Positions 1-51,621 of a DNA stretch of 51,621 bases are shown in pieces. Numbering within the stretch: position 1 is the first letter of the stretch; every line of letters begins with the position of its first letter. The stretch comes from an uncultured Bacilli bacterium (GTDB lineage Bacteria > Bacillota_I > Bacilli_A > RF39 > UBA660), in assembly GCA_947626055.1 (NCBI GenBank), contig CANQQP010000004.1, positions 1 through 51,621 on the forward strand. Direction: 5' to 3'. Position numbers and translations under genes: made by a program. The notes below the pieces were generated by a model, which searched no databases, had not been told where the DNA came from, and saw only the letters and a program-made list of their open reading frames with translations.

Positions 1-95
1 TCTTCTCTTTTAGCTAGTAATCTAATTAAATTTTCAGAAGCAGGTAGATTCTTTCTTCTTGGAACATTAACTTTTTGCTTGCAGAAGCAAGCCAC
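1..95 (-). CDS. Partial open frame running off the left edge, unidentified
   Basis: On the minus strand a frame opens at a GTG at 93-95, directly after an in-frame stop, and runs to the window edge (about 31 residues, Cys- and Lys-rich, with a 'PASENLIRLLAKRE' stretch). There is no Shine-Dalgarno sequence before the GTG, so it may be a chance frame or a gene remnant downstream of the tRNA pair. No family recognised. Confidence 0.2.
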   Translation of the reverse strand, partial: MACFCKQKVNVPRRKNLPASENLIRLLAKRE

Positions 96-114
96 TTACT
101 TAAAGTATTATTTA

Positions 115-141
115 AAACTCGGACTATAAAAGTTCGAGTTT
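115..141 (-). terminator. Hairpin terminating the tRNA transcript
   Basis: An 11-bp stem with one G-T wobble (115-125 with 131-141) and a 5-nt loop lies 11 nt beyond the CCA end of tRNA-Leu. The sequence after it on the minus strand is T/A-rich but has no clean T run. Confidence 0.6.
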
Positions 142-151
142 AGTATCAATC

Positions 152-236
152 TGGTGCAGGTAAAGGGACTTGAACCCCCACGGATTGCTCCACTAGATCC
201 TAAGTCTAGCGCGTCTACCAATTTCGCCATACCTGC
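152..236 (-). tRNA. tRNA-Leu, anticodon TAG
   Basis: A cloverleaf with an acceptor stem GCAGGTA/TACCTGC, a long variable arm typical of class II tRNAs, a T arm with GTTCAAGTC, and an encoded CCA (152-154). The anticodon stem CTAGA/TCTAG encloses the loop CTTAGGA, giving anticodon TAG, which reads CUN leucine codons. It is the second tRNA of a two-gene transcript, 7 nt after the CAT tRNA. Confidence 0.95.
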
Positions 237-243
237 ATTTATA

Positions 244-320
244 TGGTGGACCTTATAGGACTCGAACCTATGACCGCCCGGTTATGAGCCGGATGCTCTA
301 ACCAACTGAGCTAAAGGTCC
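244..320 (-). tRNA. tRNA with CAT anticodon (elongator Met or lysidine-type Ile2)
   Basis: A 77-nt tRNA with acceptor stem GGACCTT/AAGGTCC, D-loop TTGGTTAGAG, anticodon loop CTCATAA and encoded CCA. Anticodon CAT fits either elongator tRNA-Met or tRNA-Ile2, whose C34 is converted to lysidine by TilS. The acceptor and T-arm sequence resembles, from memory, the Bacillus Ile2 type more than elongator Met, but sequence reading alone does not settle it. It is the first gene of the tRNA pair, directly behind a strong promoter. Confidence 0.93.
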
Positions 321-331
321 ATTACCAACTA

Positions 332-360
332 ATAATACCATATTCTCAAAGCAATCGCAA
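332..360 (-). promoter_or_regulatory. Sigma-A promoter for the tRNA pair
   Basis: TTGCGA (355-360), a 17-nt spacer, and TATTAT (332-337) preceded by a TG extended -10. The predicted start falls a few bases before the first tRNA. Confidence 0.75.
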
Positions 361-381
361 TATATTTTATGCATAAAAATG

Positions 382-421
382 AAAATAAGATAATCATCTT
401 ACCTTATGATTACCTTATTTT
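382..421 (-). terminator. Terminator of the 434 gene
   Basis: A 16-bp inverted repeat with one mismatch (382-397 with 406-421) and an 8-nt loop, followed on the minus strand by CATTTTTATG. It starts 12 nt after the stop codon of the 434 gene and separates it from the tRNA promoter. Confidence 0.8.
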
Positions 422-433
422 ATAGATTATTTA

Positions 434-853
434 TTACTTATCTTGTAATAAATTTAATAAGTCAATTTTAAACATATCTTTGGAAGCATTAGCCTTAGAA
501 ATCATTATTCCTTTATAAGTTCCTAATTCAGATCTATGACCTTCTAAAAGAATATCTTCTGGTGTAATAGTTTTTAACATAACTATTGCTTCATTTTTAT
601 ATACCGTATAAACTAATTTAACTTCTCCATGTACTTTACTAAACATGTCATCGCTTTTTAATTTTAATTCATATGTTTCCGTACCTAATTTTTTATTTTG
701 AGAAACCTTTTTACCTAAAAATTCACCATTTCTTAAAGCTGGATAGGACTTAAACATTAATTCCTTGTACGCTAACATATTATATTTTTTTAACGATCTT
801 TCAAGTTTGTTAAATTCGTTTTCATTAATATAATCTAAAACATAACCTTTCAT
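434..853 (-). CDS. Uncharacterised 139-residue protein with strong tandem promoters
   Basis: A predicted soluble protein of 139 residues without signal peptide, membrane segment or motif that I recognise. The N-terminal 40 residues are helical and charged; the middle ('KVHGEVKLVYTVYKNEAIVML') looks like alternating beta strands. The ATG is preceded by AGGGGG at good spacing. It is a single-gene unit with its own terminator at 382-421 and two near-perfect sigma-A promoters upstream (879-907 and 940-968), so it is probably abundantly expressed. Function unknown; nothing in the neighbourhood (tRNAs, Smr, PfkB kinase) points to a pathway. Confidence 0.85.
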   Translation of the reverse strand: MKGYVLDYINENEFNKLERSLKKYNMLAYKELMFKSYPALRNGEFLGKKVSQNKKLGTETYELKLKSDDMFSKVHGEVKLVYTVYKNEAIVMLKTITPEDILLEGHRSELGTYKGIMISKANASKDMFKIDLLNLLQDK

Positions 854-878
854 AATATAACCCCCTATATATACTCAT

Positions 879-907
879 ATTATAGCACAAACTATAATAT
901 TTGTCAA
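879..907 (-). promoter_or_regulatory. Consensus sigma-A promoter (proximal) of the 434 gene
   Basis: TTGACA (902-907), a 17-nt spacer ending in TGC, and TATAAT (879-884): perfect -35, perfect -10 and an extended -10. The start site lies about 20 nt before the AGGGGG ribosome binding site. Confidence 0.9.
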
Positions 908-939
908 CTTTGTGTCTACCGAATTTCTTATGTACTTGC

Positions 940-968
940 ATTATACTACTTTTTTGGTGTTTTGTCAA
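940..968 (-). promoter_or_regulatory. Consensus sigma-A promoter (distal) of the 434 gene
   Basis: TTGACA (963-968), 17-nt spacer, TATAAT (940-945), again a perfect match. It overlaps the last codons of the Smr gene and reads in the same direction as the proximal promoter 61 nt further on. Confidence 0.85.
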
Positions 969-1233
969 CTTTTAGCTCGACTATCGTGCAGCCAGGATTA
1001 AAAAATCCTACATAAAAATTGCTAACTCTTTTGTCTTTTTTTAAAAATTCGTGAGTTGCTTGTTTTAAAATTCCATTACCTCTTCCGTGAATAATCGTAA
1101 CATTTTTATTTTTTAATTTAATATTATCATCAATAAAAATATTTAAAGGAGCAATCATAGTATAACGCGTCTCCCCGTGTAAATCGATACTCGGATAATT
1201 TTTCGTAAATAAATCGTCGTTAAACTTGCTCAT
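946..1233 (-). CDS. Smr domain protein (MutS2 C-terminal-like)
   Basis: A stand-alone Smr domain of about 95 residues. 'SIDLHGE' near residue 15 is the conserved DLHG box, and 'IIHGRGNGILKQA' near residue 50 is the HGxGxG box followed by the helix and final strand ending 'CTIVEL'. Smr domains are nucleic-acid-binding and often nicking endonuclease modules, found at the C-terminus of MutS2 or alone. The chosen ATG (1231-1233) overlaps the end of the PfkB kinase gene by 14 nt; a GTG 18 nt upstream is the alternative, and neither has a clear ribosome binding site, so translational coupling to the kinase is likely. The DNA substrate and biological role cannot be read from the sequence. Confidence 0.85.
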   Translation of the reverse strand: MSKFNDDLFTKNYPSIDLHGETRYTMIAPLNIFIDDNIKLKNKNVTIIHGRGNGILKQATHEFLKKDKRVSNFYVGFFNPGCTIVELKVDKTPKK

Positions 1234-2122
1234 AATAATTTTGAACTGCACTCAATTCTGGAAAAGAATTTTTACTTCCCACATTTTGAACGGATAAACC
1301 GGCGGTAATATTAGCAAATTTAACAGCTTGTTCAATGTTTTTGGTTTGAAAGTATTGATATGCAAAAGCTCCATGGAATATATCCCCCGCTCCTGTAGTA
1401 TCTTTAGCATCTAATTTTAAAGCTGGTATTAATTTTATATGGCCATCAATGGCATAAAGTGCCCCATTTTCTTCTAAAGTAACAATTATCTCTTGATTAA
1501 TAAAACGTTTTTTCAAATTTTGGTACAACTGAGCAATTGATTGAGTATCTCCAGCCACGATTTTAACGCCGCTTACTTCTTCGGCAAATTCTTTTGAACA
1601 AATTAGAAAATTTACTTTACTACATAAATCTAAAACTTCCTTATTTACTTTTCCCGCATCCAAAATGCTTATAGCTGTAGGACAAGTTTTTAGGGTTTTT
1701 AAAGCAGTTTGATATTCATAACCATCTAACATTATCATATCAATAGGTATTTTATTATAATCATTTTTCTTAATTGGGGATAATTCTGATTTTTTAGAAA
1801 GAATAGTACGTGTCTTTTTTTCCGGATTTAAAATAATATACGAAGTAGATGTTTTATTTTCATAGTCAACTTCTAGAAAATCCGTATTTACTTTAAAATC
1901 TGTAAATTCTTTTTTGATTTTTTCAATATTGGCGTCATACCCTATAACACCACAAATATAAGGTTCAGCTCCCCATTTACCTAATAAACAAGCAGAATTT
2001 GCTGATGAGCCTCCACCTGTTTCCACAACGTTAATAATCTCATTGCGAGTGTTTTCCTCAGGATACTTAGTCATCTCCAATGTTACATCAAATGTTATAT
2101 GTCCAATACATAATACTTTCAT
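1220..2122 (-). CDS. PfkB/ribokinase-family sugar kinase
   Basis: A 300-residue cytoplasmic kinase of the ribokinase superfamily, which transfers the ATP gamma-phosphate to a sugar or nucleoside hydroxyl. The N-terminal strand 'VLCIGHITFDVTLEM' and the glycine-rich substrate loop 'TGGGSSANSACLL' (residues 35-47) are the PfkB signature 1 region. 'DTTGAGDIFHGAFAY' near residue 240 is signature 2, with the catalytic Asp in GAGD. Length is typical. The substrate is not determinable: ribokinase, fructokinase and 2-keto-3-deoxygluconate kinase all look like this, and no transport or catabolic genes are adjacent. It has its own promoter (2148-2176), an AAGGGTGA ribosome binding site, and overlaps the downstream Smr gene. 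Confidence 0.9.
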   Translation of the reverse strand: MKVLCIGHITFDVTLEMTKYPEENTRNEIINVVETGGGSSANSACLLGKWGAEPYICGVIGYDANIEKIKKEFTDFKVNTDFLEVDYENKTSTSYIILNPEKKTRTILSKKSELSPIKKNDYNKIPIDMIMLDGYEYQTALKTLKTCPTAISILDAGKVNKEVLDLCSKVNFLICSKEFAEEVSGVKIVAGDTQSIAQLYQNLKKRFINQEIIVTLEENGALYAIDGHIKLIPALKLDAKDTTGAGDIFHGAFAYQYFQTKNIEQAVKFANITAGLSVQNVGSKNSFPELSAVQNYYEQV

Positions 2123-2147
2123 ATTTTCACCCTTCTACTCTATCTAA

Positions 2148-2176
2148 ATTATATAAAATTTAGATTTATTTGTAAA
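2148..2176 (-). promoter_or_regulatory. Sigma-A promoter of the PfkB kinase gene
   Basis: TTTACA (2171-2176), 17-nt spacer, TATAAT (2148-2153), 26 nt before the ATG. It lies in the gap after the terminator of the upstream gene. Confidence 0.75.
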
Positions 2177-2183
2177 TAAATAA

Positions 2184-2203
2184 AACATTGGCAACCCAAT
2201 GTT
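2184..2203 (-). terminator. Terminator of the four-helix-bundle gene
   Basis: Perfect 8-bp stem AACATTGG/CCAATGTT with a 4-nt loop overlapping the stop codon at 2202-2204, followed on the minus strand by TTTATTTATTT. Confidence 0.8.
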
Positions 2204-2630
2204 ATAAAAATGTTTTTAAATCATCTAAATTATTTTGTTCTGTCTCCAAAAGTTTATTAGCAAGTGCCGTTATCTCTTCATCTGGTTCATTATAAGCATT
2301 TAATTTTTCTGTGATTTCAATAATACCTTTATTGGACCCCTCCATCATCATTTTGGCTAAATTGGAAGTCGAGCAATCATTCATTGTTTTCATTTTTACC
2401 ATCATATAACTACTCATTTTAGCCATTTTATTTAATTCTTTTTGCTCTTTGCCATATTTTTTTAAAATATTAATGGCTTCCTTACAAATATTTTCATAAT
2501 CGCTTTTTTGTTCTTGCAAAAGTTTTTCAAATTTTTCATCTTTAACCTTCGTTATAATATCATCAATACCGACAATACCCATCTCCGCATTTTGATAAAT
2601 ATAATTTAAAAATTCTATATGATCATTCAT
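2202..2630 (-). CDS. Ferritin-like four-helix-bundle protein, function unknown
   Basis: A 142-residue, almost wholly helical protein. Four amphipathic helices can be traced (about residues 1-30, 33-60, 65-105 and 108-140), with a Met-rich third helix ('MSSYMMVKMKTMNDCSTSN'). This layout resembles the small ferritin-like/PA2169-type four-helix bundles found in Firmicutes, but I do not see a convincing di-iron ExxH set, so metal binding is unproven. The start is the ATG at 2630, 4 nt behind GGTGAG; a GTG 9 nt upstream lacks a ribosome binding site. Single gene with its own terminator; a TATAAT element lies upstream in the divergent region shared with the comGA-like gene. Confidence 0.7.
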   Translation of the reverse strand: MNDHIEFLNYIYQNAEMGIVGIDDIITKVKDEKFEKLLQEQKSDYENICKEAINILKKYGKEQKELNKMAKMSSYMMVKMKTMNDCSTSNLAKMMMEGSNKGIIEITEKLNAYNEPDEEITALANKLLETEQNNLDDLKTFL

Positions 2631-2698
2631 TTTTCTCACCAGTTATATTATTGACTAAAAAAATAAAATTATACTATAAAGGTTTTTCGAACTAAATA

Positions 2699-2727
2699 TT
2701 GCTCAAAAGCTATATTTATTATATAAT
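2699..2727 (+). promoter_or_regulatory. Sigma-A promoter of the comGA/pilB-like gene
   Basis: TTGCTC (2699-2704), 17-nt spacer, TATAAT (2722-2727), with AAGGATGGG before the ATG at 2756. A second possible + strand promoter (TTGACT at 2651, TATAAA at 2675) lies upstream. Confidence 0.7.
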
Positions 2728-2755
2728 AAAAGAAGAATAAAAGGATGGGTGCAAA

Positions 2756-4036
2756 ATGATTAGAGAGTTTGACTACGAAAATTTACCAATCGTTGATGTC
2801 GTCAATGAAATCATTGTAGATGCTATCAAAAAAAATGCCTCTGATATCCATTTTGACCCTGCCGAAGATGGTCTTCGCATCAGAATGCGTATTGATGGCT
2901 TATTAGTTGATTACTCTAAAGCCCCCCTTACCGTCCAAAAAAACTTAGTAACACGTATTAAAATTTTAGCCGGAATGAATATTACGGAATCTCGTCTTCC
3001 TCAAGACGGAGCAATTAAAAATGAACTAGAAGGATACGAACTAGACTTACGTGTTTCTTCTTTACCTGTGTCTGAAGGGGAAAAAATTGTTATCCGTATT
3101 TTAGACTATTCTATGAGTCTTAAAGGCTTAGATAAAATTGATTTTACGAAAGAAAATTTAGAACTAGTTAATAATATGATTGCCACTCCTAATGGTATTA
3201 TTTTAGTAACCGGAGCTACTGGTAGTGGTAAATCAACAACAGTATATGCGATGTTACAACAATTAAATAAACCGGAGACTAATATTATTACTGTTGAAGA
3301 TCCAGTCGAAATGAAAATAGAAGGTATTAATCAGGTCCAAGTAATGTCCGAAATTGGTATGACTTTTGGCGCGGCTTTAAGAAGTATATTAAGACAAGAC
3401 CCTAATATCATCATGATTGGGGAAATTCGTGATGATGAAACTGCCCGTATTGCCGTTCGTGCTTCAATTACGGGACATTTAGTTTTATCGACAATCCATA
3501 CTAATAACTCGTTAAATACTATCGAAAGACTTTTAGATATGGAAGTTGAAAGATATTTATTAGGAGCAGCCTTAGAAGGAATTATATCCCAAAGATTAGC
3601 CAGAAGATTGTGCGAACATTGTAAAAAAAAGCAAAAAGCAACTGAATATGAAAAAAGTGTTATTAAACAAGCCATTGGCGTCGAAGTAGAAGACTTGTAT
3701 GTTCCTGTAGGCTGTGATGAATGTATTGATGGCTATAAAGGCCGTATAGCTATCCATGAAGTATTAAAAATTAACCAAGATATTAGAGATGCTATTACTT
3801 CTAATGTAAGTAAAAAAGACTTACGTCTTCTAGTTTATAATAAGACTGATACTTCTACTCTTTTACAAGATGGTTTAAGAAAAGTTGTAGAGGGACACAC
3901 CAGTTTTGAAGAAATTTTAAAACTAATTGATATAAATGAAGATTATATCGGAGAAGAAACCGATGATTTAAAAGCTACTTTAATGGGTAAAACTCCTAAA
4001 AACAAAAAAGAAGATATTGAAGTTTTAAATCTTTAA
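2756..4036 (+). CDS. Type IV pilus / competence pseudopilus assembly ATPase (ComGA/PilB/GspE family)
   Basis: A 426-residue hexameric motor ATPase that powers polymerisation of type IV-like pilins from the cytoplasmic face. The N-terminal arm (residues 10-120, 'ASDIHFDP' near 28) is the N1-less domain seen in short ComGA-type proteins. The motor domain carries Walker A GATGSGKS (153-160), Asp box EDPVE (181-185), Walker B with IMIGEIRD (219-226) and the His box HTN (248-250). A tetracysteine zinc site is visible as CEHC (286-289) and CDEC (320-323). It is transcribed alone on the + strand and converges with the prepilin peptidase and PilC genes, so the three parts of this machine are not one operon. 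A further C-terminal 90 residues are helical. Confidence 0.92.
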   Translation: MIREFDYENLPIVDVVNEIIVDAIKKNASDIHFDPAEDGLRIRMRIDGLLVDYSKAPLTVQKNLVTRIKILAGMNITESRLPQDGAIKNELEGYELDLRVSSLPVSEGEKIVIRILDYSMSLKGLDKIDFTKENLELVNNMIATPNGIILVTGATGSGKSTTVYAMLQQLNKPETNIITVEDPVEMKIEGINQVQVMSEIGMTFGAALRSILRQDPNIIMIGEIRDDETARIAVRASITGHLVLSTIHTNNSLNTIERLLDMEVERYLLGAALEGIISQRLARRLCEHCKKKQKATEYEKSVIKQAIGVEVEDLYVPVGCDECIDGYKGRIAIHEVLKINQDIRDAITSNVSKKDLRLLVYNKTDTSTLLQDGLRKVVEGHTSFEEILKLIDINEDYIGEETDDLKATLMGKTPKNKKEDIEVLNL

Positions 4037-4042
4037 TATCTT
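4011..4042 (+). terminator. Terminator of the comGA/pilB-like gene
   Basis: AAGATATT (4011-4018) pairs with AATATCTT (4035-4042) across a 16-nt loop, followed by TTTTATT. It overlaps the stop codon and lies in the convergent gap before the peptidase gene. Confidence 0.55.
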
Positions 4043-4044
4043 TT

Positions 4045-4806
4045 TTATTGAAGGTATAAAAATAAATTAATAATTTTGGTAATTGGCTCCGCAAAAATAA
4101 AGACAAGCCATAAAGAAGTAATCAAGAAAGGACCTAAAGGCATTTCCTCGCCTTTATTTGTTAAAAGAATATAACAAGCATAAGGTAAAGCAATAAATGA
4201 TGCGAATACCAAAGCTATTAGTCCTAATTTCAGCCCGACTGTTATTCCCATAATAATTGCGAGTTTTATATCTCCTCCCCCTAATGATTCTCGTTTAAAG
4301 ATCTTATCGCCTAAAAATTTAATAGCAAACATAACACTCATTAATAATAACCCTGCTAAAATAGAAGTTAAAACACTATCTATGCCACCAAGAAAAAACT
4401 TTGCTCCTAAAATTAGAATTCCAAATATAACTAAGGGTCCATCTAAAATAACAAAATATTTAAAATCACTAACATAAATAATAACTAAAAGAGATACTAA
4501 AAAAAGAGAAATTAGAGTGTTAAAAGTAAAGCCATATAAAAAATAACTTAAAGAAAACAAACAACCAGTTAAAAGTTCAACCAAAGGATAAATTAAAGAG
4601 ATTTTTTTTCCACACTTACGACATTTACCTTTTTGAATAATATAAGATAATAGAGGAATTAACTCATACCATTTTAAAGAATGTTGACAATTTTCGCAAT
4701 GGGATCCTGGTTTTATTATTGATTCATTAATGGGTCTTCTTAATCCAATTACAGTATAAAAAGAACCAAATATTGTGCCTAGAATAAATAAATATATGTA
4801 TATCAT
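4045..4806 (-). CDS. Prepilin peptidase (PilD/ComC family, A24)
   Basis: A 253-residue polytopic membrane aspartyl protease that removes the leader of type IV prepilins at the Gly(-1) bond and usually N-methylates the new N-terminus. The N-terminal cytoplasmic loop has the two CxxC pairs of methylating enzymes (residues 37/40 and 62/65). The C-terminal A24 part has the catalytic GGGD (176-179), with the first Asp probably in 'YVSDFKYFVILD' near residue 114. About seven to eight hydrophobic segments. It is the only prepilin peptidase in the window and probably serves the three prepilins (28955, 35736, 36265), and possibly the Tad module. It lies 9 nt downstream of the pilC-like gene, in one operon; ribosome binding site AAGGAG. 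Confidence 0.93.
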   Translation of the reverse strand: MIYIYLFILGTIFGSFYTVIGLRRPINESIIKPGSHCENCQHSLKWYELIPLLSYIIQKGKCRKCGKKISLIYPLVELLTGCLFSLSYFLYGFTFNTLISLFLVSLLVIIYVSDFKYFVILDGPLVIFGILILGAKFFLGGIDSVLTSILAGLLLMSVMFAIKFLGDKIFKRESLGGGDIKLAIIMGITVGLKLGLIALVFASFIALPYACYILLTNKGEEMPLGPFLITSLWLVFIFAEPITKIINLFLYLQ

Positions 4807-4815
4807 ATAAACTCC

Positions 4816-6591
4816 TTACATCGAAATACTACCATATAAATCAAACATAGGAATAATTACCGCTAATATTATGGCGCCAACTATCACAGCCAATGATGTA
4901 ATCATAATGGGCTCTATAAAACTTTTTAAATTATTAACTATTCCACGATGTTGTTCTTGATAATAGAGACTTACATTTTCCATCATCGCTGCCAATTCTC
5001 CTGTTGATTCACCCGTAACAATCATATAATAAGCAACATCCGGTATTGCCCAATGATTTTTAAATGATTCGGAGATTTTTTCACCGCGGGCTATATTCGT
5101 AATAGTATTATACATAATTTCTTTATAGATTTCATTATTTGTAACTTTGCTTAAAATTTCAATACTTTCAGTTATAAACACATTATTTTTAAGTAAGGAT
5201 GAAAAAGTTTTAGTAAAAATTGTCATTTCATTATATATTACAATCTTACCAATGACAGGTAAATGCATTAAAAGAATTTGAATATTTTTTCGAAAAAATT
5301 TAATTTTTTTATAAGCCAAAAATAAGACAATAAAGACGGCAAATGCAATAAGTAAAATTGTAGATATATTACTTTTTAAAAAATTACTGGCATCAATTAT
5401 GGTTTTAGTAAAACCATTAATTGTAACCCCCGCTTGATCGTATACTTTGGTAAACTGAGGAATAACATAAAGTAAAATAAAGGAAATAACACCAATAGAA
5501 AAGACAGTAATAATACTAGGGTAAGTCATTGCACTTACCATTTGTTTTCGTGTTGATTCGATTTCTCGATAATAATTGGCCATGTCATTTAAAGTTTCTT
5601 CTAACTCCCCAGTAGCTTCAGCTGCTTTTAACATATTTATTAATAAAGATGGAAATACGTTTCCTTGTTTAGCTAAAGCATCACTAAATGAAGAACCCAT
5701 AGTTAATTCAAATATAATTTTTTCAAAAATTCTCTTTCTTCCTTTATTTTTACCCATTTGATTAGATAATATTTTTACCGCATCAGTTAAAGGAATTCCG
5801 GATTTTACATATGTATATAACTGGGTTAACCAAAAGATTAAATCCTTATTAGACATTTTTCCCCCGCCAAAGCTAGGTTGCCCATATAGAAAGTTAATCA
5901 TATCACTAGTTTTAATGCTATACACATCATAGCCTTCATTAACTAAATAGGCATTAACATCTAGTTTGGAACTACCAGTAAATGTACCAGTTACCATTTT
6001 ACCAGTTGGATCGATTGCTTTGTAACGAAAGGCTACTGGTTTATTAGTTCTTTTAACATCTCCACTAGCTAAATCGCTAATTAGCACTTCTTTTTCGGCT
6101 TGTAATTTGGCATTTAGCTTGCGATTAAGCTTAGTCTTGGCTTTTAATGCTTGTTGTTCTTGGCGATGTTTCTCTCGGCGCTCTTTCATAATTTGTTTAC
6201 GATTTTTTTTGTTAATCATTACATTTGATTTACTAATAAGCTCGCTTGCCGAAGTAGCCGGTTTTAAAATGGTATCATTCATTTTTTTGTTTTCAAGATT
6301 AGCCATTTGTTTTATAGTCTCTTCATTTAGTTTGTTTTTTGCCACCTTTTTATCTTTAGGTTCTTTTTTATGAGTTGGTTTATTTGTACTCAAATGCGTA
6401 TTTTTAAAAAAATTAGATGGCAAAGTAATAAAAAGATACATAATACCTCTAAAACAATATTTAATAATACTACTTATAGTATTTAAAAGATAAATAACGG
6501 TTGCATAAATTCCTAGGATAGTCCACTTCAAAAAGTTGAAAGCACCAATAAATGGATATAGAATAAAAATTGTCTGCTTTTCGTTTTCCAT
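4816..6591 (-). CDS. PilC/ComGB-like inner-membrane platform protein with a 185-residue N-terminal extension
   Basis: The platform protein couples the motor ATPase to pilin assembly. The usual family part begins with 'RYKAIDPTGKMVTGTF' near residue 189 and contains two T2SSF repeats (about 250-372 and 455-575), each ending in membrane segments. Family members are usually 350-410 residues; this one is 591. The extra N-terminus has two hydrophobic segments (about 10-35 and 40-60) followed by a very basic, helix-prone linker (65-180) with runs such as 'KQIMKERREKHRQEQQ'. The ATG has AGGAAAGG upstream and no later Met is as well placed, so the extension looks genuine. It is cotranscribed with the prepilin peptidase 9 nt downstream. 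The cognate ATPase is encoded in the opposite orientation. Confidence 0.9.
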   Translation of the reverse strand: MENEKQTIFILYPFIGAFNFLKWTILGIYATVIYLLNTISSIIKYCFRGIMYLFITLPSNFFKNTHLSTNKPTHKKEPKDKKVAKNKLNEETIKQMANLENKKMNDTILKPATSASELISKSNVMINKKNRKQIMKERREKHRQEQQALKAKTKLNRKLNAKLQAEKEVLISDLASGDVKRTNKPVAFRYKAIDPTGKMVTGTFTGSSKLDVNAYLVNEGYDVYSIKTSDMINFLYGQPSFGGGKMSNKDLIFWLTQLYTYVKSGIPLTDAVKILSNQMGKNKGRKRIFEKIIFELTMGSSFSDALAKQGNVFPSLLINMLKAAEATGELEETLNDMANYYREIESTRKQMVSAMTYPSIITVFSIGVISFILLYVIPQFTKVYDQAGVTINGFTKTIIDASNFLKSNISTILLIAFAVFIVLFLAYKKIKFFRKNIQILLMHLPVIGKIVIYNEMTIFTKTFSSLLKNNVFITESIEILSKVTNNEIYKEIMYNTITNIARGEKISESFKNHWAIPDVAYYMIVTGESTGELAAMMENVSLYYQEQHRGIVNNLKSFIEPIMITSLAVIVGAIILAVIIPMFDLYGSISM

Positions 6592-6695
6592 TTTGCTTCC
6601 ACCTTTCCTATTCTTATCTACTTAAATTATAACATAGAACATTTGCAAATTAAACTTTTTTAGGTAAATACATATAATTTAATAGGTGAAAAGTT

Positions 6696-6998
6696 ATGTT
6701 TGGAAATAATTTAATTGGAGGAATTGCCAGAAATACTTTTTCTCTACCACGTATTTTAAATGGTATTTCTAAAACTCTCGGTGTTGTCAATCAAGCTATA
6801 CCTCTTTATAAACAAGCAAAACCTATGATAGAAAAAGGAAGAACTTTATTTAAAGTAGCCATGGAAATGACTAAATCTCCATCGACAAACTCAACGACAA
6901 GTTCAACTATCAAAAAACTTCCTCTTAATGTAGTAAAAAAAGAAAACATTTCTCCTAAAAGAAATGTTTCGATAAATAAACCTATTTTTTTTCAGTGA
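6696..6998 (+). CDS. Small YqfQ/VrrA-like protein
   Basis: A 100-residue protein with a short hydrophobic helical core (residues 15-60, 'ILNGISKTLGVVNQAIPLY') and a Ser/Thr/Lys-rich, probably disordered tail. The pattern of a start rich in Gly, Leu and Arg, then a helix of the type 'QAIPLYKQAKPMIEKG', recalls Bacillus YqfQ (VrrA), but the match is by eye and moderate. AGGTGA ribosome binding site; a TATAAT box is present at about 6672. It ends on TGA and overlaps the convergent membrane gene by 7 nt. Confidence 0.6.
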   Translation: MFGNNLIGGIARNTFSLPRILNGISKTLGVVNQAIPLYKQAKPMIEKGRTLFKVAMEMTKSPSTNSTTSSTIKKLPLNVVKKENISPKRNVSINKPIFFQ

Positions 6999-7402
6999 TT
7001 AATTTTTTTCCTAGTTATAATGCTATAGATTAATTCACCAATTAATAAAACCGCACAACCGATATTAACATATTCAACGTAATTTAATTTTTGGCCAATT
7101 GTTTCAATTGCCGACACAGATCCCATTACATCAACAAACAAATAGGCCGCTATACCAAGAGAAATAATAATATTCATCACTAAAACGGTAGTATTTTTAG
7201 TAAAAGCGTTAATTAAAGTAAGTACCCCATTAAACATACTTAGTATTAAAGGTAAATATATTAAAAAACGATAAATTGTATCATTATCCTCCAAACGCAC
7301 TATCACATTGCTAAAATCTATAGCAGTCGGAATATACATCATAACATAAATACTTACAGCAGCCAGTCCACAAGTAACTAATAAATTAACAACAGTTTTC
7401 AT
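6992..7402 (-). CDS. Four-TM membrane protein at the end of the Tad operon
   Basis: A 136-residue integral membrane protein with about four hydrophobic segments (5-25, 45-65, 72-92, 107-130) and a basic C-terminus. No family recognised. It starts behind a perfect AGGAGG and 17 nt after the tadC-like stop, so it is probably the last gene of the tadZ-A-B-C operon and may be an accessory membrane component. It lacks the Flp or TadE pilin motif. The 3' end overlaps the convergent YqfQ-like gene by 7 nt. Confidence 0.75.
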   Translation of the reverse strand: MKTVVNLLVTCGLAAVSIYVMMYIPTAIDFSNVIVRLEDNDTIYRFLIYLPLILSMFNGVLTLINAFTKNTTVLVMNIIISLGIAAYLFVDVMGSVSAIETIGQKLNYVEYVNIGCAVLLIGELIYSIITRKKINH

Positions 7403-7419
7403 AATTAAATCCTCCTATA

Positions 7420-8115
7420 TCATTTTAGCATATTAGCTAGTACTGGTAACATAATAATTAAAATTAATGTCAAACAAACGAATAAAAATGACACTAATTT
7501 GACATAAATTGGTATTTTATTAAGGTGCTTTTGGTCCTCTAAAAAATCCTGATCTTTAATATTTTTTAATTGATTAGCTACGCTTTCCGTTATATTATTT
7601 CCAAACTTATTAGTATTAATAATATTTAAAATAATATATTGCACCATATTATTAGGAATTCTTTTTTGCATATCTTTAAGACTTTTATTTAAATCTTTAC
7701 CAAGATTAACCTCTGTTAAGGCTTTATTAAATTCATTTGCTAGCTCACCCGGATTTGCTAAACAAGCCTTTTCTAAAGATTTTTTGAGACTTGTACCGTT
7801 TTCTAAAGCGATTAAAACTGTTTCAAAAAAATATAAAGACTCCCTATTAATCACTTTACTTCGTTTTTGAATAGGAATATCAAAACAAATGTATTCGACT
7901 AAATAATAATAAAGGATGGTTATAAGAGGAGCAAATATATAACCATAGGGCAAAATAATTAAGGATATGAGAAATATTATAATACAAGCAATTAATCTTT
8001 TATTTAAAAAACTATAAATATCATAACTTGCATCTAATCCTAGCATATTTTCTTTTCTTTTTAATTTTTTTATTGTTCCAGGTAGATATAATCTTTTAAT
8101 AACTTCTTTATTCAT
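7420..8115 (-). CDS. TadC-like T2SSF membrane protein
   Basis: A 231-residue platform protein of the Tad (tight adherence) machine. It has two N-terminal hydrophobic segments (residues 37-75), a helical cytoplasmic T2SSF domain ('ALENGTSLKKSLEKAC' near 105) and a C-terminal membrane helix (205-230). Together with TadB it forms the inner-membrane base driven by TadA. Its ATG overlaps the TGA of tadB (ATGA), a sign of translational coupling. Confidence 0.85.
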   Translation of the reverse strand: MNKEVIKRLYLPGTIKKLKRKENMLGLDASYDIYSFLNKRLIACIIIFLISLIILPYGYIFAPLITILYYYLVEYICFDIPIQKRSKVINRESLYFFETVLIALENGTSLKKSLEKACLANPGELANEFNKALTEVNLGKDLNKSLKDMQKRIPNNMVQYIILNIINTNKFGNNITESVANQLKNIKDQDFLEDQKHLNKIPIYVKLVSFLFVCLTLILIIMLPVLANMLK

Positions 8116-9110
8116 TTTTTGCTACCTCCCATTAAATTTTTAATAATTAAAATATATACTATGTAAATTAAAACAAGAGAAAGCAAAAAAAGGCATCCCA
8201 CTGGCAAAACATAAAATTGCAAATAATTTTTATTAAATAATAATTCTATCCCTATCGCTAAAAAAGGTATTAACAAACATATTTTATAAATTAATGCTGA
8301 ACCAGCTAATAAAGTATTATATTCTTTATCTCTGTTATGCATATCAATAAAATCTTTTTCGATAATATTAAATATTTTGGCTTCATCGCCACCCTCTTTA
8401 TTTAAAGTACTAAGAGTAACCCAAATATATTTAACTTCAAAAATAGGCATTCTTTCATAAAAACGTTTAAAAGATTCTTCTAAAGAAATTCCATAATTTA
8501 AATCATTATGAATTTTTTTAAATTCTAAAGCGATTGGACCAGCAAATTCTTTACTAACCATATCTATACTTTGATAAATGGTAAAACCAGCCGCTAAAGC
8601 TCCATTTAAATACATAACAACATTGTCAATTTCTTTTTGGATTTGTTTTTTTCTTTTTTGATGTTTAATTGCCAAATAAATATTTGGCAAATAATAACCA
8701 ATTATAAATGTAATCAGATAAGTAATTAATCTAAACCAATTAAAGGCGTTAAAACTAGTTATAATATTTAAGAAAGTTAGAAATAAAGCACTTAATATCT
8801 TAATACTTATATAATCTATAGCTGCAAACTTATTTTTATAATAAATATATTTTTCATATTTTGCCGCTTTATTTAAAAATATTTTATGTCTTTTTAAAAA
8901 ATTACTTATAAATTTAATAATTTTTTCTAATCCTAAACTTATTCGAGCAAATAAAGACATTTCGGAGTCATTAGTTGATAACAAAGCAAAATCGGTAATT
9001 CTTTTTTCAAATCTTATAGACTTAGTTGTTTCCCGAATATAAATATAGGCAAAAAATAAAACTAGAACAATAATCACTGGAATAATTATTACTTTCCAAA
9101 TCATATTCAT
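8112..9110 (-). CDS. TadB-like T2SSF membrane protein
   Basis: A 332-residue protein with an N-terminal membrane segment (5-25), two central ones (105-145), a T2SSF domain ('GALAAGFTIYQSIDM' near 170 and 'NKEGGDEAKIFNIIE' near 238), and two C-terminal helices (270-325). This is the TadB layout. AGGAG precedes the ATG; 25 nt separate it from tadA, and it overlaps tadC by 4 nt. The stop codon is TGA, which supports use of the standard code. Confidence 0.87.
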   Translation of the reverse strand: MNMIWKVIIIPVIIVLVLFFAYIYIRETTKSIRFEKRITDFALLSTNDSEMSLFARISLGLEKIIKFISNFLKRHKIFLNKAAKYEKYIYYKNKFAAIDYISIKILSALFLTFLNIITSFNAFNWFRLITYLITFIIGYYLPNIYLAIKHQKRKKQIQKEIDNVVMYLNGALAAGFTIYQSIDMVSKEFAGPIALEFKKIHNDLNYGISLEESFKRFYERMPIFEVKYIWVTLSTLNKEGGDEAKIFNIIEKDFIDMHNRDKEYNTLLAGSALIYKICLLIPFLAIGIELLFNKNYLQFYVLPVGCLFLLSLVLIYIVYILIIKNLMGGSKK

Positions 9111-9135
9111 TTTAATGACTCCTTTCTTTTTCTAT

Positions 9136-10509
9136 TTATTTTTTTAAAAATGGTAAATCTGGTTTGGAAGATTCAGCTGGACCTAAATTTTCAAACATGT
9201 CATCAATTAAAGTAATACCGCGCATTTTTAATTTTTGATATACTTTGGGAATCTTAGGGATAAACGTAAATTCCCCATCTACTTCTCCTCCTGTAGTAAG
9301 ACCATTTTGCTTAAAGGTAAAAATATCACTTAAAACAATTTGATTATCAATAATATCATTTACTTCACAGATATGGGTAATTTTTCTTTTACCATCACTC
9401 ATTCTTTCAATATGAACTAAAATATCTAAAGCATTTTTAATATATTCGCGTACTGCTTTAATAGGAATTTCTAGACCCGACATTAAAACCATGGTTTCTA
9501 AACGATTTAAAGCATCGGCTGGACTATTTGCATGCATTGTGGTAATTGATCCATCATGCCCCGTATTCATTGCTTGCAACATATCAAATGCCTCTTTACC
9601 TCTTACTTCACCAATGATAATTCGATCAGGACGCATTCTTAAAGCGTTTGTAACTAAATCTCGCACAGTAATTTCTTTATTTTTATCATAATTGTTTAAT
9701 TTGGTTTCTAAAGATATAACGTGTTTTTGATTTAATCTTAACTCTGAAGCATCTTCAATCGTTATTATTCGCTCATGATTATCTATAAAAGTACTTAAGG
9801 TATTTAATAAAGATGTCTTTCCCGTTCCGGACCCACCACTAATTAAAATATTTAACTTGCCCTTAATAGCCGCTTCTAAAAAACGAGCCATCCATGGAGT
9901 TAGAGAACCAACCCGAATTAAATCTTCAATGGAATTAGTACTATTTTGAAATTTTCTAATCGTAATTACTGGACCTTTTACAGCTAAAGGGGGTATAACA
10001 GCATTTATTCGTGCTCCATTTTCTAAACGCGAATCAACCATCGGATTAGAGGCATCAATTGTTCGACCTAAAGGACTAATCATTTTTTGAATCGTGCGAA
10101 TGATATGTTCATTATTGATAAAAGAAATACTTTCATCTTTAATAATTTGCCCATTAATTTCAATATAAATATCTTTAGGGCTATTAACCATAATCTCGGT
10201 TATATTATCATCTTCTAAAACTTCCGTTAAAGGTCCATAACCATCAATTTCATTTTCAATTAAGTTATAAATATGGCTTCTTTCTAGGTTTGTTAAATCA
10301 TAACCTGCTATAACTGACTCAATTTGCGCATTGATAAATTCTTCTTTATTAAGATTATCTGATACATTAGAATCAATAACATTTTCAATAATTTTCGCTC
10401 TTAAAACATCTAAAAGTTTTTTATCGGGAAATATATCATAATCTGTTAATATTTCTTTTTTTAATGATTTTTTCGGAATATTAAATTCTTCTAATAAACT
10501 ATTTTTCAT
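9136..10509 (-). CDS. TadA/CpaF-type secretion ATPase
   Basis: A 457-residue motor ATPase of the Tad/CpaF branch of secretion ATPases. Visible are the N-terminal helical domain, the 'GPLTEVLEDDNITEIMVN' box near 92, Walker A GGSGTGKT (225-232), Walker B in 'RIIIGEVRGKEAFDML' (about 296-311) and the His box 'TTMHANSP' (about 323-330). I start it at the ATG at 10509, which has GAGGAGG 6 nt upstream; the ATG 15 nt earlier has no ribosome binding site. It overlaps the end of the tadZ-like gene by 11 nt. It is distinct from the comGA-like ATPase at 2756, so the window encodes two different motors. Confidence 0.93.
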   Translation of the reverse strand: MKNSLLEEFNIPKKSLKKEILTDYDIFPDKKLLDVLRAKIIENVIDSNVSDNLNKEEFINAQIESVIAGYDLTNLERSHIYNLIENEIDGYGPLTEVLEDDNITEIMVNSPKDIYIEINGQIIKDESISFINNEHIIRTIQKMISPLGRTIDASNPMVDSRLENGARINAVIPPLAVKGPVITIRKFQNSTNSIEDLIRVGSLTPWMARFLEAAIKGKLNILISGGSGTGKTSLLNTLSTFIDNHERIITIEDASELRLNQKHVISLETKLNNYDKNKEITVRDLVTNALRMRPDRIIIGEVRGKEAFDMLQAMNTGHDGSITTMHANSPADALNRLETMVLMSGLEIPIKAVREYIKNALDILVHIERMSDGKRKITHICEVNDIIDNQIVLSDIFTFKQNGLTTGGEVDGEFTFIPKIPKVYQKLKMRGITLIDDMFENLGPAESSKPDLPFLKK

Positions 10510-11278
10510 GATATTCCTCCTCATTATCTAAAATAAAATCACTAGCCATTGTTATAAAAGTTGCAAATTCTTTAGGCACTTTTTTATCGATTTTATTTTC
10601 TAATAATATAATTTTACCGTTCATAATATAATCTTCGATATCACTAAAATAGAATTTAGCTGATAAAGTATAATCAATATTAGTCTTTAAAATATTTTTT
10701 ATATCATATAAAGAGAAATAATTTTTAAAAGGGTTAATTGCATTATTTAATAAAACTTTGTAATTATTTTTTCCTAAATTTTGAAAAATGCTTAACATCG
10801 ATTTTAAATTTTTTAAATCAAACGGATCATTAGTAACCATAAATAATATATTATCTACTTTTTCCATGATAGTTAAATTAATTTCATTAATGTTATGATT
10901 AGTATCTATTAGTACCATATCATACGCTAAAATAGCACGGTCTAAGATAAAATCAATTAAATTAGCATTAATTTTATTAGCTTGACGAGGATCTTTCGGG
11001 CTTGCTAAAAAATCGATGCAATCATTGTATTTTACCACATAATCATTTAAAGAATTATATTGATTACTATTGATATCCATCGCTAAATCATAAATACTTT
11101 TATCATTATTCTTATTTAATGCTAAAGCAATACAACCACTTGCTAAGTCTAAATCGATAATCAAAACTTTCTTTTCTAATTTACAATAAGCTCCTGCTAG
11201 ATTTAATGTCGTAATGGTTTTACCTACTCCACCTTTGGCAGAGGTTATGCATAGGGTCTTTCCAAATTTCTTCGCCAT
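10499..11278 (-). CDS. TadZ/CpaE-like MinD/ParA-family ATPase
   Basis: A 259-residue P-loop ATPase with the deviant Walker A 'SAKGGVGKT' (13-21), switch-type 'LIIDLDLASG' near 39 and 'MVLIDTNHNI' near 118. It lacks the receiver domain of CpaE. First in an operon with tadA, tadB and tadC, where such proteins position the Tad machine in the cell. Placement in this operon, rather than beside septum or chromosome genes, argues for TadZ over MinD or ParA. Confidence 0.85.
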   Translation of the reverse strand: MAKKFGKTLCITSAKGGVGKTITTLNLAGAYCKLEKKVLIIDLDLASGCIALALNKNNDKSIYDLAMDINSNQYNSLNDYVVKYNDCIDFLASPKDPRQANKINANLIDFILDRAILAYDMVLIDTNHNINEINLTIMEKVDNILFMVTNDPFDLKNLKSMLSIFQNLGKNNYKVLLNNAINPFKNYFSLYDIKNILKTNIDYTLSAKFYFSDIEDYIMNGKIILLENKIDKKVPKEFATFITMASDFILDNEEEYHEK

Positions 11279-11348
11279 TTCACACCTTCTTTACCCCTTT
11301 ATCTTCTTCTTTATTATAGCAGCTTATGGCAATTTAAACAATAAAAAA

Positions 11349-11364
11349 ACTAAAATTATTTAGT
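11349..11364 (-). terminator. Terminator of the cvpA-trxA operon
   Basis: Stem ACTAAA/TTTAGT with a 4-nt loop overlapping the thioredoxin stop codon, followed on the minus strand by seven T residues. Confidence 0.8.
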
Positions 11365-11643
11365 CATTTTTAAAATCTCATCTTTGGGAATAAAACCAAT
11401 GTTTTTTGTCTTTTCCTGACCATTTTCCATGTATATTAAAGTAGGAATACTCATTACGCCAAATTTAGTGGCAAGATTAGAAAATTGATCAACATTAATC
11501 TTTAAAATATCTACTTCTTCGATAGTTTCTAACACTTCCCCTAACATTTTACAGGGACCACACCAGTCGGCATAAAAATCAATCAATATTTTTTTCCCCT
11601 TTACTTCTTCTTCAAAATTATCTTTTTCTAAATATTTAATCAT
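11356..11643 (-). CDS. trxA: Thioredoxin
   Basis: A 95-residue thioredoxin, slightly shorter than the usual 105. The redox site WCGPC is at residues 27-31 ('FYADWCGPCKML'), with the cis-Pro loop 'MSIPTLIYMENGQ' near 66-78. It reduces cytoplasmic disulfides, normally using thioredoxin reductase. It follows the cvpA gene by 2 nt and ends in a strong terminator, so the two form an operon. The gene symbol rests on family and length; a second thioredoxin elsewhere is possible. Confidence 0.9.
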   Translation of the reverse strand: MIKYLEKDNFEEEVKGKKILIDFYADWCGPCKMLGEVLETIEEVDILKINVDQFSNLATKFGVMSIPTLIYMENGQEKTKNIGFIPKDEILKMTK

Positions 11644-11645
11644 TT

Positions 11646-12365
11646 TTAATCTCCTTTATAATTACTTATTAATGTATCAATATTATTTATAGCCAATTTT
11701 CCATCATTTACTAATCTTTCTACCGTATCAATTGTTACTATTTCATGTTTAAGTAAGATATCCATCGCTTCATAATTGTATTCTTCTTTGTTTGCAATAG
11801 TAGTATATTTATCTTTTAAAGAATATATCTCATCTATTGCCTTGGCAGTATCTTGCGCAAAATGAGTCAAAATAGGCGTATGATTGACAATCGGTTCATA
11901 AAGCTTACTATTTTGCGTAAGTTCTATAGAAAAACTAAACATTGATAAAATATACAATAAAGCAAAAGCATAAATAAATCCTTCTAATAAACCAAAAATA
12001 CAGCCTAATATTTTGGAAGGTATTCCTAAAACAATCGTCGCTTTTAAAAGGGATTCTAATATGCCACTAAAATGAATAATAATTCTCAGTATAATATTTA
12101 AAATACTAAAAACTATCAAAAAAGCTATAGCTTCATAAATCAATATATTTAGAACACTAACTCCCTTAAACGCGCCCCCAAAATCGATAAATGGCAAGTG
12201 GGTCATTAAAAAGTTAGCAACCGGATTTTTTAAAAAATAAGCTAAAATAATAACAAGAATGATACCAATAAAACTGACACTACTTTTAATTGCGCCATTT
12301 TTAAAACCGATTAAAGCACTAAATAAAATAATAAATAATATGATGACATCCAAAATATTTATCAC
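11646..12365 (-). CDS. CvpA family membrane protein
   Basis: A 239-residue protein whose N-terminal 165 residues match the CvpA/colicin V production family: four hydrophobic segments with the signature 'ALIGFKNGAIKS' between the first two. A helical cytoplasmic tail follows. The start is GTG behind AGGAG. CvpA homologues next to RNase HIII and mutS2 are common in Firmicutes; here rnhC is divergent upstream, and the Smr domain otherwise seen in MutS2 is encoded separately at 946. Molecular function is not established. Confidence 0.87.
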   Translation of the reverse strand: MINILDVIILFIILFSALIGFKNGAIKSSVSFIGIILVIILAYFLKNPVANFLMTHLPFIDFGGAFKGVSVLNILIYEAIAFLIVFSILNIILRIIIHFSGILESLLKATIVLGIPSKILGCIFGLLEGFIYAFALLYILSMFSFSIELTQNSKLYEPIVNHTPILTHFAQDTAKAIDEIYSLKDKYTTIANKEEYNYEAMDILLKHEIVTIDTVERLVNDGKLAINNIDTLISNYKGD

Positions 12366-12446
12366 GCTATCAACTCCTAAATAAATTATATTATATTTTT
12401 GCTGAATTTAAAAGTAATACATGATAAAATATTACCGAGGTGCTTT

Positions 12447-13376
12447 ATGACTATTGTATTTAAAGTAAGTGATAATGTTAAAGAAAAAATGATTAAATAT
12501 TATGAAAATTTAAGAAAAGAAAAAACTCCTCCTTATGCCATTTTTCAGGCCCAAGAAGAAGATACAGTAATTACATTATATAACTCTGGCAAAGTTATGT
12601 TTCAAGGTATAAGTGCGGATGTGGATGCTAATATTTGGATTGATCAAGAAAAGCATTTAAATAATAGAGATATTAATATTGATCCAAAAAAAGAAAATAA
12701 ATCCAAAAGCACTAACAAATTATTTCTAAACGAATCTACTATTGGTTCTGATGAAGTTGGAACTGGCGATTTTTTTGGTCCCATTGTCGTTACCGCTTCT
12801 TTTGTAAGCAAAGATAAAATTGATTATTTGCTAAATTTAGGAGTTAGAGATTCTAAAAAAATTACCGATGCCAAAATTATGAAGATTGGCAAAGAAATAA
12901 TGGATAACATTCCTCACGTTACTTTTATTTTAGATAATGTTACTTTTAATAAATATACTCAAAAAGGTTTTAATTTGAATAAAATTAAAGCAATCTTGCA
13001 TAATAAAGTTTTAGTGGAGATGATTAAAAAAGAAACTGGTAAATACGATAAAATTGTGGTTGATCAATTTGTTTATCCCCAAAAATACTATGAACATATT
13101 AGTGAAGCTTCTCAAAAAGCGACAAATATTACTTTTATGACTAAAGCCGAAGACCAATGTTTAAGTGTTGCCGCTTCTTCTATTATCAGTCGTTTCGTTT
13201 TTTTAGCTAAAATGAAAAGTTTAAGTCAAGAATTAAATGTTATCCTTCCTAAAGGAGCAGGAAATACTGTTAATGAAGTAGGTTTAAAAATAGCCCAAGA
13301 AAAAGGCATAGATTTTTTAAATAATATTGCCAAAACAAATTTTAAAAATTTAGATAAAATAAAAGAAATGCTTTAA
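12447..13376 (+). CDS. rnhC: Ribonuclease HIII
   Basis: A 309-residue RNase HIII, which cleaves RNA in RNA-DNA hybrids. An N-terminal TBP-like substrate-binding domain (1-80) precedes the catalytic domain with 'GSDEVGTGDFFGPIVV' (100-115; metal-binding Asp102, Glu103), which is the HIII form of the motif rather than the DEVGRG of HII. The start ATG (12447) follows CCGAGGTG; the frame is open 48 nt further upstream but without a ribosome binding site. RNase HII is also encoded (49233), the usual Firmicutes pairing. It converges directly with the sensor kinase gene, with no gap between the stop codons. Confidence 0.94.
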   Translation: MTIVFKVSDNVKEKMIKYYENLRKEKTPPYAIFQAQEEDTVITLYNSGKVMFQGISADVDANIWIDQEKHLNNRDINIDPKKENKSKSTNKLFLNESTIGSDEVGTGDFFGPIVVTASFVSKDKIDYLLNLGVRDSKKITDAKIMKIGKEIMDNIPHVTFILDNVTFNKYTQKGFNLNKIKAILHNKVLVEMIKKETGKYDKIVVDQFVYPQKYYEHISEASQKATNITFMTKAEDQCLSVAASSIISRFVFLAKMKSLSQELNVILPKGAGNTVNEVGLKIAQEKGIDFLNNIAKTNFKNLDKIKEML

Positions 13377-14588
13377 TTAAATCTTGTAATATTTAATAAT
13401 GAAAGTAGTTTTATCTTTATCAGATTTTACATCTATAGCACCATTATCATTATTAATAATTGTTTTCGCTAAAGAAAGCCCAATACCAATACTATTAGCT
13501 TTAGCATTTTCGCCTTTATAAAATCGTTTAAAAATATGTTGTAAATCCTTAGAAGAAATAATTTGTCCCCTATTTTCTATAGATATCTTAACATATATTT
13601 TATTTTCATTATAATTAATATTAACTATGCTATTAGATTTAGAATGTTCAATAGCATTTTTTAATATATTACTTATTGCCTGCTTTTGCCAAAATATATC
13701 GCATTTTAACTTGATTTTATTATCACCATTAATTTTTATCTTTATATTTTTTAAATCGCAAAGAGCTCCAACTACTTGCACAGAAGAGGTAATTAAATCT
13801 TTTAAAAAGATCTCTTTTCTAATTAAATCTATGGCATTAACTTCAAATGAAGATAACGTCAAGAGATTTTCTACTAAAGAATTTATATTTGTTATTTCTC
13901 TTTTAATATCTTTAATAAATTCTTGATAAATAGGCAAATCCATATTTTCTTTTTCTATTAAATTATCTAAAATTATTAAAATTGATGTCAAAGGAGTTTT
14001 CAACTGATGAGAAATATCTTCAATGTATTTTTTTATATTCTGTTTATCACGTAAAGAATTTTCGGCACTCTCTTTAAGCAATATAGTAGTTTTATATATT
14101 TCTTGCTTTAAAATAGAAAGTTCATCTTCGGAAAGTTTACTGATATCTAAACTATAGTTTTTTTGATTAATTTGTTTTATATAATTGGTTATTTCTTTAA
14201 TATCTTTATCTTTATTTTTATTATAATTTAAAAAGATTAAAACTAATATTGCCATTATTAAAAGTATAAAGCCTATATTTAAAATTAAAAAATGGTGATG
14301 AAGATCTGCATTTTCTAAAATCAAACTATCCGTATCTAAGTTAATGTTATATTTAGCAAATAAATTAGAACTAGCAGATTTATTATTTAATATTTTCATA
14401 ATATTTTCTTCTGTTACATTAGGATATTCCTTTTGTAATTGCAAAGTTATCTCACTAATTTTTTGATTAAAATTTTGGGTATATTTTTTATACTCATATA
14501 TATTTAAAAAGCTAAATACGAAAGCAGCAATCAGACTTATTAATAATATAATAATTAACAATTTTTTCAATTTTACTTTATTTTTCAT
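13377..14588 (-). CDS. Sensor histidine kinase
   Basis: A 403-residue membrane kinase. Two membrane segments (about 8-28 and 97-117) flank an extracellular stretch of about 70 residues. Then come a HAMP-like linker, the dimerisation box with phospho-acceptor His in 'DISHQLKTPLTSIL' (about 191-204), the N box 'ISNILKNAIEHSK' and the G box 'GIGLSLAKTIINND' near 370. It autophosphorylates and donates to the regulator encoded just upstream, whose stop codon it overlaps by 11 nt. The nearby ABC transporter with two FtsX-type permease halves is the probable target, as in antimicrobial-peptide or envelope-stress modules. The signal is unknown. Confidence 0.92.
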   Translation of the reverse strand: MKNKVKLKKLLIIILLISLIAAFVFSFLNIYEYKKYTQNFNQKISEITLQLQKEYPNVTEENIMKILNNKSASSNLFAKYNINLDTDSLILENADLHHHFLILNIGFILLIMAILVLIFLNYNKNKDKDIKEITNYIKQINQKNYSLDISKLSEDELSILKQEIYKTTILLKESAENSLRDKQNIKKYIEDISHQLKTPLTSILIILDNLIEKENMDLPIYQEFIKDIKREITNINSLVENLLTLSSFEVNAIDLIRKEIFLKDLITSSVQVVGALCDLKNIKIKINGDNKIKLKCDIFWQKQAISNILKNAIEHSKSNSIVNINYNENKIYVKISIENRGQIISSKDLQHIFKRFYKGENAKANSIGIGLSLAKTIINNDNGAIDVKSDKDKTTFIIKYYKI

Positions 14589-15234
14589 CAATTCTATACC
14601 CTATTCCTTTAATAGTTGTAATTATATCACTCTGGAGTTTTTCTCTAATTCTTTTTAAATATACTGTTATTGTATGATCATCAACATCATTACCAGTTAC
14701 CTCCCAAATTTTATCTAAAATAACATTACGTGTTACTACTTTATTTAAATTAAAAAATAATAATTGCAGTATTTTTAGTTCTAAAGGAGAAAAGTCTAAC
14801 TTTTTTTCATTTTTATAAATTACCATTTTATCCATATTAAAACTAATATCTTTAACTTTAATAATACTTGTTTTTTTATGGCGCATTAAAACTTTTTTTA
14901 CTCTAACTAATAATTCTTTAGTACTAAATGGTTTAGTTAAATAATCTTCGGCTCCTAAATCTAAACTTTTAACAATTACTTCTTCACTGGCAACAGCAGT
15001 TAAGAAAATAGTAGGAATATTCATTTTTTTAATAGTGTCTTCATAAAAATATAAGCCATTACCATCTGGCATCGTAATATCCAAAATTATTAAGTCAATT
15101 TGAGAATTTTGATTTAGATATTCTTGCGCTTTTTGGATAGTTGTTTTACTTACTAAGTTATAATTATTTTTTAAAAAAGCATATTTCAAACCTTTAATTA
15201 TAGTTAAGTTATCTTCTATTAGTAAAATATTCAT
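14578..15234 (-). CDS. OmpR/PhoB-family response regulator
   Basis: A 218-residue regulator. The receiver domain has acidic residues 'LIEDN' near 8, phospho-acceptor Asp in 'LIILDITMPDG' (about 53) and Lys in 'YLTKPFSTKELL' (about 102). The C-terminal winged helix ends with 'VDDHTITVYLKRIREKL' and 'TIKGIGYRI', typical of OmpR. The ATG at 15234 follows AAGGAGA; a TTG directly before it is an alternative. It is cotranscribed with the kinase. A direct repeat of TGTAACTT upstream of the ABC operon (19549-19567) is a plausible binding site. Confidence 0.93.
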   Translation of the reverse strand: MNILLIEDNLTIIKGLKYAFLKNNYNLVSKTTIQKAQEYLNQNSQIDLIILDITMPDGNGLYFYEDTIKKMNIPTIFLTAVASEEVIVKSLDLGAEDYLTKPFSTKELLVRVKKVLMRHKKTSIIKVKDISFNMDKMVIYKNEKKLDFSPLELKILQLLFFNLNKVVTRNVILDKIWEVTGNDVDDHTITVYLKRIREKLQSDIITTIKGIGYRIDEK

Positions 15235-15254
15235 CAATATTTCTCCTTAAAATA

Positions 15255-15272
15255 AAAGGCCATAAGGCCTTT
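15255..15272 (-). terminator. Terminator of the 15274 gene
   Basis: Perfect 7-bp stem AAAGGCC/GGCCTTT with loop ATAA, then TTATTTTAAGG on the minus strand. It sits 2 nt past the stop codon of the 15274 gene and about 20 nt before the regulator start, so read-through into the regulator may be limited. Confidence 0.7.
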
Positions 15273-15273
15273 C

Positions 15274-16203
15274 TTATTTACTTTTTCTTGCTACTTTTTT
15301 TAAATCGCGAATAATTTTAGGAAAGTTTAAATCACTACTTTCTTCTAGATAGCGCATATATTGAGTATACCACTCTTTTTTAAGATAAATCATAACAGCT
15401 AACTCATCCAAAAATTCTGTTTTTTCTTCTGGTATTACTTTTAAATTATTAAAAAGATAATTAGAGATAGCTTTTATTTTTCTTTGTTCTTTAATATCTA
15501 CTAAATTTTCTCTTGTCGTTAAATCATCTTTATAAAATGAGCAAATTTTATATAACCAACTATCTAATCTAGCACTTTCCATCTTACATACACCATAATC
15601 AGTTTCTATTTTAATACCATCTATAAATGTGTTTATCCCAAATTGTTCTAAAATACTTACCATATTTTGAAAATTTCTTTTTGTTTCTGTTAAAGACAAA
15701 TCAGGATACTCATTATAAAACATTTTATAAATTGTAATTAGTTTTAAAGAATCATTAGCTAATGTTTTGGCTTTAACATTATGTAAAGCCAATAATTTTT
15801 TTAATAGATTACTAATAATTTCAACATTTTTAAGTTCAATTGGTTTATCAAAAACTATATTATTATTTTGAGAATAAGACATCGTAAGATTATGGCGATT
15901 ACTTTTATAATAGTAAGAATTCAGTTGCCCGTTTAAATAATTTATATTAATAGTCAAAATTTTACTGTTATAATTGATTGTTAACGATTGCTCAGGAACT
16001 CCACTAAATACTGTTTTTATCCATTCTACCATTTCAATATCAGGAATAAGATTAGAAGACTTATAAGACTTATGACATAAAAGATTACTTAAATGATTAA
16101 ATCTCTTTTTTCCATCATCAAGATTCTCATCAGCTAATTCTAAAATAATTTCTAAGTTTTGATTATTATAAGCACTTTCAAATGTTTGATGTACTAATTT
16201 CAT
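15274..16203 (-). CDS. Uncharacterised 309-residue protein between transporter and two-component genes
   Basis: A predicted soluble, mostly helical protein with no signal peptide or membrane segment and no family that I recognise. A central strand-rich part (residues 65-110, 'QSLTINYNSKILTININYL') is flanked by helical regions; the C-terminus is basic ('IIRDLKKVARKSK'). It has a TTTGCTATAAT promoter element (16225-16233) and an AGGTGG ribosome binding site, and ends in its own terminator. The position, same strand and between the ABC transporter and its probable regulators, suggests but does not show a role in that module. Confidence 0.8.
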   Translation of the reverse strand: MKLVHQTFESAYNNQNLEIILELADENLDDGKKRFNHLSNLLCHKSYKSSNLIPDIEMVEWIKTVFSGVPEQSLTINYNSKILTININYLNGQLNSYYYKSNRHNLTMSYSQNNNIVFDKPIELKNVEIISNLLKKLLALHNVKAKTLANDSLKLITIYKMFYNEYPDLSLTETKRNFQNMVSILEQFGINTFIDGIKIETDYGVCKMESARLDSWLYKICSFYKDDLTTRENLVDIKEQRKIKAISNYLFNNLKVIPEEKTEFLDELAVMIYLKKEWYTQYMRYLEESSDLNFPKIIRDLKKVARKSK

Positions 16204-16224
16204 AAAACCACCTGCCTGGTCTTT

Positions 16225-16233
16225 ATTATAGCA
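16225..16233 (-). promoter_or_regulatory. Extended -10 promoter element of the 15274 gene
   Basis: TGC followed by TATAAT (minus strand), 22 nt before the ATG. No good -35 hexamer at 16-18 nt, so it relies on the extended -10 if active. Confidence 0.5.
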
Positions 16234-16250
16234 AATTCTAATTTTATTTA

Positions 16251-18839
16251 CTAGATATTTTCACTTCTAATTGTTTCAATGGTATTTTGTTTATTAATTT
16301 TATTTAAAGAGTATTTCATAATAACACTAATTAATAAAAAGACAACCAAAATACTAATTAAAATCGCTCCTATTGGTGGGATATAGGCCATTATATTTTC
16401 ACCAACTAAGAAATGATAAATAATATAAGAGAGTACTATACCAATCGATAATCCGAATATTAAAGCTTTAAAACCAATAAAAGTACTTTCCAGGCGAATC
16501 ATCTTCGTAAACTCTTTTTTCGTCATCCCAATCGATTTTAACATTGCAAATTCTTGACGACGCAAGTGCATATTAGTAGTAATAGTATTAAATATATTAG
16601 TAATACCAATTAGAGATACCACAATAATAAAGCCATATAAGAATATTCCTACTAAAGTATATAAATTTCGAAGCATTCTCACATTTTCATCCATATTATT
16701 AAGATAATATTCATTATCTTGCATTAGCTCCTCTACTTTATTTTGAAATTGCATAGCATCTTTAACATCTAAATAAGCCACCAACGTAGCATTATCGGGA
16801 TATAGCCGATCAAATAATTCATCACTTATAATTATAATGCTATTATACTGTTCATTTGACATACCAAAAGGTAAAGATTTGGCAACATATCCAATATTTA
16901 AATTAACATTTTGCTCATTAATAACACCCTCAATATTATCTCCTTTTTTTAAAAGATATTCTCTTGTTTGATAAGGCTTATTATCTTTACCAGTATATTT
17001 AATGTTATCAAACAAAATACCTTTATCTTTAATCTCTTCGTAATTCAATCCTAATGATTTTAAATATTCTTGATAAGTTTTTTCACCAAATGCTGCAACA
17101 GTAATATCATCTTCTTTTGCATCACTTTTTAAACTATTGTTTTTTAGATATTGGGGATTAAAAAGAATGCCTGCTTCACTTAGTAAGGTCCCTCTATATA
17201 AAGAATAATTATTAACTCCCTCTAATTGAGTTACTTCCCTTACATTACTCATTTGATTTTTGGAATCTACTGATATTAAAATATTATAGTCATATATATT
17301 AACTTCATTTTTTAAAGTTAAAAACGCATATTGCATAAAAGAACTAAGGGCAATGAAAACAGAAACAGAAACAGCTAATGATATAATCGTTGTTCGATAT
17401 TTCTTTTTATTTCTTTTCATATTTTTATATGATATATCTCCTCCAATGCCAAATAAATTATGAATTAATGCCGAATTTTTTAATTTTTGCGGCTTTATTT
17501 TAATATTGGCACTATTTCGAATGGATTCAATTGGAGAAACTTTAGATGCTTTCAAAGCACTTCTTAAAGATGAAAAATAAATTGTTAAAGATCCTAAAAT
17601 AATGGCAATTAAAATTGCTAAGTATGAAAAGGAAAATCGTAATGAAAGAGAATCCATAATAGCTCCAGCTAAAAAATAGTTACTAACTAAAATTAAGATA
17701 AACGCAGCTAAAAGGCCAAATATTATACCCAATGGAATACCAATTAAGCCCAGAATAAAACCTTCATATAAGACATTTTTTCTAATTTGCTTTTTGGTGG
17801 CTCCAACACTTCTTAACATTCCATATTGTTTGATTTTTTCACTGATTGATATATCAAAACTATTTTTAATACAGAAAATAGAAGTAAAAACAATAATCGC
17901 ACAAACAATGATAACTACATATATCATTTGCCCAACACCAGAAACATTAATTGGGTTGGTTTCTAATCCAATTAAATAGTTATTGACAACAGTTTGATAT
18001 TTAGGATTAGCTATATATTGCATTTTATTTTCATTAACATAACCCTTTTCATTAAATTCGGTCCATATATCAGAATCGATATTTAAAATGTCGGCAACTA
18101 AACTATATCGATTTTTAAGAGCTTTTTTAGTAAATTGTGCATAGACATCAACTAAAGCTGGTAATTTTTTATCATTCATTAAAGTAATAAAAGTATATCC
18201 TGGGGCAGAATAATTTTCAATATTGGAACTTGGCCTTTCAATAATACCAACGATTTTATAAGTTTTAGGAGTAGTATTAACGATATCTTCTGCAGAATTA
18301 TCATTTTCTCCAACTTGATAAGGCTTATCTTGAGTTAACTCTTCTCCATCTAACCCTAGTCTTTTTCCAACATCTAAATTAATTGTATCGCCTACTTGTA
18401 ATTTTATTTTACCATTAGTTCTTAAATGAGTGGGAATAACAATTTCTTTACTATTTTGAGGTAATCTGCCACTTACTAACTTAATTGCCAAATTATCTAA
18501 AGAAGTTTTAGTAAAAGCTTTTACAAACGCATATGGTTTTAATTTATTTTGGGAATCAAGCAATTTTGCATAACCAATATTAGATGTTAAATAAATATTT
18601 TCAAAACCACGATTTTCTTGAAAAGTACCTAGCTCTTCTTTTTTGACATCTAAAAAAGCCATATGAAAATTACCTTTTTGTTCAATTTCAAACTTTTTAA
18701 TAGAATCTAAACCACTTAAATAAATAGATGATACAGCGGTAATTAAAGCTACTGATAAAATAATACCAATAATTGTAACAACTGTTCTTTTTTTATTTAA
18801 TTTTAAATTTTTAATTGTTATTTTGTTAAGCAAGTTCAT
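16251..18839 (-). CDS. ABC transporter permease with two FtsX-type domains
   Basis: An 862-residue membrane protein. An N-terminal membrane helix (near 12-35) is followed by a large extracellular domain (about 40-300), three membrane helices with 'LRSVGATKKQIRKNVLYEG' (about 300-430), a second single helix near 480, another extracellular domain (500-730) and three final helices with 'LKSIGMTKKEFTKMIRLE'. This is the duplicated MacB/FtsX layout used for lipoprotein, peptide or antimicrobial resistance systems. The start at 18839 has AAGGAGG and directly follows the ATPase stop; a Met 18 nt upstream inside the ATPase gene is less likely. Substrate unknown. Confidence 0.9.
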   Translation of the reverse strand: MNLLNKITIKNLKLNKKRTVVTIIGIILSVALITAVSSIYLSGLDSIKKFEIEQKGNFHMAFLDVKKEELGTFQENRGFENIYLTSNIGYAKLLDSQNKLKPYAFVKAFTKTSLDNLAIKLVSGRLPQNSKEIVIPTHLRTNGKIKLQVGDTINLDVGKRLGLDGEELTQDKPYQVGENDNSAEDIVNTTPKTYKIVGIIERPSSNIENYSAPGYTFITLMNDKKLPALVDVYAQFTKKALKNRYSLVADILNIDSDIWTEFNEKGYVNENKMQYIANPKYQTVVNNYLIGLETNPINVSGVGQMIYVVIIVCAIIVFTSIFCIKNSFDISISEKIKQYGMLRSVGATKKQIRKNVLYEGFILGLIGIPLGIIFGLLAAFILILVSNYFLAGAIMDSLSLRFSFSYLAILIAIILGSLTIYFSSLRSALKASKVSPIESIRNSANIKIKPQKLKNSALIHNLFGIGGDISYKNMKRNKKKYRTTIISLAVSVSVFIALSSFMQYAFLTLKNEVNIYDYNILISVDSKNQMSNVREVTQLEGVNNYSLYRGTLLSEAGILFNPQYLKNNSLKSDAKEDDITVAAFGEKTYQEYLKSLGLNYEEIKDKGILFDNIKYTGKDNKPYQTREYLLKKGDNIEGVINEQNVNLNIGYVAKSLPFGMSNEQYNSIIIISDELFDRLYPDNATLVAYLDVKDAMQFQNKVEELMQDNEYYLNNMDENVRMLRNLYTLVGIFLYGFIIVVSLIGITNIFNTITTNMHLRRQEFAMLKSIGMTKKEFTKMIRLESTFIGFKALIFGLSIGIVLSYIIYHFLVGENIMAYIPPIGAILISILVVFLLISVIMKYSLNKINKQNTIETIRSENI

Positions 18840-18840
18840 T

Positions 18841-19512
18841 TTAATCCTCCTTAACAATTTTTCCGTCTTCTAATTTAATAACTCTATCGGCACATTTAGC
18901 GATATCCATATTATGAGTAATCATAATAATAGTTTGTTTTAATTCTTTATTTGTTTTTCTTAGAAGAGCCACAATTTCGTCACTAGATTTTGTATCTAAA
19001 TTTCCGGTTGGTTCATCAGCTAATATTATTGTAGGATTAGTGATTAAAGCTCTACCAATACTACATCTTTGCTGCTGACCACCAGATAATTCATTAGGCA
19101 AATGAAAACGACGATTTTCTAAACCTAATAATTTAAGCATTTTATCTAAATTATTCTTATCAATTTCTCTATTATCTAGCGATAAGGGTAAAGTAATATT
19201 TTCTTCAACATTTAAAATTGGAATTAAATTATAAAATTGATAAATTAAACCTACCTGTCTTCTACGAAATATAGCCATTTTATCGTCATTAAATTTATAA
19301 ATATCAGCATTATCAATATAAACTTTACCACTGGTTGGTTGATCCAATCCTCCAATTAAATGTAAAAGCGTAGACTTGCCACTCCCAGATGCTCCAACAA
19401 TAGCAACGAATTCCCCTTTTTCAATTGAAAATGATACATTATCTAAAGCCACCACTTTAGTTTCATTTTTTCCATATATTTTTGTTAAATTTTCTACTCT
19501 TAATATTTCCAT
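18841..19512 (-). CDS. ABC transporter ATP-binding protein (MacB/LolD type)
   Basis: A 223-residue nucleotide-binding subunit: Walker A 'GASGSGKST' (about 39-47), signature LSGGQQQR (about 143-150), Walker B 'ILADEPTGNLDT' (about 162-173) and the H loop 'MITHNMDIA'. It is first in an operon with the FtsX-type permease, whose ATG lies 1 nt after its stop codon. The promoter (19534-19567) carries a direct repeat suited to an OmpR-type regulator. Confidence 0.94.
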   Translation of the reverse strand: MEILRVENLTKIYGKNETKVVALDNVSFSIEKGEFVAIVGASGSGKSTLLHLIGGLDQPTSGKVYIDNADIYKFNDDKMAIFRRRQVGLIYQFYNLIPILNVEENITLPLSLDNREIDKNNLDKMLKLLGLENRRFHLPNELSGGQQQRCSIGRALITNPTIILADEPTGNLDTKSSDEIVALLRKTNKELKQTIIMITHNMDIAKCADRVIKLEDGKIVKED

Positions 19513-19533
19513 AACATATCCCTTCTTAATCTT

Positions 19534-19567
19534 ATTATATATTTTTAAAAGTTACAAATAAGTTACA
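19534..19567 (-). promoter_or_regulatory. ABC operon promoter with OmpR-type direct repeat
   Basis: TATAAT at 19534-19539 is preceded, in place of a -35 box, by two copies of TGTAACTT (19549-19556 and 19560-19567) spaced 11 nt apart, one helical turn. That arrangement is typical of promoters activated by OmpR-family regulators. The link to the 14578 regulator is an inference from proximity. Confidence 0.6.
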
Positions 19568-19576
19568 TTATAAAAA

Positions 19577-19606
19577 ATAATCAAGAAACAATATATTCTT
19601 GATTAT
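19577..19606 (-). terminator. Terminator of toxN
   Basis: Perfect 11-bp stem (19577-19587 with 19596-19606) overlapping the toxN stop codon and followed on the minus strand by six T residues. Confidence 0.88.
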
Positions 19607-20081
19607 ATTTGTTACACACCTCTTCTAAAAGAATGTAATTACAACATCTATCTTTAATATTAGGCGGTAATTTATTGGCTTTATATAAATTATATAGCTT
19701 ATATGATTTATTTTTGATTTGAATTTTATGTGAATTTATCCATGATAATTGTTCATCTAAAAGGCTAATATATTTATCTGACAAGTCGTGTAAGGTTACT
19801 ATATTATAATTATTTTTCATAACTGGTATCATATTATTAAAATTAATAGCTCCTAGCTTACCATCCTTTAATTTTAAGAAGTCAAGAGTATTTTTCATAC
19901 TTAAATGTTTTCTTTTTGGAGAAGATAAAGGGGCAAAATATTCAAAATGTTCTATTTTAAAAAGAACTCCTACGAATGGACGGTGTTTTTTAGAATAATT
20001 ATTATATGGCACTCTATAATCATATTTTCGTAAATAATCACAGTATTTGGAACTTACTTCTACTATTTGCAAATTAAACAT
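19581..20081 (-). CDS. toxN: ToxN/AbiQ-family type III toxin endoribonuclease
   Basis: A 166-residue member of the ToxN/AbiQ family, an endoRNase held inactive by its own repeat RNA. The N-terminal 'YCDYLRKYDYRVPYN' and core 'HRPFVGVLFKIEHFEYFAPLS' match the family pattern; 'LSSPKRKH' (about 53-60) corresponds to the active-site T/S-S-x-K segment, and 'LGAINFNNMIPV' (about 79-90) is a second conserved block. Directly upstream lie a 36-nt tandem repeat RNA and a hairpin terminator, the exact gene order of toxIN. AGGGGA ribosome binding site. Some leak through the terminator would supply toxN mRNA. Such systems act in phage abortive infection or plasmid maintenance; here it is chromosomal, between valS and an ABC operon. 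Confidence 0.93.
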   Translation of the reverse strand: MFNLQIVEVSSKYCDYLRKYDYRVPYNNYSKKHRPFVGVLFKIEHFEYFAPLSSPKRKHLSMKNTLDFLKLKDGKLGAINFNNMIPVMKNNYNIVTLHDLSDKYISLLDEQLSWINSHKIQIKNKSYKLYNLYKANKLPPNIKDRCCNYILLEEVCNKYNQEYIVS

Positions 20082-20101
20082 AATTTATTCCCCTATATAA
20101 A

Positions 20102-20125
20102 AGATTAGAGTTAAGTCTCTAATCT
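20102..20125 (-). terminator. Attenuating terminator between toxI and toxN
   Basis: 9-bp perfect stem AGATTAGAG/CTCTAATCT with a 6-nt loop, then TTTTATATAG on the minus strand. It follows the last ToxI repeat by 7 nt and precedes the toxN ribosome binding site, as in known toxIN loci. Confidence 0.85.
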
Positions 20126-20132
20126 GCTTTTT

Positions 20133-20239
20133 CTACTCCCAATTTAATGGCTGGGTACACCGCTTTTTCCATTCCCAATTTAATGGCTGGGTACACCGCT
20201 TTTTCCACTCCCAATTTATGGCTGGGTACACCACTTTTT
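20133..20239 (-). repeat. Three tandem ToxI repeats (35, 36 and 36 nt)
   Basis: Units at 20205-20239 (35 nt, one T missing), 20169-20204 and 20133-20168. Each starts with an A run and carries the core GGTGTACCCAGCC, then AAATTGGGA. Units 2 and 3 differ at two bases. A partial fourth start (AAAAAGC) runs into the terminator. Complementary CCCA and TGGG blocks within a unit suit a pseudoknot. Confidence 0.92.
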
Positions 20240-20291
20240 TTAATACTAAAATTATTTCTAACAATAAATTGTTTAATTTTAGTACATCTAT

Positions 20292-20320
20292 AATTTACTA
20301 TCTTTTTTACATTATGTCAA
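20292..20320 (-). promoter_or_regulatory. toxI promoter
   Basis: Perfect TTGACA (20315-20320), 17-nt spacer, TAAATT (20292-20297). It begins 9 nt after the valS stop codon. A strong promoter is expected because antitoxin RNA must exceed toxin. Confidence 0.75.
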
Positions 20321-20328
20321 GAAAATTA

Positions 20329-22860
20329 TTATATATCTAAATTAGCTAATTCCTTTTCTTCGGCTTGCAGTTTTTCTTTTTCTTCTTCAACTAATTTTTG
20401 CGGAGCCTTCTTAACATAGTTTTCATTAGCAAGCAATTTTTTACGGCGCGCGATACTTTGCTTTAAATTTTCAATTTGTTTATTTTTTAGAGCAAGGTCT
20501 TCCGCTGTTTCTTTTTTCTCAAAATAAATTGTTACTTTATAGTCGCCATCTTCAACAACATATGATTTAATATTTAACTTTTCTTCTGTTATATTGTCAC
20601 TAATCTTAAGCATTTTTTTAATTAAATCATAATTGTTGGCATTTTCAATCTTTACTTTTAATGATTTATCCATATTAGCTTCCGCTTTAATATTACGGAA
20701 TTTCCGAATAAAGCTTAAAACATTTTCGACTATTTTACTTTCTTTATTAAAGACTAATTTAGAATCATATAAAGGATATGAACTAATCATTATATTTTCT
20801 GCATCTTTAAAAGGTAAAGTATCATAAATCTCATCAGTTACGTAAGGCATAAAAGGATGAATTAATTTTAAAATGCTTGTTAAACAATAATATAAAGTTG
20901 ATTTAGTACCTACTTCTTCAATCGAAAACTTAGCCATTTCAATATAGGCATCGCAAAAATCTTCCCAAATAAAATTATAAAGCGTAGAACCAGCGATATT
21001 AAAATCGTAATTTTCCATAGATTTTGTCACATTTTTGATTGTTTTATTTAACTTAGTAATAATCCATTTATCTCTTTTTCGTAAGTTTTCTAACTTATAA
21101 TCTTCTTGTTTAAATTCTGCTAAATTCATTAAAACAAAGCGAGAGGCATTCCATAATTTATTAATAAAGTTCCAAGTTGATTTAACTTTTTCTTCGTCAT
21201 ATCTTAAATCAGTACCACTAGCTACACTTGTTGTTAAATAAAATCTTAAAGCATCAGCTCCGTAACTTTGAATGACATCCATAGGATCAACGCCATTACC
21301 AAGGCTTTTAGACATTTTGCGTCCTTGTTTATCGCGAATTAATCCGTGAATAAGACAATCTTTAAATGGTCTTTTTCCGGTAAATTCTAAACCTTGGAAA
21401 GTCATTCTATTAACCCAAAATGGAATAATATCATATCCAGTTACTAAAACATTATTAGGATAAAATCTTTTGAAGTCCTCAGTTTCTTGAGGCCATCCTA
21501 AGGTACTAAATGGCCATAAAGCACTACTGAACCAAGTATCCAAAACATCGTCATCTTGCACCCAACCTTCTTCTTTTGGCGCTTCCATTCCGACATATAC
21601 TTCATTGTCTTTATACCAAGCAGGAATACGATGGCCCCACCAAAGTTGTCTAGAAATACACCAATCATAAGTTATTTCCATCCAGTGATTCATTATTTTT
21701 TCAAATCTAGTTGGCACAAAGTTTACTTTTGTATCCTTATTTTTTTGATTTGCCAAAACTCGGTCCGCTAAAGGACGCATTTTAACAAACCATTGTTTTG
21801 AAAGATACGGTTCAATAGGCACATCGCTTCGTTCCGAATGACCTACACTATGAGTTATTTCTTCTATGCTAATAAGTAAATCAGCATTTTTTAAATCTTC
21901 AATTAATTTTTGGCGACATTCTTCTCTAGATAAGCCAACATAGCCTGGGGCATTTTCATTCATGGTCGCATCTTTATTCATCACAATAATACGTTCTAAA
22001 TTATGACGTAATCCTACTTCAAAATCATTAGGATCATGAGCTGGCGTTATTTTAACAACACCAGTACCAAATTCGGGATCCGCATGTTCATCACCAATGA
22101 TAGGAATAAGTTTATTTACAATAGGTAAGATAACTTTTTGTCCAATCAAATTTTTATAACGTTCATCTTCTGGATTAACCGCTATTGCTGTATCACCGAA
22201 TAAAGTTTCAGGACGTGTTGTAGCTACATCTAAATACTGACTTTTATCTTCTAAATAATATTTAAGGTGATAAAAAGCTCCCTTATCCTCTTTGTAAATA
22301 ACCTCTTCATTGGATAAAGCTGTCATTTGGACAGGGTCCCAATTGATTATTTTTTCACCTTGATAAATTAAACCTTTATTATATAAGTCCACAAAAACTT
22401 TGCGCACCGCTTTATTTAAACCTTCATCTAAAGTAAAACGTTCCCTATTATAATCTAAAGATAATCCTAATTTAGCCCATTGTGCATGGATACTATCCGC
22501 ATATTCACTTTTCCATCGCCAAGCATGTTCTAACCATTCATCTCTAGGCATATTACGAGGCTTAATACCTGACTCTTTAAGACGCGCATCCACTTTAGCT
22601 TGAGTGGCAATACCAGCATGATCCATTCCAGGAAGCCATAAAGCATCATAACCTTGCATTCTTTTAAAGCGAATTATAATATCTTGTAAAGCCGTATCCC
22701 AGGCATGACCTAAATGTAATTTTCCAGTAACATTAGGAGGAGGAATAACTATACAAAAAGCATCTTTACTTTTATCTCCTGCTTTAAAATAACCTTTATT
22801 TTTCCAGTTATCATACTTATTTTTTTCAACCTCTAAATGATTATATTTTTTGTCTAACAT
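20329..22860 (-). CDS. valS: Valyl-tRNA synthetase
   Basis: An 843-residue class Ia synthetase that charges tRNA-Val. The HIGH motif is in '[13 protein letters not shown]' (about 42-54), the editing CP1 domain follows (about 180-400) and KMSKS lies in '[12 protein letters not shown]' near 525. The C-terminal 70 residues form the coiled-coil arm typical of ValRS. The start ATG (22860) has AAAAGGAG; the frame is open 39 nt further upstream, but that stretch is part of the T-box terminator region. The leader is a T-box, so expression should rise with uncharged tRNA-Val. Confidence 0.97.
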
Positions 22861-22880
22861 ATTATCACTCCTTTTCGTAT

Positions 22881-23092
22881 AAAAAAACACATCCGCCAAA
22901 GGACGTGTTTAAACGTGGTACCACCTTATTTTAGTCTTAAAGTATTAACGCTACTAACGTGATATCTTACTTGCTTTCAGATATCCTGCTCCCTAGCTAC
23001 TTTCAATAAATCTTTTTATTAGTTTTCACCAACCACTAACTCTCTTTGAAAAAAAATTTATTTACTCCTCTAGTTCTCGGCATTTCTTCTAT
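22881..23092 (-). promoter_or_regulatory. T-box leader of valS
   Basis: The minus strand contains the T-box core AGGTGGTACCACG (about 22914-22926), followed by a 10-bp terminator stem (22885-22894 with 22901-22910) and a T run. Upstream, a Stem I can be drawn: AATAAAT pairs with ATTTATT, the 5' side carries AGTA and the 3' side GAA, as in a specifier loop with loop E. A GTA triplet (22998-23000) directly after GAAA is the probable valine specifier. The distal part shows the GGTTGGTG element. Uncharged tRNA-Val would favour the antiterminator. Confidence 0.92.
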
Positions 23093-23121
23093 ATTATATA
23101 AATAAAAAAGAAAAATAGCAA
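23093..23121 (-). promoter_or_regulatory. valS/T-box promoter
   Basis: TTGCTA (23116-23121), 17-nt spacer, TATAAT (23093-23098), just upstream of the T-box Stem I. Confidence 0.8.
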
Positions 23122-23134
23122 ATATAAATTTTTT

Positions 23135-24205
23135 TTATTTTACTAGCTTTCTAGTCGGATTTTCTTCTTGAAATAAATTAGCATAGTTTTCTTTATTTTC
23201 AGTTGTTTCTTCATCTTCATTGTTTTCTATTAAATTCATTATGTTAGTATGTTCGACATCATTTGAAATGTGATTTAATTCTTTATATCTGTTCTTTAAC
23301 TCTATTAAATATTCCTCTACTGTAAAATCTTTTTCTTTAATAATTAGTAAAGCTTGATATAATCTTCTTATATTAGCTCCTTTTTCATTTTCAGCAAATA
23401 AATAGATATATTCAGCATTATTGGTTTTAATGATACCATCTTCTAATGTTTCAATATTTGCACCTTCTATAAATGAAGCAAAATAATAGATATATTTAGC
23501 ATTATTAGTTTTTATAATTGCTTTTTCTAATTTTTTTGTATCTTCTCTATGAACGTTACAAGCAAAATAATAGATATATTCAGCGTTATTGGTTTTAATA
23601 ATCGCTTCTTCTAATTTGGTTATGTTAGCACCATTTACGTCAAAAGCAAATAAATAGATATATTTGGCATTATTGGTTTTAATAACCGCTTCTTCTAATT
23701 TTGCTATATTTGCTCCTTTTATATTTTTAGCAAAATAATAGATATACTCAGCATTTTGGGTTTTAATAACTGCTTCTTCTAGTTTGGTTATGTTAGATCC
23801 TTTTACGTCAAAAGCAAACATATAGATAAATCCGTCATTATTGGTTTTAATAATAGCCTCTTCTAATTTTGCTATATTTGCTCCTTTTACATTTTTAGCA
23901 AATAAATAGATATATTGAGCATTTTGGGTTTTAATAATCGCTTCTTCTAATTTGATTATGTTAGCACCATTTACGTCAAAAGCAAATAAATAGATATGTT
24001 CGGCATTATTGGTTTTAATAATATCACTTTCTAATTCTGGGATATTAGCTTCTTTTATCTTTAGAGCAAAATGATAGATATATTCGGCATTATTTGTTTC
24101 TACTATACATTTATAAGCATCTTTTTTATCTATAATACCCATATTTACTAATTTTATAAATCTATCAAAATTTTCATTAATTAAATTTTTAATATTACTA
24201 TTCAT
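23135..24205 (-). CDS. Protein built of nine 28-residue repeats
   Basis: A 356-residue soluble protein. Residues 41-292 are nine head-to-tail copies of a 28-residue unit with consensus close to 'EYIYLFAFDVNGANI' plus 'KLEEAIIKTNNA'. The unit looks like a two-helix repeat of the alpha-solenoid type, with conserved aromatic, Ala, Asn and Leu positions. The 40-residue N-terminus is helical and the C-terminus (295-356) is acidic and probably disordered. No signal peptide. Similar repeats occur, from memory, in hypothetical proteins of gut Firmicutes and phages; the likely role is protein binding, but no partner is indicated. It has its own promoter (24232-24259) and a weak purine-rich ribosome binding site (GAGGAAA). 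Confidence 0.88.
   Translation of the reverse strand: MNSNIKNLINENFDRFIKLVNMGIIDKKDAYKCIVETNNAEYIYHFALKIKEANIPELESDIIKTNNAEHIYLFAFDVNGANIIKLEEAIIKTQNAQYIYLFAKNVKGANIAKLEEAIIKTNNDGFIYMFAFDVKGSNITKLEEAVIKTQNAEYIYYFAKNIKGANIAKLEEAVIKTNNAKYIYLFAFDVNGANITKLEEAIIKTNNAEYIYYFACNVHREDTKKLEKAIIKTNNAKYIYYFASFIEGANIETLEDGIIKTNNAEYIYLFAENEKGANIRRLYQALLIIKEKDFTVEEYLIELKNRYKELNHISNDVEHTNIMNLIENNEDEETTENKENYANLFQEENPTRKLVK
23330..24085 (-). repeat. In-frame 84-nt tandem repeat array
   Basis: Nine 84-nt units code for the nine 28-residue repeats. Units 2 to 6 alternate between two versions (FDVNG/FDVKG and KNVKG/KNIKG), which suggests a 168-nt dimer was itself duplicated. Confidence 0.85.
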
Positions 24206-24231
24206 TTTATTTCCTCGTTTCTTAAGATAGT

Positions 24232-24259
24232 ATTATAAAACATTTGAAATATTTTGCAA
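24232..24259 (-). promoter_or_regulatory. Promoter of the repeat-protein gene
   Basis: TTGCAA (24254-24259), 16-nt spacer, TATAAT (24232-24237), 26 nt before the ATG. Confidence 0.65.
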
Positions 24260-24299
24260 GTAAATTTAGTTTATATAAATTTTTCCCTAATTCTTTAAT

Positions 24300-25256
24300 T
24301 TAACTTTGTTCTAGATTTTGAACTAATTGTTTAACTTTAACATCGCCAATTTGCGAAGTTGTCGTTTTCTCAACAGAATCATCATCCCAAAAAGAACTAC
24401 TGCCAATGTCGTGACTTTCTTTTAAGGCTGATGAGGTTAAATCTATATCTAATGAACTCTTATAAGGTCCAAACACTTTACTAAATATTTCTTCAAAACC
24501 ATTACTTAATAACTTATAATTAGCCATAGCTAAATAACTACCACTACCATTACTAATTTTCAAATTTTTATCTTGTTGATATAAAATTGCTATTCTTTTA
24601 GAAATATCTTTATAAAAATTTAATAATTCTTGTTTGATTGATTTAAGGCCAATAATTTTCGCTAAATCTAATTCAAATAAATATTTATTGATATCTTTAC
24701 ATTGTTGTGGCCACTCATGTTTTTCAATTAGGTCTTTTATATGACTTGTCCAAATAATATCAATTATTCCAGCAGCAAAATATTTACCTACCATTAAAGA
24801 AGAATCAGTAATATCAGCAGTTTCATCAATTTTTCTTTTTGGTTGACTTTCTAAATACTCTCCTATAATATTTCTGATTTTATAAGCTGTTCCTTTATAA
24901 TCAGCAAACTGGCTCATCCCTTCATCCATAAAATAAGTATTTATAACACTTGTATCATAACAACTTAATCTATAATTCGCGGCCATTTTATAATCGTTAT
25001 CTTCATTACTATAAGAAATATTCATGTGTGGGTCAGTTGGGTTCCAATCAAGCTGGGTTTTACGTTCCATAAATCTTTTAAATAATAGAGCTTTATCTTC
25101 TAAAACATCTAATACTTCCATTTTAGTTTGAAAATATTTTAAAAAGTCCATAAACTCATTTGCTAAATATTGCGGCTCATAACCATGATTTACTTTATAA
25201 ATCATATACTCAACAATTAAGTCATCTACAGTTAAATTATGTTGTAAATTAACCAT
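24300..25256 (-). CDS. Uncharacterised 318-residue protein
   Basis: A predicted soluble protein without a family I can name. The N-terminal 80 residues are helical ('EYMIYKVNHGYEPQYLANEF'), the middle has mixed structure and the last 50 residues are Ser/Asp/Thr-rich and probably flexible. AAGGGAG precedes the ATG, and a TATAAT box lies about 20 nt further upstream. It stands between the repeat protein and the NHEJ genes on the same strand but is separated from both by more than 55 nt, so no functional link is shown. Confidence 0.8.
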   Translation of the reverse strand: MVNLQHNLTVDDLIVEYMIYKVNHGYEPQYLANEFMDFLKYFQTKMEVLDVLEDKALLFKRFMERKTQLDWNPTDPHMNISYSNEDNDYKMAANYRLSCYDTSVINTYFMDEGMSQFADYKGTAYKIRNIIGEYLESQPKRKIDETADITDSSLMVGKYFAAGIIDIIWTSHIKDLIEKHEWPQQCKDINKYLFELDLAKIIGLKSIKQELLNFYKDISKRIAILYQQDKNLKISNGSGSYLAMANYKLLSNGFEEIFSKVFGPYKSSLDIDLTSSALKESHDIGSSSFWDDDSVEKTTTSQIGDVKVKQLVQNLEQS

Positions 25257-25313
25257 TTTATCACTCCCTTAATTGTTTATTATACAGCACTTAACTATAA
25301 TTTAAAAGAATTT

Positions 25314-26204
25314 CTAAACAAATTTCATAAAGACCGCATGTCTTAAATTATTACTGGCTGTTATTTCTTTAAATCTAATTGTCGCTTTCAATTGGGGCTT
25401 TAACCATACAATATTTTTTAAAGGAAACATCTGTGTTTTACTTTGATTAGTCTTAGCATATTTTCTAATAAATTCTTGATCTAAAACATTTGGTAAATTA
25501 ACTTCTCCATAAGATATATATTTATCTTTCTCTTTTTTACCGATAACGATTGTCTTAAGATCATGATCTATTTCTTTATATCCCAAAACTAAAAAATCAT
25601 CTTCTTTTAAAGCTTTAAATTTCACCCATAAGTCCGTTCTTTTACCAATGACATATGGGCTATCTATTCTTTTAGCTACTACTCCTTCTAAGCCCTGTTT
25701 TTTTATTTGATTAAATAATTTCTTTCCATCTTTAGCAATATATTTGGAAATAATTAAATTATCATTTTCTTTTATATATTTTTGTAAATATTCTTTCCTT
25801 TTTAAAAGAGGTAATTCTGTTAAGTCTTTATTATCGTAATATAAAATATCAAAAGCCACATAAAGAACGGGATTATTTTGCATTTCTTGCTTAATTTTTT
25901 CTTTAATTTTCATTCGACCTCTTTTTTGCATTTTAAAAAAATCAGGCCCATTTGCACCCATTACAATAAGTTCCCCATCTAAAATACATTTTTTCTTACT
26001 ACATTTATAAAGATTAGCTAATTCAGGATATAGATTAGTAATATCATTATTATTGCGACTTCTGATTGTTATTTTATTATTATCTAAATAAATAATGGCT
26101 CGATAACCATCAAATTTCATTTCATAGATATGACTCGCACTATCAAATGGTTTAGTTTGTTTTAAAAGCATAGGTAAAACATTTTTTTTAGCAAAAATAT
26201 CCAT
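25314..26204 (-). CDS. ligD: ATP-dependent DNA ligase, LigD type (ligase domain only)
   Basis: A 296-residue ligase acting with Ku in non-homologous end joining. The adenylation domain carries motif I 'YEMKFDGYRAII' with nucleophile Lys30, motif III-like 'VLYVAFDILYYD' near 115 and 'GLEGVVAKR' (motif IV). Motif V is 'DLWVKFKAL', followed by an OB-fold (about 195-296). It has neither the polymerase/primase domain nor the 3'-phosphoesterase domain found in many LigD proteins. Its ATG overlaps the Ku stop as TAATG, so the two are translationally coupled. Confidence 0.92.
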   Translation of the reverse strand: MDIFAKKNVLPMLLKQTKPFDSASHIYEMKFDGYRAIIYLDNNKITIRSRNNNDITNLYPELANLYKCSKKKCILDGELIVMGANGPDFFKMQKRGRMKIKEKIKQEMQNNPVLYVAFDILYYDNKDLTELPLLKRKEYLQKYIKENDNLIISKYIAKDGKKLFNQIKKQGLEGVVAKRIDSPYVIGKRTDLWVKFKALKEDDFLVLGYKEIDHDLKTIVIGKKEKDKYISYGEVNLPNVLDQEFIRKYAKTNQSKTQMFPLKNIVWLKPQLKATIRFKEITASNNLRHAVFMKFV

Positions 26205-26974
26205 TATTTACCCTTAGTCTTTTTAGTCGCTTTAATACTCTCAGTTAAAGCATCCATTAAATTACTAATCTTTTTACTTTGAACTTCTTTTGGCTTACTA
26301 ACCCTTTTTCCCGCTATCTTTTTATTAATAGCATCTTGCAATCTTTCTTTATAGTTATCCTTATAATCGGCAGGATTAAATTTTCCACTCATGTTGTCTA
26401 TTAATTGCTCAGCCATCGTTAATTCTTCTTTAGTGAATTTGTCGGTAATCTTTTCCTGATCCACTTTTTTAATTTCATCATCAAAAAATAAAGTGTTTAA
26501 AAATAACTGTCCGTTTTTACTCCGCACTATAACTAAAGCCTCTTTTTGACCAATTACCGTTTTAGCCACACCAACTTTTCTTTTATTTTCCATAGCCTGG
26601 GCTAAAAGATGAAAGGCATGTTCAGCTCCTTGGGGATTTATAAGATAAGGTCGATCGTAATAAAGAGGATCAATACTTTCAATATCCACAAATTTTTCAA
26701 TGGTAATACTCTTGTCTTTTTTAGTTTTTAGTTTTTCAAAATCTTTATCTTCCAAAACAACATATTTTTCAGGAGCATATTCGTAACCTTTCACAATATC
26801 TTTCGCTAATATTTCCTTATCTTCATTAGCCTCAGAAACTTTTTTGTATTTAATTCGACTTAAAGTATTTTTATCAAGTAAATGAAAATTGATATCATTA
26901 TTTTTAAGTAGCGATGCATAATTAATAGGAATATAAACCATTCCAAAATTAATTGAACTTTTATTTAAAGGCAT
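26204..26974 (-). CDS. ku: Ku protein (NHEJ DNA-end binding)
   Basis: A 256-residue bacterial Ku that forms a homodimeric ring on double-strand DNA ends and recruits LigD. The core begins 'SSINFGMVYIPINYASL' and continues through 'EYAPEKYVVLEDKDFEKL' and 'RPYLINPQGAEHAFHLL', all typical. The Lys-rich C-terminal tail ('KKTKGK' at the end) matches the DNA-binding extension of bacterial Ku. The start ATG (26974) has AGGTGA; a GTG 9 nt upstream is less likely. It is first in a two-gene operon with ligD. Confidence 0.95.
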   Translation of the reverse strand: MPLNKSSINFGMVYIPINYASLLKNNDINFHLLDKNTLSRIKYKKVSEANEDKEILAKDIVKGYEYAPEKYVVLEDKDFEKLKTKKDKSITIEKFVDIESIDPLYYDRPYLINPQGAEHAFHLLAQAMENKRKVGVAKTVIGQKEALVIVRSKNGQLFLNTLFFDDEIKKVDQEKITDKFTKEELTMAEQLIDNMSGKFNPADYKDNYKERLQDAINKKIAGKRVSKPKEVQSKKISNLMDALTESIKATKKTKGK

Positions 26975-27013
26975 TTCTATCACCTTTAATATTTTGGCCT
27001 TTTTTAGAAAAAA

Positions 27014-27033
27014 ATATAACTCCCAGGTTATAT
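27014..27033 (-). terminator. Terminator of the DUF2779 gene
   Basis: 7-bp stem ATATAAC/GTTATAT with a 6-nt loop, 4 nt after the stop codon, followed on the minus strand by seven T residues. Confidence 0.85.
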
Positions 27034-27037
27034 TCTT

Positions 27038-28921
27038 CTACACTTTTTGCTCTTCAACTTTTTTTCTTAAACTATCTAATATAGCGACCATTGCCCATGT
27101 ATCTTGTTTACAATAATCGATTAAAGCTTGATATTTAAGTTGAAATTCTTCTTTGCTCATATATGGATATGAGGCATATTCAATAATGGCCATTGTGCCA
27201 TTTCGAACTTCTAAATCGTCATATTTTAAATCAGTAAAAACTGGTAATGTTTTTTTGATGGAAAATGAGCCACTCATTCTTTTATCGTAAAAGTTCATTT
27301 TTTTAGCTTCTTCTTCACTATAGCCTAACTCCTTATAAATTTTACTGTTGGTATCTAAAAGCCATAACAAGTCAAAGCCTCGTTGATAAAGTTGCATTAG
27401 CGGTTTTTTATATTCGGGAAAAATATGAGCTAGTTCTTTTATGCGTCCTTTTTCAAAGGAAACATTTTGAGCAAATAAAGTACCTTTATTGGGATCCATA
27501 TATTTAAGCATAGCTTTAATCATATCTTCTCGACAATCTGTATGATCCTTAGCTAAAAAAACATAATTATCTTGATCTTTATCACATACTCCTGGAGATT
27601 TCTCAATATGTAAACTAAATTCAAATGGAGATTGAATATAAGGAGTCTCTCCTTTAAAACGAGGAATTGGACAAGGAAAAGTTTCAAAATCAAGATGATA
27701 AATAGGATATTCAATTTGTTTTAGCATAACCTTAATTTTTTCTTTATCAATGTATTGTTCATCTTTTAATAAAGAATTTCTTTGAATATGATGATTTTCC
27801 GATTTTATCCAACTTTCCGGAATATCTAACATATTAAGATAACCTTCATTGATTAAATTTAATCCTTTATGCGTATTACCCATTTCATCTTTAAAGCCAA
27901 AACCATTGCGTTTATAAGCTAAAGAAGAATTTTTGGCGGGAATAATCTTGCCACAAATTTGATTGAAATATTTACATTGCGTTTGTTTTTTATATTCACA
28001 TCCTGAACTTAATGGACAACTAGCAGCATCCATATTAGCAATATAGCTTTCTAATTTTTCCTTATCTTGAAGAACATATGCTTGTAACTCTTTTGTCACT
28101 TTTGTTAAATCAATTAAATTGACTATTTCATTCCCATTTTCATCAGGATGAAAAACTTGAACTCCATCTTGATAAGTACCATCAAAAACATATTCATGAT
28201 TTAAGACTCCCAAATAATAATGAATATTAGCTAATTTCGCCGCATTATTACTTTGTTTATACTCTCCTTCAATTATAAATCTTTGCACGGCTAAATCATA
28301 AACATATTTTCCCACTCCATAACGATCAAACAATTTAGCTTTTTGTTTTTCATAATTTTTAAGGGGCATTTCCGCCAAAATATTATAATCTTTTATTTCA
28401 TCTTTTAAATATAAAATGTTATTTTTCTTTAAAAAAATCGAATATTTATCTTCTTTAGGATGATTAGATTGCAAAGACATAAATTTATTAGTTGTTGTTG
28501 CTTTAACTTCAATTATATTAATATTATTTTGATCTTCATTATAGACATCGACATAACAAAGATACTTAATGCCTTTATCATTAAAATCAAAACATTCTTG
28601 CGTAAAATTATCTTTTGAATAAACGGTTTTTCCCGGAAAATGCTGTTCTACATATTCACCCACTAATTCTTCAATCTTTTTATAATAAGGCATCATTACT
28701 TCTAAGTAACGATTTTCTTTATCAATTAAATCACTTTCATGACCTTCTTCATCTTCTTCATACATCCCCGCCACTAATTCTTGTAATTTGTCACTGTATT
28801 CTTCTTTTTGATATTCAGCCAACTCGACATCAGCCATTAATTTTTCTTGATGGATTTCCTCTAAAGCAACGTAACGAGGACAACGCGTGTAATTAATAAA
28901 ATTAGTTTTTGTAATAGCCAT
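27038..28921 (-). CDS. DUF2779 protein: RecB/Cas4-like nuclease fused to a DEDD-type exonuclease fold
   Basis: A 627-residue protein. The N-terminal half resembles the Cas4/RecB-like PD-(D/E)xK nucleases: 'NFINYTRCPRYVAL' with a first Cys, 'NINIIEVKATTT' (about 132-143) as the ExK catalytic element, and a later Cys group ('CPLSSGCEYKKQTQCKYF', near 305-322) that could complete a 4Fe-4S cluster. The C-terminal half has an RNase H-like 3'-5' exonuclease pattern: 'IYHLDFETFP' (DxE), 'FAQNVSFEKGRIKEL' and 'DYCKQDTWAMVAIL'. It is thus a probable double nuclease of unknown pathway. It lies upstream of ku-ligD but has its own terminator, so it is a separate unit. Confidence 0.85.
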   Translation of the reverse strand: MAITKTNFINYTRCPRYVALEEIHQEKLMADVELAEYQKEEYSDKLQELVAGMYEEDEEGHESDLIDKENRYLEVMMPYYKKIEELVGEYVEQHFPGKTVYSKDNFTQECFDFNDKGIKYLCYVDVYNEDQNNINIIEVKATTTNKFMSLQSNHPKEDKYSIFLKKNNILYLKDEIKDYNILAEMPLKNYEKQKAKLFDRYGVGKYVYDLAVQRFIIEGEYKQSNNAAKLANIHYYLGVLNHEYVFDGTYQDGVQVFHPDENGNEIVNLIDLTKVTKELQAYVLQDKEKLESYIANMDAASCPLSSGCEYKKQTQCKYFNQICGKIIPAKNSSLAYKRNGFGFKDEMGNTHKGLNLINEGYLNMLDIPESWIKSENHHIQRNSLLKDEQYIDKEKIKVMLKQIEYPIYHLDFETFPCPIPRFKGETPYIQSPFEFSLHIEKSPGVCDKDQDNYVFLAKDHTDCREDMIKAMLKYMDPNKGTLFAQNVSFEKGRIKELAHIFPEYKKPLMQLYQRGFDLLWLLDTNSKIYKELGYSEEEAKKMNFYDKRMSGSFSIKKTLPVFTDLKYDDLEVRNGTMAIIEYASYPYMSKEEFQLKYQALIDYCKQDTWAMVAILDSLRKKVEEQKV

Positions 28922-28943
28922 AATTAATTTACCTTTCTAAAAA

Positions 28944-28962
28944 AAGACTAATTATTAGTCTT
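28944..28962 (-). terminator. Terminator of the 28955 prepilin gene
   Basis: 8-bp stem AAGACTAA/TTAGTCTT with a 3-nt loop overlapping the stop codon, then a run of T on the minus strand. Confidence 0.85.
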
Positions 28963-29326
28963 GAAATTTAGCTTTTATCTTATTATTTTTTTCATCATAA
29001 GTAAGTTTGACCTTTTTGGCATTTAAAGTTTCCGTTTTATCACGTGGGTCATAGATATTATTTGAGTCATCATCCGGATCGAGAAAATGTTCATTTATTA
29101 AATGGTCTACAGTAACTGTCGTAGGTTTAGCTTTAATTTCCTCTATTTTAGTATTACCATAAGCTTCGGCTTGCAATTCAATATATTTTACTTCTAAATT
29201 ATATACTTCTTCTTTATTATCACTTAAAGCATAAGACACTTTTGATATTGTAAAAAAGGTTAAAACTCCAAAAACAACAATAACAATTAATAGATCAATT
29301 ACTGTATAACCGTTTTTCTTTTTCAT
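28955..29326 (-). CDS. Type IV prepilin-like protein (atypical cleavage site)
   Basis: A 123-residue secreted pseudopilin. The leader 'MKKKNG' is followed by 'YTVIDLLIVIVVFGVLTFF', a 20-residue hydrophobic helix. Position +1 is Tyr rather than Phe, and +5 is Asp in place of the usual Glu. The remainder is a soluble globular domain with a DPDDDSNN acidic loop near 90. Cleavage by the peptidase at 4045 is expected. It is monocistronic, with its own promoter (29346-29375) and terminator, far from the ATPase genes. Confidence 0.85.
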   Translation of the reverse strand: MKKKNGYTVIDLLIVIVVFGVLTFFTISKVSYALSDNKEEVYNLEVKYIELQAEAYGNTKIEEIKAKPTTVTVDHLINEHFLDPDDDSNNIYDPRDKTETLNAKKVKLTYDEKNNKIKAKFQD

Positions 29327-29345
29327 AACTTATCACTCCACTTTA

Positions 29346-29375
29346 ATTATAGCGCACTTTCTTTTCATTTAGCAA
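29346..29375 (-). promoter_or_regulatory. Promoter of the 28955 prepilin gene
   Basis: TTGCTA (29370-29375), 18-nt spacer, TATAAT (29346-29351). The -35 overlaps the stop codon region of the upstream 29369 gene. GGAG ribosome binding site follows. Confidence 0.7.
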
Positions 29376-29983
29376 CCGGAATATTTTACCTTTACTTCGT
29401 TAATGATATTTTTATCTTTCATTTTTTGAGCATTATAATATTCATAATCCTTTATTTGATAGTTATATAATCTTAAATCTTTAACTAAAGTCGCTATTTT
29501 AATATCCCTTTCCATTTTTTGAAAGTCCTTATCTAAATCTGTATTTAAAATATATAAGTAACTCCCGTTTTCTTTTTCACACACTGTCAATAATACTCTA
29601 TAATTTTTATTATTCATTCTTAAAGGAGCCACAAAATGATGAAACTTATCTTTTTTATCTTTATTTTTCAGCATTTTAAAAGTATCCACATAAATTGCTT
29701 TTTGAAAAATTTCTTCAATAATTAATAAAGCATTTAAATTCGTAACATATTCTTTGGAAAAAGGATTAAAATATGGCGCGGGAAAAAGCATTTTTCCGAT
29801 ACTTTTATTATTTATATTAGTTTTAAAACCCGTCACTTTATTTTCAATAGGTTTATCTAGAGTTTTCAGATGCTTTTTAACCTTATTTTTTAAAATATTT
29901 AAGGTTTCTCTGTTTGAAGCCGCTAAATAATTAGGTAAAATGATATATTTTATTTTTTCTGTTGCTTTTATTTTATTTTTCAT
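29369..29983 (-). CDS. Uncharacterised 204-residue basic protein
   Basis: A predicted soluble, very basic protein starting at the ATG at 29983 behind AGGTGA (a GTG 9 nt upstream is the alternative). The block 'FHHFVAPLRMNNKNYRVLLTV', followed by 'ENGSYLYILNTDLD', is reminiscent of the LPD3/Barnase-EndoU-like domains found in phage polyvalent proteins, but the resemblance is weak and I see no full catalytic set. No signal peptide; two Cys, one at the C-terminus. Function not assigned. Confidence 0.7.
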   Translation of the reverse strand: MKNKIKATEKIKYIILPNYLAASNRETLNILKNKVKKHLKTLDKPIENKVTGFKTNINNKSIGKMLFPAPYFNPFSKEYVTNLNALLIIEEIFQKAIYVDTFKMLKNKDKKDKFHHFVAPLRMNNKNYRVLLTVCEKENGSYLYILNTDLDKDFQKMERDIKIATLVKDLRLYNYQIKDYEYYNAQKMKDKNIINEVKVKYSGC

Positions 29984-30045
29984 GTTTATCACCTACCATT
30001 AGGATTATAAAACATAAACATTTGTTTGTCTAGGCATTTAAAAAA

Positions 30046-30069
30046 AAGAACTTAAAAAATTAAGCTCTT
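30046..30069 (-). terminator. Terminator of efp
   Basis: 10-bp stem (30046-30055 with 30060-30069) with one wobble and a 4-nt loop, overlapping the efp stop codon and followed on the minus strand by a T run. Confidence 0.88.
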
Positions 30070-30620
30070 GAAGAATATTTTCCATCTTTCGTAGAAATAA
30101 TAATTTTTTCTCCATTAGTAATAAATAACGGAACTTTAACAACGTAACCTGTTTCAATTGTAGCATCTTTCATCGCGTTATTAGTCGTATTTCCTTTTGT
30201 AGCATCGACAGTATCAATAACTTCGTATTCTATTTTTTCTGGTAATGTTATACCAATTATTTCCCCTTCATAATAAGAAATATCTATTTCCAAATTTTCT
30301 TTTAAGAATTTCTTTTCTTCGGCTAACTTTTCTTCAGGAATTTCTACTTGTTCATAAGTTTCGGTATCCATAAAAACATAATTTGTACCAGCTGCATATA
30401 AAAATTGCATTTTCTTACGGTCAACATGAGCTCTTTCAATTTTTATATTGGTATTAAAAGTATTTTCAACTATTGAACCAGTTTTTAAATTTTTTAATTT
30501 AATACGAACAAAAGCAGGACCTTTACCGGGTTTAACATGTTGGAATTCTTGAATTAAACATAAATTACCATCAATTAAAACGGTCATTCCATTTTTAATA
30601 TCATTAATATTAATATTCAT
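30060..30620 (-). CDS. efp: Translation elongation factor P
   Basis: A 186-residue EF-P, which relieves ribosome stalling at polyproline stretches. Three beta-barrel domains are expected; the domain I loop 'QEFQHVKPGKGPAFVR' holds the modifiable Lys near 32. The middle domain 'GTNYVFMDTETYEQVE' and the C-terminal 'VVKVPLFITNGEKI' are typical. Its ATG overlaps the stop of a small upstream gene as TAATG, so the two are coupled. Confidence 0.97.
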   Translation of the reverse strand: MNININDIKNGMTVLIDGNLCLIQEFQHVKPGKGPAFVRIKLKNLKTGSIVENTFNTNIKIERAHVDRKKMQFLYAAGTNYVFMDTETYEQVEIPEEKLAEEKKFLKENLEIDISYYEGEIIGITLPEKIEYEVIDTVDATKGNTTNNAMKDATIETGYVVKVPLFITNGEKIIISTKDGKYSSRA

Positions 30621-30850
30621 TATTTAGCACCTCTTTTTTCGTAATATGAGTATTTATTATTACCAAGAGTACGTGAATAGCCTTTAGATGTTTGATAATT
30701 TTGATTAGTACCTTTTACATTGCTTTTTTTTGTAGCTAAATTAGGAATATATTTTTTGCCTTCATCATAAAAACAGCTATTACCAATTGGTTCTACTCTC
30801 TTTCTTCCTAATAATAATTTTTTATAAACTTTTAATGTCTCTATCAACAT
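30620..30850 (-). CDS. Small basic protein coupled to efp
   Basis: A 76-residue, Lys/Asn/Tyr-rich protein with no recognisable family, signal peptide or membrane segment. The C-terminal half ('TSKGYSRTLGNNKYSYYEKR') looks disordered. GGGAGG ribosome binding site at good distance. It lies between rpmG and efp on the same strand and overlaps efp by one base, so expression together with translation genes is likely; a ribosome-associated role would be only a guess. Confidence 0.72.
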   Translation of the reverse strand: MLIETLKVYKKLLLGRKRVEPIGNSCFYDEGKKYIPNLATKKSNVKGTNQNYQTSKGYSRTLGNNKYSYYEKRGAK

Positions 30851-30871
30851 TTTATTAACCTCCCTTAAATA

Positions 30872-31036
30872 TTATTTTACTTCTTTATGTATAGTTGTCT
30901 TACGACAATGTTTACAAAATTTCTTTTGTTCTAATTTTTCTGGAGTATTCTTTTTATTTTTACTTGTAAAATAATTGATGTTTTTACATTCACTACATTT
31001 TAGTCCAACATCATTTCTATTTTCATTTTTAGCCAT
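30872..31036 (-). CDS. rpmG: Ribosomal protein L33 (zinc-binding form)
   Basis: A 54-residue protein of the large ribosomal subunit. CSEC (14-17) and CKHC (41-44) make the zinc ribbon, which marks the zinc-dependent C+ form; '[19 protein letters not shown]' is the typical L33 middle. The ATG follows GGAGGG. It has its own promoter (31069-31096) inside the end of the upstream PBP gene. Confidence 0.95.
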
Positions 31037-31068
31037 AATACTTCCCTCCTTTAAATAAACGCAAATCT

Positions 31069-31096
31069 ATTATATCAAACTATTAATAATTTTCAA
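31069..31096 (-). promoter_or_regulatory. rpmG promoter
   Basis: TTGAAA (31091-31096), 16-nt spacer, TATAAT (31069-31074), overlapping the last codons of the PBP gene. Confidence 0.75.
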
Positions 31097-33062
31097 AGAG
31101 AATTTTTGAAACTTCTGTACTTATATGCTTATTAATATAAGCCGTGTATTCCGTTTTGCCATTTTCATGAGAAACATTAGGAGAAATGACTACTAAACTA
31201 TATTTAGGATTATCTAAAGGAGCAAACATCGCATAAGACATGGTAATTGTTTTTACATCAGCTACGCCATCATTATCACTATCATAAAATGATTCACTGG
31301 TTCCTGTCTTTCCGGCAGGATTCCATTTTAAGTCGGTATAGCCTCTTCCTGTACCGCCATCTATAACTTGTCTAAAGCCTTCTTTAATTCGCGCAAAATA
31401 ATAGGCATCTAAATCAATTTCATTTAAAATTTGGCCTTTATTTTCTAATATAGCTTCCCCATTTTCATCAACTACTTTTTGCATTAAACTTAATTTTTTT
31501 CTTTGGCCATTATTTGCAATTGTATTAATATACTGAACCAGTTCAATGGGCGTGTAAGTGTCGTATTGCCCAATAGCTAAATTTAATAACAAATCATCAG
31601 CTACTTTGGAACCTATTAAACCAATTTGTTCATTAGGTAAATCAATCTCGGTTTTAACACCTAGACCATATTGAGCAAAAATATCTCGATATCTTTTAAA
31701 ATCGGCGCCGGTAACATTTAGATCCATATTATAATGATATGCTTTACCCGTAGATTTTATCGCTGTCAAAAATTGATAATAGTTACTTGACCACTTTAAA
31801 GCGGTGATATCTGTTAAGACCCCTAATCTTTTAAACGAACATTTTTCGGGAACAAAGTGTAATTTAACACAAGAGTCTACTACTTTTCCATCAGGAATAA
31901 TTAAGTTATTCTTATAGCCGACCGTCTGAGAAGCCCCTTTGACTACCGAACCTACGGTATAAGCTGAAGTAATAATATTTTCATTTATATCACTAAATTC
32001 CTCTGTATTAGCGTCCAATCTTTTCCCCGCAAAAGCAATGATGGAACCATCCATCGGATTACTAACAATTACATAAGCATGATTATAATATTCCGTATTC
32101 GGTAACTTTTTCCCAGCCAATATTTTCTCTTCCATAATTTTTTCAATATCCATTTGCATATTAACATCGATAGATAATACTAAATCATTCCCTCTTTTTT
32201 CGGGGGTCAAAAGTGTTAAAGTGTTATCTGAATTAACTTTATAAGTAGCTTTTTTACCTTTTAAATATTCTTCATATTCTTTTTCCAAATAACTTATTCC
32301 AACCCGATCATTTAAACTGTAGCCTTTTTTTAGGTATTCATCTTTTACTTCACTTGGTATGCCGGTTTTACTAGAAGAGACAGAACCTAAAATATTTTTT
32401 AAAACAGATCCATAAGGATAAGTGCGTTCCCAAGTAATACTACCGGTCACACCTTGAATATTACTTTCAACTACTTGCGCATACTCTTCTTCCGTCACAT
32501 TTTCATCTTTTATTGTTTTAACCTCATATTTATATCCCTTATTCATTAAAGCATAAATATGAGCAGCTAACCTTTCTTTCGAATCTAATTCATTTAACAT
32601 TTCCTCAGTGATTCTTTGCAATTTTAACTTTTTTAAATCGCTCGTTTTAAGTTTACGATTTTGCACTTTTTCATATTCTTCTTTAGTAATTAGTTTATCA
32701 GTTTTATCTTGATTTAAAATGAGATAATATTCTTTAACTTCATTAATTTTTTCAATATATTCCATACTTAAAATATCCGCCAGACGGCGCGCAATTGTAA
32801 TTTCGTCTTGCGGTTTAATATCAACATTTTTTTTATAAACAATAGTCTTTACCCCAATATTATCTACTAAAATATTGCCATTGCGATCTAGAATGCGCCC
32901 GCGCGGAGCCGAAGCAAGCGTGATAATTTTTTCTTTTTTAGCACTTAATAATTTTGTATAGTAATTTCTATTTATAGTATTTAAAGAATAAATTTTGATA
33001 CCTGCAATTACAAAGATGCCTATTACCAAAGCATAGGCTATAATTTTTTTAGTCCTGCGCAT
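31083..33062 (-). CDS. Class B penicillin-binding protein (transpeptidase)
   Basis: A 659-residue membrane-anchored D,D-transpeptidase that cross-links peptidoglycan. A single N-terminal membrane helix (7-27) precedes the dimerisation domain with 'SAPRGRILDRNGNILVDN' (51-68). The transpeptidase domain has SxxK as 'SVVK' (372-375), SSN (425-427) and KTGT (585-588). Size and layout fit PBP2B/FtsI- or PBP2A/MrdA-type enzymes; I cannot tell whether it serves septation or side-wall growth. Its presence shows a walled cell. AGGTGA ribosome binding site; divergent from the 33141 gene. Confidence 0.94.
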   Translation of the reverse strand: MRRTKKIIAYALVIGIFVIAGIKIYSLNTINRNYYTKLLSAKKEKIITLASAPRGRILDRNGNILVDNIGVKTIVYKKNVDIKPQDEITIARRLADILSMEYIEKINEVKEYYLILNQDKTDKLITKEEYEKVQNRKLKTSDLKKLKLQRITEEMLNELDSKERLAAHIYALMNKGYKYEVKTIKDENVTEEEYAQVVESNIQGVTGSITWERTYPYGSVLKNILGSVSSSKTGIPSEVKDEYLKKGYSLNDRVGISYLEKEYEEYLKGKKATYKVNSDNTLTLLTPEKRGNDLVLSIDVNMQMDIEKIMEEKILAGKKLPNTEYYNHAYVIVSNPMDGSIIAFAGKRLDANTEEFSDINENIITSAYTVGSVVKGASQTVGYKNNLIIPDGKVVDSCVKLHFVPEKCSFKRLGVLTDITALKWSSNYYQFLTAIKSTGKAYHYNMDLNVTGADFKRYRDIFAQYGLGVKTEIDLPNEQIGLIGSKVADDLLLNLAIGQYDTYTPIELVQYINTIANNGQRKKLSLMQKVVDENGEAILENKGQILNEIDLDAYYFARIKEGFRQVIDGGTGRGYTDLKWNPAGKTGTSESFYDSDNDGVADVKTITMSYAMFAPLDNPKYSLVVISPNVSHENGKTEYTAYINKHISTEVSKILFENY

Positions 33063-33140
33063 AAAATCACCTATTATTATTATTTGTTTTATGCTAAAAA
33101 ACTATACAAAAGCATAATATTAAATTGAGGTGACTAACTA

Positions 33141-33404
33141 ATGGATAATTTAATCAAAAACTATATTTCAAAATTAACAAAAGAACAAGTTACTAGCTTT
33201 GCTTTAATGCATAATATTGTATTAAGTCCCCAAGAGCTTGATTTTACTTATGATTTTATCAAAACTAATTGGAAAGATATTATTAAAAATTATGATACTT
33301 TTAATTTAGAAGCTTATAAAAATCATTATAGTAGCGATAATTTTGAAAAAATAAAAATACTCTTTAAAGAGTATTCGGAAAAATTTAAACCATTCTTAAA
33401 TTAG
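33141..33404 (+). CDS. DUF2624 (YqfT-like) small protein
   Basis: An 87-residue helical protein. The N-terminal pattern 'NYISKLTKEQVTSFALMHNI', with 'VLSPQELDFTYDFIKTNW' after it, resembles the DUF2624/YqfT family, which in Bacillus lies next to nfo. Here the nfo gene is only 600 bp away, which supports the call. GAGGTGA ribosome binding site. Function unknown. It overlaps the convergent 33401 gene by 4 nt and shares its terminator. Confidence 0.7.
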   Translation: MDNLIKNYISKLTKEQVTSFALMHNIVLSPQELDFTYDFIKTNWKDIIKNYDTFNLEAYKNHYSSDNFEKIKILFKEYSEKFKPFLN

Positions 33405-33413
33405 GAATGGTTT
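33387..33413 (+). terminator. Shared terminator between converging genes
   Basis: 9-bp stem AAACCATTC/GAATGGTTT with a 9-nt loop; six T residues follow on the + strand. It overlaps the ends of both genes. Confidence 0.8.
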
Positions 33414-33970
33414 TTTAAAGCATAAATCATTTGGGCAATTTCTTGTTCTTCTTGCTTTTCTTGCTCTTCTTGGCGTTTCTTTAAAGCCATATTTTCTTTA
33501 ATTATATTTTCTCCTTCTAAAAATAAATTATCTAAAAGCAAACTTAGGCTTTCTTTAGTAAATCTTTGTTTATATAATTCTAAAATATGTTTAGCCTGAC
33601 GATATTCCATGCATTGCAAATTATTTTTTTCATTAAAAGTATCTTCGTCACAAAAACCATTGGCATGGTCAATCGTTATGTTTCTAATATATGTATGCGG
33701 ATTTTTTTGCTTGCAGTGAAAGTTTTTTAATTGAGGTCCTTCACGAGTCGCCCAAAGAATGGGAATTTCTTTGCCAGTTAATATTTCCACTGCAGTTTCT
33801 CTATCAGCAGAATTATATTCCACAATTAAAAATAAATCATTTCCGCTTTCATTGTATTTAATTCTATTATCAGTGGAACCAACCCAGGGTACGTAGCCAA
33901 AATACGTCTCTTTTTTATTTAAGTCTTTTCCTCTTTTAATTTGTTCAAGTGGTACATAATAATAAGCCAT
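33401..33970 (-). CDS. Uncharacterised 189-residue protein
   Basis: A predicted soluble protein starting at the ATG at 33970 behind GGGGGAG. The N-terminal 100 residues look like a mixed alpha/beta fold ('YFGYVPWVGSTDNRIKYNES'); the C-terminal 70 are helical, ending in a Glu/Gln-rich coiled coil ('KKRQEEQEKQEEQEIAQ'). No family recognised. It follows nfo by 13 nt and is probably cotranscribed with it. Confidence 0.78.
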   Translation of the reverse strand: MAYYYVPLEQIKRGKDLNKKETYFGYVPWVGSTDNRIKYNESGNDLFLIVEYNSADRETAVEILTGKEIPILWATREGPQLKNFHCKQKNPHTYIRNITIDHANGFCDEDTFNEKNNLQCMEYRQAKHILELYKQRFTKESLSLLLDNLFLEGENIIKENMALKKRQEEQEKQEEQEIAQMIYALKNHS

Positions 33971-33983
33971 TAACAACTCCCCC

Positions 33984-34895
33984 TTACTTTTTATAATAAG
34001 CTCTTATTTTATTTAAAACGTCTTGATCAAACTGTTTATTTTTAAACATTTCTATTTCAAACTTATAAGGGGGATAAAGACGTTCTTTATCTTCATCCGT
34101 TTCCCCAATATAAGGCGTTTCTAATATTTTAGGAATGTTTTCTAATCTGGGATTATAAACTATATTATTTAAAGTAGCAAATCTCAAAGTGCCAAAGCCA
34201 ATATTGGCATGGCGATCTTTATGTGAACCTTTTGTATTTTTACTATCGTTGATATGAATACAACCTATTTTATCAAGACCAATAATTTGATCAAATTCGC
34301 TTAAATAAGTATCAAAATCTTGCATATCATAACCAGCATCATTTAAGTGGCAAGTATCTAGGCAAACACCAAGGCAATTTTTATTATCCACTCCGTTAAT
34401 AATTTTTTGAATTTCTTCTAAATTACAGCCTAATTCACTGCCTTTTCCGGCCATAGTTTCTAAAAGAATTGTTACTTTACATTCGGGATAAAGAATTTGA
34501 TTTAAGCCATTAACTATATTTGCGATTCCTTCTTCTTTCGAAATACCCACAGCACTTCCCGGGTGCAATACTAATCTTGTTATTCCTAATTGTTCACAAC
34601 GACTAATTTCACTTTTCAAAAAATTAACACTAAAATTATATTTATCTTCATTAGAGCGATTAGCTAAATTAACAATATAAGGCGCATGACAAACTATATC
34701 TTTCAATTTAATGTTATTTTCATTCATTAGTTCATAAGCTTCGGTTGTAAAAATTTCATTAATAGGCTTTCTTACGGTATTTGTCGGTGCCCCTGTATAA
34801 AACATAAATGTATTTGCTCCATAACTTAAAGCTTCTTTTAAACTTCCTAACAATTGCATATTACTAAATGAGACATGAGATCCAATTATTAACAA
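33984..34895 (-). CDS. nfo: Endonuclease IV (AP endonuclease)
   Basis: A 303-residue TIM-barrel zinc enzyme that cuts DNA 5' to abasic sites. Visible: 'IGSHVSFSNMQLLGSLKEAL' at the start, 'LVLHPGSAVG' near 105, 'ILLETMAGKGSELG' near 140, 'GVCLDTCHLNDAGYDM' near 170, and 'CIHINDSKNTKGSHKDRHANIGFG' in part as the last metal-binding block. I choose the TTG at 34895, giving MLIIGSHV as in other family members, with GGGTGG upstream; a GTG three codons earlier is possible. First gene of a likely operon with the 33401 gene. Confidence 0.95.
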   Translation of the reverse strand: MLIIGSHVSFSNMQLLGSLKEALSYGANTFMFYTGAPTNTVRKPINEIFTTEAYELMNENNIKLKDIVCHAPYIVNLANRSNEDKYNFSVNFLKSEISRCEQLGITRLVLHPGSAVGISKEEGIANIVNGLNQILYPECKVTILLETMAGKGSELGCNLEEIQKIINGVDNKNCLGVCLDTCHLNDAGYDMQDFDTYLSEFDQIIGLDKIGCIHINDSKNTKGSHKDRHANIGFGTLRFATLNNIVYNPRLENIPKILETPYIGETDEDKERLYPPYKFEIEMFKNKQFDQDVLNKIRAYYKK

Positions 34896-34935
34896 TTCAA
34901 CCACCCACTAAAATTATCTCAAAAAGATTATAAAA

Positions 34936-34957
34936 AAACAAGTTTTAAAACTTGTTT
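34936..34957 (-). terminator. Terminator of the zinc-ribbon membrane protein gene
   Basis: AAACAAG/CTTGTTT stem extended through a palindromic TTTTAAAA centre, overlapping the stop codon, then seven T residues on the minus strand. Confidence 0.85.
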
Positions 34958-35642
34958 AAATACTTTTTTGCTTATACAAAACAAAGGAATAACTATTTTT
35001 AGTCCAACTTAGCTCCATTATTATCTTATCCTCATTTAATGTAGTAGGCTGAGCATAAAGCTTGGTCTTCCCATTTTCTAAAGATAAATCAAATGTATCA
35101 TCAATCAAAAATTTATTATGTTCCATTAAATACGCTACATATTTATTTAAATCAGTACTGACATTATCGATATTTTCAAATGTGTATTCAACTTTAAGAC
35201 CGTTATCATAACTATATTTAACCTTTTTAACAGGACGATCACCTAAAACATAATTAACTGAAGCAATATTTGTACCACTTACACTATAATGATCCGTCTT
35301 TTCCGCAATAATTTTTAAAACATAATTTCCTATAAAATATACTAAAATTAAAATTACTACCAAAATTGCTATAGATTTAGCTAAACTTATTGCCATACTT
35401 GTATAATTTCGTTTATAAGCATTTTCATTTAAAGTATATGTTCTTTTGGGAATTATTCCCTTAGGATTATTTTTTAAACGTTCTTCTTTTTCTTTTTGCT
35501 TTTCTAATCTTTTAATTTCTTTTTTGCGGATTTTTCTTTCTCTTTCGGACATAAATAGTTCCGTATCTACTAAAGGAGCACCACAATGACGACAAAACTT
35601 TTCTCCCGCTTCATTTTCACTATTACATCTAGGACATAACAT
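34956..35642 (-). CDS. Zinc-ribbon membrane protein
   Basis: A 228-residue protein with an N-terminal zinc ribbon (CPRC at 3-6 and CRHC at 17-20), a charged coiled segment (30-60, 'ERKIRKKEIKRLEKQKEKEE'), one membrane helix (about 85-110) and a C-terminal extracytoplasmic domain rich in strands. This zinc-ribbon, linker and TM layout is common in Firmicutes for proteins of unknown function. AAGGAG ribosome binding site; single gene with its own terminator. Confidence 0.82.
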   Translation of the reverse strand: MLCPRCNSENEAGEKFCRHCGAPLVDTELFMSERERKIRKKEIKRLEKQKEKEERLKNNPKGIIPKRTYTLNENAYKRNYTSMAISLAKSIAILVVILILVYFIGNYVLKIIAEKTDHYSVSGTNIASVNYVLGDRPVKKVKYSYDNGLKVEYTFENIDNVSTDLNKYVAYLMEHNKFLIDDTFDLSLENGKTKLYAQPTTLNEDKIIMELSWTKNSYSFVLYKQKSI

Positions 35643-35714
35643 ATAATCACTCCTTATTAATATTCATACCAATATTAGTATACCATTATTTTAATATTTT
35701 ATGGGAGAAAAAAA

Positions 35715-35731
35715 CAAGTGATTGACACTTG
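35715..35731 (-). terminator. Terminator of the 35736 prepilin gene
   Basis: 6-bp GC-containing stem CAAGTG/CACTTG with a 5-nt loop, 4 nt after the stop codon, then seven T residues on the minus strand. Confidence 0.85.
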
Positions 35732-35735
35732 AATA

Positions 35736-36179
35736 TTATGTAGAACAATTACTTGAAACAGAACTGCCTGATGATACAGAACTATCTTCTTTTTTTCCTA
35801 ACTCTTCTAATGTTTTACCATTTATAACATAAGTTCCATTTGTTAAATATATTGTATATTTTGCTTTATTATTTGATTCAAAAGATATCTTTACCATTCC
35901 GCTATAACCAGCACTTTTCATATCTTTTTCTAATGGTAATTCTTCCAAAGTATAACATGTTTTTGGAGCCGCTGAATTAACAGCATTTTCAGCATATTGA
36001 GTTTGGGCTGCTTTTATAATAGATTCAGCTTCAGTAATAAAAGCATTTTTTTTAGCATTCTCCATAATTCTTAAAACACTAGGCATAGCTAATAATATTA
36101 ATATTGATAAAATAACAATTACAGCTAATAATTCTATTAAAGTAAAGCCATTTCTATTTTTAAACTTACTATATTCCAT
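35736..36179 (-). CDS. Type IV prepilin / ComGC-like pseudopilin (copy 1)
   Basis: A 147-residue prepilin. A 10-residue leader ends in Gly, then the canonical 'FTLIELLAVIVILSILILL' helix with Glu at +5. The cleavage point is G/F. The C-terminal domain has two Cys and a Ser-rich tail ('SSVSSGSSVSSNC'). The first 45 mature residues are almost identical to those of the 36265 gene, whereas the C-terminal domains are unrelated. Its own promoter lies at 36215-36242; the ribosome binding site AAAGGG is rather far from the ATG. Confidence 0.9.
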   Translation of the reverse strand: MEYSKFKNRNGFTLIELLAVIVILSILILLAMPSVLRIMENAKKNAFITEAESIIKAAQTQYAENAVNSAAPKTCYTLEELPLEKDMKSAGYSGMVKISFESNNKAKYTIYLTNGTYVINGKTLEELGKKEDSSVSSGSSVSSNCST

Positions 36180-36214
36180 TTAATATCTAACCCTTTCCAC
36201 TATTCCATTACTAT

Positions 36215-36242
36215 TCTATATCACCTAGAAAGCTAAAGTCAA
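36215..36242 (-). promoter_or_regulatory. Promoter of the 35736 prepilin gene
   Basis: TTGACT (36237-36242), 16-nt spacer, TATAGA (36215-36220), in the gap between the two prepilin genes. Confidence 0.55.
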
Positions 36243-36264
36243 TCATTTATGAAAATAATTTTAT

Positions 36265-36741
36265 TTATTTACTATTTGCAGTGGCAATGCCAGTATTATC
36301 CAATTTTCTATAATCAGCGCTATTATTACTATTTACCGTTATTGTATTGCCATTTTTATTACAAGAACCCGTACAAGAATAATAAGCGCCATTATTAAAA
36401 GCAGAATTGTGCTTAATATTATTATTATCAACTTTAATATAAATATCATAAGATTTCATATTTCCACCATCAATATCCAATTCACAAGGATTATTACTTG
36501 TACAATCGCCAGTTGATCCATTTTTGAAATGTAAAACATCATTGATATTTCCTGTTGTAGCTTTTTCCAAATATTTAGTTTGGGCTGCTTTTAAATATGA
36601 TTCTTTTTCAATTTCAAAAGTATTCTTTTTAGCATTCTCCATAATTCTTAAAACACTAGGCATAGCTAATAATATTAATATTGATAAAATAACAATAACT
36701 GCCAATAATTCAATTAATGTAAAACCTTTTTTATTATACAT
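36265..36741 (-). CDS. Type IV prepilin / ComGC-like pseudopilin (copy 2)
   Basis: A 158-residue prepilin with the short leader 'MYNKKG' and the same 'FTLIELLAVIVILSILILL' helix. The C-terminal domain is Asn- and Gly-rich with paired Cys ('GDCTSNNPCELDIDGG' and 'YYSCTGSCNKNG'), suggesting disulfides and a surface-exposed fold. GTAGGTGA ribosome binding site and a strong promoter (36761-36789). It was probably duplicated together with the 35736 gene. Confidence 0.9.
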   Translation of the reverse strand: MYNKKGFTLIELLAVIVILSILILLAMPSVLRIMENAKKNTFEIEKESYLKAAQTKYLEKATTGNINDVLHFKNGSTGDCTSNNPCELDIDGGNMKSYDIYIKVDNNNIKHNSAFNNGAYYSCTGSCNKNGNTITVNSNNSADYRKLDNTGIATANSK

Positions 36742-36760
36742 TTAATCACCTACTATATAC

Positions 36761-36789
36761 ATAATATAATTTCAAAAGTATTAAGTCAA
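36761..36789 (-). promoter_or_regulatory. Promoter of the 36265 prepilin gene
   Basis: TTGACT (36784-36789), 17-nt spacer, TATTAT (36761-36766), 20 nt before the ATG. Confidence 0.75.
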
Positions 36790-37001
36790 GTTTTACTGAT
36801 GAAATTTAATTAATTCTCATGCTATAGACTGATGAAACTTGTTTGAATTTTTACATAGAAAAAGTTCAAGTAAATTATCTATAATAAAATTGGAAAATTA
36901 AATTATAGAAAGAAGTGAATTTACTTTAATAATTATTATTTTATTAAAAAGAAAGAAAAAAGCAAATCCGAAAAGAAATTTACGAAAATTTAATCAGAAT
37001 A
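36790..37001. other. Gene-free AT-rich gap with direct repeat and hairpin
   Basis: About 210 bases without a convincing gene. ACTGATGAAA occurs twice (36795-36804 and 36828-36837), and a 10-bp hairpin with TTGAATTTTT and AAAAGTTCAA arms lies at about 36843-36870. A + strand frame rich in Ile, Leu and Lys (36920-37010) has no start codon in frame. The region could be upstream control sequence for the prepilins; no family of regulator is indicated. Confidence 0.4.
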
Positions 37002-37223
37002 TCAATTTAAAACATTTAAAACACTACTAATTAAATCAATATTCTCCATAGCATCATTTATTTTATCAGTGGTTCTAATTTTATATAAATCTTTCATAGC
37101 ATTTTCAAATTTTTTATAATTGTTAGCACTTCTATTTAATTCTTTGTACCAATGCGAATTGAGCTTTAGATATTCTTTCATTTTCGGATTTTCTTTAAAT
37201 TTTATTTGTAAACTTTTTTGCAT
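37002..37223 (-). CDS. YlbE-like protein
   Basis: A 73-residue helical protein. 'LKLNSHWYKELNRSANNYKKFEN' in part matches the 'REQPYWYRKLSRNP' pattern of the YlbE family, and it lies directly after a ylbD-like gene as in Bacillus. The ATG comes 2 nt after the ylbD stop with GAGG upstream. Function unknown. Confidence 0.78.
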   Translation of the reverse strand: MQKSLQIKFKENPKMKEYLKLNSHWYKELNRSANNYKKFENAMKDLYKIRTTDKINDAMENIDLISSVLNVLN

Positions 37224-37225
37224 AT

Positions 37226-37579
37226 TTAATCCTCAAAAAATTTATTTAAAGGTCTAGGAGTTGTCGGCCCTTTGGCTATAGAAGCCGGAGAAGCATTTTT
37301 AGTAGTTAATTCGGAAATAAACCCTAAAGCTTTTTGAGCCGTATTTATATGTTTTTGAATACTATCCATATCAACATTTTTAACCATTTGTGTTATCCCT
37401 TTAATGCCATTATTAGAGATAGTGTTATCGCTTATATATTCTTTCCAAGCATTACTATCCTCACCGTAAATGTCATATATTTCATAAAATTTTTGCCAAC
37501 TCATATTGCCATTTTTAATATATTTAACAAGTTCCGGATGTAAAGAAGCGAAACGTTTAAATTCTTCTTTTTTATTCAT
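37226..37579 (-). CDS. YlbD-like coat-type protein
   Basis: A 117-residue protein whose N-terminus 'FKRFASLHPELVKYIKNG', followed by 'MSWQKFYEIYDIYGED', fits the YlbD family, annotated as a putative spore coat protein in Bacillus. The C-terminus is Pro/Thr-rich. It is cotranscribed with the ylbE-like gene, and rpmF-ylbN-ylbM follow on the other side, which mirrors the Bacillus ylb order. Whether this organism sporulates cannot be told here; a coat role is doubtful without other sporulation genes. Confidence 0.8.
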   Translation of the reverse strand: MNKKEEFKRFASLHPELVKYIKNGNMSWQKFYEIYDIYGEDSNAWKEYISDNTISNNGIKGITQMVKNVDMDSIQKHINTAQKALGFISELTTKNASPASIAKGPTTPRPLNKFFED

Positions 37580-37633
37580 ACGACCACCTACTATATCATA
37601 TGTCTAAATGTTAAAATTATTATTAATTGTTGT

Positions 37634-37661
37634 TTGCAATTAGTAAAAACTATGCTATAAT
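37634..37661 (+). promoter_or_regulatory. Promoter of a candidate small RNA
   Basis: TTGCAA (37634-37639), 16-nt spacer ending in TGC, TATAAT (37656-37661): an extended -10 promoter reading away from ylbD, with no protein gene downstream on that strand before the convergent rpmF. Confidence 0.7.
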
Positions 37662-37667
37662 TAGATA

Positions 37668-37790
37668 TGAGGAAAGGCTATATAGTAAAAACAAATATCA
37701 ATCACATTTTGAGGGGTTTTGGTTGAAAGGAAAAACTCGCGAAAGCGAGCTCGTTGTTTTTACCCAAATATATAGTTGAGTACTCTTTTA
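37668..37790 (+). ncRNA. Candidate structured non-coding RNA, family not recognised
   Basis: Downstream of a good + strand promoter there is no open frame of note, but strong secondary structure. A long closing stem pairs 37678-37684 with 37769-37775 and 37685-37694 with 37754-37763 (17 bp in all) around a 5-nt bulge CCAAA. Inside are a hairpin CTCGC-GAAA-GCGAG with a GNRA tetraloop (37736-37749) and a 6-bp stem TCAATC/GGTTGA. TTTGG (37718-37722) could pair with the CCAAA bulge as a pseudoknot. GAGTACTC followed by TTTTATTTT may mark the 3' end. It lacks the signatures I know for SRP, tmRNA, RNase P or common riboswitches. Ends are approximate. Confidence 0.55.
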
Positions 37791-37849
37791 TTTTACTATT
37801 AAGTTGACAATTAATCAATTATTTAAAAATTAAAAAAATAGTCGATTGA

Positions 37850-38050
37850 CTATTTGGCATTTTCTTCTGTTTCTTCTTGCACTTTGATTACTTCTTTACC
37901 TTTATAGTAACCACACTTAGGACATGCACGATGTGGCATTATTGTCTCTCCACATTTTGGACATGATGTCATTGCATTCACTGTTTTTTTCAAATGAGTA
38001 CGACGCATTCTCTTTTTAGTTTTACTTGTTCTTCTAAATGGAACTGCCAT
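37850..38050 (-). CDS. rpmF: Ribosomal protein L32
   Basis: A 66-residue large-subunit protein: N-terminal '[19 protein letters not shown]' and zinc ribbon CPKC (30-33) and CPKC (43-46). The start is the ATG at 38050 behind AAGGAG; the frame is open a few codons further upstream but without a ribosome binding site. The acidic tail ('EETEENAK') is a little longer than in Bacillus. It follows ylbN by 4 nt in the conserved ylbN-rpmF operon. Confidence 0.96.
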
Positions 38051-38054
38051 ATAA

Positions 38055-38531
38055 TCACTCCTTCCCTTTTTCAAGTAGCTCTGTTAATTTTGCAAATCTA
38101 GAGTCTATTTTTTTAGTATTTTCATCTCTTAGTTCCCAACCTTCCCCACTTAAAGCGTCAACTTGTTTGCTTTTAGAGTAGCTTATTGGGACCTCCAATA
38201 CAATATTTTGCCATAAAATCTCTGTAATATCAAGTGTATTTTCACTGTTTTGTGATTTTTTTAAGCTATCTTCCCCAATACTTTCTTCTATTTGGGAAGT
38301 AAAAGGATAATCTACCAATTCTAAGGAATAGGCATCTTCTAAAACCATTACACCCGTAAGCTGTAAATTCAGCTCTAATTCATTTTCTAAACTGGCAATA
38401 ATCTGACCTTTAAGATGTAAATTTTTTAAATTTTTAATATTCGTATCTTTAAATAAATCTTCACTTATATCAACATTTTCATCAATCGAAATGATATTTT
38501 TAGAAGCTAATTGGTTTAAATCAATTTGCAT
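38055..38531 (-). CDS. YceD/DUF177 family protein (YlbN)
   Basis: A 158-residue soluble protein of the DUF177 family, which is nearly always linked to rpmF and implicated in rRNA or ribosome assembly. The C-terminal signature '[17 protein letters not shown]' is the family's 'DPRFAKL' box. AAAGGGTGA ribosome binding site; divergent promoter at 38548-38576. It is cotranscribed with rpmF. Confidence 0.88.
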
Positions 38532-38547
38532 TTATCTCACCCTTTAA

Positions 38548-38587
38548 ATTGTAGCAAATTGCAACATATAAAACAATATGTTAAACT
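38548..38587. promoter_or_regulatory. Divergent overlapping promoters of ylbN-rpmF and tmcAL inside a nested dyad
   Basis: Minus-strand promoter: TTGTTT (38571-38576), 17 nt, TACAAT (38548-38553) with TGC before it. Plus-strand promoter: TTGCAA (38559-38564), 17 nt, TAAACT (38582-38587) with TGT before it. Both overlap a nested inverted repeat, TGTAG (38550-38554)/CTACA (38586-38590) and AACATAT (38563-38569)/ATATGTT (38576-38582). The two polymerases cannot bind together, so expression may be mutually exclusive. Confidence 0.6.
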
Positions 38588-38603
38588 ACATCTAGGTGAT
38601 TTT

Positions 38604-39716
38604 ATGCAAACTATAGGCATTATTTGTGAATATAATCCGTTTCATAATGGTCATATTTATCATATTAAAAAAACCAAAGATTTATTCCCTGACTCTTTAA
38701 TAATTTTAATTTTAAATGGCTATTTTACCGAACGCGCGGAGGTATCTATCATTTCTAAATTTGATAAAGTAGCTATAGCTTTAGAATATAATATAGATTT
38801 AGTTGTTGAATTGCCTGCAATTTTTGGTACTCAATCAGCTGATACTTTTGCTTCTAAATCTATAGAAATTTTAAACGAATTAAAGATTGATACTATAGTT
38901 TTTGGAAGTGAAAGTAATAATTTAGAGACTTTAATGAAAATTGCCCAAAACCAATTAACAGATTCCAATTATGATGCCAAAGTCAAAAAGTATTTAAAAG
39001 AAAAAAATAATTATCCAACTGCCTTAGCAAAAGCTTTAAATATTCCTTTTAATTATAATAATCCTAATGATTTATTAGCAATTTCCTATTTAAAAGCAAT
39101 TTTGCAAATTAATCCTAATATTAAACCCGTATCTATTCAAAGAACTAGCCAGTATCACGATATCCAAAGTAAGGAAGAAATAGTTAGTGCTACTAATATT
39201 CGTACTAAGCTTAAAAAACAAGAAGATATAACAAAATATTTGCCTAAAATAGCTTATAAAAACATAAAAAATATTAATGAAGACTTACTATTTACTCTTT
39301 TAAAATATAAAATAAAGACATGTGCTGATTTAAGCGTGTACTTAGATATTGATGAAGGTATTGAAAATAGATTAGTTAAATTTATTGATAAAACAAATAG
39401 TTTAGAGGATTTAATCAAAAGCATTAAATCTAAACGTTATACTTATAATAAAATAAATAGAATGCTCTTACATATTCTTCTTGATTTTAAAAAAACAGAT
39501 AATCTCAATAATTTAGAATATATTAGAATCTTAGGCTTTAATCAAAAAGGCCAAACTTATTTAAACAAAATAAAAAAAGAAATAACTAAGCCTTTAAATC
39601 CTGTATATAATTCTCAAACTTATAAATTAGAACAAAAAGCGATATTCCTTTATGATTTATTAACTAATTCCCAAGAAAAAGAAAGAGAAAGAAAAAATAA
39701 ACCTCTTATCAAATAA
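38604..39716 (+). CDS. tmcAL: tRNA(Met) cytidine acetate ligase (TmcAL/YlbM)
   Basis: A 370-residue member of the YlbM/TmcAL family, which uses acetate and ATP to acetylate C34 of elongator tRNA-Met. The N-terminal nucleotidyltransferase fold has 'GIICEYNPFHNGHIYH' (residues 5-20, with the HxGH motif), then 'ELPAIFGTQSADTFA' and 'FGSES'. The C-terminal half is helical. The start is the ATG at 38604 with AGGTGA; the frame extends 78 nt upstream through the promoter and is not used. The syntenic position beside ylbN-rpmF supports the call. Confidence 0.93.
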   Translation: MQTIGIICEYNPFHNGHIYHIKKTKDLFPDSLIILILNGYFTERAEVSIISKFDKVAIALEYNIDLVVELPAIFGTQSADTFASKSIEILNELKIDTIVFGSESNNLETLMKIAQNQLTDSNYDAKVKKYLKEKNNYPTALAKALNIPFNYNNPNDLLAISYLKAILQINPNIKPVSIQRTSQYHDIQSKEEIVSATNIRTKLKKQEDITKYLPKIAYKNIKNINEDLLFTLLKYKIKTCADLSVYLDIDEGIENRLVKFIDKTNSLEDLIKSIKSKRYTYNKINRMLLHILLDFKKTDNLNNLEYIRILGFNQKGQTYLNKIKKEITKPLNPVYNSQTYKLEQKAIFLYDLLTNSQEKERERKNKPLIK

Positions 39717-39722
39717 AAAAAC

Positions 39723-39738
39723 TTCTCATTTCTGAGAA
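39723..39738 (-). terminator. Terminator downstream of mutM and the 15-codon frame
   Basis: 6-bp stem TTCTCA/TGAGAA with a 4-nt loop; on the minus strand it is followed by seven T residues, a clear intrinsic terminator. It lies 3 nt after the stop of the small frame at 39742. It may also act weakly for tmcAL on the other strand. Confidence 0.78.
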
Positions 39739-39741
39739 ACT

Positions 39742-39789
39742 TTAAAATGTAACCTCATCTTCATCCATAAATTTAATACCTCGTTTCAT
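39742..39789 (-). CDS. Possible 15-residue peptide frame (MKRGIKFMDEDEVTF)
   Basis: A minus-strand ATG at 39789 opens a 15-codon frame ending directly before the intrinsic terminator. The frame extends upstream without stop to about 39855, with TTG codons as other possible starts. No good ribosome binding site. It could be a real small protein at the end of the mutM transcript or simply a 3' untranslated region. Confidence 0.25.
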   Translation of the reverse strand: MKRGIKFMDEDEVTF

Positions 39790-39815
39790 TAAATTTTTTA
39801 TTAATTTCAAATACA

Positions 39816-39835
39816 AACTTATTATAAAATAAGTT
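39816..39835 (+). terminator. Second terminator behind tmcAL (+ strand)
   Basis: 8-bp stem AACTTATT/AATAAGTT with loop ATAA, then CTTTTTATTT on the + strand, 100 nt after the tmcAL stop. Confidence 0.65.
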
Positions 39836-39869
39836 CTTTTTATTTACAAGTTTTTTTTAAAGAAAATTT

Positions 39870-40688
39870 TTATTTTTGGCAATTTTCACAAAAATATGTA
39901 CTTCGTCCGCCAATTTTAATCTTCTTAATAGGCAAACCACATAAAGAACAAGGTTCACCTTCTTGTTTATGAACTTTTAATTTCTGTTGAAATCTGCCGG
40001 TTACGCCAAGTGAAGAAGTATAACTTTTAATTGTCGTACCACCCATAGCAATTGCTTCTTTAATTATTTCATTCGTAGCAGTGATTATCTTTTCACATTC
40101 GCTTAATGTTATGTCTTTGCCTAACTTTAACGGATTAATTCGGGCAGCAAATAACACTTCATTAGCATAAATGTTTCCTAAACCACTAATTATTGTTTGA
40201 TCTAACAATAAAGTTTTAATGGGAATATTTTTATTAATTAACTTATTTTTGAGATACTCTTTGGTCAAATTAGGACTAAAAGGCTCTTCTCCTTGTTTTT
40301 TTATCGCCTCACAATAAGGTAAATCTTCTTTTTTTATTAAATTCATCCGTCCAAATTTACGAGTATCATGATATCTTAAATCGGTATCATCATCAAAGGT
40401 AATAATTATATGTTCATGTCTCTCAATCGGGTCTTGACTATTTTTTAAGAAAAATTTTCCTTCCATGCGTAAATGCGACAATAGATAGTAATCATAAAGT
40501 TCAAAAATTAACCATTTCCCTCTTCTTTTTATATCTATAAATTCATTATTAATTAAATTAGTTTTAAATTCATTTAAATCACTTTCAATCATTTTACCAT
40601 AAATGATTTTAACGTCTTTGATTTTTTTGTGTAATATTTGTTTCTTTAATGTATTTCTAACCGTTTCTACTTCGGCAATTTCGGGCAT
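39870..40688 (-). CDS. mutM: Formamidopyrimidine-DNA glycosylase
   Basis: A 272-residue bifunctional glycosylase/AP lyase that removes oxidised purines such as 8-oxoguanine. The mature N-terminus 'PEIAEVETVRNTL' has catalytic Pro2 and Glu3; 'LLSHLRMEGKFF' near 70 carries the conserved Lys. The helix-two-turn-helix region 'ISGLGNIYANEVLFAARI' and a C-terminal zinc finger (CSLC and CENC) complete the family. AAAAGGAG ribosome binding site. It follows the VanY-like, amidotransferase and polA genes on the same strand; mutM near polA is common in Firmicutes. Confidence 0.96.
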   Translation of the reverse strand: MPEIAEVETVRNTLKKQILHKKIKDVKIIYGKMIESDLNEFKTNLINNEFIDIKRRGKWLIFELYDYYLLSHLRMEGKFFLKNSQDPIERHEHIIITFDDDTDLRYHDTRKFGRMNLIKKEDLPYCEAIKKQGEEPFSPNLTKEYLKNKLINKNIPIKTLLLDQTIISGLGNIYANEVLFAARINPLKLGKDITLSECEKIITATNEIIKEAIAMGGTTIKSYTSSLGVTGRFQQKLKVHKQEGEPCSLCGLPIKKIKIGGRSTYFCENCQK

Positions 40689-40691
40689 AAT

Positions 40692-41240
40692 CTACTCCTT
40701 TTCTAGATATTCTTCTAAAGTTATATTTTGATTTTTAATTTCTTGGGCAAAATTTCCAACATATCGTAAATGCCAGGGTTCATATCCATATCCTGTGATA
40801 TTTTCTTTACCTTGTGGATAGCGAATAATAAAACCAAATTGGCAAGCATTATCAGCAACTAACTTTAACACTGGATGATCTTGCATTTCAAAATCAATAT
40901 AAAATCTATTATTTTCTTTTAAGCAAAAATCTACAGCTAAGCCAGTCTGATGTTCCGAATAACCGGGACGAGCTACAAATCTTAAAGTATGTTCTAACCC
41001 TTTTTCCGCTTCTATTTCTTCAAACACCTTAGCTTGATATTCTTTACTGCGATAACCACTTTCGACTTCTATATCATATCCTTGACTTTTAATAAAAGCT
41101 TTTAATTTATCAAAAGCTAAAGCTGTTTGCTTTTCTAAATAGACGTTATCTTTATATTGGCTATTTACTTTAACTATTTGAAAATCATTTTCTGGACAAG
41201 CATGAGTCTTATTGACTAAAATTAAATATTTATCTTCCAT
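40692..41240 (-). CDS. VanY-type D-Ala-D-Ala carboxypeptidase domain protein (M15B), no signal peptide
   Basis: A 182-residue zinc peptidase. The core 'VESGYRSKEYQAKVFEE' near 60, 'GYSEHQTGLAVDFCL' near 93 (SxHxxGxAxD) and 'YEPWHLRYVG' near 155 (ExWH) provide the metal ligands and catalytic Glu. Family members trim D-Ala from muropeptides outside the membrane and normally have a signal peptide or anchor; this one starts 'MEDKYLILVNKTHACPEN' with no hydrophobic N-terminus, so it may be cytoplasmic (muropeptide recycling) or exported in another way. Stop TAG; 3 nt before mutM. Confidence 0.9.
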   Translation of the reverse strand: MEDKYLILVNKTHACPENDFQIVKVNSQYKDNVYLEKQTALAFDKLKAFIKSQGYDIEVESGYRSKEYQAKVFEEIEAEKGLEHTLRFVARPGYSEHQTGLAVDFCLKENNRFYIDFEMQDHPVLKLVADNACQFGFIIRYPQGKENITGYGYEPWHLRYVGNFAQEIKNQNITLEEYLEKE

Positions 41241-41262
41241 AATTGCACCCCTTACTATTTTA

Positions 41263-42003
41263 TTACTTAATTAGTTTTTTAACCCAATTAGTAATTAAAG
41301 TATCATCTGGTAAAGCTTCAGGATGAAATTGAACTCCTAACCAGAATAAATCATTTTCTGTGCTTTCCACGGCTTCTATAACATGATCTTCACTATAAGC
41401 TATAGGTTTTAATAGCGTTCCCGTTCTTTTAGCTTCTACACTATGCATATGTAGAACGTGGGCTTGATTGCCATAGACAGTATTTAAAAAAGAGCCTGGT
41501 ATAATATTTATAGGATATAAAGCTTGCTCGTAGGAAGTTCTCGTGATTTCTCCATTATGAAACGTATCATCGGGAAGTTTTGATAAAGTCGGATTACTTT
41601 CAATCATTTCATGATAAATATCCAGCCACATTTGGGAAGTTATATGAGAATAATCTAGTTTTCTTTTCTTTATCTCTTCTAACATGACTGAAAAAATACA
41701 CATAGCTTGCATACCCATACATACTCCTAAAACTGGCTTTTTATAAAGATAAGCATGAAATAATATTTCATATAATTTTTTTTCTATTTTATTTCCTCCT
41801 GGGTAAATAAAAGCATCACAAAACTCTAATATATCTTTATTGACCTTTTTATCATCTAGTAATATGCCTAATGGAATAGCATTAGCAGCATATAATTTTT
41901 GACTAAAAAAATTGACAAATTCATATCGATCCTTATAAGGATTTTCAGTTTCATCCCATCTAATATAAGGAATAATACCAATAACTGGCTTATTTTGTTT
42001 CAT
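41263..42003 (-). CDS. Class I glutamine amidotransferase-like hydrolase (PuuD/peptidase C26 family)
   Basis: A 246-residue alpha/beta hydrolase resembling gamma-glutamyl-GABA hydrolase. 'VLGVCMGMQAMCIF' near 100 has the nucleophile Cys in the elbow, and 'FWLGVQFHPEALPDD' near 225 has the His and Glu of the triad. 'HVLHMHSVEAKRTG' is typical of this branch. The ATG at 42003 follows GGGAGGG and overlaps polA by 14 nt; Met codons further upstream in the frame are rejected. The natural substrate is uncertain: GABA pathway genes are absent here. Confidence 0.87.
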   Translation of the reverse strand: MKQNKPVIGIIPYIRWDETENPYKDRYEFVNFFSQKLYAANAIPLGILLDDKKVNKDILEFCDAFIYPGGNKIEKKLYEILFHAYLYKKPVLGVCMGMQAMCIFSVMLEEIKKRKLDYSHITSQMWLDIYHEMIESNPTLSKLPDDTFHNGEITRTSYEQALYPINIIPGSFLNTVYGNQAHVLHMHSVEAKRTGTLLKPIAYSEDHVIEAVESTENDLFWLGVQFHPEALPDDTLITNWVKKLIK

Positions 42004-44563
42004 ACCAATCCCTCCCATAATCAGCACTAGCTTTAAGTGGTACTGATAATTTTACTACATTTTCCATTATATTTTTCACAATTGTTTCCACTTGTTCTTT
42101 TTCTTCTTCTTTAACATCAAATATTAGTTCATCATGAACTTGCAAAAGCATTTTACTTTGAATATTGTTTTGTAAAAAAGCTTTGTCTATTTCTACCATA
42201 GCCTTTTTAATTATATCAGCTGAAGTTCCTTGAATTGGCGTGTTTAAGGCAATTCTTTCCCCCGCACTACGTACTTGATATACCTTACTATATAACTCAT
42301 CAATGTTTCTTTTACGGTTAAATAAAGTACGGACGCTCCCTTCATCATATGCTTCTTTAACTATATTATCCATATAATTTTTTACACCTGGATATAATTC
42401 CAGATACTTATCAATAAATTTTTTAGCTTGTCGAGAATCAATACTTAGATTTTCGCCTAAACCAAAACCACTAATACCGTAAACTATTCCAAATATAACC
42501 GCTTTGGCTGTCGTACGCATATTTTTAGAAACCATTTCTTCGGGAACGTCAAAGATATCCGCCGCCACTTTTGTATGAATATCTTGATCATTAATAAAAG
42601 CTTGCTGTAATTCTTTAGAACCCGAGATATGAGCCAAGATTCTTAGTTCTATCTGCGAATAATCTGCGGATAGAAACATATCATTTACCGGCACAAATGC
42701 CTTTCTTATTTTGCGACCTTCTTCATCTTTAGTGGGAATATTTTGTAAATTAGGATACGTAGAAGAAAGACGTCCGGTTCGTGTTAAATTTTGGGTATAA
42801 ACAGTATGAATTTTACCATCTTCTAAAATAAAGTTAGGTAAGCCTTCAATATATGTATTCATTAATTTTGTTAAATTACGATATTCCATAATTTTTTCAA
42901 TAATTGGGTGATAACTCATTAATTTATGTAATATTTTTATATCTGTTTTATAACCTTTCATTGTCTTTTTACCAAAAGGCAGTCCCAGTTTATTAAATAA
43001 AACATCGCCTAATTGTTTTGGGGAAGATATATTAAATTCGCTACCTGCCATATTATATATTTCTTTGGAAACTAAATCGATTTTTACCCCTATTTCCTCT
43101 TTCATTTCTAATAAAACCTGAGGATTTACTTTAACTCCTTCAATTTCCATTTTGGCTAATACTTTTATTAAAGGCATTTCTATATTACTAAATAAGTCAT
43201 ACATCTGTTCTGCCTTTAAATCTTCAATTAACTCATCCCGCGAATCAAAGATAAATCGCGATTTTAATATACAAGTCTTCTTTAAAGTTTCCAATTCAAA
43301 ATTTTCTTTCATTAAGGTTTCATAAAAAGGAGTTTCAATATTTTTATTATTCATTAAATAAGCTAAATCTTCTTTTAAGTTATCCCACAATAATGAAGAA
43401 GCAATCATAGTATCAAAGATACAATTTGTAACTTTAAGACCCAGTTTTTTTAATAAAACAATATTTTTCTTTAAATCATAAGTATATAAAATTTTATCTT
43501 CTAATAAAGGAAATACTTCTTTAATCAAATCTGGCTTTACATAATAATTAGTATTTTTATCACTGATAGCCATGCCCAAAATATGAGCCGTATGATAATT
43601 TACATCATCACATTCGATATAAAAAGCCACTATATCATCTAAAATTAAATCTTCCTTATCATTTATTTCTGTAAAGGAACAATTTAACTCTATTTTTTCC
43701 TTTTTCATATCTTTAGTTAAAGAATAAAATTCTAATTCTTGGTATAATTCATAAAGTTCTTTATTATCGGTTGGTTCATATTTAATACTTTCTAAATCGT
43801 CTATTTCTAAAGGAACATCTCGATAAATAGTAGCCATTTCTTTACTGAATATGGCTTTTTGTTTATCATTAATTAGTTTTTCTTGGGTTTTACCTTTTAT
43901 ATTATCAATATGATCATAAAGGTTTTCGATTGTCTTATATTCGCGTAGGAGGTTTAAGGCTGTTTTTTCGCCTATGCCTCTTACCCCCGGAATATTATCC
44001 GAACTATCCCCCGCTAAACCTTTTAAATCAATCACATTTATCGGATCAATACCATAATCTTCTTTAAAAGTTTGGGGATTATAACGAATATGCCCTTTTT
44101 GTTTTAATAATTTAACATCAACAACATCACTAATAAGCTGTAATAAATCACGGTCGGACGAAACTATAGTTGCATCAAAATCGGGATCCATATCCGCCAT
44201 TTTCGCTAAAGTACCAATAATATCATCAGCTTCATAAGGCTCTTTTTCGAAATGTTTTATTCCCATTTTATCTAAAATTTCTCGAGCAATGGGCATTTGT
44301 TTTATTAAATCATCAGGAGTTTCATTTCGCCCTGCTTTATATTCGGGATATTTATCTTTACGAAAATTTTTACCAACATCAAAGGCTACAGCCATATATT
44401 TAGGTTTTTCTTCGTCAACAATTTTGTTTATCATCGAAATAAAACCATATAAAGCATTTGTCGGTACACCTTTCGAATTACGCATGACATTACCAGTATA
44501 AGCTGTGGCATAATAACTTCGAAACATTAAATTATTCCCATCAACTAAAATTATCTTCTTCAT
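41990..44563 (-). CDS. polA: DNA polymerase I
   Basis: An 857-residue repair and lagging-strand polymerase. The 5' nuclease domain (1-290) shows 'VDGNNLMFRSYYAT', 'ATIVSSDRDLLQL' and 'GLAGDSSDNIPGVRGIGEKTA' in part. The 3'-5' exonuclease fold (about 300-470) has lost the usual DxE ('VAFYIECDD') and probably does not proofread, as in Bacillus. The polymerase domain has 'DYSQIELRILAHISG' (motif A), 'RTTAKAVIFGIVYGISGFG' (O helix) and 'QVHDELIFDV' (motif C). AGGTGA ribosome binding site. Confidence 0.97.
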   Translation of the reverse strand: MKKIILVDGNNLMFRSYYATAYTGNVMRNSKGVPTNALYGFISMINKIVDEEKPKYMAVAFDVGKNFRKDKYPEYKAGRNETPDDLIKQMPIAREILDKMGIKHFEKEPYEADDIIGTLAKMADMDPDFDATIVSSDRDLLQLISDVVDVKLLKQKGHIRYNPQTFKEDYGIDPINVIDLKGLAGDSSDNIPGVRGIGEKTALNLLREYKTIENLYDHIDNIKGKTQEKLINDKQKAIFSKEMATIYRDVPLEIDDLESIKYEPTDNKELYELYQELEFYSLTKDMKKEKIELNCSFTEINDKEDLILDDIVAFYIECDDVNYHTAHILGMAISDKNTNYYVKPDLIKEVFPLLEDKILYTYDLKKNIVLLKKLGLKVTNCIFDTMIASSLLWDNLKEDLAYLMNNKNIETPFYETLMKENFELETLKKTCILKSRFIFDSRDELIEDLKAEQMYDLFSNIEMPLIKVLAKMEIEGVKVNPQVLLEMKEEIGVKIDLVSKEIYNMAGSEFNISSPKQLGDVLFNKLGLPFGKKTMKGYKTDIKILHKLMSYHPIIEKIMEYRNLTKLMNTYIEGLPNFILEDGKIHTVYTQNLTRTGRLSSTYPNLQNIPTKDEEGRKIRKAFVPVNDMFLSADYSQIELRILAHISGSKELQQAFINDQDIHTKVAADIFDVPEEMVSKNMRTTAKAVIFGIVYGISGFGLGENLSIDSRQAKKFIDKYLELYPGVKNYMDNIVKEAYDEGSVRTLFNRKRNIDELYSKVYQVRSAGERIALNTPIQGTSADIIKKAMVEIDKAFLQNNIQSKMLLQVHDELIFDVKEEEKEQVETIVKNIMENVVKLSVPLKASADYGRDWYETK

Positions 44564-44593
44564 TAATACTTCACCTAAATTTATTATACAAAA

Positions 44594-44615
44594 AAAATAG
44601 CCTAAATACTATTTT
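44594..44615 (-). terminator. Terminator of the 44646 gene
   Basis: Stem AAAATAG/CTATTTT with an 8-nt loop, 30 nt after the stop codon, continued by a T run on the minus strand. Confidence 0.8.
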
Positions 44616-44645
44616 TAATCGCAAAATGTGTGACATATTGTAATT

Positions 44646-45632
44646 TTAAGTAGTAGTAATTTGTGAGAAAGAATAACAATCTTCGCCTAAACGTTGCCTA
44701 TTTTCTTCACTAGTATAACCAAAAGGATCTGATCCTTCGGCTGGAAATGAATAGAATGTCCATACACCTTGCCCTACAGATTGTGCTTGATGAACTTTAG
44801 TTTTATATTGTTGATAACCACTTAAATTAGTTTTATCAAAAGAAGCTCCGTCATTTTCGACATAGGCAATATCCCCCAAATAATCATGTTCATTAATATA
44901 AGCTGGCAAAGTTCTTTTCCCATCTACTAATACAGTTTTGACAGCTGCTTTTAATTCCTCGGTTACATTAGTAGGATTATCCATAAAGTGCTCCGAATTA
45001 GCAAACCAACCGCTATTTCGGACATAACTGTAAAGATCGCTATATCCACCTCCTTGCAGTTCATATAAATTAGCCATTAAAGAAGCTTCCGCCGCGGCCC
45101 CTTGAACAGTTCCTTGCTCTTGTATGCATAAAGAAGCAATGCCAGCTAATTCACTATCACTAAGATTATATTTAACAAAGTTGCCTTTTCCACTTACTTG
45201 CGTAGCACCTATTACTGTATTTCTTTTAGTATATTTATTAGCATTATATTTAGCTAAATAATTTCTCGTCGTTGCTTCATAACCTTTTAATTCTTTTTCA
45301 CGAGCTCTTTTTAAACCAGCAATTATTTTCGGATCAGCATTATTCATACAAATAGTTAAATTATTATAAATCCCATCATACCCATCTATAAAATTAAAAG
45401 CAATATGAATTATAGTTGGTAAAAGCATGATAATAAAAAAACTTGCTGCTCTTGTCCCCGTATTAAACAAAATAGCTTTTAAATCTTCATCTTTTCCAGA
45501 TGTTACCGTCTTAAATCCATCAATAGAGCCCATAATAATTATGACAATAGGCAAAATAATTAAAGCTGCTCTATAAAAATACTTAACAATAACTAGACCA
45601 TTTAAAAAATTGTAATCCGTACAAAAATTCAT
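44646..45632 (-). CDS. Membrane protein with a C-terminal EQ-motif domain (SleB-like cell-wall hydrolase?)
   Basis: A 328-residue protein. The N-terminus has two hydrophobic segments (about 14-36 and 55-80) in a form like small channel or T4SS pilin-type proteins ('IILPIVIIIMGSIDGFKTV'). A basic linker leads to a domain (about 155-328) with 'ELAGIASLCIQEQGTVQG', 'AAEASLMANLYEL' and 'YVRNSGWFANSEHFMD', then 'VLVDGKRTLPAYINEHDY' and 'SDPFGY'. The order ExxG then A-x-x-AN-R/L-x-E recalls SleB-type cell wall hydrolases, with the Glu of EQ as candidate catalytic residue; this is an inference. A paralogue without the membrane part is encoded at 48450. AGAGGT ribosome binding site; promoter at 45656-45683. 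Confidence 0.78.
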   Translation of the reverse strand: MNFCTDYNFLNGLVIVKYFYRAALIILPIVIIIMGSIDGFKTVTSGKDEDLKAILFNTGTRAASFFIIMLLPTIIHIAFNFIDGYDGIYNNLTICMNNADPKIIAGLKRAREKELKGYEATTRNYLAKYNANKYTKRNTVIGATQVSGKGNFVKYNLSDSELAGIASLCIQEQGTVQGAAAEASLMANLYELQGGGYSDLYSYVRNSGWFANSEHFMDNPTNVTEELKAAVKTVLVDGKRTLPAYINEHDYLGDIAYVENDGASFDKTNLSGYQQYKTKVHQAQSVGQGVWTFYSFPAEGSDPFGYTSEENRQRLGEDCYSFSQITTT

Positions 45633-45655
45633 AATTACCTCTTTTGCTCTAAATA

Positions 45656-45683
45656 TTTATATATTATAATAATAGTATAGCAA
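45656..45683 (-). promoter_or_regulatory. Promoter of the 44646 gene
   Basis: TTGCTA (45678-45683), 16-nt spacer, TATAAA (45656-45661), in the divergent gap before the 45697 gene. Confidence 0.55.
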
Positions 45684-45696
45684 AGATGGTGAAACA

Positions 45697-46239
45697 ATGA
45701 AAAGCTTTTTTAAAAAAATTGGCATATTTATTTTATTAGGAATAATTATTTTAATAATTATATTAAATATTACTATCAAAAATCCTAATGATAAGTTAAA
45801 ATCATATTTAACATCACAAGGATTTGTTTACAACTCTAATGACGAATTATTAAAGGAAAATATTAGTGAAGAAGAATATGAGCAAAATACCGATGCTACT
45901 TATAGCGCCGTTTCATATAATTATAATAAAAGTACTTTTTATTTAATAAATAAAGAAATGGAAGATGGCTATGAAAATGTTTATAATTTAAGTTACAATA
46001 TAGTAAATGGCTATATGACAGGTGATTATAAAAAAGAAAATGAATATGATACTTGGTATATTGAAACTAAGTTAAATCTTAAAACTAATGATTATCAATG
46101 TGATACAGGTGGTTATAAGGGCATGGTAAAATATTGTGATTTTTTAAAAGAACAAATGGAAAACTTAAAAAAAGATATGGATTTTTATTTGATAGGAAGT
46201 AAAACTTTCGATTATTATTCTAAAAAAATAAACAAATAA
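45697..46239 (+). CDS. N-terminally anchored extracytoplasmic protein, unknown
   Basis: A 180-residue protein with a basic start, one hydrophobic helix (8-27, 'IGIFILLGIIILIIILNI') and an extracytoplasmic domain rich in Tyr, Asn and Lys with two Cys ('YQCDTGGYKGMVKYCDF') that could form a disulfide. No lipobox. No family recognised. GGTGA ribosome binding site; divergent from the 44646 gene and convergent with topA. A surface role together with the neighbouring wall protein is possible but not shown. Confidence 0.82.
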   Translation: MKSFFKKIGIFILLGIIILIIILNITIKNPNDKLKSYLTSQGFVYNSNDELLKENISEEEYEQNTDATYSAVSYNYNKSTFYLINKEMEDGYENVYNLSYNIVNGYMTGDYKKENEYDTWYIETKLNLKTNDYQCDTGGYKGMVKYCDFLKEQMENLKKDMDFYLIGSKTFDYYSKKINK

Positions 46240-46258
46240 AAAAGAAAATATCTTTTTT
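46238..46258. terminator. A/T-only terminator between the 45697 gene and topA
   Basis: AAAAAAGA pairs with TCTTTTTT across a 5-nt loop, overlapping both stop codons. The stem has only one G-C pair, so its strength is doubtful. Confidence 0.45.
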
Positions 46259-48288
46259 TAATTTTCTTTTTCATATTCACAATTACTACAAATCTCTTTT
46301 TTCCCTTTTTTGATAATTATTGCCTGACAATTTGGACAAAATTCTCCTGTTGGTTCATACCAAGAAGCAAAATCACATTGCGGATATTTATTACATCCCC
46401 AGAATTTTTTACCTCGTCTTGTTGTTTTCTCTATGATTTTTCCTCCACATTTTGGACAATCCATTATTTCTTTTATTTCTTTTTCACTCTTTTTAATATA
46501 CTTACATTCGGGATAATTAGAACAAGCGACAAATTCTCCATAACGTCCTCTTCTAATAACGAGTGGATTACCACATTCTGGACACATTTCCCCGGTTTTT
46601 TCAGCTTCTTTTTTCTCCATATTTTTAAAAGCATTTTCTACAGTTGGTTCAAATACATCATAGAAATCTTTTAAAACCATAATATTATCACATTTATTTA
46701 AAGCAATTTCGTCTAATTCTTTTTCCATATTAGCCGTGTATTCTACATTAATAATATTGCTAAAGAACTCTTGAAGTTTATCAGTAGTTTCAATACCAAT
46801 ATCTGTAGGAATAAATCTTTTGTTTTCTACTTTTACATAACCGCGAGCCTTAATAGTTTCCATCGTCGGCGCATATGTCGAAGGACGACCAATTCCTAAA
46901 TTTTCCATTTCATCAATTAAAGAAGCTTCTGTATATCTTGCAGGTGGTTTAGTAAAATGTTGTTCTTTTTCAATTTTACTCGCAATTACAACATCGCTAT
47001 TATAATTAGTTAAATCAGGCAATATGACATCCTCATTCTTCTCATATTGGCTATAGACTTTAAGATAACCATCAAAAACTAGAACACTTCCTGTAGCCTT
47101 AAAAGAATACCCATTATTTTCTAAGGTAATACTTGTTGCTTTTACTTTGGCATCTTTCATTAATGTAGCTAAAGAACGATAATAAATTAAACTATATAAT
47201 TTATATTCATCAGGAGTTAGATAATTTTTAAGACTTTCCGGCGTTCTTTTAATACTAGTTGGTCTTATAGCTTCGTGAGCATCTTGGGCATTTTCATCGT
47301 TTTTAACTTTTTTTACAGTACCCACATATTCAGAACCATAATTATCTTTAATATATTTAAAAGTTTCGGAAGTAAATACTGGAGATAAACGGAATGAATC
47401 CGTACGCATATAAGTAATTAAACCGGTTGTTTCACTTCCTATATTTATTCCTTCATATAATTTTTGCGCAATACGCATAGTTTTAGAAGAACCAAAACCT
47501 AATTTAGACGAAGCATCTTTTTGTAAAGTAGATGTTTTAAAAGGCATCTTACCTTTTTTACTTTTTTCTTTCGTATCAATATTGGCTATTTTAAAAGCGT
47601 TAGATAACTTATTTAATATTTCATCCGCTTCTACAGCACTTTTAATTTCAATTTTCTTACCGTGATATTTTTCTAATTCGGCCTCAAAGTCGGCAAAAAT
47701 TGCATTTATAGTGTAATATTCTTCTTCATTAAATGCTTGGATTTCTCTTTCTCTATCTACAACTAACTTTAAAGCCACACTTTGGACGCGACCGGCACTT
47801 TTTCCACCAGTTTTCGATTGCATTAATTTGGATAATCTAAACCCTATAATACGATCAATAATTCTTCTCGTTTCTTGCGATTTAACTAAATTATTATCTA
47901 TTTTTCGTGTATGATTAAAAGCATCTTTAACAACATCTTTAGTTATTTCGTGGAATTCTACCCGCTCATAGTTATTTTCTTTCAAACCTAACGCATCATA
48001 TAAATGCCAACTAATCGCTTCCCCTTCGCGATCCGGGTCAGTGGCAAGATAAACTTTATCAGCAGAGGCTACATCTTTTTTCATTTCCGTAATTAACTTC
48101 TTTTTTCCTTTAATAGGAATATAGTTTGGTTTAAAATTATTTTCAACATCTACTCCTAAACCAAATTTACCCGTAGTCGCCAAATCTCTAACATGACCTT
48201 TTGAGGAAATTACCTTATAGTCTTTACCTAAATATTTCTCAATTGTTTTACTCTTACTAGGAGATTCCACAATCACTAAATGTTTCAT
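46258..48288 (-). CDS. topA: DNA topoisomerase I
   Basis: A 676-residue type IA topoisomerase that relaxes negative supercoils. The Toprim domain starts 'LVIVESPSKSKTIEKYLG' and has 'LATDPDREGEAISWH' (81-95). The active Tyr is Y293 in 'TGLITYMRTDSFRL'. The C-terminus has three four-Cys zinc ribbons (from about 570: 'MCPECGNPLVIRRGRYGEF', 'CPKCGGKIIEK', 'CPNCQAIIIKKG'). Own promoter at 48314-48342. Confidence 0.97.
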   Translation of the reverse strand: MKHLVIVESPSKSKTIEKYLGKDYKVISSKGHVRDLATTGKFGLGVDVENNFKPNYIPIKGKKKLITEMKKDVASADKVYLATDPDREGEAISWHLYDALGLKENNYERVEFHEITKDVVKDAFNHTRKIDNNLVKSQETRRIIDRIIGFRLSKLMQSKTGGKSAGRVQSVALKLVVDREREIQAFNEEEYYTINAIFADFEAELEKYHGKKIEIKSAVEADEILNKLSNAFKIANIDTKEKSKKGKMPFKTSTLQKDASSKLGFGSSKTMRIAQKLYEGINIGSETTGLITYMRTDSFRLSPVFTSETFKYIKDNYGSEYVGTVKKVKNDENAQDAHEAIRPTSIKRTPESLKNYLTPDEYKLYSLIYYRSLATLMKDAKVKATSITLENNGYSFKATGSVLVFDGYLKVYSQYEKNEDVILPDLTNYNSDVVIASKIEKEQHFTKPPARYTEASLIDEMENLGIGRPSTYAPTMETIKARGYVKVENKRFIPTDIGIETTDKLQEFFSNIINVEYTANMEKELDEIALNKCDNIMVLKDFYDVFEPTVENAFKNMEKKEAEKTGEMCPECGNPLVIRRGRYGEFVACSNYPECKYIKKSEKEIKEIMDCPKCGGKIIEKTTRRGKKFWGCNKYPQCDFASWYEPTGEFCPNCQAIIIKKGKKEICSNCEYEKEN

Positions 48289-48313
48289 ATAATTTTCCTT
48301 TCTTAGTTAGTAC

Positions 48314-48342
48314 ATCATATACTATAAAATATATCTTGTCAA
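48314..48342 (-). promoter_or_regulatory. topA promoter
   Basis: Perfect TTGACA (48337-48342), 17-nt spacer, TATGAT (48314-48319), 26 nt before the ATG. Confidence 0.8.
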
Positions 48343-48399
48343 TTTAAAATATTCAAACTATTCTAATATTAAACTAAGAATTATTTTATTGCAAGAAAA

Positions 48400-48416
48400 A
48401 ATCACTAAAAGTGATT
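48400..48416 (-). terminator. Terminator of the 48450 gene
   Basis: 7-bp stem AATCACT/AGTGATT with a 3-nt loop and a T run on the minus strand, 34 nt after the stop codon. Confidence 0.8.
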
Positions 48417-48449
48417 ATATCTTATCAAAATTAAAATTTATAATGTCTT

Positions 48450-49202
48450 TTATGGTAATGGGTTTAATACCCTTTCATAAGTATAGTGCTCATCACTGAT
48501 ATTTTGTTTATTATAATATTTGTATCCAAAAGGATCAGAACTGCCCTCATAACCATAAAATATAAAATCAGAACCATACACATTAGATATTATTGTCTCA
48601 TCAGGAATATAGTCATTTCTATCACTGACTTCACCCGTATTAATAGAAGAAATATCGCTTACACTATCATGTTCTGTTACATATCTCGGTATAGTACGCT
48701 TTCCTTCAACTAATACTTTTCGAACCATTTCTACAGCTTCACTACGAGCATTACCATAATCCATAAAGTAACTAGCATTAGCAAACCAGCCACTGTTGCG
48801 AATATAGCTTATTAAACTTGAAAATCCACTATTACATAATTCAAATCGATTTGCCATTAAACTGGCTTCCGCTGCTATTCCTTCCAAAGAATACTGTTCT
48901 TGTTGACATAAACGAGCTATTTGCACAATTTCACTTTCTGATAAATTATAAGTTGGAAATTCTGGATTTTCTAGTTTGTGATAATATTCTAAGATTTCTA
49001 TTTGAGATTGAATATATTCATGATATAGAATATCTCTTTGTTCTTTAAGCTGTTCTAATCTGGTATTTAAAAAGTAATCGTTTACTTGCCAAGGTATATC
49101 TTCATTTATATTATCTTGAAAGTTAGCTTTAGTCATACTAGCTGAACTAAGAGATAAGGTAGTGGCTAAAACAGCACTGATTACCCTTTTCTTTTTTTTC
49201 AT
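48450..49202 (-). CDS. Secreted EQ-motif domain protein, paralogue of the 44646 protein
   Basis: A 250-residue protein with a signal peptide ('MKKKKRVISAVLATTLSLSS', probable cleavage after ASMTKA near 26), a helical linker (35-80) and the same domain as in the 44646 protein: 'SEIVQIARLCQQEQYSLEG', 'AAEASLMANRFEL', 'YIRNSGWFANASYFMD', 'VLVEGKRTIPRYVTEHD' and 'SDPFGY'. It is secreted, whereas the paralogue is membrane-anchored. Peptidoglycan hydrolysis is a reasonable guess from the SleB-like motif order but unproven. Strong promoter and GAGGGGGA ribosome binding site. Confidence 0.82.
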   Translation of the reverse strand: MKKKKRVISAVLATTLSLSSASMTKANFQDNINEDIPWQVNDYFLNTRLEQLKEQRDILYHEYIQSQIEILEYYHKLENPEFPTYNLSESEIVQIARLCQQEQYSLEGIAAEASLMANRFELCNSGFSSLISYIRNSGWFANASYFMDYGNARSEAVEMVRKVLVEGKRTIPRYVTEHDSVSDISSINTGEVSDRNDYIPDETIISNVYGSDFIFYGYEGSSDPFGYKYYNKQNISDEHYTYERVLNPLP

Positions 49203-49231
49203 AAAAAAATCCCCCTCTTTTTATAGGAGAT

Positions 49232-49260
49232 ATCATAGCACACTTTTTTCTTTTTGACAA
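49232..49260 (-). promoter_or_regulatory. Promoter of the 48450 gene
   Basis: TTGTCA (49255-49260), 17-nt spacer ending TGC, TATGAT (49232-49237). It lies inside the 3' end of rnhB. Confidence 0.72.
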
Positions 49261-49856
49261 GCATTTTGAACTGGTTTGTAAGAAAAACGATAATTAGGCA
49301 AAACTCCATATTTGCTAATTGCCTCAAGATGTTCCTTAGTAGGATAACCTTTATGTCGAGCAAAGCCATATTCGGGATGAATCTTATCAAGATCATACAT
49401 CATAGCATCTCTAGTAACTTTGGCAATAACAGAAGCTGCTGCAATAGATAACGATAATGCATCGCCATGGATTATACTTGTAGATGGCACTTCCAAATTT
49501 AAAGGCATTGCATCAATTAAAACATGTTCTGGTTTAACATCTAAATTATTTAAAGCTTCTAACATTGCTAATTTGGATGCTTCATATATATTTACTTCAT
49601 CGATTTTCTTGTTATCGATAATGCCAATCCCAATCGAAATTGCTTCTTTTTGTAAAATTTCAAAAAAAGTATTACGTTTTTTTTCACTTAATTTTTTTGA
49701 ATCAGTTAGTCCCGTTAATTCATAGTTTTTTGGTAAAATAACCGCCGCCGCCACAACAGGTCCCACAAGAGGTCCACGACCTACTTCATCAACCCCAGCT
49801 ATTAAATTAACTCCCTTTGCATATAATTTTTGTTCATATTCTAATAAGTTAGGCAT
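49233..49856 (-). CDS. rnhB: Ribonuclease HII
   Basis: A 207-residue RNase HII that removes single ribonucleotides and RNA primers. 'IAGVDEVGRGPLVGPVVAAA' (19-38) has the catalytic Asp23 and Glu24; 'HVLIDAMPLNL' holds a further Asp, and 'SVIAKVTRDAMM' and 'HKGYPTKEHLEAI' are conserved. Its ATG overlaps the upstream unknown gene by 8 nt, with AAGGAG. Order rbgA, unknown gene, rnhB resembles Bacillus rbgA-rnhB. Confidence 0.96.
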   Translation of the reverse strand: MPNLLEYEQKLYAKGVNLIAGVDEVGRGPLVGPVVAAAVILPKNYELTGLTDSKKLSEKKRNTFFEILQKEAISIGIGIIDNKKIDEVNIYEASKLAMLEALNNLDVKPEHVLIDAMPLNLEVPSTSIIHGDALSLSIAAASVIAKVTRDAMMYDLDKIHPEYGFARHKGYPTKEHLEAISKYGVLPNYRFSYKPVQNACQKEKSVL

Positions 49857-50463
49857 ACTTAATTTCTCCTTGAGATTTATATTTTTGAATTTTTTGCCCT
49901 ATTTGTTGATTTTCAGGCCATTTGGCTAAATCATTTATCAGTAAAGTAATATCATCTAAGGGATATTCGGCTTTTAATTGTTCACTTGATATTTTAAATG
50001 TTTTGGCAAATTCGGCATTTGTCATTTTTAATAAATGATATTTACTAATACTATCATCTAAGCCATTATGAATCAAATAATTATAACGCGCATATAAAAG
50101 GTGAATTCCTCCTAATAAATATTTAGGATGATTAAGTAAGATATCCCTTCTAATCGGTTTTTGATTTTCATCTTTTAAAATGGCAATTAAAAGATATTTA
50201 GCAAATAAATCTTTTTTATTAGCATGAATAATAGCAGGATGATTAGCAATAATTTGAATTATCTCCGCGGGACTAAAATCTAAAAATCGTAAAAATTCCA
50301 CTGTTGTATTTAGTAAATCACTAAAATAAAAATAAGAAAATCTTTTTTGAATAAAATATTGAGACATTACATTATAAAAACTATCTATATTATCAGAAGT
50401 TAAATATTTAGTTAAAAATAATTTATCTTCTAAAAGTTTTTTAATATCTTCGTTAAATGGCAT
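49849..50463 (-). CDS. Uncharacterised helical protein between rbgA and rnhB
   Basis: A 204-residue, mostly helical, soluble protein. A stretch 'FSPAEIIQIIANHPAIIHAN' recalls helix-repeat RNA/DNA-binding proteins in a general way, but no family can be named. The ATG at 50463 follows GGAGAG and lies 1 nt behind the rbgA stop, and the gene overlaps rnhB, so all three are cotranscribed and coupled. An extra gene at this position is not in Bacillus. Confidence 0.8.
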   Translation of the reverse strand: MPFNEDIKKLLEDKLFLTKYLTSDNIDSFYNVMSQYFIQKRFSYFYFSDLLNTTVEFLRFLDFSPAEIIQIIANHPAIIHANKKDLFAKYLLIAILKDENQKPIRRDILLNHPKYLLGGIHLLYARYNYLIHNGLDDSISKYHLLKMTNAEFAKTFKISSEQLKAEYPLDDITLLINDLAKWPENQQIGQKIQKYKSQGEIKYA

Positions 50464-50464
50464 A

Positions 50465-51343
50465 TTATCTCTCCATTCTATCAAAAGTTATATTTTTTAT
50501 TTTTTCATTTTTTACGTCGTTTAAAATAGTTTTGCTTACTCGGTCAAAATCAATTTCTCCACCAGATATAACAGCACCCATTTGCCGACCAATTTGATTA
50601 TAAACGATTTCTAAATCTTCATCAAGCTTTGTTAAATGATAGCGATTGGCTAAAATTTCTGGATAATATTTTTCTAATTTTTTTAAAATATGAATTGCGA
50701 CTTCATCAACTGGTAAGACTTCTACTTTAATACTAGTCATACTTGCTAAATTTAAAGCTACTTCTTCGGTTTCAAATTTAGGCCATAAAATCCCAGGTGA
50801 ATCAAGTAAAAGAATATTACTATTGGTTTTTAACCAAGAAAGACTGGTTGTTACGCCCGGTTTGTTTTCCACATTTGCTACTTTTTTACCGACTAAACGA
50901 TTAATTAAGGTAGATTTACCAACATTTGGTACCCCTATTACTAAAGCCCTTATATCATGGTTTTGGATTCCTTTTTCAATTCTTTTTTGAAAAGTTTTTT
51001 TCATCATTTTATTAGTCTCATCTATTAATTTTTTATAGTCTTTATTATCATTTAAATTCAATAAAATTACTTTATATCCTTTGTTTTCATAATATTCTTG
51101 CCACTTTTTAGTTTCAGTTATATCACATAAATCAGTTTTAGTCATAATTAAAATTCGTGGCTTATCATTAATAAGACTATCAATGTCTACAATTTTAGAA
51201 GAATAAGGAATTCTAGCATCAATAAGTTCATATACAACATCAATTAAATTAAACTTTTCTTTTATCAAATTCTTAGTTTTTTGCATATGACCAGGAAACC
51301 AGTTGATACTCGTTTTTTGGAAACTTTTTTCTTCTTTTGACAT
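50465..51343 (-). CDS. rbgA: Ribosome biogenesis GTPase RbgA (YlqF)
   Basis: A 292-residue circularly permuted GTPase needed for late 50S assembly. 'INWFPGHMQKTKNLIKEK' is the N-terminal signature; the G motifs come in permuted order: G4 'IMTKTDLCD' (about 64), G1 'GVPNVGKSTLINRL' (about 125) and G3 'DSPGIL' (about 168). The C-terminal helical domain binds rRNA. The chosen ATG at 51343 has AAGGT upstream and lies 1 nt after the stop of the KilA-N fragment; the Met 21 nt earlier has no ribosome binding site. Confidence 0.95.
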   Translation of the reverse strand: MSKEEKSFQKTSINWFPGHMQKTKNLIKEKFNLIDVVYELIDARIPYSSKIVDIDSLINDKPRILIMTKTDLCDITETKKWQEYYENKGYKVILLNLNDNKDYKKLIDETNKMMKKTFQKRIEKGIQNHDIRALVIGVPNVGKSTLINRLVGKKVANVENKPGVTTSLSWLKTNSNILLLDSPGILWPKFETEEVALNLASMTSIKVEVLPVDEVAIHILKKLEKYYPEILANRYHLTKLDEDLEIVYNQIGRQMGAVISGGEIDFDRVSKTILNDVKNEKIKNITFDRMER

Positions 51344-51344
51344 T

Positions 51345-51621
51345 TTAATCACTACCTTTTTCATTTAATAATTTAATTTTTTCTGCATTATTAAGTATAT
51401 CTAATTGATATTTACATATATCACTTAATATTTCAAATCTTTCTTCTTTTGATTTTCCTTCTTTAATTAACTCAGCATTATGTGATTCTAAATTAGATAA
51501 AACAGTTAATTCTTTTATGGAAGCATAATCTCTTACATTTGAACTTTTTGCTAACTCTGGATTTAATTCTCTCCATTTTTTAGCAGAAGTATGAAATAAT
51601 ACTACATTAAGGATATCTGCT
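51345..51621 (-). CDS. KilA-N domain protein, C-terminal part (cut by window edge)
   Basis: The last 91 residues of a gene entering from the right: 'ADILNVVLFHTSAKKWRELN', followed by 'RDYASIKELTVLSNLESHNA' and 'LIKEGKSKEERFEILSDI'. This matches the C-terminal region common to KilA-N proteins of bacteria and phages ('AKxWR..NP', 'RDYA', 'LSNLE.xNA'). KilA-N is a DNA-binding domain typical of phage antirepressor-like proteins and also of many chromosomal orphans. It lies 1 nt before rbgA, so the two are probably cotranscribed. Whether the N-terminal domain is intact cannot be seen. Confidence 0.8.
   Translation of the reverse strand, partial: ADILNVVLFHTSAKKWRELNPELAKSSNVRDYASIKELTVLSNLESHNAELIKEGKSKEERFEILSDICKYQLDILNNAEKIKLLNEKGSD

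What the first reader, a model, noticed from the sequence alone, without database searches (positions are those of the whole stretch)
37634..37800. Unassigned structured RNA gene between ylbD and rpmF
An extended -10 promoter reads into about 120 nt with no frame but with a 17-bp closing stem, an asymmetric CCAAA bulge, a GNRA-capped hairpin, an additional 6-bp stem and a possible TTTGG/CCAAA pseudoknot. It lies antisense to neighbouring genes and matches no common RNA that I recognise. The stem 5' arm could also pair with TTTTACTAT further down, so switching is possible.
Basis: partly seen in the sequence, partly recalled or inferred. Interest (0 to 1): 0.62.

Follow-up and report, generated by a model that had tools for sequence, protein, structure and literature searches.

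The report
Two-armed small RNA with mapped partners
The stretch is a real small-RNA gene of an uncultured gut Bacilli genus; it holds up two unchanging sequence loops, one exactly complementary to the very start of a regulator gene's mRNA and one to a second small RNA, so it looks like a switchboard between two control circuits rather than a switch that refolds itself.

Summary
The finding holds: a stand-alone RNA gene of about 120 nt (37669-37789, +) lies between ylbD and rpmF, with a conserved extended -10 promoter, a closing stem and a T-tract. Rfam has no match. I found it in 8 genomes of one genus of uncultured Bacilli and in no other genus. In two distant copies the stem has unrelated sequence but the same architecture, including a 3'-side bulge. 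What never changes is the loop: AUAUCAAUCACA, 3-8 nt, GGGGUUUUGG. The first half is the exact reverse complement of TGTGATTGATAT, which occurs exactly once elsewhere in each of 9 genus genomes, always at the start codon of the same small Cro/CI-type regulator gene, where it is the longest invariant run. The second half is complementary over 11-14 nt to an exposed CAACCAAAACCCCC of another unrecorded small RNA found across the family. The same GGGGUUUUGG also lies upstream of the start codon in toxin-like peptide genes and a few other genes. Best reading: a trans-acting base-pairing RNA that shuts the regulator mRNA and mimics the targets of (sponges) the second RNA; a shared operator-like box suggests feedback. 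No expression data exist. The pseudoknot and refolding ideas are not supported.

The parts
37633..37647 (+). operator-like box TTTGC-N5-GTAAA over the -35 element of the small RNA
   Evidence: in 8/8 copies; the same box lies between the divergent regulator genes in 7 of 9 genomes, out of only 3-9 copies per genome
37634..37661 (+). sigma-A type promoter, TTGCAA - TG n TATAAT
   Evidence: conserved in 8 genomes
37669..37789 (+). small RNA gene (here called sRNA-C); predicted start about 37668, end at the T-tract after CTC
   Evidence: start and end are predicted, not mapped
37678..37694 (+). 5' arm of closing stem CTATATA GTAAAAACAA
37754..37775 (+). 3' arm of closing stem TTGTTTTTAC + bulge CCAAA (37764-37768) + TATATAG
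37695..37706 (+). invariant loop half A, AUAUCAAUCACA: exact complement of the 5' end / start-codon region of the HTH68 mRNA
   Evidence: invariant in 8/8 copies; complement in 9/9 HTH68 genes
37713..37726 (+). invariant loop half G, GGGGUUUUGG(UUGA): complementary to CAACCAAAACCCCC of sRNA-B
   Evidence: first 10 nt invariant in 8/8; duplex -21.5 to -26.5 kcal/mol in 6 genomes
37736..37749 (+). accessory hairpin CTCGC-GAAA-GCGAG, covarying but absent from G007 and G008
37783..37789 (+). CTC that can pair with the 5' GAG, followed by TTTT: likely 3' end
   Evidence: in G007 and G008 the closing stem runs straight into T5-T6
37226..37579 (-). ylbD (YlbD_coat), divergent neighbour
37853..38050 (-). 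rpmF (ribosomal protein L32), convergent neighbour

Best explanation
sRNA-C is a trans-acting, base-pairing small RNA of about 120 nt. A closing stem that probably doubles as its terminator presents a loop with two antisense modules. Module A (AUAUCAAUCACA) pairs with the first nucleotides of the mRNA of a 65-68 aa Cro/CI-type regulator (HTH68). By promoter spacing that mRNA starts at about GUGAUUGAUAUG, so the duplex covers the 5' end, the only Shine-Dalgarno-like bases and the start codon, and would block translation. Module G (GGGGUUUUGG) copies the sequence found before the start codon of several mRNAs that are complementary to the exposed CAACCAAAACCCCC of a second, family-wide small RNA (sRNA-B). 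sRNA-C would thus titrate sRNA-B and free those mRNAs, or be titrated by it. A shared TTTGC-N5-GTAAA box at the sRNA-C promoter and between HTH68 and its divergent partner HTH119 suggests that one of these regulators controls sRNA-C, closing a feedback loop. Shown here: the gene, its conservation, and the exact and co-conserved complementarities. Inferred: transcription, duplex formation in cells, sign of regulation, and who binds the box.
For: 8 copies in one genus with the same promoter and architecture; stem kept through compensatory and wholesale sequence change while the loop halves are invariant. TGTGATTGATAT occurs exactly once outside the sRNA-C locus in each of 9 genomes, always at the HTH68 start, against about 0.26-0.34 copies expected per genome. 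It is the longest invariant run (13 columns) in the HTH68 alignment, where genomes are down to about 70% identical and -35, spacer and codons vary. HTH homologs of other genera, which lack sRNA-C, start differently, most with an ordinary Shine-Dalgarno sequence. sRNA-B: promoter, two hairpins, invariant unpaired CAACCAAAACCCCCUGAAG, terminator. GGGGTTTTGG(TT) is strongly enriched over control in the genus and lies upstream of start codons in 17 toxin-like loci and in L060/L124, L077 and L080. Exact shared box in G006: TTTGCAATATGTAAA at both loci and nowhere else.
Against: No transcript data. sRNA-B was not found in G007 and G008 even with 3 mismatches, although their sRNA-C keeps the G loop; G008 is 67% complete and sRNA-B sits at assembly breaks, but this weakens the sponge step. 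In isolation the folded RNA hides about half of each loop (unpaired probability 0.35-0.74). The A-module duplex is modest (-14.9 kcal/mol in most genomes). The shared box was noticed after the fact and is missing in two HTH intergenic regions.
Confidence: 0.66

Rival explanations
1. Only one arm is real: sRNA-C is an antisense regulator of HTH68, and the GGGGUUUUGG half does something else (protein binding, structure, or other mRNAs); the match to sRNA-B is a shared-motif coincidence.
For: G loop is kept in G007 and G008, where no sRNA-B was found. sRNA-B exists in many genera without sRNA-C.
Against: 11-14 nt perfect complementarity to a conserved exposed site, in a genus where the same motif is multiplied upstream of start codons; about 0.09 copies of GGGGTTTTGGTT expected per Mb.
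Confidence: 0.2
2. Shared DNA operator: ATATCAATCACA/TGTGATTGATAT is a protein-binding DNA site of an HTH regulator at both loci, not an RNA-RNA pairing site.
For: The 12-mer overlaps the predicted start of the HTH68 transcript, where an autorepressor could bind.
Against: The 12-mer is not palindromic; in sRNA-C it lies about 26 nt inside the transcript, in the loop of a conserved hairpin; a better operator candidate (TTTGC-N5-GTAAA) exists at both promoters; it covers exactly the 5' end and start codon in the antisense sense.
Confidence: 0.1
3. Ligand- or temperature-responsive structured RNA (pseudoknot or switching helix).
For: Stable fold, possible UUUGG/CCAAA pairing in six close copies, alternative pairing ATAGTAAAA/TTTTACTAT.
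Against: Both alternative partners are absent in G007 and G008; no downstream ORF on the strand; invariant parts are the antisense modules.
Confidence: 0.03
4. Decayed remnant or antisense part of the toxin-like peptide element, kept by chance.
For: Shares GGGGTTTTGGTT with the toxin leaders.
Against: No other similarity to the leader, no peptide, different promoter, unique locus, conserved in 8 genomes.
Confidence: 0.02

Closest known systems
RosA, sponge RNA for RoxS/FsrA in Bacillus subtilis (PMC8464778 section 2.2.4)
   Same: Stand-alone small RNA of a Bacilli genome whose G-rich stretch is complementary to the C-rich seed of another small RNA, imitating its mRNA targets; under transcription-factor control (CcpA there, an unknown HTH box here).
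   Different: No sequence or locus similarity was seen by eye and RosA was not compared computationally; RosA is 92-225 nt with three G-rich regions; sRNA-C has a second invariant module aimed at a regulator mRNA.
DicF/DicA-DicC region of E. coli Qin prophage (PMC10448788 found; details from own knowledge)
   Same: A small RNA wired to a divergent pair of Cro/CI-type regulators.
   Different: DicF is processed from a long operon transcript and does not, as far as I know, pair with the dic regulator mRNAs; sRNA-C has its own promoter at a distant locus.
Trans-encoded base-pairing small RNAs that occlude the ribosome-binding region (e.g. SR1, FsrA, RoxS; PMC8464778)
   Same: Short, own promoter, terminator-like end, exposed antisense stretch against a translation start.
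   Different: Target here has a predicted 5' leader of about 9-11 nt or is leaderless, so the pairing site is the very 5' end.
Type I antitoxin RNAs (for sRNA-B and the 23-aa peptides, not for sRNA-C)
   Same: sRNA-B is complementary to the leader, just before the Shine-Dalgarno, of multi-copy small hydrophobic peptide genes.
   Different: Encoded in trans at one locus, found in genera without exact GGGGTTTTGGTT leaders; no toxicity tested.

Membership tests
Any Rfam 15 family | Match at or above the gathering score | tested here: not met
   no match in this region at gathering; best relaxed match 19.5 bits against a cut-off of 80
Trans-acting base-pairing sRNA | Own promoter and terminator-like end, no conserved ORF | tested here: met
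Trans-acting base-pairing sRNA | Conserved antisense stretch with co-conserved site at the translation start of a distant gene | tested here: met
Trans-acting base-pairing sRNA | Expressed, and changes target level | not testable with these tools
   needs RNA-seq and reporters
sRNA sponge (RosA-like) | Complementary to the seed of another sRNA, same sequence as that sRNA's mRNA targets | tested here: met
   met in 6 of 8 genomes, sRNA-B not found in two
sRNA sponge (RosA-like) | Sequestration or decay of the partner sRNA in cells | not testable with these tools
   experiment needed
Cis-acting leader / riboswitch | Downstream gene on the same strand | tested here: not met
   rpmF is convergent, ylbD divergent
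Type I antitoxin encoded opposite its toxin | Overlapping toxin ORF on the other strand | tested here: not met
   only ylbD and rpmF beside the RNA, no small hydrophobic ORF in the gap

The most novel reading that the evidence does not exclude
A two-armed hub RNA: one loop silences the start of a Cro/CI-type regulator mRNA with an ultrashort leader, the other titrates a family-wide small RNA (itself unrecorded) that controls multi-copy toxin-like peptides, and the regulator pair in turn controls the hub's promoter. This would be a closed transcription-factor/RNA feedback circuit coupled to a sponge, in an uncultured reduced-genome gut lineage.
Probability: 0.35. Interest if true: 0.72.

Novelty: new member of a known kind. 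Interest (0 to 1): 0.55.

Why it matters
Small-RNA regulation is unmapped in this uncultured gut lineage: one library search for RF39 (my guess at the lineage) with small RNA returned only an unrelated stool-microbiome paper. Here comparative sequence alone names the RNA, its likely mRNA target, a partner small RNA and a candidate controlling operator, so each link can be tested in a laboratory host. It also gives a case of an antisense site at the very 5' end of an mRNA with an ultrashort leader, and adds to the few stand-alone sponge RNAs known in Gram-positive relatives.

Tried and rejected
Rfam at gathering and relaxed thresholds: nothing (sRNA-B). Exact core pattern in 291 family genomes and in GTDB 220 contigs: only the genus, plus single chance hits in Acinetobacter, a Desulfobacteraceae MAG and Akkermansia with unrelated flanks. 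Core pattern in viral contigs: none. Automatic consensus structure on the 8-copy alignment gave only 4 pairs because the stems of G007 and G008 do not align; I counted helices by hand instead. The model was then used mainly as a sequence model and found nothing outside the genus. L007 and L008, weak DNA hits, are chance. rpmF loci of other genera: ORF lists suggest short gaps beside rpmF, but these gaps were not screened one by one for other RNAs. The pseudoknot, switching and toxin-remnant readings were considered and set aside as above. Whole-length duplex scores of sRNA-B with toxin leaders mix in loose pairing and are not used as evidence.

Full report
THE THING ITSELF. The window is contig C4 of a MAG of about 1.05 Mb (G000). 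Near relatives in the record titles are 'uncultured Bacilli bacterium' isolates named Lapin, presumably rabbit gut. Between ylbD (37226-37579, -; Pfam YlbD_coat) and rpmF (37853-38050, -; Ribosomal_L32p) the + strand carries an extended -10 promoter. It is followed by a stem-closed RNA of about 120 nt ending GAGTACTCTTTT. I call it sRNA-C.

CHANCE OR NOT. The single-sequence fold is only moderately better than shuffles (z -2.3). Comparison settles it. DNA search found five good homologs in the genus (77-96% identity). A core pattern added G007 and G008, which DNA search had missed or barely caught. In those two the stem has entirely different letters (GAGTTAAG/CTTAACTC; GAACAGTT/AACTGTTC) yet the same plan: lower helix, 3'-side bulge, upper helix, T-tract. 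In the other six one pair changed on both sides (G001, U-A to C-G) and one became G-U (G005). The accessory hairpin covaries in G006 and G002 and is missing in G007 and G008. No reading frame is shared. G004 has no detected copy, but its assembly also yields no rpmF match. Outside the genus neither the core pattern (291 family genomes) nor the model R1 found it, and no Rfam family matches.

WHAT NEVER CHANGES. In all 8 copies the loop reads ATATCAATCACA, 3-8 nt, GGGGTTTTGG. Invariance of loop letters while the stem turns over is what a base-pairing RNA shows, so I searched for complements in the 9 genus genomes.

ARM A. The complement TGTGATTGATAT occurs, besides sRNA-C's own opposite strand, exactly once per genome in 9 of 9 genomes. 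Expectation is about 0.3 per genome, from the reversed-pattern control at one mismatch (112 hits in 9 genomes over 37 sequences) and from base composition (0.26 per Mb). Every one of these is the start of the same gene: -35 TTGnnn, 17 nt, TATAAT, 5 nt, TGTGATTGATATG. It encodes a 65-68 aa Cro/CI-type protein (HTH_19/HTH_3), divergent from a 118-119 aa HTH protein and convergent with a gene that reads as ssb (ssb by eye). In the MAFFT alignment of about 480 columns, with pairs down to about 70% identity, the longest invariant run is precisely TGTGATTGATATG; the next is 8. With the usual 6-nt gap the transcript would begin at G of GTGATTGATATG: an ultrashort leader, or a leaderless GUG start, since GTG-ATT-GAT-ATG is in frame. 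Homologs of this HTH in other genera do not carry the 12-mer. Duplex -14.9 to -19.6 kcal/mol; shuffled loops reach it in 0-6 of 500 (20 of 500 in G008). All nine sites are one inherited site, so the count is not nine independent events. The argument rests on the exact match falling on a start codon in the antisense sense, and on both partners holding their longest invariant run there.

ARM G. CCAAAACCCC is enriched over its control in the genus, and GGGGTTTTGGTT is enriched family-wide. The sites fall into three groups. (i) sRNA-B: a second small RNA with TTGACA-type promoter, two hairpins (the first covarying between genera), unpaired CAACCAAAACCCCCUGAAG and a terminator. It is found in seven genus genomes (G000-G006) and in many other genera of the family, with no Rfam match. 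(ii) The leader of a multi-copy gene for a 22-25 aa hydrophobic peptide such as MKKLLVILKVIIIIKILNILKNI, with GGGGTTTTGG just before the Shine-Dalgarno sequence (five in G006, including those fetched). (iii) Other genes with GGGGTTTTGG two nucleotides before ATG: L060/L124, L077, L080. So sRNA-C's G loop looks like a copy of sRNA-B's mRNA sites on an RNA without an ORF. Pairing is 14 nt in G000, G003, G005 and (with one G-U) G001, and 12-13 nt in G006 and G002.

CONTROL OF sRNA-C. The -35 region carries TTTGC-N5-GTAAA, identical (TTTGCAATATGTAAA) in six copies and TTTGCAATTAGTAAA in G000 and G003. That box occurs 3-9 times per genome, yet one copy lies in the roughly 110-bp gap between the divergent HTH genes in 7 of 9 genomes. 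By my estimate one specific gap would catch one with probability below 0.001 per genome. In G006 the two 15-mers are exact and the only such copies. I noticed the box in G006 first and then counted, so treat it as a strong lead.

HOW IT WOULD WORK. When the HTH box is free, sRNA-C is made (inferred). Arm A covers the HTH68 start (inferred from exact complementarity). Arm G occupies sRNA-B and relieves its targets, or the reverse (direction unknown). Whether sRNA-B represses or activates is not shown; its site lies upstream of or over the Shine-Dalgarno region, so repression is the default.

WEAK POINTS. There is no expression evidence. sRNA-B is not seen in G007 or G008, though their G loop is intact. 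Self-folding partly hides both loops. Ends of the RNA are predicted; the internal hairpin followed by GTTGTTTTT is terminator-like and could give a shorter form of about 95 nt.

VERDICT. The most useful content is not its fold but its two invariant antisense loops. It belongs to a known kind (trans-acting base-pairing RNA; sponge like RosA, PMC8464778), as a new, unrecorded member with an unusual pairing of partners.

Noticed in passing
L067 1437-1541 (+); L113 (G000), L112, L114-L123, L168-L174, L182, L183, L185, L187, L189: sRNA-B, an unrecorded small RNA conserved across the family, with invariant unpaired CAACCAAAACCCCCUGAAG between two hairpins and a terminator; no Rfam match.
   Followed up: partly
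L067 1508-1575 and 1753-1810; contig ends in G000:C31, G002:C75, G006:C83, G001:C47, G005:C55, G015:C22: The sRNA-B 3' end/terminator (CCCCCTGAAG..stem..TTTTTGT..AAGGGTTTGCGAG) is duplicated nearby and sits at contig ends, as if mobile elements integrate there.
   Followed up: no
L065, L072 (G000), L062-L064, L070, L071, L073-L075, L078, L081, L126, L129, L131-L133: Multi-copy element for a 22-25 aa hydrophobic peptide with a conserved leader; the 5' end AAGTGCTA..GCATCTAC is complementary to the 3' end GTAGATGC..TAGCACTT and CATCTAC also to GTAGATG at the Shine-Dalgarno: resembles a type I toxin mRNA with fold-back control. No Pfam or NCBIfam match.
   Followed up: partly
L065/L072 upstream of the peptide gene; HTH intergenic region of L097: Peptide-gene promoters carry a palindrome GTC-N7-GAC (CGTCAAAATTTGACG) at the -35; the HTH68/HTH119 gap holds a similar TGTCGAAAGTTGACA, so the same regulators might control both.
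   Followed up: no
L060, L124 (about 500-aa protein), L077, L080: Unrelated genes with GGGGTTTTGG two nucleotides before ATG: candidate further targets of sRNA-B.
   Followed up: no
L009 about 1355-1385 (G008, ylbD start): In G008 the ylbD ribosome-binding region GGTGATTGATATG is complementary to 11 nt of loop A; not so in G000.
   Followed up: no
window 35736-36741 (-): Two tandem prepilin-like ORFs with nearly identical N-termini (GFTLIELLAVIVILSILILLAMPSVLRIMENAKKN).
   Followed up: no
window 22896-23087 (-): T-box leader, 132.9 bits.
   Followed up: no
L065 223-1197 and 2199-2972 (-): ORFs that read like SpoIIP and the germination protease GPR next to a peptide element, so the lineage may keep sporulation genes (by eye).
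   Followed up: no
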